A DNA stretch of 50,467 bases, from positions 1 to 50,467 of the forward strand of contig JAPLPD010000176.1 in NCBI GenBank assembly GCA_026400395.1. The letters run 5' to 3'. The notes under the pieces were generated by a model. It was not told the DNA's origin and did not search any database. It worked only from the letters and a program-made list of their open reading frames with translations. Position 1 is the stretch's first letter; each line of letters begins with the position of its first letter. Position numbers and translations under genes: made by a program. Source of the DNA: Alphaproteobacteria bacterium (GTDB lineage: Bacteria; Pseudomonadota; Alphaproteobacteria; Rhizobiales; Xanthobacteraceae). Shown in pieces: positions 1 through 50,467 of the stretch.

Positions 1-194
1 AAGCAGTCGCTCTCAATGGAGCGGGCGGCAGCCCAAACCACTACCGATAGCGCCACGCTCTGCTGATCGCCGACTTCTGCAACAAAATCGGCACAAAGCA
101 GACCCAAAACAATGTCCGCTTCTCTGCCGCAGTTGGTGCAACAGCGACCATCGTTCGACACCGCCGATCTGAAGCCAGCTTATGAGTACACGCG
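1..194. other. Left edge, no gene recognised
   Basis: No open frame here reads like a protein, apart from the antisense shadow of the neighbouring binding-protein gene. The stretch lies downstream of that gene's stop codon. I see no convincing hairpin terminator and no recognisable repeat. Confidence 0.4.
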
Positions 195-1181
195 CTAGTT
201 CGCCTTGATGCTGAGCTCCTTCACCAGCCGCGCGTATTTCACCGAATCGGCCTGGGCGATCTTGCCGATTTCCTCCGGCGACCCGCCAATCGGCTCCACC
301 GCGCCGGCCTTGAAGGTCTCGAGCAGCTTCGGATCCTTGAGCGCCTGGTTCATTTCGGCGTTGAGCTTGGCGACGACCCCGGCGGGGGTGCCACCGGGAA
401 CAAAGGCGGCGTACCAAGCATCGAGCACGACCTTGTGGCCGGTTTCCTCCAGCGTCGGCACTTCCGGCAGGATCGGCGAACGTTTCGAGCCGGTATGGGC
501 CAGCAACTTGATGGTGCCAGCCTTGTAGTGCGGAAAAAGCGCGGTCGGGCCAAGGAACGCGGTTTTCACATGCGCGGCGATCAGATCGTTGATCGCCTGC
601 CCCGCGCCACGATACGGCACGTGTTCCATCTGAATACCGGCCTCCTTGGCGAACCACTCGCCGGCCACATGCTGGTTCGAGCCGACCCCCGACGTGGCAA
701 AGCCCAACTTCGGATTGGCCTTCACATAGGCGACCAACTCCTTCACGGAGTTGATACCGAGCGAACTATGCACCGCGAGGAACTGCGACTGGCGGCCCAG
801 ATAGCAGACCGGCAGAAGCTGCTTGGTGTAGTCGTAGGACAGATTCATGATGTGCGGCGCGCTCGCCGCGTTGTCATTGGTGATCAGCACGGTGTAGCCG
901 TCGGGCGGGCTCTTCATCGCCGCGTCCATTCCGATGGTGCCGCCGGCGCCGGTACGGTTCTCGACCACGATCTGCTGGCCTGCCCCGCGTTGCATCACCT
1001 CACCGACCGCGCGGGCGATGAAGTCGATGGCGCCGCCCGGCGCAAGCGGCACGATGAAATGGATCGGCTTGGTCGGCCAGCCGGCCTCCTGCGCGCGCGC
1101 CCAAGGCGTGCCGAGTACGCCGCTGCCAAACGCAATCGCAGCGGAATTTTTGATGAAAGTCCGGCGTCCGATTTTGTGCAT
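195..1181 (-). CDS. Bug/TctC-family tripartite tricarboxylate transporter substrate-binding protein (Tat-type signal)
   Basis: 328 aa. The N-terminus carries a twin-arginine signal (GRRTFIK, then a hydrophobic stretch ending near residue 30), so export of the folded protein to the periplasm is likely. The mature part starts with the Bug pattern WPTKPIHFIVPLAPGGAIDF, whose PGGAID loop forms one side of the ligand pocket in this family. ENRTGAGGTIG, PPDGYT, TSGVGSNQH and VPYRGAG follow in family order. Length is normal. Bug proteins bind carboxylates or related small molecules for TctAB-type transporters or for sensing; no TctAB gene is nearby. It is divergent from the SnoaL-like gene at 1305, with an AT-rich 123-base spacer. 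The ligand is unknown. Confidence 0.93.
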   Translation of the reverse strand: MHKIGRRTFIKNSAAIAFGSGVLGTPWARAQEAGWPTKPIHFIVPLAPGGAIDFIARAVGEVMQRGAGQQIVVENRTGAGGTIGMDAAMKSPPDGYTVLITNDNAASAPHIMNLSYDYTKQLLPVCYLGRQSQFLAVHSSLGINSVKELVAYVKANPKLGFATSGVGSNQHVAGEWFAKEAGIQMEHVPYRGAGQAINDLIAAHVKTAFLGPTALFPHYKAGTIKLLAHTGSKRSPILPEVPTLEETGHKVVLDAWYAAFVPGGTPAGVVAKLNAEMNQALKDPKLLETFKAGAVEPIGGSPEEIGKIAQADSVKYARLVKELSIKAN

Positions 1182-1304
1182 TTTCCGCCCCTGAGATTTT
1201 TAATTTGTTGTCCAATAATAGCACGGGGCTGGAGTGAAACCATGGGCTCACCCGGCCGGCGTGCGTGCGGTAAGTTGTCCTACGAAAACCGAGGAACTCT
1301 CCAC

Positions 1305-1694
1305 ATGACCGAAGACGAACGCGCCATCCGCGATCTGGTCGCGAACTGGATGGCGGCAAGCCAAGCCGGCGACACGGCGAAGGTTTTATCGCTGATGGCT
1401 GACGACGTTGTCTTTCAGGTTCCCGGCCGCGAACCGTTCGGCAAGGAAGCCTTCGCGGCGATGTCGCAAGCCATGAAGGGCATCTCCATGGAGGGCTCGA
1501 GCGACATCCGCGAGCTGCGCGTGCTCGGCGACTGGGCGTATCTGCGCAACCACATCACCCTCACCATCACGCCGCCCGGCGGTGCGCCGATGAAGCGCGC
1601 GGGTCACACGCTCACCATCGTGCGCAAGGAAGCCGACGGGCGATGGCTGCTGCTCCGCGACGCAAACATGGTCGCGGAGGTGAAGGGCCCGTAG
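1305..1694 (+). CDS. SnoaL-like / DUF4440 (SgcJ/EcaC-type) small protein
   Basis: 129 aa, start ATG at 1305 with GAGGAA at 1291-1296 as ribosome binding site; upstream in-frame sequence is antisense to the Bug gene. The start TEDERAIRDLVANWMAASQA, then GDTAKVLSLMADDVVFQVPG, and a C-terminal HTLTIVRKEADGRWLLLRDA give the NTF2-like cone fold of the DUF4440/SgcJ group. These cytoplasmic proteins often belong to oxidation or detoxification loci, but many have no known reaction, and I cannot assign one. The gene stands alone, divergent from the Bug gene on its left. Confidence 0.88.
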   Translation: MTEDERAIRDLVANWMAASQAGDTAKVLSLMADDVVFQVPGREPFGKEAFAAMSQAMKGISMEGSSDIRELRVLGDWAYLRNHITLTITPPGGAPMKRAGHTLTIVRKEADGRWLLLRDANMVAEVKGP

Positions 1695-1812
1695 CGCACC
1701 AGGCCCCGGCGATGGATGCTCCCGCACCGCCCGGGGTTCGCGTATCCGGATGGCCGCCTCGCCCCCTTGCGAACCTCCCGTCCAGGTTGCAGACTGGTTG
1801 TGGGGGAGTATC

Positions 1813-2412
1813 GTGCGTATTCGTTGTCCGCGTTTTTTGGCCGTCATCGGGTTGGTTTTGACGCTGCCGCTCGCAGGCTGCATGCGCGACCCCTACGTTT
1901 CGACAACCTCGTTCGTGCAGTCCGGCAGTTGGCAGGTCGACCGCACGGCCGACCGCGTGACTGGCGTGCCGATCAGCAGCGCGGGCGTGAAAACGACAGC
2001 ATCGAACACCGACGAACCGTACCCTCGGCCCGCGAGCATGCAGTTGCTGTGCTTCATCAACAAGCCCGTGGTCAGCTTCCGCATCGAATTCAAAATGGGC
2101 ATCGAGAGCGGCTCGTTCCTTGGCTATCGCTTTGACGACAAGCCTGGGCATGAAACCAATGCGCGGTTCATGGCCGCGGCACGAACCGTGGTGATCGAGG
2201 ATGATGCCGAAGTGGCGCAGTTCGTCGGTGAACTGGCGACGAGCAACATGCTCTACATCCGAATCCGGTCGTTTAGCGCCGGCCGCACGACGGCGGAGTT
2301 CAAAGTCGATGGCGCTCCCGCCGCGATCGCCGCCGCCTATGCCACCTGCCCGGTGAAGCAGCCCGAGCCGCAGCGGGTTGCCACGCGGTCGCCGTCCAAG
2401 CGTCTCCGCTGA
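1813..2412 (+). CDS. Predicted lipoprotein of unknown function
   Basis: 199 aa from GTG 1813, chosen because GGGGGAG lies just upstream (1802-1808) and the N-terminus then becomes a short basic region plus a hydrophobic core ending in the lipobox LAGC (Cys23). The ATG at 1750 would put 21 non-signal residues in front. The mature protein has two further cysteines (MQLLCFINKP near the middle, YATCP near the end) that could form a disulfide, and a basic C-terminal tail. It is probably anchored on the periplasmic side of a membrane. I do not recognise a characterised family; the general look recalls small secreted proteins of the invasion-associated-locus-B type, but weakly. Confidence 0.72.
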   Translation: MRIRCPRFLAVIGLVLTLPLAGCMRDPYVSTTSFVQSGSWQVDRTADRVTGVPISSAGVKTTASNTDEPYPRPASMQLLCFINKPVVSFRIEFKMGIESGSFLGYRFDDKPGHETNARFMAAARTVVIEDDAEVAQFVGELATSNMLYIRIRSFSAGRTTAEFKVDGAPAAIAAAYATCPVKQPEPQRVATRSPSKRLR

Positions 2413-2505
2413 CCGCATCCGTGACACTGCGTGCTATTTCGCGCGCCCGCGCGATCTCCTAGGATGCAGCCAACGCTCAAAAAGAGCGATCCGGGAGGGG
2501 ACACG

Positions 2506-3477
2506 ATGAAGCGGACCATGCTGCTGGTTGCTGCCTGCGCTGTTGCGGCGATCATCGCCGCGCCGGCAGCGGCGCAAGAGTATCCATCACAGACCATCAA
2601 GATTATCAGTTCGTTCGGCGCCGGCGGCGGTTCCGACATCATCGGCCGCATTATCGCCCAGCGGATGCAGGAAAAGCTCGGCCAGCCGGTGGTGGTCGAG
2701 AACCGTCCGGGCGCCGGCGGGCTGCTCGGCAACGAGGCGGTCGCGAACGCCCCCAAGGACGGCTACACGCTCGGCGTCCAGACAGCGGGCCAGATCATCA
2801 CGCCCGTGATGACGAAAAACGTCCGATTTGACGCGGTCGAATCATTCGACTGGATCGGCCAGATCGCGGTCGCAGGTCTCCTGATCGTGGTGCGGCCGGA
2901 CTATCCGCATAAGGACGTGAAGTCGCTTGTCGCGGCGGCGAAGGCGGAGCCTGGCAAGATAGTGTTCGGCAGTCCCGGGTTTGGCGCGACGCAGCATCTC
3001 GCGGCGGAACTGTTCAAGCAGGTGGCCGGCGTCGATATGCTGCATGTGCCTTATCGCACCACTCCGGAAGCGCTGACGGCGCTGCTGAGCAAGAACACCG
3101 ACGTGCTGTTCGACACAATGACCGCCTTATTGGGCCAGGTGCAAGCCGGCCAACTCAGGGCGCTCGCCATCACCGGCAAGGATCGCGATCCAGCGGCCCC
3201 GGATATTCCTGCCGCGGTCGAGTCCGGCGTGGTGCCCAATTACGATGTCACCACCTGGTACGGCCTGTACGGCCCAAAGGGCATGCCGCCCGCAGTGATC
3301 GCCAAGCTCAACAAGACCCTCAACGAAATTCTCGAAGAGCCGGCGATGCGCGAGCGGCTGGGGAAAACCGGCGTGATCGTCAAAGGCTCTACGCCGGAGG
3401 CATGGCACCAATTCGTGGCGGCCGAATATCAGAAGTGGAAAACCGTGCGCGAAAAATCAGGGCTGGAGCAGCGGTAA
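2506..3477 (+). CDS. Bug/TctC-family substrate-binding protein
   Basis: 323 aa from ATG 2506, preceded by GGGAGGGG (2493-2500); the longer frame from 2431 adds a non-signal leader. A Sec signal ends in APAAAQ near residue 24. The first pocket loop is ISSFGAGGGSDIIGR, with serine-rich ISS where most relatives have a Val-Pro pair. ENRPGAGGLLG, PKDGYTLG, GSPGFGATQH and HVPYRTT follow; the last lacks the usual RGG/RGA, so the ligand may differ from its neighbours'. It converges with the Bug gene at 3481 with only 3 bases between stop codons. There is no transporter membrane gene beside it. Confidence 0.93.
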   Translation: MKRTMLLVAACAVAAIIAAPAAAQEYPSQTIKIISSFGAGGGSDIIGRIIAQRMQEKLGQPVVVENRPGAGGLLGNEAVANAPKDGYTLGVQTAGQIITPVMTKNVRFDAVESFDWIGQIAVAGLLIVVRPDYPHKDVKSLVAAAKAEPGKIVFGSPGFGATQHLAAELFKQVAGVDMLHVPYRTTPEALTALLSKNTDVLFDTMTALLGQVQAGQLRALAITGKDRDPAAPDIPAAVESGVVPNYDVTTWYGLYGPKGMPPAVIAKLNKTLNEILEEPAMRERLGKTGVIVKGSTPEAWHQFVAAEYQKWKTVREKSGLEQR

Positions 3478-3480
3478 CCG

Positions 3481-4464
3481 CTATTCCGGCTTGAGCCCCG
3501 CGACCTGCGCCGCCTCCTTGGAGTTGGCGAACTCCATCTTGATGTAGTCGCCGAAACCCTTCGACGTCTGCAGGTCTTCTTGCACAAGCTCCGCGCCACT
3601 GGCGACGAACTTGTCCTGGATCGCCTTGTCAGCCAACGCCTTGATCAGCGCCTTCTCCAACAAGGCGACAACCTCGGGAGGCGTATTGGCAGGCGCCAGA
3701 ACGCCCACATAACTCGCCGCAGTGAAGTCCTTGACGCCCTGCTCGATCATGGTCGGCACATCGGGGATTTTTGAAGGGCGCTTGCGCGCCGCAACGGCAA
3801 GGATGCGTATCTTGCCCTGATTGTGATGCTCGAGCAGCGTCGACACCTCGGTCATCGCGCCAGACACAGTGCCCGCAAGCACGTCGGCCACCAGCGCGCC
3901 TCCGCCGCGATACGGCACATGCACGAGATTGGCGCCGGTCGCCGCGTTGAACCGCGCCAACGTCATATGCGACGCGGAGCCCACTCCGGAGGTGCCGAGG
4001 GTGATCTGTTTCTGCTTCGACAGCGCGACCAGTTCCGCGACATTCTTAACCTGCACCGAGTTATGCAGCACGATCGAATGCGGCGCGAGATTGGCAAGCC
4101 CGATCGCGACAAAATCCTTGAGCGGATCGTAGCTGAGTTTCGCCTGCACGAACGGGTTGACGGTCAGCGGGCCGTTCGAACCGGTGAGCAGCGTGTAGCC
4201 GTCAGGCGGCGCGGTCGCGACCGCGGCGGCGCCCAGGCTGCCGCCCGCGCCGGCGCGGGTCTCGACGACGATCGCCTGGCCGAGGGACGGCGCCATGCCT
4301 TCGGCGACGATGCGCGCCACAAGGTCTGCGTTGCCGCCGGCAGCGAACGGCACGATCAGCCGGATCGACTTTTCCGGATAGGCGGCAAAGGCCGGCCGAG
4401 ACAGAAGCGAAGCAACCGGCGTTGCGGCGAGCGCGGTAAGCAGTGCGCGGCGTGACAGCTTCAT
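3481..4464 (-). CDS. Bug/TctC-family substrate-binding protein (Tat-like signal)
   Basis: 327 aa. LSRRALLTALAAT near the start resembles a twin-arginine signal, with cleavage likely after SRPAFA. Pocket elements are VPFAAGGNADLVAR, ETRAGAGGSLG, PPDGYTLL, TSGVGSASH and HVPYRGGG. TRAGAGG replaces the commoner NRPGAGG. GGGGGC shortly before the ATG may serve as ribosome binding site. It is convergent with the gene at 2506 and has a separate leader region upstream (4465-4760), so it is probably its own transcript. It is presumably periplasmic; the ligand is unknown. Confidence 0.93.
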   Translation of the reverse strand: MKLSRRALLTALAATPVASLLSRPAFAAYPEKSIRLIVPFAAGGNADLVARIVAEGMAPSLGQAIVVETRAGAGGSLGAAAVATAPPDGYTLLTGSNGPLTVNPFVQAKLSYDPLKDFVAIGLANLAPHSIVLHNSVQVKNVAELVALSKQKQITLGTSGVGSASHMTLARFNAATGANLVHVPYRGGGALVADVLAGTVSGAMTEVSTLLEHHNQGKIRILAVAARKRPSKIPDVPTMIEQGVKDFTAASYVGVLAPANTPPEVVALLEKALIKALADKAIQDKFVASGAELVQEDLQTSKGFGDYIKMEFANSKEAAQVAGLKPE

Positions 4465-4760
4465 GATGGCCCCCGGTGTTCCTCAAATATGTTCTTTGTC
4501 GTGCGGTATCGTGAAACGGACGGCGCTGGCAAGGGCAAAACGAACCGCCCTGCTCGCGTTAGCGCACATTCGCCTCCTGGGAAAACAGTCTATTCCCCGG
4601 CCGCTGGCCGTCACAACACAGTTTGGCTGCGGCAAAGCGGCAAACCAGCGCAAACTTCCAAAGCCGTCCTGCCTCGACCGGGCGGCTTCCCAAAGGATCG
4701 CGGGGGCCTATATTCCATAGACCGATTGCAAATCATCGATACGGCGCACGGAGCATTTTC
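4465..4760. other. Divergent intergenic region
   Basis: 296 bases between two divergently read genes. It must hold the promoters of the Bug gene at 3481 and the monooxygenase at 4761, but I cannot pick convincing -35/-10 pairs. Open frames across it do not look like protein. GGAG at 4750-4753 serves the gene at 4761. Confidence 0.35.
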
Positions 4761-6107
4761 ATGGCGACACGGCAGATCAAGCTCAACGCTTTCATGCGGC
4801 CGGCCAGCATCCACACCGGCGCGTGGCGCTATCCCGGAGCCTGGCCCGACATGAATTTCAACTACGCGCATATCAAAGAGTGCATCCAGAAGCTGGAAGC
4901 CGCGAAATTCGACGCCTTCTTCATGGCCGACCACATGGCCGTGCTCAACATGCCGATGGATGCGCTCAAACGCAGCCACACCTCGACCTCGTTCGAACCG
5001 TTCACGCTGCTATCGGCGCTGTCGCAGGCGACCACCCATATCGGCCTCGTCGCCACTGGCTCCACCACCTTCGACGCGCCGTATCACATCGCACGGCGCT
5101 TCGCCTCGCTCGACCACATCAGCGGCGGCCGTTCCGGCTGGAATATCGTCACCACCTCCAACCCCGATGCCGCACTCAATTTTGGCCTGGACGAGCACAT
5201 GGAGCACGGCCAGCGTTACCGGCGCGCCCGCGAGTTCTATGACGTGGTCACCGGCCTGTGGGACTCCTGGGCCGATGACGCGTTCATCCGCGACGTGGAT
5301 AGCGGCGTGTTCTTCGAACCGAGCAAGCTGCACACGCTCAACCACAAGGGCGAATTTCTTTCGGTGAAAGGTCCACTCAACGTCGCGCGTCCGATACAGG
5401 GCTGGCCGGTGATCGTGCAAGCCGGCGCCTCGGAATCCGGCAAACAACTCGCCGCCGAAACCGCCGAGGCGGTGTTCACCGCGCAGAACGACATAGAGGC
5501 AGGCAAAGCGTTCTATGCTGACGTCAAAGGCCGGATGCAGAAGCTCGGCCGCAATCCCGATCACCTGAAGATCCAACCGGCCTGCTTCGTCGTTCTCGGC
5601 GACACTGTTGAGGAGGCCAAGGCCAAGCGCGCCAAGCTCGACAGCCTGGTCGACTACGCCAACTCGATCGCCTCGCTCTCCATCGCTATCGGCACCGACG
5701 CGTCCAAGTTCGATCCGGACGGGCCGCTGCCGGATATCCCGGAGAGCAACGCGTCTAAGAGCGGCCGCGAACGCGTCATCGCCAGGGCCAAGCGCGAGAA
5801 CCTCACCGTGCGCCAACTCGCCCAGCGGCTTGGCGGTTATTCCGGCCTCGCCATGGTCGGCACGCAGAAGACCGTCGCCGATGAGATGGAGGAATGGATG
5901 GAGACGAACGCCAGCGACGGCTTTACCATCATGTTCCCGTACCTGCCCGGTGGGCTCGACGATTTCGTCCGCGGCGTGATCCCTGAGTTGCAGCGGCGTG
6001 GCCTGTTCCGCCGCGAATATGAAGGCAAGACGCTGCGCGAAAATTTGGGACTTCCGCGTCCGGGCAACCGTTTTTTCGACGGCCCGAAGACCATGGCTGC
6101 GGAATAA
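4761..6107 (+). CDS. LLM-class flavin-dependent monooxygenase (NtaA/SnaA/DszA/MoxC group)
   Basis: 448 aa from ATG 4761, which follows GGAG at 4750-4753; the longer frame from 4623 is not coding-like. Family features in order: LNAFMRPASIHTGAWRYPGA at the start, FFMADH, GRSGWNIVTTSN (flavin-contact strand), HGQRYRRAREFYDVV, WPVIVQAGASESGKQLAAE, and a C-terminal DGFTIMFPYLPGGLDDFV. Length fits nitrilotriacetate or alkanesulfonate-type monooxygenases, which use reduced FMN supplied by a partner reductase to attack C-N or C-S bonds. No reductase gene is visible nearby. It is followed after 2 bases by the DOPA-dioxygenase-like gene, so the two are probably co-transcribed. The substrate is unknown. 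Confidence 0.93.
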   Translation: MATRQIKLNAFMRPASIHTGAWRYPGAWPDMNFNYAHIKECIQKLEAAKFDAFFMADHMAVLNMPMDALKRSHTSTSFEPFTLLSALSQATTHIGLVATGSTTFDAPYHIARRFASLDHISGGRSGWNIVTTSNPDAALNFGLDEHMEHGQRYRRAREFYDVVTGLWDSWADDAFIRDVDSGVFFEPSKLHTLNHKGEFLSVKGPLNVARPIQGWPVIVQAGASESGKQLAAETAEAVFTAQNDIEAGKAFYADVKGRMQKLGRNPDHLKIQPACFVVLGDTVEEAKAKRAKLDSLVDYANSIASLSIAIGTDASKFDPDGPLPDIPESNASKSGRERVIARAKRENLTVRQLAQRLGGYSGLAMVGTQKTVADEMEEWMETNASDGFTIMFPYLPGGLDDFVRGVIPELQRRGLFRREYEGKTLRENLGLPRPGNRFFDGPKTMAAE

Positions 6108-6109
6108 AC

Positions 6110-6439
6110 ATGGCCTCAATCGAGAACTTCCACGCTCACGTCTATTACGACGCACCGACCCGTGGGCTGGCTGAGGCCCTCTGCACGGACGCCGGGCAGA
6201 AGTTCGGGGTCAAGATCGGCCGGATGCACGATAACCCGGTCGGCCCGCATCCGCGCGGAAGCTGTCAGCTCACCATTGGCAAGGGGCAGTTCACCGATGT
6301 CGTCTCGTGGCTGTTGCTCAATCGACAGGGTCTGACCGTCTTCACTCACGCGCAAACCGGCAACGCGCTCAAGGACCACACCGATCACGTCATCTGGCTC
6401 GGTCCATCGGAAACCTTGAATCTCGATCAATTCCGTTAG
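6110..6439 (+). CDS. DOPA 4,5-dioxygenase family protein
   Basis: 109 aa, beginning 2 bases after the monooxygenase stop. The sequence has the compact pattern of the DOPA_dioxygen family: FHAHVYYD near the start (paired histidines), GPHPRGSCQL in the middle, and HTDHVIWLG near the end. In fungi and plants family members open the ring of L-DOPA to betalamic or muscaflavin-type products; bacterial members are mostly untested. The conserved histidines are likely metal ligands. Coupling to a flavin monooxygenase suggests a two-step oxygenation route in which one enzyme hydroxylates and the other cleaves or rearranges; this is inference. Confidence 0.87.
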   Translation: MASIENFHAHVYYDAPTRGLAEALCTDAGQKFGVKIGRMHDNPVGPHPRGSCQLTIGKGQFTDVVSWLLLNRQGLTVFTHAQTGNALKDHTDHVIWLGPSETLNLDQFR

Positions 6440-6652
6440 GACGATAGTACGCCCTGCACTGTGCGCAAAGTCACAGGACTTCGCAGGGCTACGCAACAAA
6501 ATCCCTGTATCATATTGTTTTTCGATACGAATTCAGACCCATCGTTTGCTAGATGGGAGTCAGCCGCGAATTTGAACGCTGGGGCGCAATGCCGCGACCA
6601 ATGGGTATCGGAACAATCAATCCGGCAAACCCGGCTCCCAGAGGAATTACCC

Positions 6653-6868
6653 ATGGAACTTCAATCCAAGCTTATCGGCGGCTGCGTCGGTGCGTTGATT
6701 CTGCTCGCCAGCCCCTCGGTTCAGGCGATGCCCGGTTACGCCGGCGCCCAGATCGCCAACGCCACCAACTCGTCGATTCAGTCGGCGGTCCGGGCGGCGC
6801 GCGACGACGCGTCACGCAAGGCGGCATACCAGCAGACGGTGAAATCCGAGGTCAAGGCGCGCCAGTAA
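6653..6868 (+). CDS. Small secreted protein, unknown function
   Basis: 71 aa from ATG 6653, with GAGGAA at 6641-6646. A Sec signal runs to about residue 24 (LASPSVQA), and the mature part is only ~47 residues, rich in Ala, Asn, Ser, Arg and Lys, with no cysteine. The frame extends upstream to 6461, but that part does not look coding and would bury the signal. It is followed by a clear terminator, so it is probably monocistronic. I do not recognise the family. Confidence 0.6.
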   Translation: MELQSKLIGGCVGALILLASPSVQAMPGYAGAQIANATNSSIQSAVRAARDDASRKAAYQQTVKSEVKARQ

Positions 6869-6895
6869 GACCAGGCCGCGTCTGAAAGTTCGAAG

Positions 6896-6930
6896 CCGCC
6901 CTGCATCATCCGCAGGGCGGTTTATTTTTT
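6896..6930 (+). terminator. Rho-independent terminator
   Basis: A perfect 9-base stem (CCGCCCTGC at 6896-6904 with GCAGGGCGG at 6912-6920), a 7-base loop, then TTTATTTTTT. It sits 27 bases after the stop of the small secreted protein gene. Confidence 0.9.
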
Positions 6931-7095
6931 GCTCTTGAGCTATTCCCGCTGGCCGCGATCCCGGGCCACACTGCGCCGCAGCGTGACGCATTCCGCCAGC
7001 CGTGATAGTCACGCCGCCCGCCGCTTCGGCGCGGCGCTATCGCGACGCGGGATGAATCGCTACGCTGCGCACCACATTCAGATCAGGACATCATC

Positions 7096-7626
7096 ATGAA
7101 CCGCCTTGTGGAATTGCCGCCGGACCAGCAGACCCCGGAACAGAAGAAGGTATTCGAACAGCTCGTCGCCGGGCGCGGCCGCATTCTCGGCCCCTACAAG
7201 ATCTGGATCCATTCGCCCACGGTTGCGAGCGGCATGGAGCACATCGGAACTTACCTGAACAAGAACGGCTCGTTATCCGAGCGCGAGGTCGAAATCGGCA
7301 TTCTCGTGATCGCGCAGCACTGGGACGCCGATTATGTCCGGCAGGCCCATATCAAGATGGGCAAGCAGGTCGGGCTTTCGCAAGACATCATCGACGCCGT
7401 CCTCGCCGGCCGCGACCCCAAGCTCAGCGACCCGCACGAGCGCGCCGTGCACCGCTTTGCCGCGGCGCTGGTCGCCGGCGCGAAGCTGTCGGACACCGAA
7501 TTCGCCGAGATCGAGAAGGTCATCGGCCGTGATGGCGTCGCCGAAGTTCTGGTACTGCTCGGCTATTACACATCGGTGGCGCTCGGGATGAAGGTGCACC
7601 AGGTGCCGATCCCGCCTCCGGCCTGA
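7096..7626 (+). CDS. Carboxymuconolactone decarboxylase (CMD)/AhpD-like protein, cytoplasmic
   Basis: 176 aa. AGGA at 7085-7088 precedes ATG 7096. It has the helical CMD core: LSEREVEIGILVIAQHWDAD, then the YVRQAH segment where CMD/AhpD proteins keep a catalytic His, then VLVLLGYYTSVALGMKVHQV at the end. The AhpD CxxC pair is absent, so a peroxidase-reductase role is unlikely; a lactone decarboxylase or isomerase-like role is more likely but unproven. No signal peptide. A Bug binding-protein gene follows after 43 bases, and a secreted CMD paralogue lies at 9315. Confidence 0.88.
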   Translation: MNRLVELPPDQQTPEQKKVFEQLVAGRGRILGPYKIWIHSPTVASGMEHIGTYLNKNGSLSEREVEIGILVIAQHWDADYVRQAHIKMGKQVGLSQDIIDAVLAGRDPKLSDPHERAVHRFAAALVAGAKLSDTEFAEIEKVIGRDGVAEVLVLLGYYTSVALGMKVHQVPIPPPA

Positions 7627-7669
7627 ACGCCACGACGCAAGACCAAGAAAATCTTCGGGAGAGACGCCA

Positions 7670-8641
7670 ATGACCAGCCGCCGCCAGTTCCTCGCCGCAG
7701 CCGCAGCCGCGTTATCGACGCCCGCGCTGCCGAACCTTGCGTTCGCCCAGGCGTGGCCGTCGCGCCCGATCCGGGCGATGATCCCCTTCGCCGCGGGCAG
7801 TTCCCTCGACATCGTCGGGCGGCTGGTGCTCGATCCGCTGTCGAACCAGTTGGGCCAGCCGGTGGTGGTCGAGAACCGCGGCGGCGCCGGCGGCAGCATC
7901 GGCACCGGCCTCGTCGCCAAGGCCGATCCCGACGGTTACACCATTCTGATCCAGGCGTCGGCCCATTCGGCGGCCCCCGCGGCCTATCCGAACATCACCT
8001 ACGATGTCGCCAATGATTTCGTCGCCATCATCCCGATCGGCACCGTGCCGAACGTCACCGTCGTGGCGCCCGGCAGCGGCATCAAGACCTTGAAGGATCT
8101 CGTCGCCAAGGCAAAGGCCGGATCGGTGACCTATGCCTCCGCCGGCGTCGGCAGCGCCACGCACTGGGCGGCGGAGCGGATTAGGGTCGCCGGCGGTTTC
8201 AACGGCGTGCACGTGCCGTTCCGCGGCGGGCCGGAGGCGCTGACCGAGGTGATGACCGGCCGCGTCGACTTCACCTCGATGGGCATGTCAGCGGCGCTGC
8301 CGCTGATCAATGACGGCAAAGTCATTCCGCTGGCGGTCAGCACGCCGACCCGTTCGCGGACGCTGCCAAACGTGCCGACCACCATCGAAGCCGGCCTGCC
8401 CGACTCCGACTACGTCTATTGGATGGGGCTGTTCGCGCCGGCCAAGACGCCGCCGGCCATCGTCGAGCGGTTGCGCGCGGAGACCGAGAAGGCACTGAAG
8501 AATCCGAACGTCGTGGAAAAGTTCGCCGCCCAGGGCATCGAACCGATGGCGCTGACCTCGGCCGAATTCGACGCGCTGATCCGCAAGGAAATCCTGACCA
8601 ATATCGCTCTCGTCAAAGCGGCGGGACTGAGATTCAATTGA
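7670..8641 (+). CDS. Bug/TctC-family substrate-binding protein (Tat signal)
   Basis: 323 aa. The twin-arginine start TSRRQFLAAAAAAL is followed by a cleavage region ending LAFAQ. Pocket loops are IPFAAGSSLDIVGR, ENRGGAGGSIG, DPDGYTIL, SAGVGSATH and HVPFRGGP. It has AGSxxD where most relatives have GGxxD; the Bug protein at 18462 shares this feature and also the ALPL...PLAVS segment, so these two look like close paralogues with perhaps similar ligands. It follows the CMD gene by 43 bases, probably in one operon. Confidence 0.94.
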   Translation: MTSRRQFLAAAAAALSTPALPNLAFAQAWPSRPIRAMIPFAAGSSLDIVGRLVLDPLSNQLGQPVVVENRGGAGGSIGTGLVAKADPDGYTILIQASAHSAAPAAYPNITYDVANDFVAIIPIGTVPNVTVVAPGSGIKTLKDLVAKAKAGSVTYASAGVGSATHWAAERIRVAGGFNGVHVPFRGGPEALTEVMTGRVDFTSMGMSAALPLINDGKVIPLAVSTPTRSRTLPNVPTTIEAGLPDSDYVYWMGLFAPAKTPPAIVERLRAETEKALKNPNVVEKFAAQGIEPMALTSAEFDALIRKEILTNIALVKAAGLRFN

Positions 8642-8706
8642 AAGCATGAACCCGACAGCGAGGAACCGTTTTCGCAAATCATGCTCCTAACAACCAAGAG
8701 AGTTCG

Positions 8707-9198
8707 ATGGACAGTCTGCTCCCGCTTGCTGAAAAGATCGCCGCACGCCTGATCGAGCGCAAGGAAACCGTTTCGGTTGCCGAGGGTTCGTCCGGCGGGT
8801 TGATTTCGGCGGCGCTGCTCGCCGTGCCCGGCGCGTCGGCGTATTACGTTGGCGGCGCAGTAGTCTACACCGGAGCGGCGCGCAGCGCCTTCGCCGAAAT
8901 CAGCCTGGACGAAATGCGCGCGCAAAAAATCCGCCCGGCCAGCGAAGCCTATGCCGCGCTGCTGGCGCAACGCACCCGAGAGCGGCTTCAATCGACGTGG
9001 GCGCTGGCCGAGGCCGGCGCCGCGGGACCATCCGGCAACCGCTACGGAGATCCCGCTGGCCACACCTGCGTCGCCGTCGCGGGACCGACCGCGCGCGCCG
9101 CCACACTGCGAACCGGCAACAGCGACCGGCCCGGCAACATGCGCGCCTTCGCGGCGCGCGCCCTCGAACTGCTGGCGGAGCAGGTCGGCGCGAAATAG
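8707..9198 (+). CDS. CinA C-terminal-domain (PncC-like) protein with altered active site
   Basis: 163 aa, the size of stand-alone nicotinamide-nucleotide amidohydrolase PncC. PncC deamidates NMN to nicotinate mononucleotide in pyridine-nucleotide recycling. The usual active-site signature AES(C/S)TGG reads AEGSSGG here: the position of the PncC nucleophile Ser is Gly and the next residue is Ser. The Lys expected in the following strand (YSNEAK in E. coli) reads YTGAAR. The overall order otherwise fits the fold (SVAEG, GGAVVYTG, GAAGPSGN, a late Arg/Asn helix). It may be an active subfamily using the shifted Ser or a non-catalytic relative. The gene lies 65 bases after the Bug gene. Confidence 0.85.
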   Translation: MDSLLPLAEKIAARLIERKETVSVAEGSSGGLISAALLAVPGASAYYVGGAVVYTGAARSAFAEISLDEMRAQKIRPASEAYAALLAQRTRERLQSTWALAEAGAAGPSGNRYGDPAGHTCVAVAGPTARAATLRTGNSDRPGNMRAFAARALELLAEQVGAK

Positions 9199-9314
9199 AC
9201 AGCGCGATACATGCGCCCGGCGCAGGCCGCTCGCGCGGCGCGTTGTATTGAACCAATCCCGCGCGGACCTGTAAGCTCGCCGCCAAGAGACAATCAACTC
9301 TGGGGAGGAACGTC

Positions 9315-10010
9315 ATGCGCCGGCTGCCCGTTCGCTTTACCCTTGTCCTGCTGGGTGCGCTGTTCGCCGCAACTCCAGCGCTCGCACAAACCGCGGCAAG
9401 CCCGCAAAAAACAGGAACCGCCATGCCGTCCGACATCGATCCGAAATCGGGATTTCGTCTGCCGCTGCCGAATCGCGATGATCTCGACGAAGCGGGCAAG
9501 AAGGCGTTCGACCGCGGCAACGCGCCGGGCGGCACGATCGCCGGGTTGCAGGGCCCGGCGGGCATTCAACTCTACAGCCCGAAAACGGCGGCGCTCTCAT
9601 CGGGGATGAACCGCTATCTGCGCTTCGAGGCCGGCTTCACGCCTCATGAGCGCGAGGTCGCAATCCTCATCACCGCGCGAGAGATGGACAGCCAGTTCGA
9701 GTGGGTGGCGCACGAGCCGGAGGCGCTCAAGGAGGGCGTACCGCAGAGCACAATCGACGTCATCAAATATCGCCGCAGCACCGAGGGCGTCGATTCGACC
9801 GATGCGCTGATCATCGAACTCGGCCGCCAATTGTGGCGCGACCATAAGGTCAAATCGGAAACCTTTGCCCAGTTGAAGACCGTCTTCGGCCCGAACAAGC
9901 TGATCGATCTGGTGATGCTGATGGGGAACTATGCCGGGACCGCAGCATTGTTGGCAGCCGTCGATATGCAACTGCACGCCGGGAAAAAGCCACTGTTGCC
10001 CATTCCCTGA
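9315..10010 (+). CDS. Secreted carboxymuconolactone decarboxylase-like protein
   Basis: 231 aa from ATG 9315, with GGGGAGGAA just upstream. A Sec signal ends at TPALAQ (about residue 25), which is unusual for a CMD-type protein. The core shows RFEAGFTPHEREVAILITAR, QFEWVAHEPEA (the His position typical of CMD relatives) and IDLVMLMGNYAGTAALLAAV. There is no CxxC pair. With the cytoplasmic paralogue at 7096 it suggests processing of the same class of lactone or ring product on both sides of the inner membrane. Function is inferred from fold only. Confidence 0.87.
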   Translation: MRRLPVRFTLVLLGALFAATPALAQTAASPQKTGTAMPSDIDPKSGFRLPLPNRDDLDEAGKKAFDRGNAPGGTIAGLQGPAGIQLYSPKTAALSSGMNRYLRFEAGFTPHEREVAILITAREMDSQFEWVAHEPEALKEGVPQSTIDVIKYRRSTEGVDSTDALIIELGRQLWRDHKVKSETFAQLKTVFGPNKLIDLVMLMGNYAGTAALLAAVDMQLHAGKKPLLPIP

Positions 10011-10072
10011 TACAAGACTTGGCGGCTACAAGACTGGCGGCTTGGCTCAGGGACCCCTTCCCATATGGCACC

Positions 10073-10243
10073 ATGCCGCATATCGGCCTCATGCACGGCG
10101 CATTAGGATTTGCAGTTATATTGCTCATGCCAGCGATCTGGAGGCGACGTGGTTGGGACCGTGGAATTGAGGCGTTCGGCCCGCCTGTCGACGATGCCGG
10201 CACTCCATCCGTTCGCCGCAGCAAGGGCCTGAGCCTCGCATGA
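10073..10243 (+). CDS. Possible small membrane protein
   Basis: 56 aa if read from ATG 10073 (TTG 10019 is an alternative start). One hydrophobic segment, GALGFAVILLMPAIW, is followed by basic residues, which would suit a single-span protein with its C-terminus in the cytoplasm. Its stop overlaps the aminotransferase start as ATGA at 10240, a typical coupling arrangement and the main argument that it is real. There is no good ribosome binding site and no recognised family. Confidence 0.3.
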   Translation: MPHIGLMHGALGFAVILLMPAIWRRRGWDRGIEAFGPPVDDAGTPSVRRSKGLSLA

Positions 10244-11694
10244 CCGACGACACCTCGCTCCCGAGCGTGCCTGCCCAGGGCATCGCGGCCATGTTCGGCG
10301 AGCGTGAAGCCGACCGTTATGAGATGCACGGCCGCCACCTCAACGAGCAGATGGTTCGGGTGCTTCGCACCATCGGCTACGATGTCCGGTTTGGCCGTGG
10401 CGTTGGGCAGTATCTGTTCGACGCGGCGGGAGACCGCTATCTCGATCTGCTGAGCGGCTTCGGCGTGTTCGGCATCGGACGCAATCATCCAGCGCTGCGC
10501 GATGCGCTGAAGGATGTTCTCGACAACGACCTGCCGAACCTCGTGCAACTGGACGTCTCGACGCTGGCCGGCATTCTGGCCGAGCGGCTGCTCGCCCATG
10601 TTCCCTATCTCGACAAGGTGTTCTTCGCCAATTCCGGCGCCGAGGCCGTCGAAGCAGCGATCAAGTTCGCACGCACGGCAACCGGACGGCCGGGGCTAAT
10701 CTTCTGCGATCACGCCTACCACGGCCTGACCATGGGCGCGCTGTCGCTCAATGGCGACGCAATTTTCCGCGACGGCTTCGAGCCGATGCTGCCAGGCTGC
10801 GTCCGGGTCCCCTTCAACGATCTCGCCGCGCTCGAACGGGCGCTTTCCACGCGCGACATCGCCGCGTTCATCGTCGAGCCGATCCAGGGCAAGGGCGTGA
10901 ACATGCCCGCCGCCGGTTATCTGGAGGGGGCGGCCGCGCTCTGCCGGAAGTACGGCACGCTGTTGGTCGCCGATGAAATCCAGACCGGTCTTGGCCGCAC
11001 CGGGCGCTTCATTGCCGTCGAGCATTGGAACGTCGAGCCGGACATGGTGCTGCTGTCGAAATCGCTTTCGGGCGGGCATGTGCCGAGCAGCGCCGTGCTG
11101 ATGCGGCGCAACATCTTCGACAAGATGTTCGACCGGATGGACCGCGCTCTCGTCCACGGCTCGACTTTCGCCAAGAACGATCTGGCGATGGCCGCGGGCA
11201 TCGCCACCCTCGAGGTGATCGAGCGCGAGCGGTTGATAGAAAACGCGGGCCGCATGGGCGACCGCCTGATGCGCGAACTCAGCGCCATGATCCCTCGCTA
11301 CGAGATGCTGCGCGACGTGCGCGGCAAAGGCATGATGATCGGAGTCGAGTTCGGTCCGCCGGAATCGCTCCGGCTCAAGGCTTCGTGGAGCCTGCTGGAG
11401 ACAGCCAACAAGGGACTTTTCTGTCAGCTCATCACCATCCCGCTGTTCAAGGATCACAAGATCCTCTGCCAAGTCGCGGGACACGCGAGCCACACCGTGA
11501 AGCTGCTGCCCGCATTCCTGATCACCGACAAGGATTGCGACTGGATCGTCCGCGCATTCGACGACGTCATTGCCGGCAGCCATCGCGTGCCCGGGGCCAT
11601 CTGGACGCTCGGCAAGACGCTGATCGGCCACGCCGCGCGCAGCCGAAGCCGTCCGGCGGCGTTAGCGGCGCAAGGCACCTCCGCCAACGTTTAA
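10240..11694 (+). CDS. Class III pyridoxal-phosphate aminotransferase
   Basis: 484 aa. Fold-type I, class III pattern: YLDLLSGFGVFGIGRNHPAL, FFANSGAEAVEAAIKFAR (phosphate-binding GA region), CDHAYHGLTMGAL, LLVADEIQTGLGRTG with Asp245 for the pyridine nitrogen, and LLSKSLSGGHVP with Lys274 for the Schiff base. Relatives act on omega-amino acids, ornithine, diamines or amino ketones. The last ~35 residues are Arg/Ala-rich and poorly conserved in appearance. Context (catabolic enzymes, binding proteins) favours amine or amino-acid breakdown, but the substrate cannot be named. An inverted repeat overlaps its stop codon. Confidence 0.93.
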   Translation: MTDDTSLPSVPAQGIAAMFGEREADRYEMHGRHLNEQMVRVLRTIGYDVRFGRGVGQYLFDAAGDRYLDLLSGFGVFGIGRNHPALRDALKDVLDNDLPNLVQLDVSTLAGILAERLLAHVPYLDKVFFANSGAEAVEAAIKFARTATGRPGLIFCDHAYHGLTMGALSLNGDAIFRDGFEPMLPGCVRVPFNDLAALERALSTRDIAAFIVEPIQGKGVNMPAAGYLEGAAALCRKYGTLLVADEIQTGLGRTGRFIAVEHWNVEPDMVLLSKSLSGGHVPSSAVLMRRNIFDKMFDRMDRALVHGSTFAKNDLAMAAGIATLEVIERERLIENAGRMGDRLMRELSAMIPRYEMLRDVRGKGMMIGVEFGPPESLRLKASWSLLETANKGLFCQLITIPLFKDHKILCQVAGHASHTVKLLPAFLITDKDCDWIVRAFDDVIAGSHRVPGAIWTLGKTLIGHAARSRSRPAALAAQGTSANV

Positions 11695-11708
11695 CGCCAA
11701 GGCGTTAA
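11691..11708. promoter_or_regulatory. Inverted repeat at aminotransferase stop
   Basis: TTAACGCC and GGCGTTAA separated by 2 bases, overlapping the TAA of the aminotransferase. A second inverted repeat, TTGGCG with CGCCAA, lies at 11735-11753, 51 bases before the next gene. There is no T-tract, so an operator for the gene at 11804 is as likely as a terminator. Confidence 0.35.
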
Positions 11709-11803
11709 CGAGCCAGCAGAATCGAAACGTCATATTGGCGAATGGAACGCCAACGCGCCTGAGTGCGTTATCTATCAAGCACAACAATCGCCGAGGTGAA
11801 GCC

Positions 11804-12094
11804 ATGACACGAACGCTGACAACCTTTGCCGCCGCCGCGGCCATCGCGATTGCCGCTATCGCCGAGCCTGTTCCCGCCGAAGCTCGCGGTGGCCGGATCG
11901 CCGCTGGTGTAATCGGCGGCCTCGCGGCCGGCGCCATTATTGGCGGCGCAGCCAACGCCTACGGCGCTGGTCCAGGGTACGGGTATTATGGCGGTGGTCC
12001 CGCGTATGTTGCCGATCCCGGTTGCGGCTGGCGTCGTGAACGCTTTTGGGACGGGTATCGCTGGCGCGTTCAGCGGGTCCAGGTCTGCTACTAG
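11804..12094 (+). CDS. Small glycine-rich secreted protein
   Basis: 96 aa from ATG 11804, with GAGGTGA at 11793-11799. A Sec signal (about residues 1-27) is followed by GGRIAAGVIGGLAAGAIIGG, a Gly/Ala stretch that may be a membrane-active hairpin, then Gly/Tyr-rich sequence and a Cys/Trp/Arg C-terminus (GCGWRRERFWDGYRWRVQRV). This pattern is common in small envelope-associated proteins of Hyphomicrobiales with no defined function. It is paralogous in layout to the interrupted gene at 12315. Confidence 0.75.
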   Translation: MTRTLTTFAAAAAIAIAAIAEPVPAEARGGRIAAGVIGGLAAGAIIGGAANAYGAGPGYGYYGGGPAYVADPGCGWRRERFWDGYRWRVQRVQVCY

Positions 12095-12146
12095 CAAGCT
12101 ATGAGCACCCTTTAACGCCCCATTCTGAACCCACATTCAGAAACGG

Positions 12147-12176
12147 CCTTGGCGTCTTGCACTGCAAGATGCCGAG
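12147..12176 (+). terminator. Likely terminator hairpin
   Basis: CCTTGGCGTCTTGC pairs with GCAAGATGCCGAGG, with G-T wobble tolerance, around a 3-base loop. It is followed by GCGTTCGTTTT. It lies 52 bases after the stop of the glycine-rich gene. The T-run is short, so termination is likely but not certain. A small TTCTGAA/TTCAGAA inverted repeat precedes it at 12123-12142. Confidence 0.5.
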
Positions 12177-12314
12177 GCGTTCGTTTTGAGCAAAGATCAA
12201 GTTCAAGATCAAATTTCGGCCAAATTGGTTGGGTCTTATTTTCCTCGGATCGATTTTTTCGCCCAGCTAAAAATTTATCGCGACGGCATCGCCGGACGCA
12301 CCCAGGCGACTCAA

Positions 12315-12656
12315 ATGAGAAAGGTTCTTCTCGCTATCGCAGCCAGCGCGGTGCTGGCGGTCGCCACCTTGGCGCCGACCACAGCGGACGCACGGTGCCG
12401 CGGTTGCGGCGTTGGCCTCGGCGTCCTCGGCGGCCTCGCCGCGGGGGCTGTCATCGGCGGCGCGATCGCCGGCTCGGGTCCGGCCTATGCCTACCCGCAG
12501 ACCTATTATCCGGCAGCCGGCTATCAGCCTTATTCCTAAGGCGCGGCGCCGGCGTATAGCTGCCCCGGCGGCTATTGGGCGAGCCGTCCGATGCGCGACC
12601 CCTACGGCAATGTCGTCGGCTGGAGCCGTCCGCGCTTTTTCTGCCCGGCCTACTGA
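12315..12656 (+). pseudogene. Glycine-rich secreted protein gene interrupted by an in-frame TAA
   Basis: From ATG 12315 the frame gives a signal peptide (to about residue 24), CRGCGVGLGVLGGLAAGAVI and a Tyr/Pro-rich part, then stops at TAA 12537-12539 (74 aa). The same frame continues for 38 sense codons to TGA 12654 and still reads like the family C-terminus: SCPGGYWASRPMRDPYGNVV then GWSRPRFFCPAY, with Cys, Trp and Arg placed as in relatives. The simplest reading is one nonsense mutation (or base-call error) in a 113-residue gene. The truncated 74-aa product would keep its signal and Gly-rich part but lose the cysteine-containing end. A terminator follows the second stop, not the first. Confidence 0.65.
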
Positions 12657-12678
12657 TCGCCGACCTGACGATTTTCAA

Positions 12679-12717
12679 CCCGGCGGATGCGAAAGCGCCG
12701 CCGGGCCTTTCATTTTC
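12679..12717 (+). terminator. Rho-independent terminator
   Basis: CCCGGCGG (12679-12686) pairs perfectly with CCGCCGGG (12698-12705), followed by CCTTTCATTTT. It is positioned 22 bases after the downstream TGA of the interrupted glycine-rich gene, which supports the longer ancestral reading frame. The opposite face could also help end the UPF0114 transcript. Confidence 0.7.
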
Positions 12718-12881
12718 CCCGCTGCATATGCGCCAGAACGTCGGAGGTCGGCCAGCAGTCGAGCCTGAGCCCGTGGCCTTCTGATAGGCGCCGAGCGCTG
12801 CCCGAGTGAGCATGCCGGCAGCCGCTTCGTTTGTCGCGCCGATTGCTGGCCGGCTCGCGGCAAACGCCGACGGCTCCGCCA

Positions 12882-13457
12882 TCAGTGATGCTTTTTCTCA
12901 TAGGCGGTCTGGCCCAGCCAGTCGACGAATGCGATGCCGATGGCCGACAAGATGAAAAGGCCATGGATGATCGTCTGCCACATTACTCCGGTCTCGGTAT
13001 AGACGGTCTTGCCGGAGCCTAGGCTGCCAGCCTCGATGAACGTGCGAAGCAGGTCAATCGACGAGATGCCGATGATCGCCATGGCGAGCTTGATCTTCAG
13101 TACGCTGGCGTTGACGTGGCTCAGCCACTCCGGCTGGTCCGGATGCCGTTCAAGCTCCAGCCGCGACACGAATGTCTCATAGCCGCCGACGATCACCATG
13201 ATCAGCAGGTTGGAGATCATCACCACGTCGATCAGGCCGAGCACGACCAGCATGATCTGCTGCTCGCTGAAATTGAAAGAGTGCAGCACCAGATGCCACA
13301 GCTCTTTCAGAAACAGGATCACGTACACGCCTTGCGCGACGATCAGGCCGAGATAGAGCGGAAGCTGGAGCCAGCGCGAACTGAAGATCAGTTGCGGCAG
13401 CGGTCGCAGCCCAGGGGTGCGCGGCGGCACCTTGGGATCATCGGCAGCCATCGACAT
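12882..13457 (-). CDS. UPF0114 (YqhA-like) inner-membrane protein
   Basis: 191 aa with about four hydrophobic segments: LQLPLYLGLIVAQGVYVILF, IMLVVLGLIDVVMISNLLIM, IKLAMAIIGISSIDLLRTF and IIHGLFILSAIGIAFVDWL. The middle sequence GGYETFVSRLELERHPDQPE matches the conserved loop of the YqhA/UPF0114 family; the end is His-rich (YEKKHH). Function is poorly defined; it is a widespread conserved membrane protein. Its neighbour ettA is read in the same direction 98 bases upstream, so the two may share a transcript. The 160 bases downstream hold no convincing gene. Confidence 0.9.
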   Translation of the reverse strand: MSMAADDPKVPPRTPGLRPLPQLIFSSRWLQLPLYLGLIVAQGVYVILFLKELWHLVLHSFNFSEQQIMLVVLGLIDVVMISNLLIMVIVGGYETFVSRLELERHPDQPEWLSHVNASVLKIKLAMAIIGISSIDLLRTFIEAGSLGSGKTVYTETGVMWQTIIHGLFILSAIGIAFVDWLGQTAYEKKHH

Positions 13458-13555
13458 GAAAACGCCCCATCGTCAGCCGCGAATCAGCGGCGATTGATCG
13501 CGCTATATGCGGTTCGGCTGGGCCGGCATCAAGGCCGGAGACAAACAGCCGCGGC

Positions 13556-15211
13556 TCAGCGGCTGAATTTTTTGTACTTGATCCGGTGAGGGATGACCGA
13601 GTCCGTCCCGAGCCGCCGCATCTTGTCCTTCTCGTAATCCTGGAAGTTGCCCTCGAACCACTCGACGTGGCTCTCGCCCTCGAACGCCAGGATGTGGGTG
13701 GCGATGCGGTCGAGAAACCAGCGGTCATGGCTGATGATGACGGCGCAGCCGGCGAAATCCTCCAGCGCCTCCTCCAGCGCCCGCAGCGTATCGACGTCGA
13801 GGTCGTTGGTCGGTTCGTCGAGCAGCAGCAGGTTGGCGCCGGTCTTGAGCATCTTGGCCAGATGCACGCGGTTTCTCTCGCCGCCCGACAGCGACCCGAC
13901 CTTCTTCTGCTGGTCGCCGCCCTTGAAGTTGAACGCCGAAACGTAGCCGCGGCTGTTCACCTCTTTCTTGCCGAGCAGGATGATGTCCTGACTGTTGGAG
14001 ATTTCCTCCCAGACGTTCTTGTTGCCATCGAGCGCATCGCGCGACTGATCGACATAACCAAGCTGCACGGACTCGCCGACCTTGATGGTGCCGGCGTCGG
14101 GCTTCTCCTGGCCGGTGATCATGCGGAACAACGTGGTCTTGCCCGCGCCGTTCGGACCGATCACGCCGACGATGCCGCCGGCCGGCAGCTTGAAGGTGAG
14201 ATCGTCGATCAGCAAGTTGTTGCCGTAACCCTTCCGCAGATGATCGAAGTCGACCACGTTCTGGCCGAGCCGCTCAGCCACCGGAATAATGATCTGCGCG
14301 GTCTGGGTCTGCTTTTCGCCGGCCTTGCGAAGCAGTTCCTCGTAGCGCTCATAGCGCGCCTTCGATTTGGCTTGGCGTGCTTTCGGCGAGGCCGTGATCC
14401 ATTCCTGCTCGCGCTGCAGCGTGCGCTGATGGGCGGCATCCTCGCGGCCCTCCTGCTCCAGCCGCTTCTGCTTTTGCTTGAGCCACGACGAGTAGTTGCC
14501 CTCGTAGGGAATGCCCTTGCCGCGATCGAGTTCGAGAATCCAGCTTGTGACGTTGTCGAGGAAGTAGCGATCATGGGTGACGATCAGGATGGCGCCCGGA
14601 TAATCGCGCAGATGGCCTTCCAGCCAATGCACCGACTCGGCGTCCAGATGGTTGGTCGGCTCATCTAACAACAGCAGTTCGGGCTGGTTGAGCAGCAGCC
14701 GGCAGAGCGCGACGCGGCGCCGCTCGCCGCCCGAAAGTTTGCTGATGTCGGCGTCGTCCGAAGGACAGCGCAGCGCGTCCATCGCCAGATCGACCTGGGA
14801 GTCGAGCTCCCAGAGGTTCTTGGAGTCGATCTCGTCCTGCAGCTTGGCCATCTCATCGGCGGTTTCGTCGGTATAGTTCGAGGCGATCTCATTGTAGCGG
14901 TCGAGCAGCGCCTTCTTGGCCGCAACGCCCTGCATGACGTTTTCGCGCACCGACAACGCCGGATCGAGCTGCGGCTCCTGTTCGAGATAGCCAACGCGCG
15001 CGCCTTCGGCGACCCAACCCTCCCCGACGAACTCCTTGTCGATGCCGGCCATGATTCGGAGCAAGGTGGACTTGCCCGAGCCGTTGACGCCGAGCACGCC
15101 GATCTTGGCATCCGGGTAGAACGACAGATGGATATTTTCGAGCACCTTGCGGTTGCCCGGGTAGGTCTTGGTCAGACCCTGCATGTGATAGATGAATTGG
15201 CGGCCGTTCAT
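13556..15211 (-). CDS. ettA: Energy-dependent translational throttle protein EttA (ABC-F)
   Basis: 551 aa, close to the 555 aa of E. coli EttA. Two ABC cassettes without membrane domains: first P-loop GVNGSGKS, signature LSGGERRR, Walker [13 protein letters not shown]; second P-loop GPNGAGKT, signature LSGGERNR, Walker [13 protein letters not shown]. Between them is the basic linker with [20 protein letters not shown], typical of the ABC-F P-site tRNA-interaction region. EttA binds the ribosomal E site and gates entry into elongation according to the ATP/ADP ratio. GAGGG shortly before ATG is the ribosome binding site. This is an ordinary conserved gene in an otherwise accessory-looking window. 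Confidence 0.97.
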
Positions 15212-15415
15212 GGTCCCTCGGATCGAAAACCAGCGCTGCGCGCTGCAAGCCGCGCCGATAAGCGCAAATTCAGGAAAAGCTTGCGCTTATTTAATGGCCA
15301 AGCGCGGTGGCGACAAGCAGCTTGCGGGCCAACGGGCAACAAACGGCCTGAACCAGTCATAGCGGCGCACCGAATTACGACTAGATTGGGCCGCTGACAT
15401 CCGGGAGCCTGCTCG

Positions 15416-16294
15416 ATGACCGAAATCGCCTGCGTGGTCGAAGCGCACGACGCGCTGGGCGAAGGCTGCGTGTGGTGCCCTGTGACCAAGCAAGTCTGGT
15501 GGCTCGATATCCGCAAGCCCTGCCTGCAATCCTACGATCCGGTCAGCCGAGACCATCGTGTCTATCCCCTTCCCGGCCAGCACTGCGGTTGCGTGGCGCT
15601 GCGAAAATCCGGCGGTTTTGCGCTGGCGCTGGACGACGGCCTGCACGGCTTCGATCCCGCCAGCGGGAAACTCCAGGCCCTCGTACACGCCGAACCGAAC
15701 GAAGCGGGCAACCGCTACAATGATGGCCGCTGCGACCGGCGTGGCCGGCTGTGGATCGGAACCATGGACATCGCCGTGCGCCGTTCGTCCGGCAGCCTCT
15801 ATCGGATCAGCGCCGACCGCTCAGTGCTGCGGCTGTTCGACGGCATCACCGTGCCGAATTCAATCGCCTTCTCGCCGGACGACCGCACGCTCTATTTCGC
15901 CGACACGCCGCGCCACGTCATCTGGGCGTTCGACTTCAACCTCTATGCCGGGATGATCGGCGAGCGCCGGGTGTTCGCCGACCTCACAGGGCGCCGGAGC
16001 TTTCCCGACGGCTCCTGCGTCGATGCCGAGGGCTTTCTGTGGAACGCCGAATATGGCGGCTATCGCCTGACACGCTATGCTCCGGATGGCCGCATCGATC
16101 GCACCATCGCACTGCCGGTGACCAATCCGACCTGCTGCTGTTTCGGCGGCGAAGCCCTGGATACGCTTTTTGTCACCAGCGCCTGGCCGGCGACGCTGCC
16201 GCAGGACAACCCGGCAATCCCTGCCATGCAGGGCGGACTGCTGGCGCTCGATGTCGGCGTCCGCGGCCTGCCGGAGGCGGCATTCGCCGGATGA
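15416..16294 (+). CDS. SMP-30/gluconolactonase/LRE-family lactonase
   Basis: 292 aa with the six-bladed propeller pattern: LGEGCVWCPVTKQVWWLDI (metal Glu16 in GEG), NRYNDGRCDRRGRLWIGTM, VPNSIAFSPDDRTLYFADT (metal Asn) and FPDGSCVDAEGFLWNAEYGG (metal Asp). These are the ligands of the divalent metal in gluconolactonase and SMP-30. Family members hydrolyse sugar lactones to acids in the cytoplasm or periplasm; no signal peptide here, so cytoplasmic. The 2-hydroxyacid dehydrogenase follows after 76 bases and a FAH-family gene after that, the usual company of sugar-acid or uronate lactone pathways. Confidence 0.92.
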   Translation: MTEIACVVEAHDALGEGCVWCPVTKQVWWLDIRKPCLQSYDPVSRDHRVYPLPGQHCGCVALRKSGGFALALDDGLHGFDPASGKLQALVHAEPNEAGNRYNDGRCDRRGRLWIGTMDIAVRRSSGSLYRISADRSVLRLFDGITVPNSIAFSPDDRTLYFADTPRHVIWAFDFNLYAGMIGERRVFADLTGRRSFPDGSCVDAEGFLWNAEYGGYRLTRYAPDGRIDRTIALPVTNPTCCCFGGEALDTLFVTSAWPATLPQDNPAIPAMQGGLLALDVGVRGLPEAAFAG

Positions 16295-16370
16295 CGACGC
16301 TCCCGCCGTTTGCGTTCCCGCCCCGTTTAAGCATGATGCGCTCCGAACGGCGTAAAAAAGGAGTGCCGAC

Positions 16371-17333
16371 ATGGCCTATCGCTGCGCGATTCTCGACGAC
16401 TACCAGAACGTGGCGCTCAAGCTCGCCGACTGGTCGAAAATAAAGGAGGTCGAGACCAAGGTGTTCACCGAGGCGGTCCGCCGCAGCGAGGCCGACACCA
16501 TCGCCGCTCTGAAGGACTTCGACATCGTCGTGATGATGCGCGAGCGCACCCGCTTTCCTCGCGCGGTGATCGATGGCCTGCCGAAGCTCAAGCTTCTCAT
16601 CACCACCGGGGCCTACAACGCCTCGATCGACATGAAGGCCTGCGCCGAGCGTGGCATCGTTGTCTGCGGCACCACAAGCCACGGCAACCCGACCACCGGC
16701 ATCGCCTTCGGCCTGATGCTCGAACTGACCCGCCGGATCGGCTGGGAGAATGCGCGCATGAAGGCCGGCGAGCACTGGCAGCTCACGCTCGGCATGGACA
16801 TCGAGGGCAAGACACTCGGCCTGATCGGCCTGGGCAAGCTCGGCGCGCGCGCCGCCGGGGTCGGCAAGGCATTCGGCATGAAGGTGCTCGCCTGGAGCCA
16901 GAACCTCACGCCGGATCGCTGCAAGGAGGTCGGCGCCGATTACGTCTCGAAGGACGAGTTGTTCAAGAACGCGGACTTCCTGTCGATCCACGTCCAGCTC
17001 GGCGAGCGCAACCGCGGCCTGATCACCGCTCGCGAACTCGGCCTGATGAAGAAGACGGCCTACCTGATCAACACCTCGCGCGGTCCGATCGTCGAGGAAA
17101 AGGCATTGATCGACGCGCTGAACAAAAAGCAGATCGCAGGCGCCGGCCTCGACGTATTCGACGTCGAACCGCTGCCGCTCGATCATCCGTATCGCAAGAT
17201 GGACAACGTCGTTATTACGCCGCATCTCGGCTACGTCAGTCAACAGAACTACGACAAGTATTATCCCGACATCGTCGAGGACATTCGGGGATTCCTGGAC
17301 GGCAGGCCGGTCCGCGTGATCGCACCGAAGTAG
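16371..17333 (+). CDS. D-isomer 2-hydroxyacid dehydrogenase family protein
   Basis: 320 aa from ATG 16371 after an AAGGAG site. NAD-binding motif LGLIGLGKLGARAAGVGKAF. All catalytic residues are in place: Arg in NTSRGPIVEE, Glu in FDVEPLP, His in ITPHLGY. Expected reaction is NAD(P)H-dependent interconversion of a 2-keto acid and a D-2-hydroxy acid; relatives include glyoxylate, phosphoglycerate and erythronate-type enzymes. The context (lactonase upstream, FAH-family hydrolase downstream) suggests a sugar-acid or related keto-acid route. Compare the degraded paralogue at 24526. Confidence 0.93.
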   Translation: MAYRCAILDDYQNVALKLADWSKIKEVETKVFTEAVRRSEADTIAALKDFDIVVMMRERTRFPRAVIDGLPKLKLLITTGAYNASIDMKACAERGIVVCGTTSHGNPTTGIAFGLMLELTRRIGWENARMKAGEHWQLTLGMDIEGKTLGLIGLGKLGARAAGVGKAFGMKVLAWSQNLTPDRCKEVGADYVSKDELFKNADFLSIHVQLGERNRGLITARELGLMKKTAYLINTSRGPIVEEKALIDALNKKQIAGAGLDVFDVEPLPLDHPYRKMDNVVITPHLGYVSQQNYDKYYPDIVEDIRGFLDGRPVRVIAPK

Positions 17334-17400
17334 AGCTCACGCGCTCCGGCCCGGCAGACAAGGCCCGCACCGTGCTATAGAAAACGGGGGGAAATATCGG

Positions 17401-17420
17401 CGCGGTCGTTCCGGACCGCG
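17401..17420 (+). promoter_or_regulatory. Leader hairpin before FAH gene
   Basis: CGCGGTC (17401-17407) and GACCGCG (17414-17420) form a 7-base stem with a 6-base loop, followed by TCTTTC and then the AAGGGGAG ribosome binding site of the gene at 17444. It may be a weak terminator for the upstream dehydrogenase or a leader structure. Confidence 0.35.
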
Positions 17421-17443
17421 TCTTTCAAGGGGAGCAGACCGCT

Positions 17444-18370
17444 ATGTCAAGCTACAAGCTGGTGACGTATCAGACGGCCAAGGGGCCTCGGGCCGGGATC
17501 GTGGTCGATGACAAGATATTCGATGCGGCGGCGCTGACCCGCAAAGCCGCCTATGCCACCATGCTGGACATCCTCAACGACTGGGCATCGGCCAAGGGCG
17601 TGCTGAAAAAGGCCGCGGCGGCGGCCGCCAAAAGCAAGCTCAAGAGCCAGCCGGTCGGCAAGGCCAAGCTCCTCGCGCCCGTACTGTTTCCGTCGGCGAT
17701 CTATTGCGCCGGCGCCAACTACACCGACCACATGATGGAGATGGCCAAGCTACAGGGCATCCCGGCCGCGCCCGATCCCCATGAGGTCGGTCTCAAGCCG
17801 TGGCACTTCATTAAGGCGTCCCGCACCGTGTGCGGCAACAAGGCCACCGTAAAGCTGCCGAGAGCCTCCAAGGCCATCGACTGGGAGGCCGAACTCGGCG
17901 CGGTCATCGGCAAGAAGGCCAAGGACGTGCCGCTTGAGAAGGCGCTCGACTACGTCGCCGGCTACACCGTCGCCAACGAGCTCTCGGCCCGCGATCTCGG
18001 CCGGCGCGACCAGCTTCCGGATGCCACGCCATTCAAGTGGGACTGGGTCGGCCAGAAGTGCTTCGACGACGCCTGCCCGATCGGCCCGTGGATCGTGCCC
18101 GCGAGCGAGATCAAGGACCCGCAGAAGCTCGGCATCAAGCTCTGGGTCAACGACGTCATCAAGCAGGACTCCAACACCAGCGACATGATCTTCAATCTGG
18201 CTGAGCAGCTGTCGCACCTGTCGTCGCGCATCACGCTCTATCCCGGCGACATCATCCTGACCGGCACGCCCGCAGGCGTCGGCGCCGCACGCCGGGAATT
18301 CCTCAAGGCCGGCGATACCACCCGCGTCTGGGTCGAGAACGTCGGCGAACTCGTCAACAAGATGGCGTGA
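17444..18370 (+). CDS. Fumarylacetoacetate hydrolase (FAH)-family protein
   Basis: 308 aa with the FAH C-terminal domain: YCAGANYTDHMMEM, AIDWEAELGAVIGKKAKDV (first Glu metal ligands), VAGYTVANELSARDLGRRDQ (Asp), FKWDWVGQKCFDDACPIGPW, and LYPGDIILTGTPAGVG. Family members cleave C-C bonds of acylpyruvates or decarboxylate or hydrate oxo-acids using Mg or Mn. The N-terminal ~75 residues contain an Ala/Lys-rich helix. It is followed by a hairpin and a Bug gene, so uptake and breakdown of one compound may be linked. Exact substrate unknown. Confidence 0.93.
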   Translation: MSSYKLVTYQTAKGPRAGIVVDDKIFDAAALTRKAAYATMLDILNDWASAKGVLKKAAAAAAKSKLKSQPVGKAKLLAPVLFPSAIYCAGANYTDHMMEMAKLQGIPAAPDPHEVGLKPWHFIKASRTVCGNKATVKLPRASKAIDWEAELGAVIGKKAKDVPLEKALDYVAGYTVANELSARDLGRRDQLPDATPFKWDWVGQKCFDDACPIGPWIVPASEIKDPQKLGIKLWVNDVIKQDSNTSDMIFNLAEQLSHLSSRITLYPGDIILTGTPAGVGAARREFLKAGDTTRVWVENVGELVNKMA

Positions 18371-18385
18371 CGCCGCATCCGGGTT

Positions 18386-18411
18386 GCGCCCGCCGCCATT
18401 GCGGCGGGCGC
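18386..18411. promoter_or_regulatory. Strong GC hairpin between FAH and Bug genes
   Basis: GCGCCCGCCGC (18386-18396) pairs perfectly with GCGGCGGGCGC (18401-18411) around the loop CATT. No T-tract follows, so it is more likely a processing or mRNA-stability hairpin than an intrinsic terminator; it could make the binding-protein message more abundant than the enzyme message. Confidence 0.5.
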
Positions 18412-18461
18412 CAGCGGGCCCTTAGACGGGCCGCAACAAACAAGGTCTTGGGGAGCGAAAC

Positions 18462-19424
18462 ATGCGTCGGCAATTGCTGGCTTTCGGAATCCTGTCCATC
18501 GCGCTGTCGGGCCAAGTCCTTGCGCAGGACTGGCCCACCAGGACCATCAAGGTCGTGGTGCCGCTGACCGCCGGCAGCGCCAGCGACGTGATGGCGCGCA
18601 TCGTGTTCGATCAAGTGTCGCAGCAGGTCGGCCAATCGATCGTCATCGAGAACCGCCCCGGCGCCGGAAATTCAATCGGGATGAACGCCGTCGCCAAGGC
18701 CGAACCCGATGGCTACACCATCCTGGCAAACTCCTCATCGCATACGGTCAGCCCTGCGGTCCGCGCCACCATGCCGCTCGACACCGCCAACGAACTCGCC
18801 GCGATCATCCCGCTCGGCAACATGCCGGTCGTCATCTTGTTCAATCCGGGCAAGGGGTACAAGAAGCTCAGCGACTTCGTCGCATGGGCCAAGGCCAATC
18901 CGGGCAAGGCCAATTACTCGTCGGCGGGCGCCGGCAACTCGTCGCACCTTAACGGTGAGCTGTTCCGGCTCGCGGGCGGCTTTGAAGCGGTGCATCTGCC
19001 GTTCAAGGGCGCGCCCGAAGCGATGACCGAAGTGATCGCCGGACGCTCCGACTTTTATTTCTCGCCGCTGGTCAACGCACTACCCCTGATGAAGGATGGC
19101 CAGTTGCAGGCGCTCGCCGTCAGCAACTCCGCGCGCGCAACGGCGCTGCCGGACATCCCGACCGTCGCCGAAGCCGGCTATCCGAACTCGGAATACAACT
19201 TCTGGGCCGGCGTTTTCCTGCCGGTGAAGACGCCCGCCCCGATCAAGGAGAAGCTCTACGCCGAGGTCAAGAAGGCGCTCGATGTCCCAGCCGTGCGGGA
19301 CAAACTTAAGAATCTCGGCGCCGATCCACTACCGCTGACGTCCGCCCAGTTCGACGCCCAGGTGCGCAGGGAAATCGAGACTAACACCAAGGTCGCCAAA
19401 GCCGCCAACATCAAGGTGGAATAA
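18462..19424 (+). CDS. Bug/TctC-family substrate-binding protein
   Basis: 320 aa with a Sec signal ending in SGQVLAQ. Pocket loops: VPLTAGSASDVMAR, ENRPGAGNSIG, EPDGYTIL, SAGAGNSSH and HLPFKGAP. The AGSxSD loop and the NALPL...ALAVS segment match the Bug protein at 7670 better than others in the window. GGGGAG precedes ATG 18462. It is downstream of the FAH-family gene in the same direction and converges with the Bug gene at 19429 after 4 bases. Ligand unknown; perhaps the sugar-acid or keto-acid handled by the lactonase-dehydrogenase-FAH genes. Confidence 0.94.
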   Translation: MRRQLLAFGILSIALSGQVLAQDWPTRTIKVVVPLTAGSASDVMARIVFDQVSQQVGQSIVIENRPGAGNSIGMNAVAKAEPDGYTILANSSSHTVSPAVRATMPLDTANELAAIIPLGNMPVVILFNPGKGYKKLSDFVAWAKANPGKANYSSAGAGNSSHLNGELFRLAGGFEAVHLPFKGAPEAMTEVIAGRSDFYFSPLVNALPLMKDGQLQALAVSNSARATALPDIPTVAEAGYPNSEYNFWAGVFLPVKTPAPIKEKLYAEVKKALDVPAVRDKLKNLGADPLPLTSAQFDAQVRREIETNTKVAKAANIKVE

Positions 19425-19428
19425 GCGG

Positions 19429-20412
19429 CTATTTCTTCAGTCCGGCGGCGGTCGCCACATCGCTCCAGCGCTTGAGTTCGGTCGTTTCGAGGCGGACCAT
19501 GTCATCGGGGCCGCCGTCGAGCGGATCGACGCCCTGCGGACGCCATGCGGTCACAACCTCGCTCGATTTCACCGCCTCACGCACCGCGCGCGAGAGTTTG
19601 TCGATCGCCTCGCGCGGCGTGCCGACCGGCGCCGAAAGGCCGAACCAGATGGCGGTGTCGAAATCCGGCATGCCGGATTCGATCATCGTCGGCACGTCCG
19701 GCAGGATGCCCGGGCGCTTGGCGCCCGACGACGCCAGCACCTTCAGCTTGCCGCCCTGCACCAATGAGATCACGGCGGTGGCCGGCGAGAACATGACCTG
19801 CACGCGGGCGGCCAGAAGATCGGTCGCTGCCTGCGGGCTGCCTGGATACGGCACATGGACCAGCTTCGTGCCGGTGCGCTGCATGAACAACTCGCCGGAA
19901 AAGTGGGGCGCGCTACCGATTCCTGTCGATGCGTAGCTCAGTTCGCCGGGCTTGGACTTCGCGTAAGCGATCAACTCCTGAACATTGTTCACGCCAAGCG
20001 ACGGATGCACCACCAGGATCACAGACACCGCGTTGACCAGACCGATGGGCGCAAAATCCTTGATGATGTCGAACGGCAGGCTCGGGTTGATCGCGGCGTT
20101 GGCGATGTTGGCCGAGCCCGGCAGGAACAGCGTATAGCCGTCCTTCGGCGAACGGGCGACGAACTCGGCCGCGAGGTTCGATCCCGCGCCGGGCTTGTTC
20201 TCGACCACGACGGATTGCCCGAGGATTTGCCCCATGCGGCTGCCGAGCACGCGCGCGGTGATGTCGGCCACGGATCCCGGCGTAAAGCCGACCACAATGC
20301 GGACTGGCTTGTTCGGATAGTCGCTCTGCGCATGGGCAGGAGGCGTTGTGAACAGCAGCGCCACCACCAAGAAGCAAAGCCCCGCCAATCGCCGTGCTGG
20401 TCCACGAGTCAT
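19429..20412 (-). CDS. Bug/TctC-family substrate-binding protein (tandem copy 1)
   Basis: 327 aa from ATG at 20412, chosen because GGGAGAA precedes it and a basic plus hydrophobic signal follows (cleavage after PPAHA); the frame runs 24 codons further upstream, into the end of the neighbouring gene. Pocket loops: VGFTPGSVADITAR, ENKPGAGSNLA, PKDGYTLF, STGIGSAPH, HVPYPGSP. The shared PYPGS, VDPLDGGP and VGFxPG features make it a tandem paralogue of the gene at 20429. The two are 16 bases apart and surely co-transcribed, with this one second. Confidence 0.93.
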   Translation of the reverse strand: MTRGPARRLAGLCFLVVALLFTTPPAHAQSDYPNKPVRIVVGFTPGSVADITARVLGSRMGQILGQSVVVENKPGAGSNLAAEFVARSPKDGYTLFLPGSANIANAAINPSLPFDIIKDFAPIGLVNAVSVILVVHPSLGVNNVQELIAYAKSKPGELSYASTGIGSAPHFSGELFMQRTGTKLVHVPYPGSPQAATDLLAARVQVMFSPATAVISLVQGGKLKVLASSGAKRPGILPDVPTMIESGMPDFDTAIWFGLSAPVGTPREAIDKLSRAVREAVKSSEVVTAWRPQGVDPLDGGPDDMVRLETTELKRWSDVATAAGLKK

Positions 20413-20428
20413 CGCGTTCTCCCTGCGT

Positions 20429-21394
20429 CTATTGTTTGATTCCGGCGGTCTTGACGACGCCGGCCCATTTCTTGAGTTCGTCATCGATGAACTTGGCGAA
20501 CGCGGCCGGCGTGCCGCCGAGCGGATCGACGCCCTGCTTTTCCAGCACCGCCTGCATCTCGCTCGATTTCAGCGCCTCGTTGGCGGCGCGCGACAGCTTG
20601 TCGACGATCTCCGGCGGCGTGCCCGCCGGCGCCAGCATGCCCATCCAGATGCCGGCGGAATAGCCTTCGACGCCGGCCTCGATCATGGTCGGCACCTCCG
20701 GCGCGATGGCCGCGCGCGTCGGCTGCGTCACCGCCAGCGCCTTGATCTTGCCGCCCTGCACGTTCGACCACACCGTCGCCGCCGGACCGAACATCAGCGG
20801 CACCCGCCCGGCCAGCACATCGGTCATGCTTTGAGCGCTGCCCGGATAAGGGATCTGCTGCAGCTTGATGCCGGCCGCGCTGTTGAGCAGCACGCCCGAC
20901 AGATGGCTCATGGTGCCCGCCCCCGACGAGGCATACTGAACGGTGTCAGGCTGCGCCTTCGCCAGCGCGATCAGGTCACGCACGTTGCTGGCGGGAAACG
21001 ACGGATGCGCCACCAGCATCTGTGGCGCATTGGCGATTGCCGCGATCGGGGCGAGATCCTTTCCGAAATCGAAGCTCAGGTTGTTCATCGCCGGATTGAT
21101 GGTCTGGGCGACGGTACACATCAGCAGCGTGTAGCCGTCCTTGGGCGCGCGGGCGACGTATTCGGCCCCAAGGCTGGAGCCCGCCCCTGGCCGGTTCTCC
21201 ACCACGAGTTGCTGTCCGAGACTGAGGCTCATGCGCGTCGCCAGAACGCGCAGCACGACGTCGGCGACCGCGCCCGGTCCGAAACCGACCACCACCCGGA
21301 TCGGCCGCGTCGGGTAATCCTCCGTCCGCGCCGGGCTCAGGGCCAAACCCGCAAGCAAAATCGCAACGCCCAGCGCCGCCGGCAATCGTGGCAT
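20429..21394 (-). CDS. Bug/TctC-family substrate-binding protein (tandem copy 2)
   Basis: 321 aa, with GGGGAGG before the ATG. A Sec signal ends near SPARTE. Pocket loops: VGFGPGAVADVVLR, ENRPGAGSSLG, PKDGYTLL, SSGAGTMSH, QIPYPGSA. The second loop carries PYPGS in place of the common PYRGG, as in its neighbour at 19429, so an Arg often present near the ligand is missing in both. It is the first gene of the pair. The upstream region is shared with the divergent gene at 21616. Confidence 0.93.
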   Translation of the reverse strand: MPRLPAALGVAILLAGLALSPARTEDYPTRPIRVVVGFGPGAVADVVLRVLATRMSLSLGQQLVVENRPGAGSSLGAEYVARAPKDGYTLLMCTVAQTINPAMNNLSFDFGKDLAPIAAIANAPQMLVAHPSFPASNVRDLIALAKAQPDTVQYASSGAGTMSHLSGVLLNSAAGIKLQQIPYPGSAQSMTDVLAGRVPLMFGPAATVWSNVQGGKIKALAVTQPTRAAIAPEVPTMIEAGVEGYSAGIWMGMLAPAGTPPEIVDKLSRAANEALKSSEMQAVLEKQGVDPLGGTPAAFAKFIDDELKKWAGVVKTAGIKQ

Positions 21395-21615
21395 GGCCTC
21401 CCCCTTTCCCGCGTCTTTGCCGCGCGGGCATGGGCAGCATAACCGAAATGCGGCGTCCGCGAAGTCTACCGGCGGCTGGACCCGCTAAGCCGTTCCACTG
21501 CCGTCAGGAAACTAATCCACAAGGCATGGCCAGAGCTTAGCCCCAGGCTGGATTTTGCAGTCAAATGAAGCTTCACTGCCCCGACAGCGCTCCTACGGCT
21601 CAAGAAAGTACAAAA

Positions 21616-22605
21616 GTGCCAAAAAACATCCCCCTGACGCTCGCCTGCGGCAATTACGAGATCGTGCGCGCACTCAAGGACGGCGTCGTTTCGCCGGACG
21701 GCATCGACCTCACCCTCCTCACCGACATGGACTCGACCACCCGTCACTGGCGGTTCCTGCGCGAGGGGCATTTCGACGTCGCCGAGACCTCCTGCTCGTC
21801 TTACATCGTGGCGCGCGACACCGGCATGCCGATCACCGCGATCCCGGTGTTCCTGCATCGCCGCTTCCGACACGGCTTCGTGTTCATCAACACGACCAAG
21901 GGCATCACCAAGCCGACCGACCTGATCGGCAAGAAGATCGGCATCAAGTCGTTCCTGGTGACCGCGATCCACTGGATGCGCGGCATCCTCGAACACGAGT
22001 ACGGCGTCTCGCACAAAGCCGTCGAATGGGTTGCCGAGCTCGACGAGGACGTCGACTTCGTCCCGCCGCCGGGCCTCAAGATCACCCGTCTGCCGCACGA
22101 CAAGTCCGTGGAGGACATGCTCGCCACCGGGGAAGTCGACGCGCTGATCCACTCCGACATCATCAAGCCGATGGAGGCCGGCGACCCTCGCGTCGGCCGA
22201 CTGTGGCCGGACTACAAGGCCGAGGAAATCCGCTTCTATCAGAAGACGCAGATCTTCCCGATCATGCATGTGATGGGCATCCGTCAGGAAATCGTCGATC
22301 GTCACCCCTGGGTTCCGGTCAACCTGTTCCACGCCTTCGAAAAGTCGAAGGCGATCGCCATGCAGCGCATGGCCAACCCGCGCGTGGTGCCGCTGGCCTG
22401 GTATCTTGAGGCATGGAACGAACAGCAGGACATTCTCGGTCCCGACCCGTGGGAATACGGCATCACCGACAAGAACAAGCACAACATGAACACGATTGCC
22501 GGCTACTCGCATGAGCAGGGGCTGACCAAGAAGCGCTGGACCACCGACGACCTGTTCACCAGCACGTTCCAGGGCCGCAAGCGCGGCGACGAGTGGCGGA
22601 TCTAA
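21616..22605 (+). CDS. 4,5-dihydroxyphthalate decarboxylase-like / NMT1-like periplasmic-binding-fold protein
   Basis: 329 aa from GTG 21616, where the family N-terminus begins (PKNIPLTLACGNYEIVRALK); ATG 21565 would add 17 unlike residues. Motifs: DMDSTTRHWRFLREGHFDVA, ETSCSSYIVARD, IPVFLHRRFRHGFVFIN, DLIGKKIGIKSF, and late NPRVVPLAWYLEAW. There is no signal peptide. Relatives are annotated either as 4,5-dihydroxyphthalate decarboxylase (phthalate pathway, giving protocatechuate) or as ABC-type binding proteins; the lack of export favours a cytoplasmic enzyme. A palindromic repeat separates it from the next gene in the same direction. Confidence 0.85.
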   Translation: MPKNIPLTLACGNYEIVRALKDGVVSPDGIDLTLLTDMDSTTRHWRFLREGHFDVAETSCSSYIVARDTGMPITAIPVFLHRRFRHGFVFINTTKGITKPTDLIGKKIGIKSFLVTAIHWMRGILEHEYGVSHKAVEWVAELDEDVDFVPPPGLKITRLPHDKSVEDMLATGEVDALIHSDIIKPMEAGDPRVGRLWPDYKAEEIRFYQKTQIFPIMHVMGIRQEIVDRHPWVPVNLFHAFEKSKAIAMQRMANPRVVPLAWYLEAWNEQQDILGPDPWEYGITDKNKHNMNTIAGYSHEQGLTKKRWTTDDLFTSTFQGRKRGDEWRI

Positions 22606-22652
22606 CGCATGATCCCGAAAAGTGGGAGCCGGTTTTCGGATAAGATCATGCG
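22606..22652. repeat. REP-like palindromic repeat
   Basis: CGCATGATC (22606-22614) and GATCATGCG (22644-22652) are perfect outer arms; CCGAAAA (22615-22621) and TTTTCGG (22633-22639) are inner arms around a GC-rich loop. From memory this resembles a dispersed palindrome common between genes of Bradyrhizobium-type genomes. It sits between the decarboxylase-like and phosphoribosyltransferase genes and may fold in the mRNA. Confidence 0.8.
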
Positions 22653-22664
22653 AGAGGACAGACC

Positions 22665-23366
22665 ATGACAAGCGGCCTCGCATTTACCGACAAGAAGGTG
22701 ATGGCCCAACTGACGGCCAAGATGCTGCTTGAGGTGGAGGCCGTCCGCTTCATGGAGGACAAGCCGTTCATCTTCACGTCGGGCTGGGCCAGCCCGGTCT
22801 ACACCGATTGCCGCCGGCTGATCTCGTTCCCGCGCGTGCGCAAGACGCTGATCGACTTCGGCGCCTCCACCGTGCTCCGCGACGCCGGATTCGAGCAGTT
22901 CGATACGGTGGTCGGCGGCGAAACCGCGGGCATTCCGTTCGCCGCCTGGATGTCAGACCGGCTCGACCTGCCGATGCAATACGTGCGCAAGAAGCCGAAG
23001 GGATTCGGACGCAACGCCCAGATCGAAGGCCACCTCAAGCCAGGCCAGCGCGTGCTACTTGTCGAGGACCTCACCACGGACGGCGGCAGCAAGGTCAATT
23101 TCTGCAACGCGCTCCGCGCCGCCGGCGCCACCGTCGAGCACATCTTCGTCATCTTCTATTACGGCATCTATCCCAACAGCGAGAAGCTCCTGTCCGACCT
23201 CAACATCAAGCTGCACCATCTATGCACCTGGTGGGACGTGCTGGAATACGCCAAGACTTGCGGCCAGTTCGATCCCATCAAGCTGTCCGAGATCGAGAAA
23301 TTCCTGCACGATCCCGCTGGATGGTCGAAGGCCCACGGTGGGGTCTCGCAGGTCGCCGCCGAGTAA
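22665..23366 (+). CDS. pyrE: Orotate phosphoribosyltransferase-like protein
   Basis: 233 aa. It has the OPRT pattern: [20 protein letters not shown] (orotate-side loop), [38 protein letters not shown] (catalytic Lys/Arg loop), and the PRPP-binding strand [13 protein letters not shown]. Reaction expected: orotate plus PRPP to orotidine 5'-phosphate in pyrimidine synthesis. It is longer than the ~213 aa of E. coli PyrE, with an extra C-terminal part ([20 protein letters not shown]). It may be the genome's only PyrE or a second copy with another pyridine or pyrimidine carboxylate substrate. A CoxG-like gene follows after 30 bases. Confidence 0.88.
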
Positions 23367-23396
23367 CACGTCCGCGTAACAGGTACAGGTCACAGT

Positions 23397-23963
23397 ATGG
23401 AGTTCGACAACTCATTCGAGGTACCGCTGCCACCCGAGCAGGCGTGGCCGGTGCTGATGAACGTCCAGGGCATCGCGCCCTGCATGCCGGGCGCCCAGCT
23501 CACCGAGGTAGTGGATGACAGCACTTACAAGGGCAACATTGCCGTGCGACTCGGACCGGTGGCGCTGACGTTCGCCGGCCTGATCAAGTTCGAGGAGATC
23601 GACAACGTCAACCACACGGCGCGGGTGAAGGCTCAGGGCAACGACGCCAAGGGGCGCGGCTCGGCGCAAGCCGCGGCGACCTTCCGGCTTGAGCCGTCAG
23701 CCACCGGCTCCAAGGTCCTGGTCCACACCGACCTCACGCTGTCGGGGGCGGTGGCGCAATACGGCCGCGGCGTCGGCATGATCCAGGCGACCGCGTCGGC
23801 GCTGATGAACCAGTTCGCCAACAACCTGAAGAAGCAGCTTGCCGCCCCGCCCGCCGAAGCGGGAGCCGCGGACCTGCCCGCGGCGGCCAAGCCTATCTCC
23901 GCCACCTCGCTCGCGGGGCAGGTCGTGTGGAATTCGATCAAGGACAAGCTCGGGAAGTCATAG
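23397..23963 (+). CDS. CoxG-like SRPBCC-fold protein
   Basis: 188 aa. The start MEFDNSFEVPLPPEQAWPVL, then IAPCMPGAQLTEV, GPVALTFAGLIKFEEID and VLVHTDLTLSGAVAQYGRGV match the CO-dehydrogenase accessory protein CoxG group. CoxG proteins sit near molybdenum hydroxylases and help recruit or mature them; a molybdenum hydroxylase is in this window (43387-45986) but 19 kb away. The C-terminal ~40 residues are Ala/Pro-rich without a clear membrane anchor. The stop is 2 bases before idi. Confidence 0.88.
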   Translation: MEFDNSFEVPLPPEQAWPVLMNVQGIAPCMPGAQLTEVVDDSTYKGNIAVRLGPVALTFAGLIKFEEIDNVNHTARVKAQGNDAKGRGSAQAAATFRLEPSATGSKVLVHTDLTLSGAVAQYGRGVGMIQATASALMNQFANNLKKQLAAPPAEAGAADLPAAAKPISATSLAGQVVWNSIKDKLGKS

Positions 23964-23965
23964 GA

Positions 23966-24514
23966 ATGGACGGCTCCGCCGACAACGATCCTGTGATTCT
24001 GGTCGATGCCGACGATGTCCAGGTAGGCACAGCCGGCAAGCTCGACGCCCACCAGCGCGGCCTCAAGCACCGGGCCATCTCAGTGCTGGTGCGCAACGCC
24101 GCCGGGCAGTTTCTGCTGCAGCGGCGCAGTCCTGCCAAATATCACTCCGGCGGATTATGGACCAACGCCTGCTGCAGTCATCCGCTGCCTGGCGAAAGCA
24201 CCGCCGACGCAGCGCGGCGCCGTCTCGCGCAGGAGATGGGCTTCTCCTGCCCGATCGATCCGCTGTTCGTATTTCAATACAACACGCCCGTTCCCGGCGG
24301 CCTGATCGAGAACGAGCTGGTGCATGTGTTCGGCGGCCGCCACGATGGCGCGATCAAGCCCGATCCGGCCGAAGTCAGCGATTGGAAGTGGATCGGCTAC
24401 GGCGACTTGATGACCGACGTGCGTGCCCGGCCGGACGCCTACACTGTATGGTTCCGGCAATACCTCGACAGACACGGCGCCATGCTCGGCGATTGGGTCG
24501 CCGCGACCAACTGA
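23966..24514 (+). CDS. idi: Isopentenyl-diphosphate delta-isomerase, type 1 (Nudix fold)
   Basis: 182 aa from ATG 23966. It interconverts isopentenyl and dimethylallyl diphosphate. Visible residues: KHRAISV (metal His), LWTNACCSHPLPGES with the catalytic Cys (as in E. coli TNSVCGHP), Glu-rich Nudix-like helix RRRLAQEMGFSC, and LIENELVHVF with the catalytic Glu. It starts 2 bases after the coxG-like stop and is followed after 11 bases by a dehydrogenase-like gene. Type 1 idi outside a carotenoid or photosynthesis cluster is an odd placement; there are no other isoprenoid genes here. Confidence 0.93.
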   Translation: MDGSADNDPVILVDADDVQVGTAGKLDAHQRGLKHRAISVLVRNAAGQFLLQRRSPAKYHSGGLWTNACCSHPLPGESTADAARRRLAQEMGFSCPIDPLFVFQYNTPVPGGLIENELVHVFGGRHDGAIKPDPAEVSDWKWIGYGDLMTDVRARPDAYTVWFRQYLDRHGAMLGDWVAATN

Positions 24515-24525
24515 ATGGGGCAGCC

Positions 24526-25467
24526 ATGACGAACGTCCTCATCTACGACGTGAGAGGCCCGCAGTATCGCGCGCTTCTCGCGCAACGTTTTCCGAGCGTC
24601 AGCTTCCACATCGGCCACCACATGAAGGACGTCGAGGGCGTCATCGCCGACATCGACGTGATCTTCGGGCTCGGCCATCACATCCCCGCCGAACTGATCG
24701 CCAAGGCGAAGAACCTGAAATGGGTGCAGGCGCTGACCACCGGCACCGAAACGTTGACGGCGCCCGGCGTCCTGCCGCCCCACGTACTGCTCACCTCGAC
24801 CCGCGGCATTCACGGCCCGCAGATGAGCGAACTGGCCTATCTCAACATGATCGCGCTAGCCCGCGACTTCAAAAGGAACCTGCGCAATCAGGCCGAGGCC
24901 AAGTGGGACCAGTACGGACAGCCGATCCTGCAGGGCAAGACCATCGTCATCGTCGGCCTAGGACTGCTCGCCGAGCATCTGGCGGAGCGCTGCAAGATGT
25001 TCGGCATGACCGTCGTAGGCATCAGCAATGGCCGCGCCGGCGCGCCGCATTTCGACGAGGTCCATCCGCGCAGTGATCTCAAGCCGCAGGCCGCCCGCGC
25101 GGACTTCCTGATGCTGCTCGTGCCCTATTCGCCGGATACGCACCACCTCATCGACCGGAGCGTGATCGCCGCGATGAAGCCATCGGCCTTCCTAATCAAT
25201 CTCGCGCGGGGCGGCGTGCTGGACGAAGCGGCCCTGATCGAACATCTGCAGGCCGGCAAGATTGCCGGCGCCGGGATCGATGTGTTCTCGGCGATGCCGT
25301 TGCCGCCGGACAACCCGCTCTGGCGTATGCCGAACGTCATCATCACGCCGAACATCGGCGGGCGCAGCGATATTTTCATCGAACAAACGATGACCGTTCT
25401 GGAGCCCAATATCGCGGCGTTCATCGGCGGGCGCATGAACGACATGCGCAACGTGATCCCGCACTAA
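24526..25467 (+). CDS. D-2-hydroxyacid dehydrogenase-like protein lacking catalytic Glu and His
   Basis: 313 aa from ATG 24526. The fold is clear (LINLARGGVLDEAALIEHLQ, PNVIITPN). Arg228 (NLARGG) is kept. The catalytic Glu, found in the ...EP of active relatives, is Met257 here (FSAMPLP), and the catalytic His of TPH is Asn276 (TPNIGG). The Rossmann motif also reads GLGLLA instead of GLGxxG. Hydride transfer by the usual mechanism seems unlikely, so it may be a binding or regulatory pseudoenzyme, or one that uses different residues. The frame is intact and 11 bases from idi, so it is expressed rather than decayed. Compare the intact-site paralogue at 16371. Confidence 0.88.
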   Translation: MTNVLIYDVRGPQYRALLAQRFPSVSFHIGHHMKDVEGVIADIDVIFGLGHHIPAELIAKAKNLKWVQALTTGTETLTAPGVLPPHVLLTSTRGIHGPQMSELAYLNMIALARDFKRNLRNQAEAKWDQYGQPILQGKTIVIVGLGLLAEHLAERCKMFGMTVVGISNGRAGAPHFDEVHPRSDLKPQAARADFLMLLVPYSPDTHHLIDRSVIAAMKPSAFLINLARGGVLDEAALIEHLQAGKIAGAGIDVFSAMPLPPDNPLWRMPNVIITPNIGGRSDIFIEQTMTVLEPNIAAFIGGRMNDMRNVIPH

Positions 25468-25474
25468 CCGCGCG

Positions 25475-26503
25475 CTATTTTTCGCCTGCGAGAAGTTTCA
25501 GAACGCGCGCCTTCTGCTCGGGCGGAACCCCGTTCACCACCGCGGTCACGGTTTTTAGAGTACCGGCCGGATCGGTGTATTCGATGATCCGTTCCATCTT
25601 CTCGCCTTCCGCGATGAGCTGCGGATTGTGCAAGGTTTCCTTCACCGCCGCCTGCAGATAGGCAAGCCGCGCCGGCGGCACGCCCGGCGGCGCCATCAAC
25701 AGACGCCCGAGCCCTTCCAGGTTGGCAAGGAAATCCATCGCCCATATCCGGTCCGGCGCGATCTTCGCCGCCTCGAACACGGTTGGCCGGTCTTTGAAGA
25801 ACTGCGACTTGGTGCGCGAGATCGTCGCCAGCGCCCAGTTCTGCTTGGACTTCACAAAGTGGTTGGCCGAGGATTCCGGCACATAGACCGCGTCCATCTC
25901 GCCGCGCGTCACCGAGAGACCGGCGTCGGCGCTGCTCTTGTAGCCCTGCACGATGTGGCAATCGAGATTGAGCGCCTCGCAGGTGAAGGCCGCGCCGATG
26001 CCGAGACCCGACGTCCCACCGGCCGACGCCCATCGCCATTTCATCTTCGCGTCGATCGCCTGCTGCACCTCGCGGATCGGCGAATCCGGCCCCACCAGCC
26101 AGAGGCCGGGGGGCGCGCCCACGGTGGCCAGATAGGTGAACTTGGTGAGGTCGAAGCGCGCGGCCTGATCACCCGTGAGTTGAGCGATCCCGGCCATCGT
26201 GCCCTGAACCAGCGAGATGCTCAGGCCGTCCGGCGGCGCGATGTAGAGCTTGTTGAGAGCGACGAGGCCGCCAGCGCCGGGCACGTTCTCGACGATCACC
26301 GTCGTGCCCAAGGTCTTGGAGAGATATGGGGCGATCAGCCGCGAGAACACGTCATAGCCGCCGCCGACTCCGGAGCCGACCAGCATCCGCACCGTCTTGC
26401 CGGCGTAGAACGCCTTCTCGGCGTCCTGTGCATGCCCCGGCGACACCGGCAGAGCCCAATTGAGCGCAAGCGATAGCAAGACAACACGACGTATCGCGAT
26501 CAT
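25475..26503 (-). CDS. Divergent Bug/TctC-like substrate-binding protein
   Basis: 342 aa with GGGAGGGAA before the ATG. A signal peptide ends at SPGHAQ. The mature start FYAGKTVRMLVGSGVGGGYD differs from classical Bug proteins (no VPFAAGG); ENVPGAGGLVA replaces ENRPGAGG, and the usual HVPYRGG is replaced by VQGYKSSADAG. DTP-like PPDGLSISL replaces PDGYTLL. Two cysteines (TCEALNLDCH) could form a disulfide. It belongs to a distinct subgroup of tripartite-transporter receptors and probably binds a different ligand. It converges with the gene at 24526, 7 bases apart. Confidence 0.88.
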   Translation of the reverse strand: MIAIRRVVLLSLALNWALPVSPGHAQDAEKAFYAGKTVRMLVGSGVGGGYDVFSRLIAPYLSKTLGTTVIVENVPGAGGLVALNKLYIAPPDGLSISLVQGTMAGIAQLTGDQAARFDLTKFTYLATVGAPPGLWLVGPDSPIREVQQAIDAKMKWRWASAGGTSGLGIGAAFTCEALNLDCHIVQGYKSSADAGLSVTRGEMDAVYVPESSANHFVKSKQNWALATISRTKSQFFKDRPTVFEAAKIAPDRIWAMDFLANLEGLGRLLMAPPGVPPARLAYLQAAVKETLHNPQLIAEGEKMERIIEYTDPAGTLKTVTAVVNGVPPEQKARVLKLLAGEK

Positions 26504-26579
26504 GGCTTCCCTCCCCGACGTCAGGAGGCGGCATGGTAACGGGCCAAGCGGGTCCGATGGAAGGCCCGCGGGCGTCCTG

Positions 26580-27557
26580 CTAGTCGATCGTGATATTCGC
26601 TGCTTTCACGACCGGCCCCCAAATGTCCTCGCTCTCCTTGATCATCTCCCGCATCCGCTCCGGCGTGGTGCCCAGCGGCGCGGCTTCGAGCCTGAGGATC
26701 TTCTGCTGCATATCGGGCTGCTTGAATCCTTGGGCGATGGCTTCGGAAATCTTCTTCGCGATCTCCTTCGGCGTGCCGGGCGGCGCCGACACCGCCATCC
26801 AGGTACTCGCCGTCACGCCGGGGATGGTCTCCGACATCGTCTGCACGTTGGGATAGTCCTTCAGCCGCTGCTCGCTCGCCACCGCGAGGAACTTGAGGTT
26901 ACCCACGTCGATGTTCTGCTTGTTCGCCAGCAGATAGTCCGGAACCATGTCGATGTTGCCGCTGAGCGTGTCGTTGATCGCCGGAGCGCTGCCGCGATAC
27001 GGCACCTCGGTCATCTTGAATCCGGCCTTTAGCATCATCAGTTCGCCGAGCAGATGCCCGGTGTTGCCCTTGCCCTGATGGCCGTAGGTGACCTTGCCTG
27101 GATTGGCCTTGGCGTATTCGACAAAGCCCTTGAGGTCGTTCGCCGGGAAATCCTTCCGGACAATGACGATGAGCGGATAGATCGCCAGCACGCTGATCGG
27201 CTCCAGCGTCCGCGGATCGAACGCCGCCTTGGTGAACATCAGGTGGGTGATGCTGTAGCCGAGTTGAGGCGAGCACAGCAGTGTGTAGCCGTCCGGCTGG
27301 GCGCGCAGCACGGTCTCCATGCCGACCCGGCCGCCGGCGCCGCCCGGCCGGTTCTCGACCACAACTTGCTGGCCGAGCGCGGCGCTCGCTTTTTCTGCGG
27401 CGTAGCGGCACAGCAGATCCGCGGTTCCCCCGGCCGGCAGCGGAACCACCATGGTCATCGACCGCGACGGAAAGTCAGCCTGAGCCCGTGCCGCTCCGCA
27501 GCCGAGCGCGCAGAGCGCCGCGCCAATGGCCCAACCGGCGACCGAGCGTTGCAACAT
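26580..27557 (-). CDS. Bug/TctC-family substrate-binding protein
   Basis: 325 aa from ATG at 27557 after an AGGGAGGTC site; the 38 upstream codons do not look like protein. Signal ends at GAARAQ and contains Cys residues (ALCALGCG), which could just allow lipidation, but the cleavage site after AQ fits better. Pocket loops: VPLPAGGTADLLCR, ENRPGGAGGRVG, QPDGYTLL, HQGKGNTGH, EVPYRGSA. The TYGHQGKGNTGH segment replaces the usual T/SSGVGSxxH, a distinguishing mark. It is 111 bases downstream of the ACMSD-like gene, possibly in one operon with it. Confidence 0.93.
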   Translation of the reverse strand: MLQRSVAGWAIGAALCALGCGAARAQADFPSRSMTMVVPLPAGGTADLLCRYAAEKASAALGQQVVVENRPGGAGGRVGMETVLRAQPDGYTLLCSPQLGYSITHLMFTKAAFDPRTLEPISVLAIYPLIVIVRKDFPANDLKGFVEYAKANPGKVTYGHQGKGNTGHLLGELMMLKAGFKMTEVPYRGSAPAINDTLSGNIDMVPDYLLANKQNIDVGNLKFLAVASEQRLKDYPNVQTMSETIPGVTASTWMAVSAPPGTPKEIAKKISEAIAQGFKQPDMQQKILRLEAAPLGTTPERMREMIKESEDIWGPVVKAANITID

Positions 27558-27667
27558 GGATGACCTCCCTTGCGATACTTCGACAGTCATTGCGCGCAGC
27601 ATAAAACTTCCCCGGTCGTTTGCCAGCGCCGCCGCCTGCGACACAGGGTTGCGATGGTGCGCCGCGG

Positions 27668-28675
27668 TCACTTCACGCCGAACAGCGCCTGGGCATTCTT
27701 GTAGCTGATCTTCTCGCGATCCGCCGGCTTAAGATCGAGCGCCTCCAGCACCGCGATGGTCGAGCGGATGTAGCCGGGGCCCTTCTCCTTGTCGAACGGG
27801 CAGTCGGACGCGAAAAGCACCTTATCGGCGCCGAAGAAATCGATGCCGCAGACCATCGGCGCGCGCGCGCCTTCGATCGCGGTGTCGGCGTAGAAATCCT
27901 TGAAGTAGTCGAACGGGCGCTTCTTCAGGCTCTTGCGGAGCCCCTCGTAATCCTCGTCGGAGGTGCGCACGCCCATCTGATCGAACGAATGGCCGATGCG
28001 GCCTTCGAGATAGGGGATGACGCCGCCGAGATGGTGCGAGACGATCTTTAGGTTCGGATAGGTGTCCATGATCTTGGAGAAAATGAAGCGCGACAGCGCA
28101 ACGCCGGTCTCAAACGGCCAGCCGAGCACGCTGCAGATCTCGTACTTCGATTTGTCCTCGCCCTGGTAATCGATCATCTCGCGGCTGCGGGCCGGGTGCA
28201 GCAGGATCGGCTTGCCGGACTTCTCGATCACCTCGTAGAGCGGCCAGAATTCCTTGCCGTCGATTGCCTTGCCGTTGACGTTGGTGCCGAGCTGAACCGC
28301 GTGGGCGCCGTTCTTCAGGGCGCGCTCGGCCTCCTTCGCCGCCGCTTCCGGCGCGTTCATCGGCACCACCGCCGAATAGCCGACGAAGCGGTCGGGATGC
28401 TTGGCGCAGACCTCGGCCAGGCCGTCGTTGGCGAGCTTCGCCATCTCCGGCGTCTTGTCCGGGCCCCACAGCCGGTCGATCATCGGCAGGCCGAGCGACA
28501 GCACCTGCGTGTAATCGGGAAACTGATCGACCACCTTCATCCGCAGATCGAGATCGTAGAGCGCCGGGATGCCGCGAACCCGCTTGCCGATATCCTTCTG
28601 CCCGGCAGGAGATTCCACCAGCGCGTCGAAATAACGCTTCGGGCTGAAATGACAGAACGCGTCGATGTAGCGCAT
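27668..28675 (-). CDS. Amidohydrolase-2 (ACMSD-like) family protein, probable decarboxylase
   Basis: 335 aa. TIM-barrel amidohydrolase of the ACMSD/gamma-resorcylate decarboxylase group: VVPMNAPEAAAKEAERALKN, HPARSREMIDYQGEDK, IVSHHLGGVIPYLEGRIGHS, and DKVLFASDCPFDKEKGP (metal Asp). The N-terminal metal motif, usually HxH, reads DAFCHFSP, so the first metal His is missing and only His9 remains. Family members decarboxylate aromatic or muconate acids, or hydrolyse lactones. The start overlaps the start region of the divergent UbiD gene, and its upstream segment holds that gene's control region. Both being decarboxylase families suggests a shared aromatic-acid pathway. Confidence 0.88.
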   Translation of the reverse strand: MRYIDAFCHFSPKRYFDALVESPAGQKDIGKRVRGIPALYDLDLRMKVVDQFPDYTQVLSLGLPMIDRLWGPDKTPEMAKLANDGLAEVCAKHPDRFVGYSAVVPMNAPEAAAKEAERALKNGAHAVQLGTNVNGKAIDGKEFWPLYEVIEKSGKPILLHPARSREMIDYQGEDKSKYEICSVLGWPFETGVALSRFIFSKIMDTYPNLKIVSHHLGGVIPYLEGRIGHSFDQMGVRTSDEDYEGLRKSLKKRPFDYFKDFYADTAIEGARAPMVCGIDFFGADKVLFASDCPFDKEKGPGYIRSTIAVLEALDLKPADREKISYKNAQALFGVK

Positions 28676-28736
28676 GGGACACTCCGTGGCTAAGCTGAAA
28701 ACGGCGGCTGAAACGGACCACCAGAAGGCGGGTATT

Positions 28737-30197
28737 GTGATCTACAAGGATTTGCGCGGCTTCCTCAAGCAGGTGGACGACCTTGGCGTGCTGCGGCGCA
28801 TGCATGGCGCCGATCCCAAATTCGAGCTAGGCGGCATCACCGAGGTGGCGGCAGGAACGCCGGAATGCCCGGCGCTGCTGTTCGAACAGATCAAAGGGTG
28901 CGCGCCGGACGTGCGCGTCTTTACCAACGCCACCACCACGCCACAGCGGGCCGCGCTCGCGCTGGGTATCGATCCGTCGCTGAGGCCGCTCGATGCCCTG
29001 AAGGCGTGGATGAAGAAACGGCAGACCTTGACGCCGCACAAGCCTATCGAAGTGGCGAAGTCGCCGTTCATGGAGAATTCCATGCGCGGGCGCGACGTCG
29101 ACCTGACCAAGCTGCCGGCACCGTACTGGCACCGCAAGGACGGCGGCCCGTACATCGGCTCGGGCTCCCTCGTGATCATGCGCGATCCGGACGGCGGCTG
29201 GATCAATGCCTCGATCTATCGCGTGCAGGTGCATTCGGGGGACCGCGTCACGATCCAGTTCGACCACCCCGGCCGGCACGGCGCGATCATCGCCAAGAAA
29301 TACTGGGACAGCGGCAAGCCCTGCCCCGTCGCCGTCGTGAACGGCGAGGACCCCGCCTTGTTCATTGCCGGCTTCGAGTATCTGCCGGATGGCCAGTCCG
29401 AGTTCGACTTCGCAGGCGCCATCAAGGGCGCACCGATGGAGATGTTTCCCGGCCCGCTCACCGGCCTGCCGCTGCCAGCGCATGCCGAAATCATTCTCGA
29501 AGGCGAACTGCTGCCCGATGTCACCTTGCCGGAGGGACCGTTCGGCGAGTTCACCGGATACTACGCCGCCGACGCCCGTCCTGCCCCGGTCATGCAGGTG
29601 TCCGCCGTTCACCACCGCGACGATCCGATCCTGCTCGGTTCGCCGCCGATGAAGCCGCCGCGCTTCCATTTCGGCCTGCCGTTCCGCGCCGCTTCGATGT
29701 GGAGCAATCTGGAGATGGCGGGCGTAACCGACGTCACGGGCGTCTGGCAGCATGTCGCCCAGCTTATGACCGTGGTGGCGCTGAAGCAGCGCTACGCCGG
29801 TCATGCCAAGCGCGCGGCGCTGATTGCCGCCGCCAACAGCTACATGGGACGCCTTGTCGTCGTGGTGGACGACGACGTCGACCCATCCAACCTCGCCGAC
29901 GTGATGTGGGCCGTCACCACGCGCTGCGAACCGGCCGAGCAGATCGACATTGTGCGCAACGCCTGGAGTTCGGCGCTCGACCCGCGCATCCCCGATGAGT
30001 ACAAGCGTGCCGGCATCACCTCGCATTCGAAAGCGATCATCGAGGCGGTCCGCCCGTTCGGCTGGAAGGATAAATTCCCTCCAACCTCGGCGCTGACCGC
30101 CGCGGAGGCCAGGGAGATTAATCTGAAGTGGGGCGCTACGATTTCCGGCCGGAAGGCGCCGGCGGCAAAGGCCAAACCTGCGCGCAAGCGCCGCTAG
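28737..30197 (+). CDS. UbiD-family prenyl-FMN-dependent decarboxylase
   Basis: 486 aa from GTG 28737; AAGGCGG upstream and the family start IYKDLRGFLKQVDDLG support it, though GTG 28686 or ATG 28674 are possible. Motifs: KLPAPYWHRKDGGPYIGSG, WINASIYRVQVHSGDRVTIQ (Asn for metal, Arg for prenyl-FMN), AHAEIILEGELLPDVTLPEG and GPFGEFTGYYA (Glu). It reversibly (de)carboxylates aromatic or alpha,beta-unsaturated acids and needs prenylated FMN made by UbiX, not present here. The C-terminus is a basic Lys/Ala/Arg tail. It is divergent from the ACMSD-like gene. Substrate unknown; a hydroxybenzoate-type acid is the likeliest class. Confidence 0.93.
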   Translation: MIYKDLRGFLKQVDDLGVLRRMHGADPKFELGGITEVAAGTPECPALLFEQIKGCAPDVRVFTNATTTPQRAALALGIDPSLRPLDALKAWMKKRQTLTPHKPIEVAKSPFMENSMRGRDVDLTKLPAPYWHRKDGGPYIGSGSLVIMRDPDGGWINASIYRVQVHSGDRVTIQFDHPGRHGAIIAKKYWDSGKPCPVAVVNGEDPALFIAGFEYLPDGQSEFDFAGAIKGAPMEMFPGPLTGLPLPAHAEIILEGELLPDVTLPEGPFGEFTGYYAADARPAPVMQVSAVHHRDDPILLGSPPMKPPRFHFGLPFRAASMWSNLEMAGVTDVTGVWQHVAQLMTVVALKQRYAGHAKRAALIAAANSYMGRLVVVVDDDVDPSNLADVMWAVTTRCEPAEQIDIVRNAWSSALDPRIPDEYKRAGITSHSKAIIEAVRPFGWKDKFPPTSALTAAEAREINLKWGATISGRKAPAAKAKPARKRR

Positions 30198-30211
30198 ATT
30201 AGGACCGGCGA

Positions 30212-31990
30212 CTACTTGCCGGTTTTAGTCCCAGCCGCCTTGTCCGGCGAGAAATACACATCGACCTTCATGCCGGTGGTCAGCAGACCGGGCTGCGTCA
30301 CCCGAAGCACGACCTCCACCGCCTCGACGTCGTTGCGGTTGCCCGACCCCCGCGAACTCATCCGCGACGGCTCGACCAGCGGCGCAATGGACGTCACCGT
30401 GCCGGCAAACTCCCGGTCGGCGAAAGCGGCGGCACGGATCGAGGCTGTTTGACCGACCTTGATGCCGGCCACATCGCGCTCATCCAGTTCCGCCCGCACG
30501 TTCAGCATCGAGACGTTGGCGACCAGAACCAGCGGCTGCTGCGCCGTCGGCGCGACCAGTTCACCGGGATTGATGTTGAGTTGCAGCACGGTGCCGTCGA
30601 TTGGCGCGCGGATGCGAAGCTTCTCCAGATTGACCCGGGCGAACGCCACATCGCCGCGCGCCGAGATAGTCTGCGCTTCGTTCGGCGTCGGCAGTGGCGC
30701 ATCGATGCCGCGAAACGCAGCCTGCCGCTTGCCAAGCTCATCCTTGGCGCGTGCCAGAGCCGCGCGAGCCTCGGCAAGCTCGGCCACCGGCTTGCCGCTG
30801 GCCCGCGTGGCCATCGCCGCCCGATCCACCGCGGCTTGGGCGTCGAACACAGCCGTCTCGGCCTCGGCAATCGCATCCTCGGCCCGGCGGCGGTCGCTGG
30901 CCTTGCCGGTCACCGTCGTTTCATCCCGCAAGCGCCGACGCATCGCGGCTTGGGTCTCCGCCGCCATGTAGCGCGACTGGATTTCGTCGTCGTTGAGCAG
31001 GATCATAGGCTCGCCGGCGAACACCGTGTCGTTGACCTTGACCAGCACCTTGCTGACCACGCCGATGGCGGGCGCAGCGACCTTGATGATGCCGGACAGC
31101 GGCTCAACGCGGCCGGGCGCCACCGCGAGCCAGCGCCTGTCGTTTTGCTGCGCCGACGCAGCCGAAGAAATTCCATCGCCACCCGGGGCCGTCGCCACGA
31201 CGACGCCCGCGATCAAAACCAGACCCAGGCCGCACAAAAGGGGCGCGTTGCGCTTCGACATGCTCATAATTTTTTTCAGAATATCCGACTTGTGCCCCGC
31301 CCCGCCGACTTCTTCGCGGACGATATGTCCGTCCTCGATATGAACGATCCGGCCGGCAAACGTGATCAGCCGCGGATCGTGGGTGACGACCAGCACGCTG
31401 CGGCAGGCATCCTTGGCGATGTCCGCCAGGATGGTCATCACCGCCTTGCCGTTTTCGCTGTCGAGCGCCGCGCTCGGCTCGTCGGCGAGGATCACCGAAG
31501 CGTCGCCGACCACCGCTCGGGCAATCGCCACCCGCTGCTGCTCGCCCCCGCTCAATTCGTTCGGGAAGTTTCCGGCCTTGCCGGAGAGCCCGACCCGAGC
31601 CAATGCCGCCAGCGACTTGTCCCGGGCGGCCTTGCCGCTTTCGCCTCGGACATCGAGCGCCAGCCGCACGTTGTCGGCGGCCGTCAGTGTCGGGAACAAG
31701 TGATAGGACTGGAACACGAAGCCTATGTTCTCCCGGCGAAGTCTTGCCAGATCCTCCGGCGTCTTGCCCGAGATCAAATCGCCCCGGACGCGGACGGCCC
31801 CTTCGGTCGGCGTCAGCATGCAACCGAGGATCGACAATAACGTGGTTTTGCCGCTGCCGGAGGGGCCCATCAATAGCGTCAATTCGCCGCCCTTGAGCGC
31901 CAGGTCGACACCCTTCAGCGCTCGAATTTGTGCGGCGCCATGGCCCAGGTCTTTGACGATGCCGGTCGCCTCCATCACCAGGACGGTCAT
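30212..31990 (-). CDS. Fused ABC ATPase and HlyD-type membrane-fusion protein of a DevBCA/MacAB-like exporter
   Basis: 592 aa from ATG at 31990. Residues 1-240 are a LolD/MacB/DevA-type ATPase: GPSGSGKT (42-49), FVFQSYHLFP, LSGGEQQR, ILADEPSAALD, VVTHDPRL. Residues ~247-266 are one membrane span (LLCGLGLVLIAGVVVATA) and the rest is an HlyD/DevB adaptor: lipoyl-like half APGRVEPLSGIIKVAAPAIG, an Ala/Glu-rich coiled coil, LRIRAPIDGTVLQLNINPGE, and a beta-barrel domain. Such parts are normally two genes. The join is at AAAAAAA (31270-31276); one A fewer would end the ATPase at TGA overlapping ATGAGC, a good start for the adaptor at 31267. So this is either a true fusion, slippage-made, or a sequence indel. 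The start overlaps the permease stop (ATGA). Confidence 0.85.
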   Translation of the reverse strand: MTVLVMEATGIVKDLGHGAAQIRALKGVDLALKGGELTLLMGPSGSGKTTLLSILGCMLTPTEGAVRVRGDLISGKTPEDLARLRRENIGFVFQSYHLFPTLTAADNVRLALDVRGESGKAARDKSLAALARVGLSGKAGNFPNELSGGEQQRVAIARAVVGDASVILADEPSAALDSENGKAVMTILADIAKDACRSVLVVTHDPRLITFAGRIVHIEDGHIVREEVGGAGHKSDILKKIMSMSKRNAPLLCGLGLVLIAGVVVATAPGGDGISSAASAQQNDRRWLAVAPGRVEPLSGIIKVAAPAIGVVSKVLVKVNDTVFAGEPMILLNDDEIQSRYMAAETQAAMRRRLRDETTVTGKASDRRRAEDAIAEAETAVFDAQAAVDRAAMATRASGKPVAELAEARAALARAKDELGKRQAAFRGIDAPLPTPNEAQTISARGDVAFARVNLEKLRIRAPIDGTVLQLNINPGELVAPTAQQPLVLVANVSMLNVRAELDERDVAGIKVGQTASIRAAAFADREFAGTVTSIAPLVEPSRMSSRGSGNRNDVEAVEVVLRVTQPGLLTTGMKVDVYFSPDKAAGTKTGK

Positions 31991-33120
31991 CGGGTGAACA
32001 CCACGGCCGGGTCGATACGGGTCACCTTCATAATCGCCGCGATCGCCGAGACCACGCACATAACGACGGTCAGCGCGAACAGGCCGACGCTGAGCGCAGG
32101 CGTGACGACAATCGGCAGCGCGCCCGCCGATGACAGATACACCACCAAAAGACTCACCAGGTAGGCGAGACCGAAACCGATCACCGCGCTCAGCAACGCC
32201 TGGCAGATGATGACGTTGTAGATGTAGCGGCGCGACGAACCGATGGCGCGCAGCGTGGCGAACTCGTTGAGGTGATCCTTGGTGCTGGAATAGAGAGTCT
32301 GCGCGACGATCACGGTACCGACGATGATGCCGAGCAACGCTCCGGCGAACAGCGCCGCACCCGCGCCGGTGCCGAACAGCCAGAACTGGCGGCTGCGCTC
32401 GCGAAACTCGCCCGGCGTCAGCACCTCGACATCGGTGAGGCTGTTCAGCAGGTCGCGGCGAACCTTCTGAACGTCCGCGCCCGCGGCGACGCGGACCAGG
32501 AAATAGGTCGCCTTGCTCGACGGGGTTCCGGTGTGGGCCCGCGCCCGATCGACATCCATGAACACATAAGGCGTCGTGGTGAACGAGCGGATGCCGTCAG
32601 TGACCACCGAGACGCGGACGCTCTGCTGGCGAATTTCCGCGCGCGCACCAAGCCCCGTGATGCCGAGCCGGTCGAAGTAGCTGCGGTCCACCGCGACCGC
32701 GTTCGGCGTGGACAGCGACTCGACGCGGCCGTCCACCACGTTCCATGGCTCAAGCCCGCCCGAGCGAAGGTCCGTCCCGACCACGAACACCGGCGTGGAT
32801 GAGCCGCCCGGCGTCCGCCAGTCGGAGAATCCGATCACCACGGGGACCGCTTCGACAGTGCCCGGCACCGCCAATGCACGGCTGCGCTGGCGCGTGTCCA
32901 GCAACGAGGGATCCTCGAAGCACTTCGTACCCTTCTGCATGATCCAGAGATCGGCCGACGCGTGATCGATCATGGTCGTCACCATCTGCCCGAAGCCGAG
33001 GTAGAGGCCCATCTGCACCGTCACCAGCACGATGGAGAACACGATACCGATCACCGTCGCGATGAATCGTAACCGATCGTGAAACAAATTGCGGAACGCG
33101 AGCGTGAAGACCAGTGGCAT
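31987..33120 (-). CDS. DevC/MacB-like FtsX-type ABC permease
   Basis: 377 aa. An N-terminal span (IATVIGIVFSIVLVTVQMGL) is followed by a large periplasmic domain (ASADLWIMQKGTKCFEDPSL, VIGFSDWRTPGG, FVVGTDLRSG) and three C-terminal spans (FAGALLGIIVGTVIVAQTLY, LLSAVIGFGLAYLVSLLVVY, VGLFALTVVMCVVSAIAAIM). ATLRAIGSSRRYIYNVI is the FtsX-type coupling region. Together with the downstream ATPase/adaptor protein it forms an exporter of the DevBCA/MacAB kind, moving glycolipids, peptides or drugs to an outer-membrane channel. It is translationally coupled (ATGA) to the ATPase. No TolC-like gene nearby. The upstream acyltransferase ends 48 bases before this start. Confidence 0.92.
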   Translation of the reverse strand: MPLVFTLAFRNLFHDRLRFIATVIGIVFSIVLVTVQMGLYLGFGQMVTTMIDHASADLWIMQKGTKCFEDPSLLDTRQRSRALAVPGTVEAVPVVIGFSDWRTPGGSSTPVFVVGTDLRSGGLEPWNVVDGRVESLSTPNAVAVDRSYFDRLGITGLGARAEIRQQSVRVSVVTDGIRSFTTTPYVFMDVDRARAHTGTPSSKATYFLVRVAAGADVQKVRRDLLNSLTDVEVLTPGEFRERSRQFWLFGTGAGAALFAGALLGIIVGTVIVAQTLYSSTKDHLNEFATLRAIGSSRRYIYNVIICQALLSAVIGFGLAYLVSLLVVYLSSAGALPIVVTPALSVGLFALTVVMCVVSAIAAIMKVTRIDPAVVFTR

Positions 33121-33168
33121 ACCGAAGCCCGATTTCGAATCGCCCCGCGCGCATTTGACCGGGAAAAG

Positions 33169-34419
33169 CTACCCCGGCAAATCGTCCTGCTTGACCAGCC
33201 TGGCCGGCGCCGGCTCGCCGAAGCTTGCGCCCATCCAGCGCTTGGCATGGGCCAGATGGCTGGCCCAGCGCACATTGCCGAAAGCCACAGCCGCGGACCA
33301 GCTCAGCGCCAAGGTGAAGCCGAACACGATCGCAGCCTTGCCGATTGCGAACAGCGCGACGGGCAACAGAGCGAACTGCAACCAGACGACAAAGATGTAG
33401 TGCAGCATGTACATGCTGTAGGCGTTGACCGAGAGGCTATCGAGAATTCGCGTCCGCTCCCGTGCGAAACTCAGACACAGCGCCAACAGGACGAAACAAC
33501 CGGTTGCGCAGGCCGTGACGAAGCCGATGCCGGCGGCGATCTGCACCGGCAGTGCCGCCTTCGCGCCGTCCAGCATCTGCGAGGTCGGCAACGCCCACAC
33601 CACGAAGCCCGCCACCGACGCAGCAAGCCAGGCGGGCCAGTGCCGCGCCAGCGCACCATCGATCGCCAGCAGGCCGCGATCGATGCCGTAAGCGCCGACC
33701 GCGCAGCCAGCGAAGAAGTAGATCAGATAGTGCAGCGAGCGGCTGATCTGGAACGAGAACGGCCCGAAGCTCACCCACTCCCATGGCGAATACGTCAGCG
33801 CGAGCGGCAGGTAGGCCGGAGCCGTCAACGCCGACAGCGCGGCGAAGAAACGAACCGGATGCGCGCGGCCGGTTGCGGCCATGCGTCCCAAACGTTCGCT
33901 CCAGCCGGGAACGAACCGTTGCAGGCCCGCCGCCAGCGCATTGAGCGCCAGCAGTTGCCAGAGGAACCACTGCGGCCCGCAAGGCCAGAACGGCAGCGCG
34001 GTCAGTTGCTGCCAATACGCGCTTACGCTCGGATCGGCGGCGGTCACACTATAGGGCGGGAAATAGGTGATCGGCGTCAAAAGCACGACAACCAGAACGA
34101 GCGGCAGACCGATGCGGAACAGCCGGTCCGAGATGAACGTGGCGCTGCCCTTTCGAGTCAGGCTCGACGGCACAAACAGGCCGGACAGAAAAAACATCAG
34201 CGACATCAGGCTGAGGTCCTGCCAGGCGCAGAACAGGTCGAAGCCGAAAAAGCGCTCGCTGTCGACGATCGGGATCGCCTGCCAGCGGTAGGGCGCCTCT
34301 CCGAACGGGCGGGCGACCGGCGGCAGCGATGCGAGGTAAGCCAGGATGGAATGAAACGCCAGAACCGTGACGATCACAACCGCGCGCAGGTTGCTCAGAG
34401 CCATGCTGGATCGTGACAT
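33169..34419 (-). CDS. Membrane acyltransferase, acyltransferase-3 (OpgC-like) family
   Basis: 416 aa with about ten hydrophobic spans. Family markers: SNLRAVVIVTVLAFHSILAY with the catalytic His in the first span, LSLMSLMFFLSGLFVPSSL, and FISDRLFRIGLP. The last span region (NAYSMYMLHYIFVVWLQFA) is also typical. Such proteins move acyl or succinyl groups onto extracytoplasmic sugars, glucans or lipids. Co-orientation and 48-base spacing to the exporter genes suggest a surface glycolipid or glycan role; this is inference. The start could be Met6 instead; no strong ribosome binding site precedes either. Confidence 0.88.
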   Translation of the reverse strand: MSRSSMALSNLRAVVIVTVLAFHSILAYLASLPPVARPFGEAPYRWQAIPIVDSERFFGFDLFCAWQDLSLMSLMFFLSGLFVPSSLTRKGSATFISDRLFRIGLPLVLVVVLLTPITYFPPYSVTAADPSVSAYWQQLTALPFWPCGPQWFLWQLLALNALAAGLQRFVPGWSERLGRMAATGRAHPVRFFAALSALTAPAYLPLALTYSPWEWVSFGPFSFQISRSLHYLIYFFAGCAVGAYGIDRGLLAIDGALARHWPAWLAASVAGFVVWALPTSQMLDGAKAALPVQIAAGIGFVTACATGCFVLLALCLSFARERTRILDSLSVNAYSMYMLHYIFVVWLQFALLPVALFAIGKAAIVFGFTLALSWSAAVAFGNVRWASHLAHAKRWMGASFGEPAPARLVKQDDLPG

Positions 34420-34767
34420 TGACGTTCGGGCCTCATGCAGATCGGCGCAGATGGCAGGACTGCCCCTGGCCCGATTGCTCCCAATCGTAATCGGTGTCCG
34501 GCGCGGATTCTCGTTTAGTTGCTACCTTAAAACTCCTCCGCGAGGAATGATCTGCGTCAATTTCACCTCGTTTCGTTAAGAATGAGCGCCCCCAAGTTGG
34601 ACGTTTCTTGGCCAACCGCCTGCAAAATGGCCCGGCTCGTTTCGTGAAACGGCCATATTATGGGGCGAAGAAAGTCGAGTCGTGGGGCCGTAAGGGAGTG
34701 TGGGGATCGGGCCGAGTCAGGTAGGGCTCGCGAGGATTGGTCGTGGTGCGCATTGGAAGGAACTGAC
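34420..34767. promoter_or_regulatory. Divergent control region with inverted repeat
   Basis: 348 bases without a gene between the acyltransferase and the DUF2147 gene. It is AT-richer than its surroundings around 34505-34600. CGTTTC (34638-34643) and GAAACG (34646-34651) form a compact inverted repeat next to CATATTAT (34653-34660), a possible -10 region for the rightward gene. No clear -35 was found. Confidence 0.35.
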
Positions 34768-35376
34768 GTGACAGCGAAACGGGTGACATTGGTCTTGTCT
34801 GCATTGGTCGCGTTGACGGGTTCCATGGTTCAGGCCGGTGCGGCGGAACCGTCCGTGGCGGGACTTTGGGAAAAGAGATCCGACAGCGGCAAACCCGGCG
34901 TGTGGTTTCTGTTCGTCGAGCATCCGGGCGGTCGATATGAGGGCGCCGTCGCCAAGGCGTTCCCGCGCCCCAACGAACCGCCAAACCAGGTCTGCGGCAA
35001 GTGCCTCGACGACCGGAAGAACCAGCCGGTGCTCGGCATGACCATCATCCGCGACATGATGCGGAAGGGCCTGGATTACGAGGACGGCAACATCCTTGAT
35101 CCGCGCGACGGCAGCGTTTACCGCGCGGTGATGAACGTCAGCCGCGATGGACAGGTTCTGACCGTGCGCGGCTATCTCGGCCATCCGATGTTCGGCATGG
35201 ATGAGGTCTGGCACCGGCTGCCAGACAACTCTCTTGCTGCAATCGATCCGGCGATCGTTGCGAAATACCTGCCCGAGAACGCTCGCGGCAGCGCGCCCGC
35301 GACCGCGCAGCGGGCGTCGCAGCCGGCGTCAAAGCCGAGACAGGGCTCCGCCACGGCGCAACCGCTGCCGCGCTAA
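34768..35376 (+). CDS. DUF2147-family secreted protein
   Basis: 202 aa from GTG 34768, with GGAAGG at 34755-34760; the longer frame from 34660 is not coding-like. A signal peptide ([18 protein letters not shown]) precedes the DUF2147 core: [79 protein letters not shown]2147 is a periplasmic lipocalin-like domain of unknown function. The two Cys in VCGKC are notable. The C-terminal ~40 residues are Ala/Pro/Gln-rich. It converges with the acyl-CoA dehydrogenase gene, overlapping by 4 bases. Confidence 0.88.
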
Positions 35377-36587
35377 TAGGATTTCGGCAGGCCCAGCGCC
35401 CGCTCGGCGATGAAGCTCAGGATGAGATGCGGCGTGATCGGCGCGATACGAACGATCAGCGACTCGCGCAAATATCTCTCGACGTGGAACTCCTTGGCAT
35501 AGCCCATCCCGCCGTGGGTCATCACCGCGGTCTCGCAGGCTTTGAAGCAGGCCTCGCCTGCGAGGTATTTCGCGGCGTTGGCCTCGACCCCGCACGGCTT
35601 TCCCGCGTCGTAAAGCGAAGCCGCCTTCAGCATCATCAGGTTGGCGGCTTCGAGCGCCATCCAGCAGGCGGCGAGCGGGTGCTGGATCGCCTGGTTCTCG
35701 CCGATCGGACGATCGAACACGATCCGCCGCTTGGCGTAGGCCGCCGCCTTGCGCAACGCCGCGCGGCCAAGCCCGATGCCTTCGGCGGCGATCAGGATGC
35801 GCTCGGGATTCATCCCGTGCAGGATGTATTCGAAGCCCCGGCCCTCCTCGCCGATGCGATCAGCAACCGGCACCGGCAATGCGTCGATGAACAGTTCGTT
35901 TGAGTCCACGGCGCTACGGCCCATCTTGGGGATCTCGCGGACGTCCACATGACGGCGATCGAGATCGGTATAGAACAGGCTCAGGCCATCGGTGCGGCGA
36001 GCCACCTGATCGAGCGGCGTGGTGCGGACAAGAATGAGCATCTTGCTCGCGACCTGCGCGGTCGAAATCCATAGCTTCTGGCCCGTGAGCACATAATGCT
36101 CACCGTCGAGCACAGCCTTCGTCTTAAGCTTGAGCGTGTCGAGGCCGGCGTCCGGCTCGGTGACGGCGAAACACGCCTTGTCCCTGCCCGCCACCAGCGG
36201 CGGCAGCATCCTCTGCTTCTGCTGTTCGCTGCCGAATACCACCACCGGATTCAACCCGAAGATGTTCATGTGCAGCGCCGACGCCCCGGACATGCCCGCA
36301 CCGGATTCAGCGACGGCCTGCATCAGTAGCGCCGCCTCTGTCACGCCCAGCCCGGAACCGCCGTAGGCCTGCGGAATGCATACGCCGAGCCAGCCGGCAT
36401 CCGCGAACGCACGGTGAAAGTCCTGCGGGAATCCTCCATCATGGTCCTTGGCGAGCCAGTAGCCGTCGTCGAACCGCGCGCAGATTTTGCCGGCCGCGTC
36501 CCGGATCGCCTCCTGCTCGGCGGTCAATGCGAAATCCACGGCGTTCCCCGAGGACGCGGCCGCCGATTGTCCGGTCGTGCCCGTCAT
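35373..36587 (-). CDS. Acyl-CoA dehydrogenase
   Basis: 404 aa from ATG at 36587; the frame opens at TTG 36623, and the start is not certain because no strong ribosome binding site is seen. FAD fold markers: [40 protein letters not shown] (FAD/substrate loop), [39 protein letters not shown], and the C-terminal [19 protein letters not shown] containing the catalytic-base region. It introduces an alpha,beta double bond in acyl-CoA in the cytoplasm, with electrons passed to ETF. It is divergent from the CoA-transferase at 36685, its likely pathway partner. Substrate unknown. Confidence 0.93.
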
Positions 36588-36684
36588 CTGCAACCATGAT
36601 AGGTTGCCTGCTCTTTGAGGCAAGCCGCCGGGTTCTTATGTTCATCAAGCGCGACCTATCCACCGCAGACTGCGCGAGGAGCGC

Positions 36685-37860
36685 ATGACAAGCGTGCTCC
36701 GAGGCGTTCGTGTCGTCGAACTCGGCACCATGATCACCGCGCCGCTTGCCGGAATGATGCTCGCCGACCTGGGTGCGGAGGTCATCAAGGTCGAGCATCC
36801 CGAGGGCGGCGACCCGTTCCGCAGCTTCCGCGGCGGTCTCTACAGCCCGCATTTCGCCGCCTACAACCGCGGCAAGCGCAGCATCAAGCTGGACCTGCGC
36901 AACGAAGCCGGACGAGATATCCTCCTCAAGCTGCTCGGCCACGCCGACGTGCTGATCGAGAATTATCGCGCCGGGGTCATGGAGCGGCTCGGGCTCGGGG
37001 CCGATGCACTGACCTCGGCCAATGCGAAGCTGATCCACTGCTCAATCACCGGCTTCGGCGCGACCGGCCCTTACAGCGCCCGGCCAGCCTACGACAGCGT
37101 GGGGCTCGCGCTCTCCGGTATCGCCAGTCTGTTCCTCGATCCCAACGAGCCGGAGGCGAGCGGCCCCACCATCCCCGACAACGCCACCGGCATGTACGCC
37201 TGTTACGGCATCCTCGGCGCGTTGTTCGAGCGCGAGCGCACCGGAAAGGGCCGGCGCATCGAGGTCAACATGCTGGAGGCCGCGATCTCGTTCATTCCCG
37301 ATCCATTCGCCAACCACACCCAGATGGGCATCTGGAACGATCCCCTCACCCGCGTTGCCAGTTCGCATTCGTTTGCATTCCGCTGCGCTGACGGCAAGCT
37401 GCTGGCGGTCCATCTCTCGTCACAGACGAAATTCTGGGAGGGCCTGCTCGCGGCGCTGGCGCGGCCCGAGCTTGCCTCCGACGCGCGGTTCAAGACCCGC
37501 GAGCTTCGCATCCGGAATTTTTCCGAGCTGACGCGCGTTCTCGGCGAAGTCGTCGGCGGCAAGAGCCGCGCCGACTGGATGGCATTGCTTGAACAAAACG
37601 ACGTGCCGTTCGCGCCGGTTCACAACATTCCGGACGTGATTGCTGACCCGCAGGTCCATCACCTGCAGACCTTCCGCACCCTGAAGCATCCGACCGAGGG
37701 CGAGATCACCGCGATCCGGCGGCCGGTTAGGATCGATGGCGGCCGCGACGGCTCCGATCTGCCGGCGCCTACGCTGGGCGAGCACACGGCGTCGGTGCTG
37801 AAGGAACTCGGTTACGAGAATGCGGCGATCGACACGTTGCGGGCGACGAAGGTGATCTAG
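36685..37860 (+). CDS. Class III CoA-transferase (CaiB/BaiF/Frc family)
   Basis: 391 aa. N-terminal MTSVLRGVRVVELGTMITAP and MLADLGAEVIKVEHPEGGDP are classic; SIKLDLRNEAGRDILLKLL, GFGATGPYSARPAYD, and TIPDNATGMYACYGILGALF, where the Asp of PDN is the expected catalytic aspartate that forms the aspartyl-CoA anhydride. Moves CoA between carboxylates in the cytoplasm. It is divergent from the acyl-CoA dehydrogenase, about 97 bases apart, and together they look like an activation plus oxidation pair for an organic acid. It is followed by a convergent small secreted gene after 9 bases. Confidence 0.94.
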   Translation: MTSVLRGVRVVELGTMITAPLAGMMLADLGAEVIKVEHPEGGDPFRSFRGGLYSPHFAAYNRGKRSIKLDLRNEAGRDILLKLLGHADVLIENYRAGVMERLGLGADALTSANAKLIHCSITGFGATGPYSARPAYDSVGLALSGIASLFLDPNEPEASGPTIPDNATGMYACYGILGALFERERTGKGRRIEVNMLEAAISFIPDPFANHTQMGIWNDPLTRVASSHSFAFRCADGKLLAVHLSSQTKFWEGLLAALARPELASDARFKTRELRIRNFSELTRVLGEVVGGKSRADWMALLEQNDVPFAPVHNIPDVIADPQVHHLQTFRTLKHPTEGEITAIRRPVRIDGGRDGSDLPAPTLGEHTASVLKELGYENAAIDTLRATKVI

Positions 37861-37869
37861 CCTTCCGGC

Positions 37870-38139
37870 TCAGCGGCGCGAAGCGGCGATGCATTCCCTG
37901 GTGAACTTCCGGCGTTTGAGCGGATGCAGCGCGGAGAAGCGGCGCTTGGCCTCGCCTTTGCACCGGCCCTCGATCCGGTCGTTGGCATTTTCCACTTGAA
38001 CGTCCCAACCCTTGTTGAACCGCTCCTTCAGCAGCAGCCGCTGGCGAAGCACCTCATCGGACGGCTTTTTGGCCTCGCCCTGGGCGTTGGCGGAGCCAGT
38101 GGCGGCAGCGACAAGCAGCAATGCGTACACAAGGCGCAT
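37870..38139 (-). CDS. Small secreted basic protein
   Basis: 89 aa from ATG at 38139; upstream in-frame Met codons would put 20 residues ahead of the signal. The signal peptide (RLVYALLLVAAATGSANAQ) is clear. The mature part is basic and has two Cys: EGRCKGEAKRRFSALHPLKR and KFTRECIAASRR. The Cys...RR..F...RKFTREC spacing loosely recalls PsiF-type repeats. It may be a periplasmic protein with one disulfide. Function unknown. Confidence 0.65.
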   Translation of the reverse strand: MRLVYALLLVAAATGSANAQGEAKKPSDEVLRQRLLLKERFNKGWDVQVENANDRIEGRCKGEAKRRFSALHPLKRRKFTRECIAASRR

Positions 38140-38206
38140 GAGACTCTCTATCAGGCCAGAATTTGCAGGAGTATCACAAGACATGCCCGGCAGGTACACG
38201 CCCTGG

Positions 38207-38602
38207 TTATTCCAGCACCGCGATGGCGTTGATCTCGATCAGATACTCCGGCGACGTCATCTTGGTGATCTCGACCATGGTTGAAGCGGGAGCCGGCGCC
38301 TTGAAATACTCGCGCCGAACTTTGTGAATCTTGTCGAAGTGCTCCATGTTGCGGACATAAACATCGACGCGGCAGATGTCGTCCATGGTGCCGCCCGCAG
38401 CCTCCACGGCGGCCTTCACGTTCTGGCACACCTGATGGGTCTGCGCCTCGATATCGCCGATTCCCGCGATGCTGCCGTCCGGACGGCGTGCCGTCATGCC
38501 GGAGATGAAAACAAACCGGCCGCGCGCCTCGATCACCGTAGCCTGGGAGAAATGGCCGTTCGGCTTGCTGATTTTTTCGGAGCTGATCTGTTTCTTGGGC
38601 AT
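38207..38602 (-). CDS. RidA/YjgF-family protein
   Basis: 131 aa from ATG at 38602, preceded by AGAGGAA; the 20 extra upstream codons overlap the divergent amidase region. Motifs: NGHFSQATVIEARGRFVFIS, IEAQTHQVCQNVKAAVEAAG, and MDDICRVDVYVRNMEHFD with the conserved Arg used by RidA to bind the imine substrate. RidA enzymes hydrolyse reactive enamine/imine intermediates to keto acids plus ammonia; several catabolic clusters use a dedicated homologue. Placed next to an amidase and near a molybdenum hydroxylase, it may handle an aminoacrylate-like intermediate. Confidence 0.92.
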   Translation of the reverse strand: MPKKQISSEKISKPNGHFSQATVIEARGRFVFISGMTARRPDGSIAGIGDIEAQTHQVCQNVKAAVEAAGGTMDDICRVDVYVRNMEHFDKIHKVRREYFKAPAPASTMVEITKMTSPEYLIEINAIAVLE

Positions 38603-38643
38603 GGCTTCCTCTTTGATGTGCGCCTGCCCCGGAGTGTGGTTCA

Positions 38644-39951
38644 ATGGTGCCCTTCGCATCAAGGGGCCATGTCATCAAGCCGCTCAATGAACTGACCGCG
38701 ACCGAGATCGTCGCCGCGATTGGCGAACGCCGCGCCACCTGCGAGGCGGTGGTGCGCGTCTGCCTGGACCGTGTCGACTCCCGCGAACACGAGGTCCACG
38801 CCTGGGCTCATATCGATCCCAAAACAGCCATCGCCGCGGCCCGCGCATTGGACAGCAGCGGCAAACGCGGCCCGTTGGCGGGCGTGCCGTTCGGCGTCAA
38901 GGACATCATCGACACCTTCGACATGCCGACCGAATGGGGCACGCCGATTCACAAGGGCCGGCAACCGAAGCGCGATGCCGCCTGTGTCGCGCTGTCCCGC
39001 AAGGCTGGCGGCCTGCTGCTCGGCAAAACCGTCACCACCGAATTCGCCAACCTACACCCCGGCCCGACGCGCAATCCGCACGATCTCACCCGCACGCCGG
39101 CCGGTTCGTCGAGCGGCTCCGCCGCGGCGGTCGCCGACTTCATGGTGCCGATCGCCATCGGCACCCAGACCACCGGCTCGACCATCCGCCCGGCGTCATT
39201 CTGCGGCGTGTTCGGCTATCGCCCGACCTATGGCGACCACCGCATGCACGGCATCATGGAGGCCTCCGGCTCCCTCGATACGCTCGGCATCTTGGCCCGC
39301 TCGATCGCCGATATCACGCTCTACCGCGACGTGCTGCTCGGTATACCGCCGGAACCACTGGCCAAGATCGAACGCCCGCACTTCGCGCTCTGCCGCAGCC
39401 ACATCTGGGACCAGATCGAACCGATCACCCAGACGCTGATCGAGGACGCGGCGTTTCGTCTGGCGCGCGCCGGCGCCCGCGTCACCGAGTTGACGCTGCC
39501 GGCCGAGTTCGAATTGCTCAACGACGCACACCGCTCGATTTCGAGCTTCGAGTTCGCGCGCACCTTCACGTGGGAAATCGAGAACCACTGGAACGAGATC
39601 AGCGAAACGCTGCGGGGCGGGCGGCTGCAGGACGGCTTCACCGGCAATTTCGCCCGCTACATCGAGGCCAAGCAGCTTGCCGACGAATGCCGCCGGCGGC
39701 TCGACGCCTTGATGGGCGGCATCGACGTGCTGCTGACGCCTGCGGCGTTCGGCGAGGCGCCAGTCGGCACGCCAGCTTTCGCGGGCGTGCCGCTCTACCA
39801 AGTGTGGACCGCGCTGCATGTGCCGGCCGTCTCGATCCCGGTGTTCCGGGGCACTGCCGGAATGCCGATCGGCGCCCAGTTGATCGCCAAGCGTCACGAC
39901 GACCGCAAGCTGTTCGCTTGCGCGCAATGGGCCTACGAAAAACTCACATAA
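38644..39951 (+). CDS. Amidase (amidase-signature family)
   Basis: 435 aa. The Lys-cisSer-Ser triad is visible: Lys86 in GVPFGVKDIID, cis-Ser155 in PAGSSSGSAAAVADF, and nucleophile Ser179 in TQTTGSTIRPASFCGV. It hydrolyses an amide or ureide to acid plus ammonia or amine. No signal peptide, so cytoplasmic. The next gene begins 9 bases downstream, an alpha/beta hydrolase, so both likely act in one route, perhaps cleaving an amide left after ring opening of a nitrogen heterocycle. Divergent from RidA. Confidence 0.94.
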   Translation: MVPFASRGHVIKPLNELTATEIVAAIGERRATCEAVVRVCLDRVDSREHEVHAWAHIDPKTAIAAARALDSSGKRGPLAGVPFGVKDIIDTFDMPTEWGTPIHKGRQPKRDAACVALSRKAGGLLLGKTVTTEFANLHPGPTRNPHDLTRTPAGSSSGSAAAVADFMVPIAIGTQTTGSTIRPASFCGVFGYRPTYGDHRMHGIMEASGSLDTLGILARSIADITLYRDVLLGIPPEPLAKIERPHFALCRSHIWDQIEPITQTLIEDAAFRLARAGARVTELTLPAEFELLNDAHRSISSFEFARTFTWEIENHWNEISETLRGGRLQDGFTGNFARYIEAKQLADECRRRLDALMGGIDVLLTPAAFGEAPVGTPAFAGVPLYQVWTALHVPAVSIPVFRGTAGMPIGAQLIAKRHDDRKLFACAQWAYEKLT

Positions 39952-39960
39952 GGACGCACG

Positions 39961-41124
39961 ATGGTTTCAACGCCCGCCGAACCCAATTGGCCGGTCACGT
40001 TCCCCGGCAATCTGCGCTGGAGCAACGCCACGCAGATCGTCAAAGGCATGGTCGCCTATGGCGCCGCCGCGATGGCCGAAATCGATCTGATCCTGCAGCG
40101 TCTCAAGGTCCGCGTCGCCGAGGCCGATCTCGACAAGGTGTGGATGGAGGAATGGGCGAAGGAGGCCGACCGCGTCGCCAAGATCGGCGACGATGCAGAC
40201 GCCGCGGGCAATGCCATCACCGCTGGCAACCAGTACATGCGCGCCGGCAACTACTACTACAGCGCCGAGCGATTCATCCCGCCGGGCGAGCAGAAGCTCG
40301 CGATCTATCGCAAGGCTTTGCGCTGCTACCAGGGCGCGATGGCGCGGCTGCATCCCGACATCGAGCGCGTCGAGGTGCCGTACGAAGCCCAGAGCCTGCC
40401 CGCATGGTTCGTCAAAGGCCGCGGCCAAGGTCCAAGACCGACCGTGGTGCTGTTCGACGGCATGGACAATGCCAAGGAGATGAGCGTGATCTTCGCCGGC
40501 CTCGATCTCGCCAAGCGCGGCATCAATGTGCTGGCGATCGACGGGCCGGGCCAATCCGAGCCGCTGCGGCTCCGCAACATTCCGAGCCGCCACGACTACG
40601 AGGCCGCCGGCACACCGGCCTACGATTTTCTCGCCGCGCGGCCGGAGGTCGATCCGAAGCGTGTCGCCGCGATGGGCTACAGCTTCGGCGGCTATCACGC
40701 GCCGCGCATCTGCGCCTTCGACAAACGTTACGCCGCCTGCGTCTGCTTCGGCGCGATGCATTGGAATATTTACGACTTCGTCAAAGGGCACGCGCCGACC
40801 GACCCGCGGCAAACGTCCGGCTCGACCTTCCAGTGGCGCTGGGTGGTCGGGGCGCCGGATGTAGCGACCGCGCTGGAGTGGTCGAAGAAATTCACCCTCG
40901 AAGGCGTGGTGGACAAGGTCACCTGCCCGATCCTCATCCTTCACGGCGAGAACGACCGCGTCGTACCGGTCGCTGAGGCCAAAAGGCTCTACGAGCGCGT
41001 CGGGTCGAAGAACAAGACGCTGCGGATATTCACCGAGGCCGAAGGCGGCGCGGAACACTGCCAGGTCGACAACCGGCAGCTCGGCGTCGACGTCATCGGC
41101 GACTGGCTGCTGAAGAACATGTAA
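39961..41124 (+). CDS. Alpha/beta hydrolase of the 2,6-dihydroxypseudooxynicotine hydrolase-like (FrsA/DUF1100) group
   Basis: 387 aa. A helical N-terminal cap (residues 1-135, with NAITAGNQYMRAGNYYYSAE) is followed by the hydrolase domain: PTVVLFDGMDNAKE, NVLAIDGPGQSE, VAAMGYSFGGYHAPRI (nucleophile Ser241), ILILHGENDRVVPV (Asp region), and EGGAEHCQVDNRQLG (His). This layout fits the C-C bond hydrolases of nicotine breakdown (DHPON hydrolase). It is in operon-like contact with the amidase. A frameshifted second copy lies at 48050. Expected role: cleavage of a carbon-carbon or ester bond after ring hydroxylation; substrate unknown. Confidence 0.9.
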   Translation: MVSTPAEPNWPVTFPGNLRWSNATQIVKGMVAYGAAAMAEIDLILQRLKVRVAEADLDKVWMEEWAKEADRVAKIGDDADAAGNAITAGNQYMRAGNYYYSAERFIPPGEQKLAIYRKALRCYQGAMARLHPDIERVEVPYEAQSLPAWFVKGRGQGPRPTVVLFDGMDNAKEMSVIFAGLDLAKRGINVLAIDGPGQSEPLRLRNIPSRHDYEAAGTPAYDFLAARPEVDPKRVAAMGYSFGGYHAPRICAFDKRYAACVCFGAMHWNIYDFVKGHAPTDPRQTSGSTFQWRWVVGAPDVATALEWSKKFTLEGVVDKVTCPILILHGENDRVVPVAEAKRLYERVGSKNKTLRIFTEAEGGAEHCQVDNRQLGVDVIGDWLLKNM

Positions 41125-41136
41125 GCTCACCCCCGG

Positions 41137-41241
41137 CGTCATTCCGGGGCGCGAGCGCGGCGAGCGAGGCCGGAATCCAGAAGCAAACAATGAGTCTGTT
41201 TCTGGATTCCGGATCGCCGCTTCGCGGTGTCCGGAATGACG
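41137..41241. repeat. Nested palindromic intergenic repeat (~105 bases)
   Basis: Outer arms CGTCATTCCGG (41137-41147) and CCGGAATGACG (41231-41241) match perfectly; inner arms CCGGAATCCAGAA (41170-41182) and TTCTGGATTCCGG (41200-41212) also match perfectly. The whole folds as a long branched hairpin. From memory the type is widespread in Bradyrhizobium-like genomes. It lies between the hydrolase and the following Bug gene, so it could end or stabilise the transcript. Confidence 0.85.
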
Positions 41242-41298
41242 GATAGAATGGCACGACAGAACACCGCGAGCTGCGAAGCGGCCAATCGGGAGGAAGCC

Positions 41299-42282
41299 AT
41301 GCTGAAATCTGTTCACGCGCTGGCCATTGCGTACGCTGCCTTCACCACCATCCAGACCGCGGCAGCGCAGAGCGCCTACCCCGACAAGCCCATCCATTTC
41401 ATCGTCGCCTTCGTGCCGGGCGGCGCCACCGACACATTCGCCCGGCAGATTTCCAACGATCTTCAGGAGGCGCTCGGCCAGCCGATTGTGATCGAAAACC
41501 GCCCCGGCGCGGGCGGCTATATCGCCTGGAACCACGTCGCCGCCGCGGACCCGGACGGCTACACGCTGCTGCTCGCGGAAAACGCCGTCGCCATCAGCCA
41601 GGCGCTCTACAAGAAATCGAAGTCCAATTTCGATCCGATCGCACAATACGATGCAATCGCCGGGCTCGCGGCATCGCCTTCGGCGCTGCTCATCGCCAAC
41701 AATGTGCCGGTGAAGACCGTGGCCGAACTGCTCGCCCACTCGAGAACAGTGACACAGAAGATGAACTTTGCCTCCGCCGGCGTCGGCTCCGTGTCGCACC
41801 TCAACTTCGAGGTGTTCATGGACAAGACGGGCATGCAGGGCGTGCATGTGCCCTACAAGGGCGGCGGCCAGGCGATCGGCGATGTCATCGCCGGCCATGT
41901 GCCGATGACCATCACCTCGGTGCAGGCGGTCAAAGGTCTGGTCGAGACCGGCAAGGTCAAGGCGCTTGCGGTGACCAGCCCGGCCCGCTCGCCCGCCCTG
42001 CCCGACGTGCCGACCATGAAGGAGGCAGGCGTGCCGCCGGCCGACGTCGAGCTGCGGTTCTGGTTTGCGATCTTCGGACCCAAGGGATTGCCCGATCCGG
42101 TCAAGGCCAAGCTGTCCCAGGCGGTGGCCAAGGTTATGGGCGATGCCAAGGTGCGGGAACGCCTCGCCAAGATCGACATCACGCCGGACGTCATCGACGG
42201 TCCGGCCATGCAGGAAAAGCTGACGAGCGAGATCAAGAACTGGACTCGCTTTATCGACGCCAAGGGAATCAAGGCCGAGTAG
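41299..42282 (+). CDS. Bug/TctC-family substrate-binding protein (paralogue pair, first)
   Basis: 327 aa from ATG 41299, with GGGAGGAAG just before; upstream frame lies in the palindromic repeat. A signal peptide ends TIQTAAAQ. Pocket loops: VAFVPGGATDTFARQIS, ENRPGAGGYIAWN, DPDGYTLLLAEN, SAGVGSVSH, HVPYKGGG. The PGGATDT loop, GGYxxW, PDGYT.L.AEN, and the end KNWTRFIDAKGIKAE are shared with the next gene, so the two are recent paralogues and probably bind similar ligands. The motif set differs from the Bug proteins elsewhere in the window. Confidence 0.94.
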   Translation: MLKSVHALAIAYAAFTTIQTAAAQSAYPDKPIHFIVAFVPGGATDTFARQISNDLQEALGQPIVIENRPGAGGYIAWNHVAAADPDGYTLLLAENAVAISQALYKKSKSNFDPIAQYDAIAGLAASPSALLIANNVPVKTVAELLAHSRTVTQKMNFASAGVGSVSHLNFEVFMDKTGMQGVHVPYKGGGQAIGDVIAGHVPMTITSVQAVKGLVETGKVKALAVTSPARSPALPDVPTMKEAGVPPADVELRFWFAIFGPKGLPDPVKAKLSQAVAKVMGDAKVRERLAKIDITPDVIDGPAMQEKLTSEIKNWTRFIDAKGIKAE

Positions 42283-42378
42283 CGCAAAGTGCCGTATATC
42301 CGTCGGCGCACTCGCTATCGACGGCGGTCCGCGCTCATGGTCGAATGAGCGCAGCAATCAGCGTCGGGGAGAAACGAA

Positions 42379-43368
42379 ATGCGGCCCGTGATTCAGTGGT
42401 GTGCGGCCATCGGCCTGCTGGTCGTCACCGCCCCGCTTGCCCAAGCGCAAGGCACATATCCCGACCGTCCGATCCGCTTTGTCGTGGCCTTCCCGCCGGG
42501 CGGCGCAACCGACACCTTCTTCCGCCAGATATCGAACGAGCTCGGCACCGCGCTCGGCCAGACAATCGTGATTGAGAACAAGGGCGGCGCCGGCGGCTAT
42601 GTCGGCTGGCAGTATGTATCGAGCGCCGCGCCGGACGGCTACACGGTTCTGGTGGCGGAAAATGCCCTGGGCATCAATCAGGCGCTGTTCAAGAAGCACC
42701 CGTCTGGCTTCGATCCGCTGCGGGACTACGACGCCGTCGCCGCGATGGGCAGCACGCCGCTTGTGTTCACCATCGCCAACAACGTCCCCGCCAACAGTTT
42801 CGGCGAGTTCGTGGCATGGTCCAAGACGGTGAAGGACAAGTTCAATTACGGCAGCGCCGGTCCGGGCAGCGTGGCGCATCTGTCGGCGGAGGTCATTATC
42901 GACGGCGCCGGCTCGCAGTCGGTCCACGTGCCGTACAAGGGCGGCGGACCGGCGGCCGCGGCCGTCGCCGGCGGCCATGTCGCAATGGTGGTTTCCGCGC
43001 TGCCGGTCGCCAAGGCGCAGGCGGAAGGCAAGCTCATCAAGGCTCTGGCCGTGACCAGCGACAAGCGCTCGCTCTCGATGCCGGACGTGCCGACCCTGCG
43101 CAGCGATCTCGGGGTCAAGACCGCGGACGTCGCGCTGGAGTTCTGGTGGGGGCTGTTCACGCCGAAAGGGACCCCGCCAGCGATCAACGCCCGGCTGCAG
43201 AAGGCGGTCCAAGATACGATGTCCAATCCGGCCGTGCGCGAACGGCTGCAACGGGTCGATACCGACCCATCGTTCGCCCCCGGCCCGGCCTTGCGCGTCA
43301 AGCTCGAGAACGAGATCAAGAACTGGTCGGCATTTATCGACGCCAAGGGCATCAAGGTTGAGCAGTAG
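42379..43368 (+). CDS. Bug/TctC-family substrate-binding protein (paralogue pair, second)
   Basis: 329 aa, signal ending PLAQAQ. Pocket loops: VAFPPGGATDTFFRQIS, ENKGGAGGYVGWQ, APDGYTVLVAEN, SAGPGSVAH, HVPYKGGG; end KNWSAFIDAKGIKVEQ. It sits 97 bases after its paralogue and 18 bases before the molybdenum hydroxylase small subunit, so co-transcription with that enzyme is likely. This links the binding protein to the compound that the hydroxylase oxidises. There is no TctAB gene nearby. Confidence 0.94.
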   Translation: MRPVIQWCAAIGLLVVTAPLAQAQGTYPDRPIRFVVAFPPGGATDTFFRQISNELGTALGQTIVIENKGGAGGYVGWQYVSSAAPDGYTVLVAENALGINQALFKKHPSGFDPLRDYDAVAAMGSTPLVFTIANNVPANSFGEFVAWSKTVKDKFNYGSAGPGSVAHLSAEVIIDGAGSQSVHVPYKGGGPAAAAVAGGHVAMVVSALPVAKAQAEGKLIKALAVTSDKRSLSMPDVPTLRSDLGVKTADVALEFWWGLFTPKGTPPAINARLQKAVQDTMSNPAVRERLQRVDTDPSFAPGPALRVKLENEIKNWSAFIDAKGIKVEQ

Positions 43369-43386
43369 GCTGGCAATGGAGCGAGC

Positions 43387-43866
43387 GTGACGGAAATATA
43401 CAAGTTCATCGTCAACGGGCGCAGCATTTCGGTCGACACCGACGGCACCACACCGCTGCTGTCAGTGCTGCGCGAGGATTTGAGCCTTCGCGGCAGCAAA
43501 TTCGGCTGCGGTGCCGAACAGTGCGGCGCCTGCATGGTGCTGATCGACGGCAAGCCCGAGTGCGCCTGCTCGCGCGAGGTGGCGGCCGTCGCCGGCCGGA
43601 CCGTCACCACCGTAGAGGGGCTTTCCGATAACGGTGCACTGCATCCTCTGCAGAGCGCCCTGCTCGACGAGCAGGCGGGCCAATGCGGCTATTGCCTGTC
43701 CGGTATTCTGATCTCGGCCGCAGCGTTGCTGGCGTCCAACCCCGATCCGAGCCGCCCCGAAATCATCGCCGCGCTCGACCCGCATCTGTGCCGCTGCGGC
43801 ATCCACAATCGCGTCATTCGCGCGGTCCAGAAGGCCGGCGCCGCGATGGCTGGAGCGCGGCGATGA
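43387..43866 (+). CDS. Molybdenum hydroxylase small subunit, two [2Fe-2S] clusters (IorA/NicA-like)
   Basis: 159 aa from GTG 43387 with GGAG upstream. The N-terminal plant-ferredoxin cluster is FGCGAEQCGACMVLIDGKPE followed by CAC; the second cluster is GQCGYCLSGILISAAALL and PHLCRCGIHNRVI. Length and order match IorA, NicA and XdhA-like small subunits. It passes electrons from the molybdenum site. Its stop overlaps the large-subunit start by ATGA. A GTG start and a weak-to-moderate site suggest modest translation. Confidence 0.95.
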   Translation: MTEIYKFIVNGRSISVDTDGTTPLLSVLREDLSLRGSKFGCGAEQCGACMVLIDGKPECACSREVAAVAGRTVTTVEGLSDNGALHPLQSALLDEQAGQCGYCLSGILISAAALLASNPDPSRPEIIAALDPHLCRCGIHNRVIRAVQKAGAAMAGARR

Positions 43867-45986
43867 TTTCCAACGCGCTTCCGCAAAGCCTTGTCGACAA
43901 TCCCTTGCTGTCGCAATGGATCGCATTCACGGAGCCGGGCCGCGTCCGCGTCGGCTCCGGCAAGGTCGAGATCGGCCAGGGCATCCTCACAGCGCTGACC
44001 CAGATCGCCGCCGAGGAACTCGACGTGCGGCCTGACCAGATCAATCTCGTCTCCGGTCAGACCGACATCAGCCCCGCGGAAGGCTTTACTTCCGGCAGCT
44101 ATTCGGTAGCTGTCGGCGGCGCCTCGATCCGCCTGGTCTGCGCCGAGGTGCGCTCGCTGTTTCTCGACCGCGCGGCCGAGGCGCTGCATTGCCCGGCGCA
44201 CGAACTGACCATCGAGGACGGCAGGGTTCTGCGCGCCGGCAAGGACACCGGCTGCGATTATTGGTCGATGGCGGGCGCGATCGAACTCGAACGCCGCGCC
44301 AGCGGCACCGCGCCGGTCAAGCGCCCCTCGACCTACAAGGTTGTCGGCAAGCATCTGCCGCGGCTCGACCTGCCTGCGAAGGTGGCTGGCACAGGCTTCA
44401 TCCACGACATCGCGCCCGAAAACGTCATGCACTCGCGCGTGCTGCGCCAGCCCTGGCGCGGCGCGCATCTTGCGGCCCTCGACGAAAACGCCGTGCGCAA
44501 GGCCGCCAAGGCGCCCATCGACATCCTGCGCGAGGGCGAGTTCGTCGCCTTCACCTCGAACAGCGAAATCGCCGTGATGCGCGCGGCCGAAGCGGCCCGC
44601 ACCGTCGCCCGCTGGGAAGGCGGCACGCCGCCTCCTGACACTGCCGGCACTCCGGCATGGCTAAAGACACAAGTGTCTCGGGACAAGACCACCGACATCG
44701 GCAAACCCGGCTGCGCCTCCCCCGGCCGGGCCGTCGAGGCGTCCTACTCGCGGCCGTTCCTCACCTACGGCTCGATCGCCACCTCCTGCGCGCTCGCCGA
44801 ATACACCGGCGGCGAGCTCAAGGTGTGGTCGCACACGCAGGGACCAGCGGTGCTGCGCGACTGGCTTGCCCAGGCCCTCGGCCTGCCGGCGGCGCAGGTC
44901 ACGGTTCACCACCGCCAGGGCGCCGGCGCCTACGGCCACAACACCGCGGACGATGCCGCCTTCGACGCCTCGTTCATCGCCATGCGCCATCCCGGGCGGA
45001 TGGTCCGCGTGCAATGGCCGCGCGAGGATGAGTTCGCCGCAGCGCCGATCAGCCCGGCGATGTCGATCAAGCTCCGCGCCGTGCTCGATGCCGACAACAA
45101 GCCGGCGGACTGGTCGATCGAACTGTGGAGCCCGCCGCACGCGCAACGCCCCGGCATGAACGGCAACTCCAATCTGCTCGGCGCCGAAGCGCTGCCCAAC
45201 TTTCCACCGCAGAAGGAACTGAAAGACGTCCCCGACGAGCGCGGCGGCGGCGCCACCCGGAACGCGGTGCCGATCTACGACCTGCCGAACCATCGGATGA
45301 TCCACCATCTGCTGCCGAAGGTGCCGATGCGCACCTCGTCGCTGCGCGGACTCGGGGCATGGGCCAATGTGTTCGCCATCGAATCCTTCGTGGACGAACT
45401 GGCAGAGGCCGCCGGCATCGATCCGGTGACCTATCGGCTGTCGCTGTTGTCCGATCCCCGCCCCCGCCGCGTGCTCGAAACCGCGGCCCGGATGAGCGGA
45501 TGGTTTGAGCAGGGCCCCCTGGGCGAAGGGCGCGCGCGAGGATTCGGTTTCGCCCGCTACAAGAACCTCGCTTCGTTTGCCGCCGTGGTGGTCGAAATCG
45601 AGGTCGAGGAAGAAATCCGCCTGAGGAAATTCTGGTGCGCGGCCGATGCCGGCCTGGTCATCGCCCCCGACGGCGCCCGAAACCAGCTCGAAGGCGGCAT
45701 CATCCAAGGCGCGAGCTTCGCGATGCGGGAGCAGGTCCGCTTCGAGGATGGACGCTCGGCGATCCGTTCTTGGGAGGACTATCCGATCCTGCGCTTCAGC
45801 GACATTCCCGAGATCGAGATCGAACTGATCGACAATCCGGACGAGCCGACGCTCGGCCTGGGCGAAGCCTCGATCGGGCCGACCGGCGCGGCCATCGGCA
45901 ACGCGCTGGCCCGCGCGCTCGGCAAACGAATCCGCGATTTGCCACTGACGCGGGATCGGATCATGGCTACGCTGCTGGCCGAATAA
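43863..45986 (+). CDS. Molybdenum hydroxylase large subunit (IorB/NicB-like, molybdopterin-binding)
   Basis: 707 aa from ATG 43863. Xanthine-dehydrogenase-family fold: VEIGQGILTALTQIAAEELD (molybdopterin region), FTSGSYSVAVGGASIRLVCA, HTQGPAVLRDWLAQALGLP, HHRQGAGAYGHN, and near the end PTLGLGEASIGPTGAAIGNA with the active-site Glu in GLGEAS. No Tat signal and no cytochrome c domain, unlike IorB/NicB enzymes with membrane electron acceptors. It hydroxylates a carbon next to ring nitrogen or an aldehyde, using water. Cofactor-loading genes (XdhC/MocA type) are not in the window. A Bug gene follows 24 bases later. Confidence 0.94.
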   Translation: MISNALPQSLVDNPLLSQWIAFTEPGRVRVGSGKVEIGQGILTALTQIAAEELDVRPDQINLVSGQTDISPAEGFTSGSYSVAVGGASIRLVCAEVRSLFLDRAAEALHCPAHELTIEDGRVLRAGKDTGCDYWSMAGAIELERRASGTAPVKRPSTYKVVGKHLPRLDLPAKVAGTGFIHDIAPENVMHSRVLRQPWRGAHLAALDENAVRKAAKAPIDILREGEFVAFTSNSEIAVMRAAEAARTVARWEGGTPPPDTAGTPAWLKTQVSRDKTTDIGKPGCASPGRAVEASYSRPFLTYGSIATSCALAEYTGGELKVWSHTQGPAVLRDWLAQALGLPAAQVTVHHRQGAGAYGHNTADDAAFDASFIAMRHPGRMVRVQWPREDEFAAAPISPAMSIKLRAVLDADNKPADWSIELWSPPHAQRPGMNGNSNLLGAEALPNFPPQKELKDVPDERGGGATRNAVPIYDLPNHRMIHHLLPKVPMRTSSLRGLGAWANVFAIESFVDELAEAAGIDPVTYRLSLLSDPRPRRVLETAARMSGWFEQGPLGEGRARGFGFARYKNLASFAAVVVEIEVEEEIRLRKFWCAADAGLVIAPDGARNQLEGGIIQGASFAMREQVRFEDGRSAIRSWEDYPILRFSDIPEIEIELIDNPDEPTLGLGEASIGPTGAAIGNALARALGKRIRDLPLTRDRIMATLLAE

Positions 45987-46010
45987 TAAAAAGCGACGAG
46001 GGAGGCTGCT

Positions 46011-46985
46011 ATGATGTCTTTACTGCGACGGTTTTCGCCCATGCTCCTGCTGGCAGGCGCACTCGCAACGGGTGCGCCCGCCCATGCGCAGAATTTCCCG
46101 AGCAAGCCGATCCGCATCATTGTCGGCCTTGCCGCCGGCGGCGCAACCGACGTGATGGCCCGCCTGATCGCCCAGAAAATGGGCGAGAGCATGAAGGCGA
46201 CAGTCATCGTCGAGAACAAAGCCGGCGGCAACTTCATCCCGGCGCTGAAGGAACTGACCGGAGCGGAGCCGGACGGCCACACGCTGTTCTTCATCTCGAC
46301 TTCCACGCTGATCACCCAGCCGCTGCACCCGGACTATCCGTTCGACCTGACCAAGCTCACCCCGATCACCGAGGTGGCGACCGGGCCGCTGATCATGGTG
46401 GTAAAGAACGAGCTGGGCGTGAAGACGCTCAAAGACGTCATCGAACTGGCGAAAAAGAATCCCGGCAAGCTCACGTTCGGCGCCGGCGGCGGCACCGGCT
46501 CTTCGCTTTATTTCGCGACCGAACTGCTCAAGTCCAAGGCTGGCATCCAGCTAAACATCGCCAACTACCGCGGCGCCGGCCCGGCACTGAACGATCTGCT
46601 CGGCGGCCATATCGACGGCATGTTCGACGCCATGCCGGTGATGTCGGTGCAGGCCAAAGAAGGCAAGGTCACGCCCATCGCGGTCACCAGCGCCAAACGC
46701 TCGGCGGCGCTGCCGGACGTACCGACCATCAAGGAATCCGGCTTCCCTGACTACGAGATGTACGGCTGGTTCGGCATGCTCGCTCCCGCTGGCACGCCAG
46801 CCCCGGTCGCGCAAAAGCTTCGCGACGAGGTGGCCAAGGCGGTCGCCGACGCAACTGTTGTCAAGACGCTCGCCGAGCAGGGAATGGAGCCCCGCGCCAC
46901 ACAGCCAGCCGAATGGGGCAAGTACGTCCAGTCCGAACTGGCGGTCTATGCCAAGATCACCAAAGAAGCGAACATCAAGCCGTAA
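46011..46985 (+). CDS. Bug/TctC-family substrate-binding protein (intact copy beside a broken one)
   Basis: 324 aa, GGGAGG before the ATG, signal ending APAHAQ. Pocket loops: VGLAAGGATDVMAR, ENKAGGNFIP (GGN in place of GAGG), EPDGHTLF, AGGGTGSSL, NYRGAG. The NKAGGNF and MPVMSVQAKEGKV marks set this subgroup apart and are shared with the decayed copy at 47026. It is the last intact gene of the molybdenum-hydroxylase run, 24 bases after the large subunit, so a single transcript is likely. Confidence 0.94.
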   Translation: MMSLLRRFSPMLLLAGALATGAPAHAQNFPSKPIRIIVGLAAGGATDVMARLIAQKMGESMKATVIVENKAGGNFIPALKELTGAEPDGHTLFFISTSTLITQPLHPDYPFDLTKLTPITEVATGPLIMVVKNELGVKTLKDVIELAKKNPGKLTFGAGGGTGSSLYFATELLKSKAGIQLNIANYRGAGPALNDLLGGHIDGMFDAMPVMSVQAKEGKVTPIAVTSAKRSAALPDVPTIKESGFPDYEMYGWFGMLAPAGTPAPVAQKLRDEVAKAVADATVVKTLAEQGMEPRATQPAEWGKYVQSELAVYAKITKEANIKP

Positions 46986-47025
46986 ACATTCAAAGCGGCA
47001 GAAAGCGACAAGGGAGGATGCCAGG

Positions 47026-47863
47026 ATGAGTTTAGGTATGGCTGCGCCCGTGTTGTGGCTCGCCGGCGCGCTGGCGGCGGTAGCGGTAGCGCCAGCGCAG
47101 GCGCAGGACTTTCCGAGCCGGCCGATCCGCATGATCGTTGGACTTCCGGCCGGCGGCGGCACCGACGTCCAGGCGCGGCTGGTGTCTCAGAAGCTCGCGG
47201 AAAACATGAAGACCACCGTCGTGGTCGAGAACAAGCCCGGCGGAAACTTCACTCTCGCCGCAAAGGAACTGGCCGCCGCGCCCGCCGACGGTCGGCGTGA
47301 AAACGGTGGGCGAGCTGATCGACCTGGTTAAGAAAAAGCCGGGCGGCATCAAGTTCGGCATGGGCGGCGGCAACGGCAGCTCCATGGGCTTGGCAACCGC
47401 GCTGTTTCAGACCAGCACCGGCACCAGCATCAATATGGTGCCGTACCGCGGCTCGGCGCCCGCCCTCAACGATCTGCTCGGCGAGCACATCGACGTGATG
47501 TTCGACGCCATGCCAATGATGTCGGTGCAGGCCAAGGAGGGGAAAGTCACCCCGCTCGCGGTCACCGGAGCGAAGCGCTCTGCAACCCTGCCTGATGTGG
47601 GCACCATGCGCGACGCCGGGCTGAAATACGAGCTGACCGGCTGGTATGGCATCCTCGCGCCGGCCGGGACGCCGCCTGCCATCGTGCAAAAGATCCGCGA
47701 CGAGGTGGTGAAGGCGGTGGCCCCGCCGGAGATCGTCAAAACGCTGGCCAGCCAGGGCATGGAGCCCCGCGCCACCCAGCCCGCCGACTTCGCCAAATAC
47801 ATGGCATCGGAATTCGCGTTCTACCGGCAGATCGTAAAGGACGCTAGCCTCAAGCCGGAATAG
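47026..47863 (+). pseudogene. Broken Bug/TctC substrate-binding protein gene (internal deletion with frame loss)
   Basis: It starts like an intact gene (ATG 47026; signal ending APAQAQ; VGLPAGGGTDVQAR; ENKPGGNFTLAAKELA) and breaks at 47290. The frame then ends at 47331. The rest of the protein continues in the +1 frame from about 47294 (GVKTVGELIDLVKKKPGGIK, GGGNGSSM, MVPYRGSAPALNDLLG, MSVQAKEGKVTP) to TAG 47863. Against the intact neighbour at 46011, about 137 bases (45 codons plus 2) between the DG of PDG and GVKT are missing. CGG occurs on both sides of the join, a possible short-homology deletion. No functional binding protein is expected. Confidence 0.85.
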
Positions 47864-47920
47864 AACACCTGCCACCCCCTCAACCGATGGCCGGCATAGC
47901 CGTTGAAGCCGGCGTCGCTT

Positions 47921-48005
47921 CGCTCGCCTATTGTCCCGGCCCTCCACATCTTGCTTAGTTGGAAGGACAAGGCATGGATTCCCGGCACAAGGCCGGGCGC
48001 TCGGG
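47921..48005. repeat. Possible degenerate intergenic repeat
   Basis: The stretch GGATTCCCGG...CCGGGC around 47977-47998 (CCCGG/CCGGG with a 7-base loop) with GTCCCGGCC upstream resembles, from memory, a worn copy of a dispersed palindrome in Bradyrhizobium-type genomes. It is not the same as the element at 41137. It lies between the two broken genes and could have taken part in the rearrangement. Confidence 0.3.
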
Positions 48006-48049
48006 CCGGCCGAGGCGAACACAGCTGCTGTCAATTGAAAGGATATTTG

Positions 48050-49217
48050 ATGCCCTCTCGCGGCCCCTGGATCGATCACTTCCCCGACAATTTTCTCTGG
48101 TCGAACGCCACGCTCATCCTGAAGGGCATGGCGCCCTACGGCGTCGTCTCGCTGGAAGAAATGGATCGCTGCTGCGAAAAGCTCCGCACCCGCGAAGGTG
48201 AGGCAGACCGCGGCAAAGCATGGTTCGAGGAATGGCGTGCGCTCGGCGATCAGGTCGAGAAGCGCGGCGACGAGGCTCTCGCCAAGGGCCGCAAGATCAC
48301 CGCCGGCGACTACTATGTCCGCGCCGGAATCTATCATTACAACGCCGAGCGATTCATCTCACCCAGCTCCGAGAAAAAGGCGCAATGCGCCCACGCTTAC
48401 AAGCGTCTGGCATCAGGGCATCCGGTTGCGCCAGCCGAACGTCGAGTTCGTCGAGGTGCCTTATGAAGGCACCACCCTGCCCGCTCTGCTGATGAAGGCG
48501 CAGACCGGCGGCCCGGCCCCCACCGTCGTTGTGCTCAACGGCATGGACAACGCCAAGGAGATGAGCATCTTCTTTTGCGGTCTCGAATTCGCCCGCCGCG
48601 GCTACAACACGCTCTGCATGGACGGCCCCGGCATGGGCGAGACACGCCGGATGCGGGACATGCCGAGCCGCTTCGACTATGAGGTGCCCGGCGCCGCAGC
48701 CTTCGACTATCTCGCCAAGCGCCCAGACGTCGATGCCAAGCGCATCGCCATCATGGGCTACAGCTTCGGCGGCTATTACTCGTCGCGGGTCGCGGCCTTC
48801 GAGCATCGCTACGCCGCTTGCATCGCGCTCTCCGCGTTGCATTGGGATCTCGCCGCCTGGCAGCAGAAGATCAAGGACGCCAACAAAAATGCGCCGAAGT
48901 CGGTCGCGCAATCGAACTTCCAGTGGCGCTGGGTGGCCGGCGCCAAGGACGAGGATGAAGGCATCGAGATTGCGAAGACATTCTCGCTGAAGGACGTGGC
49001 GAAGAATATCGCCTGTCCGTTCCTTGTCACCCACGCCGGCAACGACCGCGTCGTGCCGGTGGAGAACGCGCAAAAGCTCTATGACGCGGTCGGCTCGGCC
49101 AACAAGACCATCATGATTTTCACCACGGAGGAAGGCGGCGCCGAGCACGCCCACGTCGACAACCGCCAGGTCGGCATCGATTTCGCCGCGGATTGGCTGG
49201 CGGAGAATATGAAATGA
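48050..49217 (+). pseudogene. Frameshifted second copy of the DHPON-hydrolase-like alpha/beta hydrolase
   Basis: ATG 48050 (after AAAGGA) opens a frame matching the 39961 hydrolase cap: FLWSNATLILKGMAPYGVVS, AGDYYVRAGIYHYNAERFI. At about 48403-48410 the match jumps to the +1 frame: VWHQGIRLRQPNVEFVEVPY, then GMDNAKEMS, IAIMGYSFGGYYSSR (nucleophile Ser), LVTHAGNDRVVPV and GGAEHAHVDNRQVG. One extra base (or two fewer) explains it; a run of five A lies 25 bases upstream (48374-48378). All catalytic residues remain, so the break is recent, an error in the sequence, or suppressed. The stop overlaps the next start (ATGA). Confidence 0.85.
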
Positions 49218-50131
49218 CCAAACCAATTCCCATCCGCATGGGCGGCTACGGGCCGCCGACCACCGGCTTCAGCAAGTCGATCAAGCTCATCGGCGACAAG
49301 CTGGAGCAGCAATTCGGCGACCGCATCGACATCAAGTATTGCTGGAACATCATGGATTTCGGCTACAAGGCCGAGGAAATCCTGTGGCTGGTCGAAAGCG
49401 GCATCCTTACGCTCGGCTACCAGTCATCGAGCTATCTTACCGATCGCGTGCCGGAACTCAGCTTCGTCGATCTGCCGTTCCTGTTTCGCGACAACGACCA
49501 CGCCCGCGCCGCGATGGACGGCCCACTCGGCCGGCGTTTGACGCAGGCGATCGAGAGCAAGGCCAACTTCCGGATACTCGGCTGGTACGAAAACGGCTTC
49601 CGCCACATCTCGAACCGCATTCGCACCGTCCGTACGCCCGCCGACCTCAAGGGCATCGCCATCCGCGTGCTGCCGAGCCAGATTCAGAAGCGGACATTCG
49701 AGTTGCTCGGCGCGGTGCCAAAGATCATGGACCTCACCGACGCCATCCGCATGATCAAGGCCGGCGAGATCGACGCCCAGGAGAACCCGCTCACCAACAC
49801 GGTGACTTACGGTGTCCACAAATTTCACCGCTTCCACACCATCAGCAACCATTTCTACATTTCGCGGCCGATCTTCCTGCATCGGCCGACCTTCGACGCA
49901 TGGCCCGACGATCTGCGAGAGGCAATGCAGCGCGCGGTGACCGAATCCGTGGCGTTCCAGCGCAGCCTTCACGTGGAGGAGGAGGAGGACGCCGAGACCG
50001 CCATCCGGGCCGAGGGCTGCGAGATCGTTACCCTCGACGCCGCGCAGCACGACGCGTTTGCCCAGGCCGTCCGGCCAATCACCGCCGAGGCGAAGAAGTC
50101 ATTGGGCGACGAGTTGTTCAAGCTGATTTAG
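49214..50131 (+). CDS. TRAP DctP-type substrate-binding protein without signal peptide
   Basis: 305 aa from ATG 49214, overlapping the hydrolase stop by ATGA. The DctP fold is visible: DLPFLFRDNDHARAAMDGPL, FRILGWYENGFRHISN, TPADLKGIAIRVLPSQIQKR (conserved Arg that binds the ligand carboxylate), and DAIRMIKAGEIDAQENPLTN. The protein begins TKPIPIRMGGYGPPTTG with no hydrophobic leader, whereas normal DctP proteins are exported. Either the true signal is lost with the broken upstream gene, or it works in the cytoplasm. No DctQ or DctM membrane gene lies downstream in the window. Confidence 0.9.
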   Translation: MTKPIPIRMGGYGPPTTGFSKSIKLIGDKLEQQFGDRIDIKYCWNIMDFGYKAEEILWLVESGILTLGYQSSSYLTDRVPELSFVDLPFLFRDNDHARAAMDGPLGRRLTQAIESKANFRILGWYENGFRHISNRIRTVRTPADLKGIAIRVLPSQIQKRTFELLGAVPKIMDLTDAIRMIKAGEIDAQENPLTNTVTYGVHKFHRFHTISNHFYISRPIFLHRPTFDAWPDDLREAMQRAVTESVAFQRSLHVEEEEDAETAIRAEGCEIVTLDAAQHDAFAQAVRPITAEAKKSLGDELFKLI

Positions 50132-50313
50132 AACCGCAACGCGGCCACGGAACGATGGCTGTGCCATTCGCGCAGGCCCGCTGGCGCTCCCCAAAGTCCC
50201 GCTCGCCCTATAAGATAATACGTTAGTCCATCTCGCCACCTTTGGGGCGGGCCCAGGGAGCCTGCAAAATGCAATTGCAATCGACGCCGTGGTGGCGGGG
50301 AACCATGGTCGCA
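50132..50313. other. Intergenic stretch before repeated end motifs
   Basis: 182 bases with no gene recognised in any frame. No strong terminator is seen after the TRAP gene. Confidence 0.35.
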
Positions 50314-50467
50314 TGTAGCGCGACAAACTGGATGAGAACTCCGCGACAATCAGGATGGCCATTTTGGCGGTCGCGGCGAGGAGATGATTGTCGCGGCGCG
50401 ACGATAACGCAAGCGATATTTTCGTGACGCGTGATTTGATTGTCGTGGAGCGACAATCAGGATGAGC
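50314..50467. mobile_element. Possible left end of an IS21-like element, cut by the window edge
   Basis: Three related direct copies of GCGACAA(A/T)C..GGATG(A/G): 50320-50336, 50343-50358 and 50450-50466. Inverted copies GATTGTCG(C) occur at 50386-50394 and 50438-50445; the last makes a perfect hairpin with CGACAATC (50451-50458). Repeated binding sites near the tip are characteristic of IS21-family ends, and TGT at 50314 would suit the tip. ATGAGC at 50462 could be the start of a transposase gene outside the window. No transposase is visible, so this is a suggestion only. Confidence 0.4.

Follow-up and report, generated by a model that had tools for sequence, protein, structure and literature searches.

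Apparent ATPase-adaptor fusion in a DevBCA/MacAB-like exporter operon: a one-base difference private to one assembly, more likely error than biology

The DNA analysed here, called the window throughout, is a 50,467-nucleotide stretch of an Alphaproteobacteria bacterium of the Xanthobacteraceae (assembly GCA_026400395.1, contig JAPLPD010000176.1). In it, the ABC ATPase and the HlyD-type adaptor of a putative exporter are read as one frame of 592 residues, and by sequence comparison this join is private to the assembly among those examined. The reading that we favour, at somewhat better than even confidence, is that the fused frame reflects a one-base length difference in a run of As, most likely a sequencing or assembly error. 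On this reading the cause of the join is unremarkable: where two coupled genes meet, this assembly alone differs by one base, which is more likely error than biology and does not point to a new kind of protein. In the living cell, an ATPase of about 240 residues and an adaptor of about 350 residues would be made as separate proteins, with the adaptor presumably translated by termination-reinitiation at an ATGA.

The exporter operon

On the minus strand of the window, from 33120 down to 30212, lie a MacB/DevC-type permease, an ABC ATPase and an HlyD-type adaptor, in that order. The features discussed below are as follows.

33169 to 34419, minus strand: acyltransferase-3 family gene upstream of the permease, a neighbour kept in relatives (open reading frame; synteny; Acyl_transf_3)
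31987 to 33120, minus strand: permease of DevC/MacB type, 377 residues (MacB_PCD and FtsX, Pfam)
30212 to 31990, minus strand: single open frame, ATPase then adaptor, 592 residues (translation without a stop; both domains by Pfam)
31268 to 31990, minus strand: ATPase part, 241 residues as far as the join, a DevA/MacB-type nucleotide-binding domain (ABC_tran, 1.1e-31)
31270 to 31276, minus strand: seven As at the join (TTTTTTT on the plus strand; read from the sequence)
30212 to 31267, minus strand: adaptor part, 351 residues, an HlyD/DevB-type periplasmic adaptor (HlyD_D23 and HlyD_3, Pfam)
31256 to 31267, minus strand: ATGAGCATGTCG, site of the adaptor start in relatives (MSKR...), containing ATGA (comparison with relatives)
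31184 to 31246, minus strand: most hydrophobic part of the 592-residue frame, about residues 249-269 (mean hydropathy of 2.35 over the best 19 residues)

The permease matches MacB_PCD (4e-16) and FtsX (9.1e-15), both above the Pfam cut-off, and thus has a MacB periplasmic core and an FtsX-like C-terminal domain. In the 592-residue protein, ABC_tran covers residues 25-173 above its cut-off, and HlyD_D23 covers residues 456-542 (1.5e-17), with HlyD_3 also above cut-off; the frame of the adaptor part is open through to its stop codon. The best NCBIfam relative of the permease is DevC (TIGR01185), at 156.9 bits against a cut-off of 290.35, and that of the ATPase is the DevA family (TIGR02982), at 208.3 bits against 295.8. 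Since neither score reaches its cut-off, the operon is not DevBCA proper. The closest NCBIfam relatives of the ATPase are DevA, MacB and LolD, each below its own cut-off, which places it in the MacB/LolD/DevA group. The hydrophobic stretch at about residues 249-269 is probably the membrane anchor of the adaptor, and an HlyD-family adaptor with such a stretch, encoded beside an ATPase, is the arrangement of tripartite exporters. Judged from these domains, the operon is an ordinary DevBCA/MacAB-like tripartite exporter and a new member of that group, with export as its predicted function.

Two known systems frame this assignment. In the Anabaena DevBCA-HgdD glycolipid exporter, the DevC permease, DevA ATPase and DevB adaptor are encoded by separate genes of one operon (PMC8277102). 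The window operon resembles it in that its permease and ATPase have DevC and DevA as their best NCBIfam relatives, but it differs in gene order (permease, ATPase, adaptor, as opposed to devB-devC-devA), in its neighbours, which include the acyltransferase and a UbiD-like gene among others, and in that ATPase and adaptor are read as one frame in this assembly. With MacAB-TolC it shares a MacB_PCD/FtsX permease, a MacB-like ATPase and an HlyD-type adaptor. MacB itself, however, carries ATPase and permease on one chain (PMC8277102), whereas in the window the ATPase has a gene apart from that of the permease and seems to be joined to the adaptor instead.

The Acyl_transf_3 match in the upstream gene spans 33169-34404 (Pfam, 6.3e-23). 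Together with a divergent DUF2147 gene, this gene adjoins the exporter at 33169-35376, a pairing that is kept in congeners and in some relatives that are more distant. It is possible that these two neighbours are functionally linked to lipid or envelope modification, and the acyltransferase hints at, but does not prove, a modified lipid or sugar as the substrate of the exporter.

An A run at the join of the two parts

The 592-residue frame starts at the ATG of the ATGA that closes the permease gene, so that these two genes overlap by ATGA at 31987-31990. Around the join the codons read CTG AAA AAA ATT ATG AGC ATG TCG. The earlier note had described a single frame of this length with seven As at 31270-31276, and the translation, which carries both Pfam domains, bears this out. 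Its observation that the TGA inside ATGAGC lies one frame away from the ATPase frame is likewise correct; ATGAGC begins at 31267, and a second ATG (ATGTCG) lies at 31261.

Translationally coupled gene pairs of the ATGA kind have been described in general terms (PMC6728339). The permease/ATPase pair of the window is of this kind, as are the ATPase/adaptor pairs of 15 of the 36 relatives compared below, and the ATGA within ATGAGCATGTCG resembles the overlap in those relatives. The ATPase/adaptor pair of the window departs from this pattern in that the ATPase frame misses the TGA of the second ATGA.

Nowhere else in the window does a base occur seven or more times in a row. In 613 kb of the genome of the window, in-gene A or T runs of seven number just eight, the one at the join included, and its position within a few bases of the gene boundary of relatives is therefore unusual.

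Separate ATPase and adaptor genes in relatives

We collected junction loci from named genome contigs and from genome searches. Seventy-six loci gave 37 distinct junctions including that of the window; 39 were dropped as duplicates or because the adaptor was not found. The window was alone in having a fused ATPase and adaptor (0 of the 36 others). In 29 of the others the two genes lie in different frames, and in seven they share a frame with an intervening stop. At one locus (L003) the genes overlap in different frames and are thus separate. In 15 of the 36 the adaptor could begin at an ATGA overlapping the stop of the ATPase, in agreement with the start proposed in the earlier note, and in one more at a GTGA, although some of these starts may differ from the one really used.

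Wider searches gave a similar picture. At the family level, 55 of 391 genomes matched at 1e-75, with four rows other than the window spanning both parts, all of them with stops. An order-level sample yielded matches in 6 of 397 genomes at 1e-90 and three such rows, again all with stops, and a class-level sample of 385 genomes matched only the genome of the window at 1e-90 and was uninformative on junctions. The three samples overlap, and each contains the genome of the window. Among loci L001-L134, no further open reading frame of at least 450 codons held both an ATPase and an adaptor part; the distant loci L011-L079 were checked solely for such frames.

Ten congeners were searched, of which four (G001, G005, G007 and G009) matched both parts closely and the other six gave weaker ABC matches only. 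Three of the four (G001, G005 and G007) have the gene order acyltransferase, permease, ATPase, adaptor and then three genes that we take to encode UbiD, an amidohydrolase and TctC, with DUF2147 adjoining the acyltransferase; in G001 the locus lies on one contig of 8.19 Mb. The ATPase of the window is 72 to 79 percent identical to those of these three, and their ATPases measure 241-242 residues, close to the roughly 240 of the window ATPase if separate. Orthology of the window locus with the congener loci is secure on these sequence comparisons.

In these three congeners ATPase and adaptor are separate genes. G007 and G001 have an ATGA overlap, with the adaptor beginning MSKR, after one or two residues, at the place where ATGAGCATGTCG sits in the window. 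In G005 the adaptor (MAKS) begins three bases past the ATPase stop, at the place matching ATGAGCATGTCG. The genes are also separate in G009, a more distant congener. The DNA of the ATPase tail before the adaptor start looks dissimilar between species by eye, and it has no long A run. Because the orthologous congeners have separate genes, the two-gene layout is ancestral, as the earlier note had suggested, and the fused frame arose in this lineage or in its data. The note had further stated that close relatives all encoding separate genes with six As would make the join an error. Only half of this pattern was found: the genes are separate, but between a point 60 bases ahead of the ATPase stop and the place where the adaptor match begins, none of the 36 other junctions had an A run longer than five.

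A high density of frame breaks in the parts of the assembly sampled

We looked for frame breaks with a codon-usage frame tracker, trained per genome, in which every change of frame costs a penalty. With the penalty chosen, it recovered 65 of 100 one-base changes that we had planted, missing about a third, and it also gives false positives, as flagged places exceed those that pass a strong filter; a change at a gene boundary, such as the join, would escape it. The stretches scanned were a convenience choice and not a random one. Flagged places fell on filtering from 23 to 12 in the genome of the window (613 kb), from 3 to 0 in G001 (400 kb), from 5 to 2 in G007 (412 kb) and from 2 to 1 in G005 (417 kb). 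The density of strong breaks in the sampled parts of the window genome is thus about eightfold that of the three congeners (12 in 613 kb versus 3 in 1,228 kb), and 12 of 15 breaks fell in an exposure share of 0.33 (binomial p 0.0003). Three of the twelve are doubtful: L170:10242 looks by eye like a plain gene boundary, and those at 47290 and 48410 of the window are marked as possible boundaries. Leaving them out, 9 of 12 breaks lie in the genome of the window (G000; p 0.004). It therefore seems that the assembly or the strain has unusually many broken genes, two of them possibly in the window.

Pfam was run on the pieces of nine of the twelve breaks, leaving out L158:1672, L170:10242, L190:5666 and the three breaks in control genomes. 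At five of the nine (L167, L189, L190:18944, L192 and L198) the two pieces match consecutive parts of one Pfam domain, with the upstream piece of L167 just under its cut-off. In four of these five, at least 20 profile positions are absent between the pieces, so those breaks do not look like a one-base change. At L161 one piece carries an ABC domain and the other the C-terminal domain of branched-chain transporters, and at the two window sites and at L155 only the downstream piece has a match. Apparently frame-broken genes elsewhere in the genome of the window include those at L155:11588, L161:9033, L167:13384, L189:7319, L190:18944, L192:4106 and L198:4755.

Within the window, a TctC-type receptor gene at 47038-47863 has a frame change near 47290 that the filter marks as a possible gene boundary. 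Downstream of the change the TctC profile is matched from position 90 onward; the upstream piece, which has no match, resembles by eye the start of a TctC-type receptor. The other site, near 48410, lies in an alpha/beta hydrolase-like gene at 48050-49214; a frame change is likely there, and it too is flagged as a possible gene boundary.

The breaks do not plainly follow homopolymers. The sampled assembly has 80 in-gene runs of at least six equal bases, and not one of them has a detected break within 150 bases; in the first 388 kb, the other seven in-gene runs of at least seven are likewise free of nearby breaks. The breaks elsewhere are therefore not tied to homopolymers.

Weighing the explanations

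The earlier note had offered a genuine fusion, slippage on the A run or an indel error as causes of the join. Of these, a one-base indel remains, which may be an error or a young private mutation, and the apportioning between them is a matter of judgement. We infer that the seventh A is most likely an error, and it is the roughly eightfold excess of strong frame breaks in the sampled parts of the assembly that tips us this way. Where BLASTp validates a frame transition that only one genome shows, a sequencing error is expected and not a true indel (PMC3711429), an expectation that fits the detected breaks directly and the join by analogy only. Against an error we count that in-gene homopolymers of six or more are not near breaks, that four of the five Pfam-supported breaks do not look like one-base changes, and that the detected breaks could be real decay. 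The first of these observations also favours the main competitor, in which the seventh A is real and a young private mutation fused the genes, so that the cell makes ATPase and adaptor as one chain of 592 residues, perhaps along with some adaptor that is initiated internally, and has a pump that works poorly or not at all or tolerates the tether. This is a tenable but distinctly less probable account. The adaptor part is open to its own stop, and hydropathy suggests that the fusion would keep the topology, with the ATPase inside, then a short link, the anchor at about residues 249-269 and the adaptor outside. The excess of frame breaks and the absence of fusion from the 36 other junctions speak against it, as does the make-up of MacAB-TolC, in which a hexamer of MacA meets a single MacB dimer (PMC5985334): if the window pump is built in the same way, strict 1:1 chains would bring in more ATPase domains than the pump has room for. 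That the seven As are real and yield a single-chain ATPase-adaptor subunit, perhaps alternating reversibly with separate proteins as the run changes in length, we consider improbable.

A fusion that is old and selected, giving a real single-chain pump subunit, is the least credible of the accounts. The 592-residue frame is open, and the estimated Shine-Dalgarno energies at the two adaptor ATGs of the window (-3.3 and +0.4 kcal/mol) are weaker than the best ones in the three congeners (-4.9, -4.4 and -4.9), as if independent initiation of the adaptor mattered less. Other relatives have estimates as weak (L119, -2.1; L128, -2.2; L007, -2.2), however, and the fusion is shared by none of the 36 others, congeners included, nor by any further long frame in L001-L134. 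The portions of PMC8277102 and PMC5985334 used here mention no natural ATPase-adaptor fusion. We rejected this explanation, since none of the 36 other junctions has the fusion, and the genuine fusion proposed in the earlier note, taken as an old one, was found in no relative examined. Programmed or productive slippage on the A run by RNA polymerase or ribosome, yielding both fused and separate proteins, is very unlikely. The run coincides with the join, and on paper a ribosome slipping by +1 on AAA AAA A would read TTA TGA in frame, though nothing supports such a slip. Yet seven As are short, productive slippage having been described for nine-base runs and, in some IS elements, for runs of eight (PMC1088944), and the run is not conserved in the 36 other junctions. 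Transcriptional insertions are prevalent in A/T runs, and 80 percent of them add one nucleotide (PMC5574713); here one extra A would shift reading to the third frame. That frame ends at 31104 and gives neither the fused nor the ATGA layout. With no conserved run and a third frame that closes there, conserved programmed slippage was rejected, and the dual products envisaged in the earlier note find no comparative support.

Implications

If the fusion were real, the exporter would be a tripartite pump with its ATPase covalently tied to its adaptor, and it would test how a machine of two ATPases and six adaptors handles 1:1 chains. The assembly carries a warning of its own, since it seems rich in broken genes. 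Where two genes are coupled by ATGA, a difference of one base can mimic a gene fusion, and comparison of the junction across relatives exposes the mimic.
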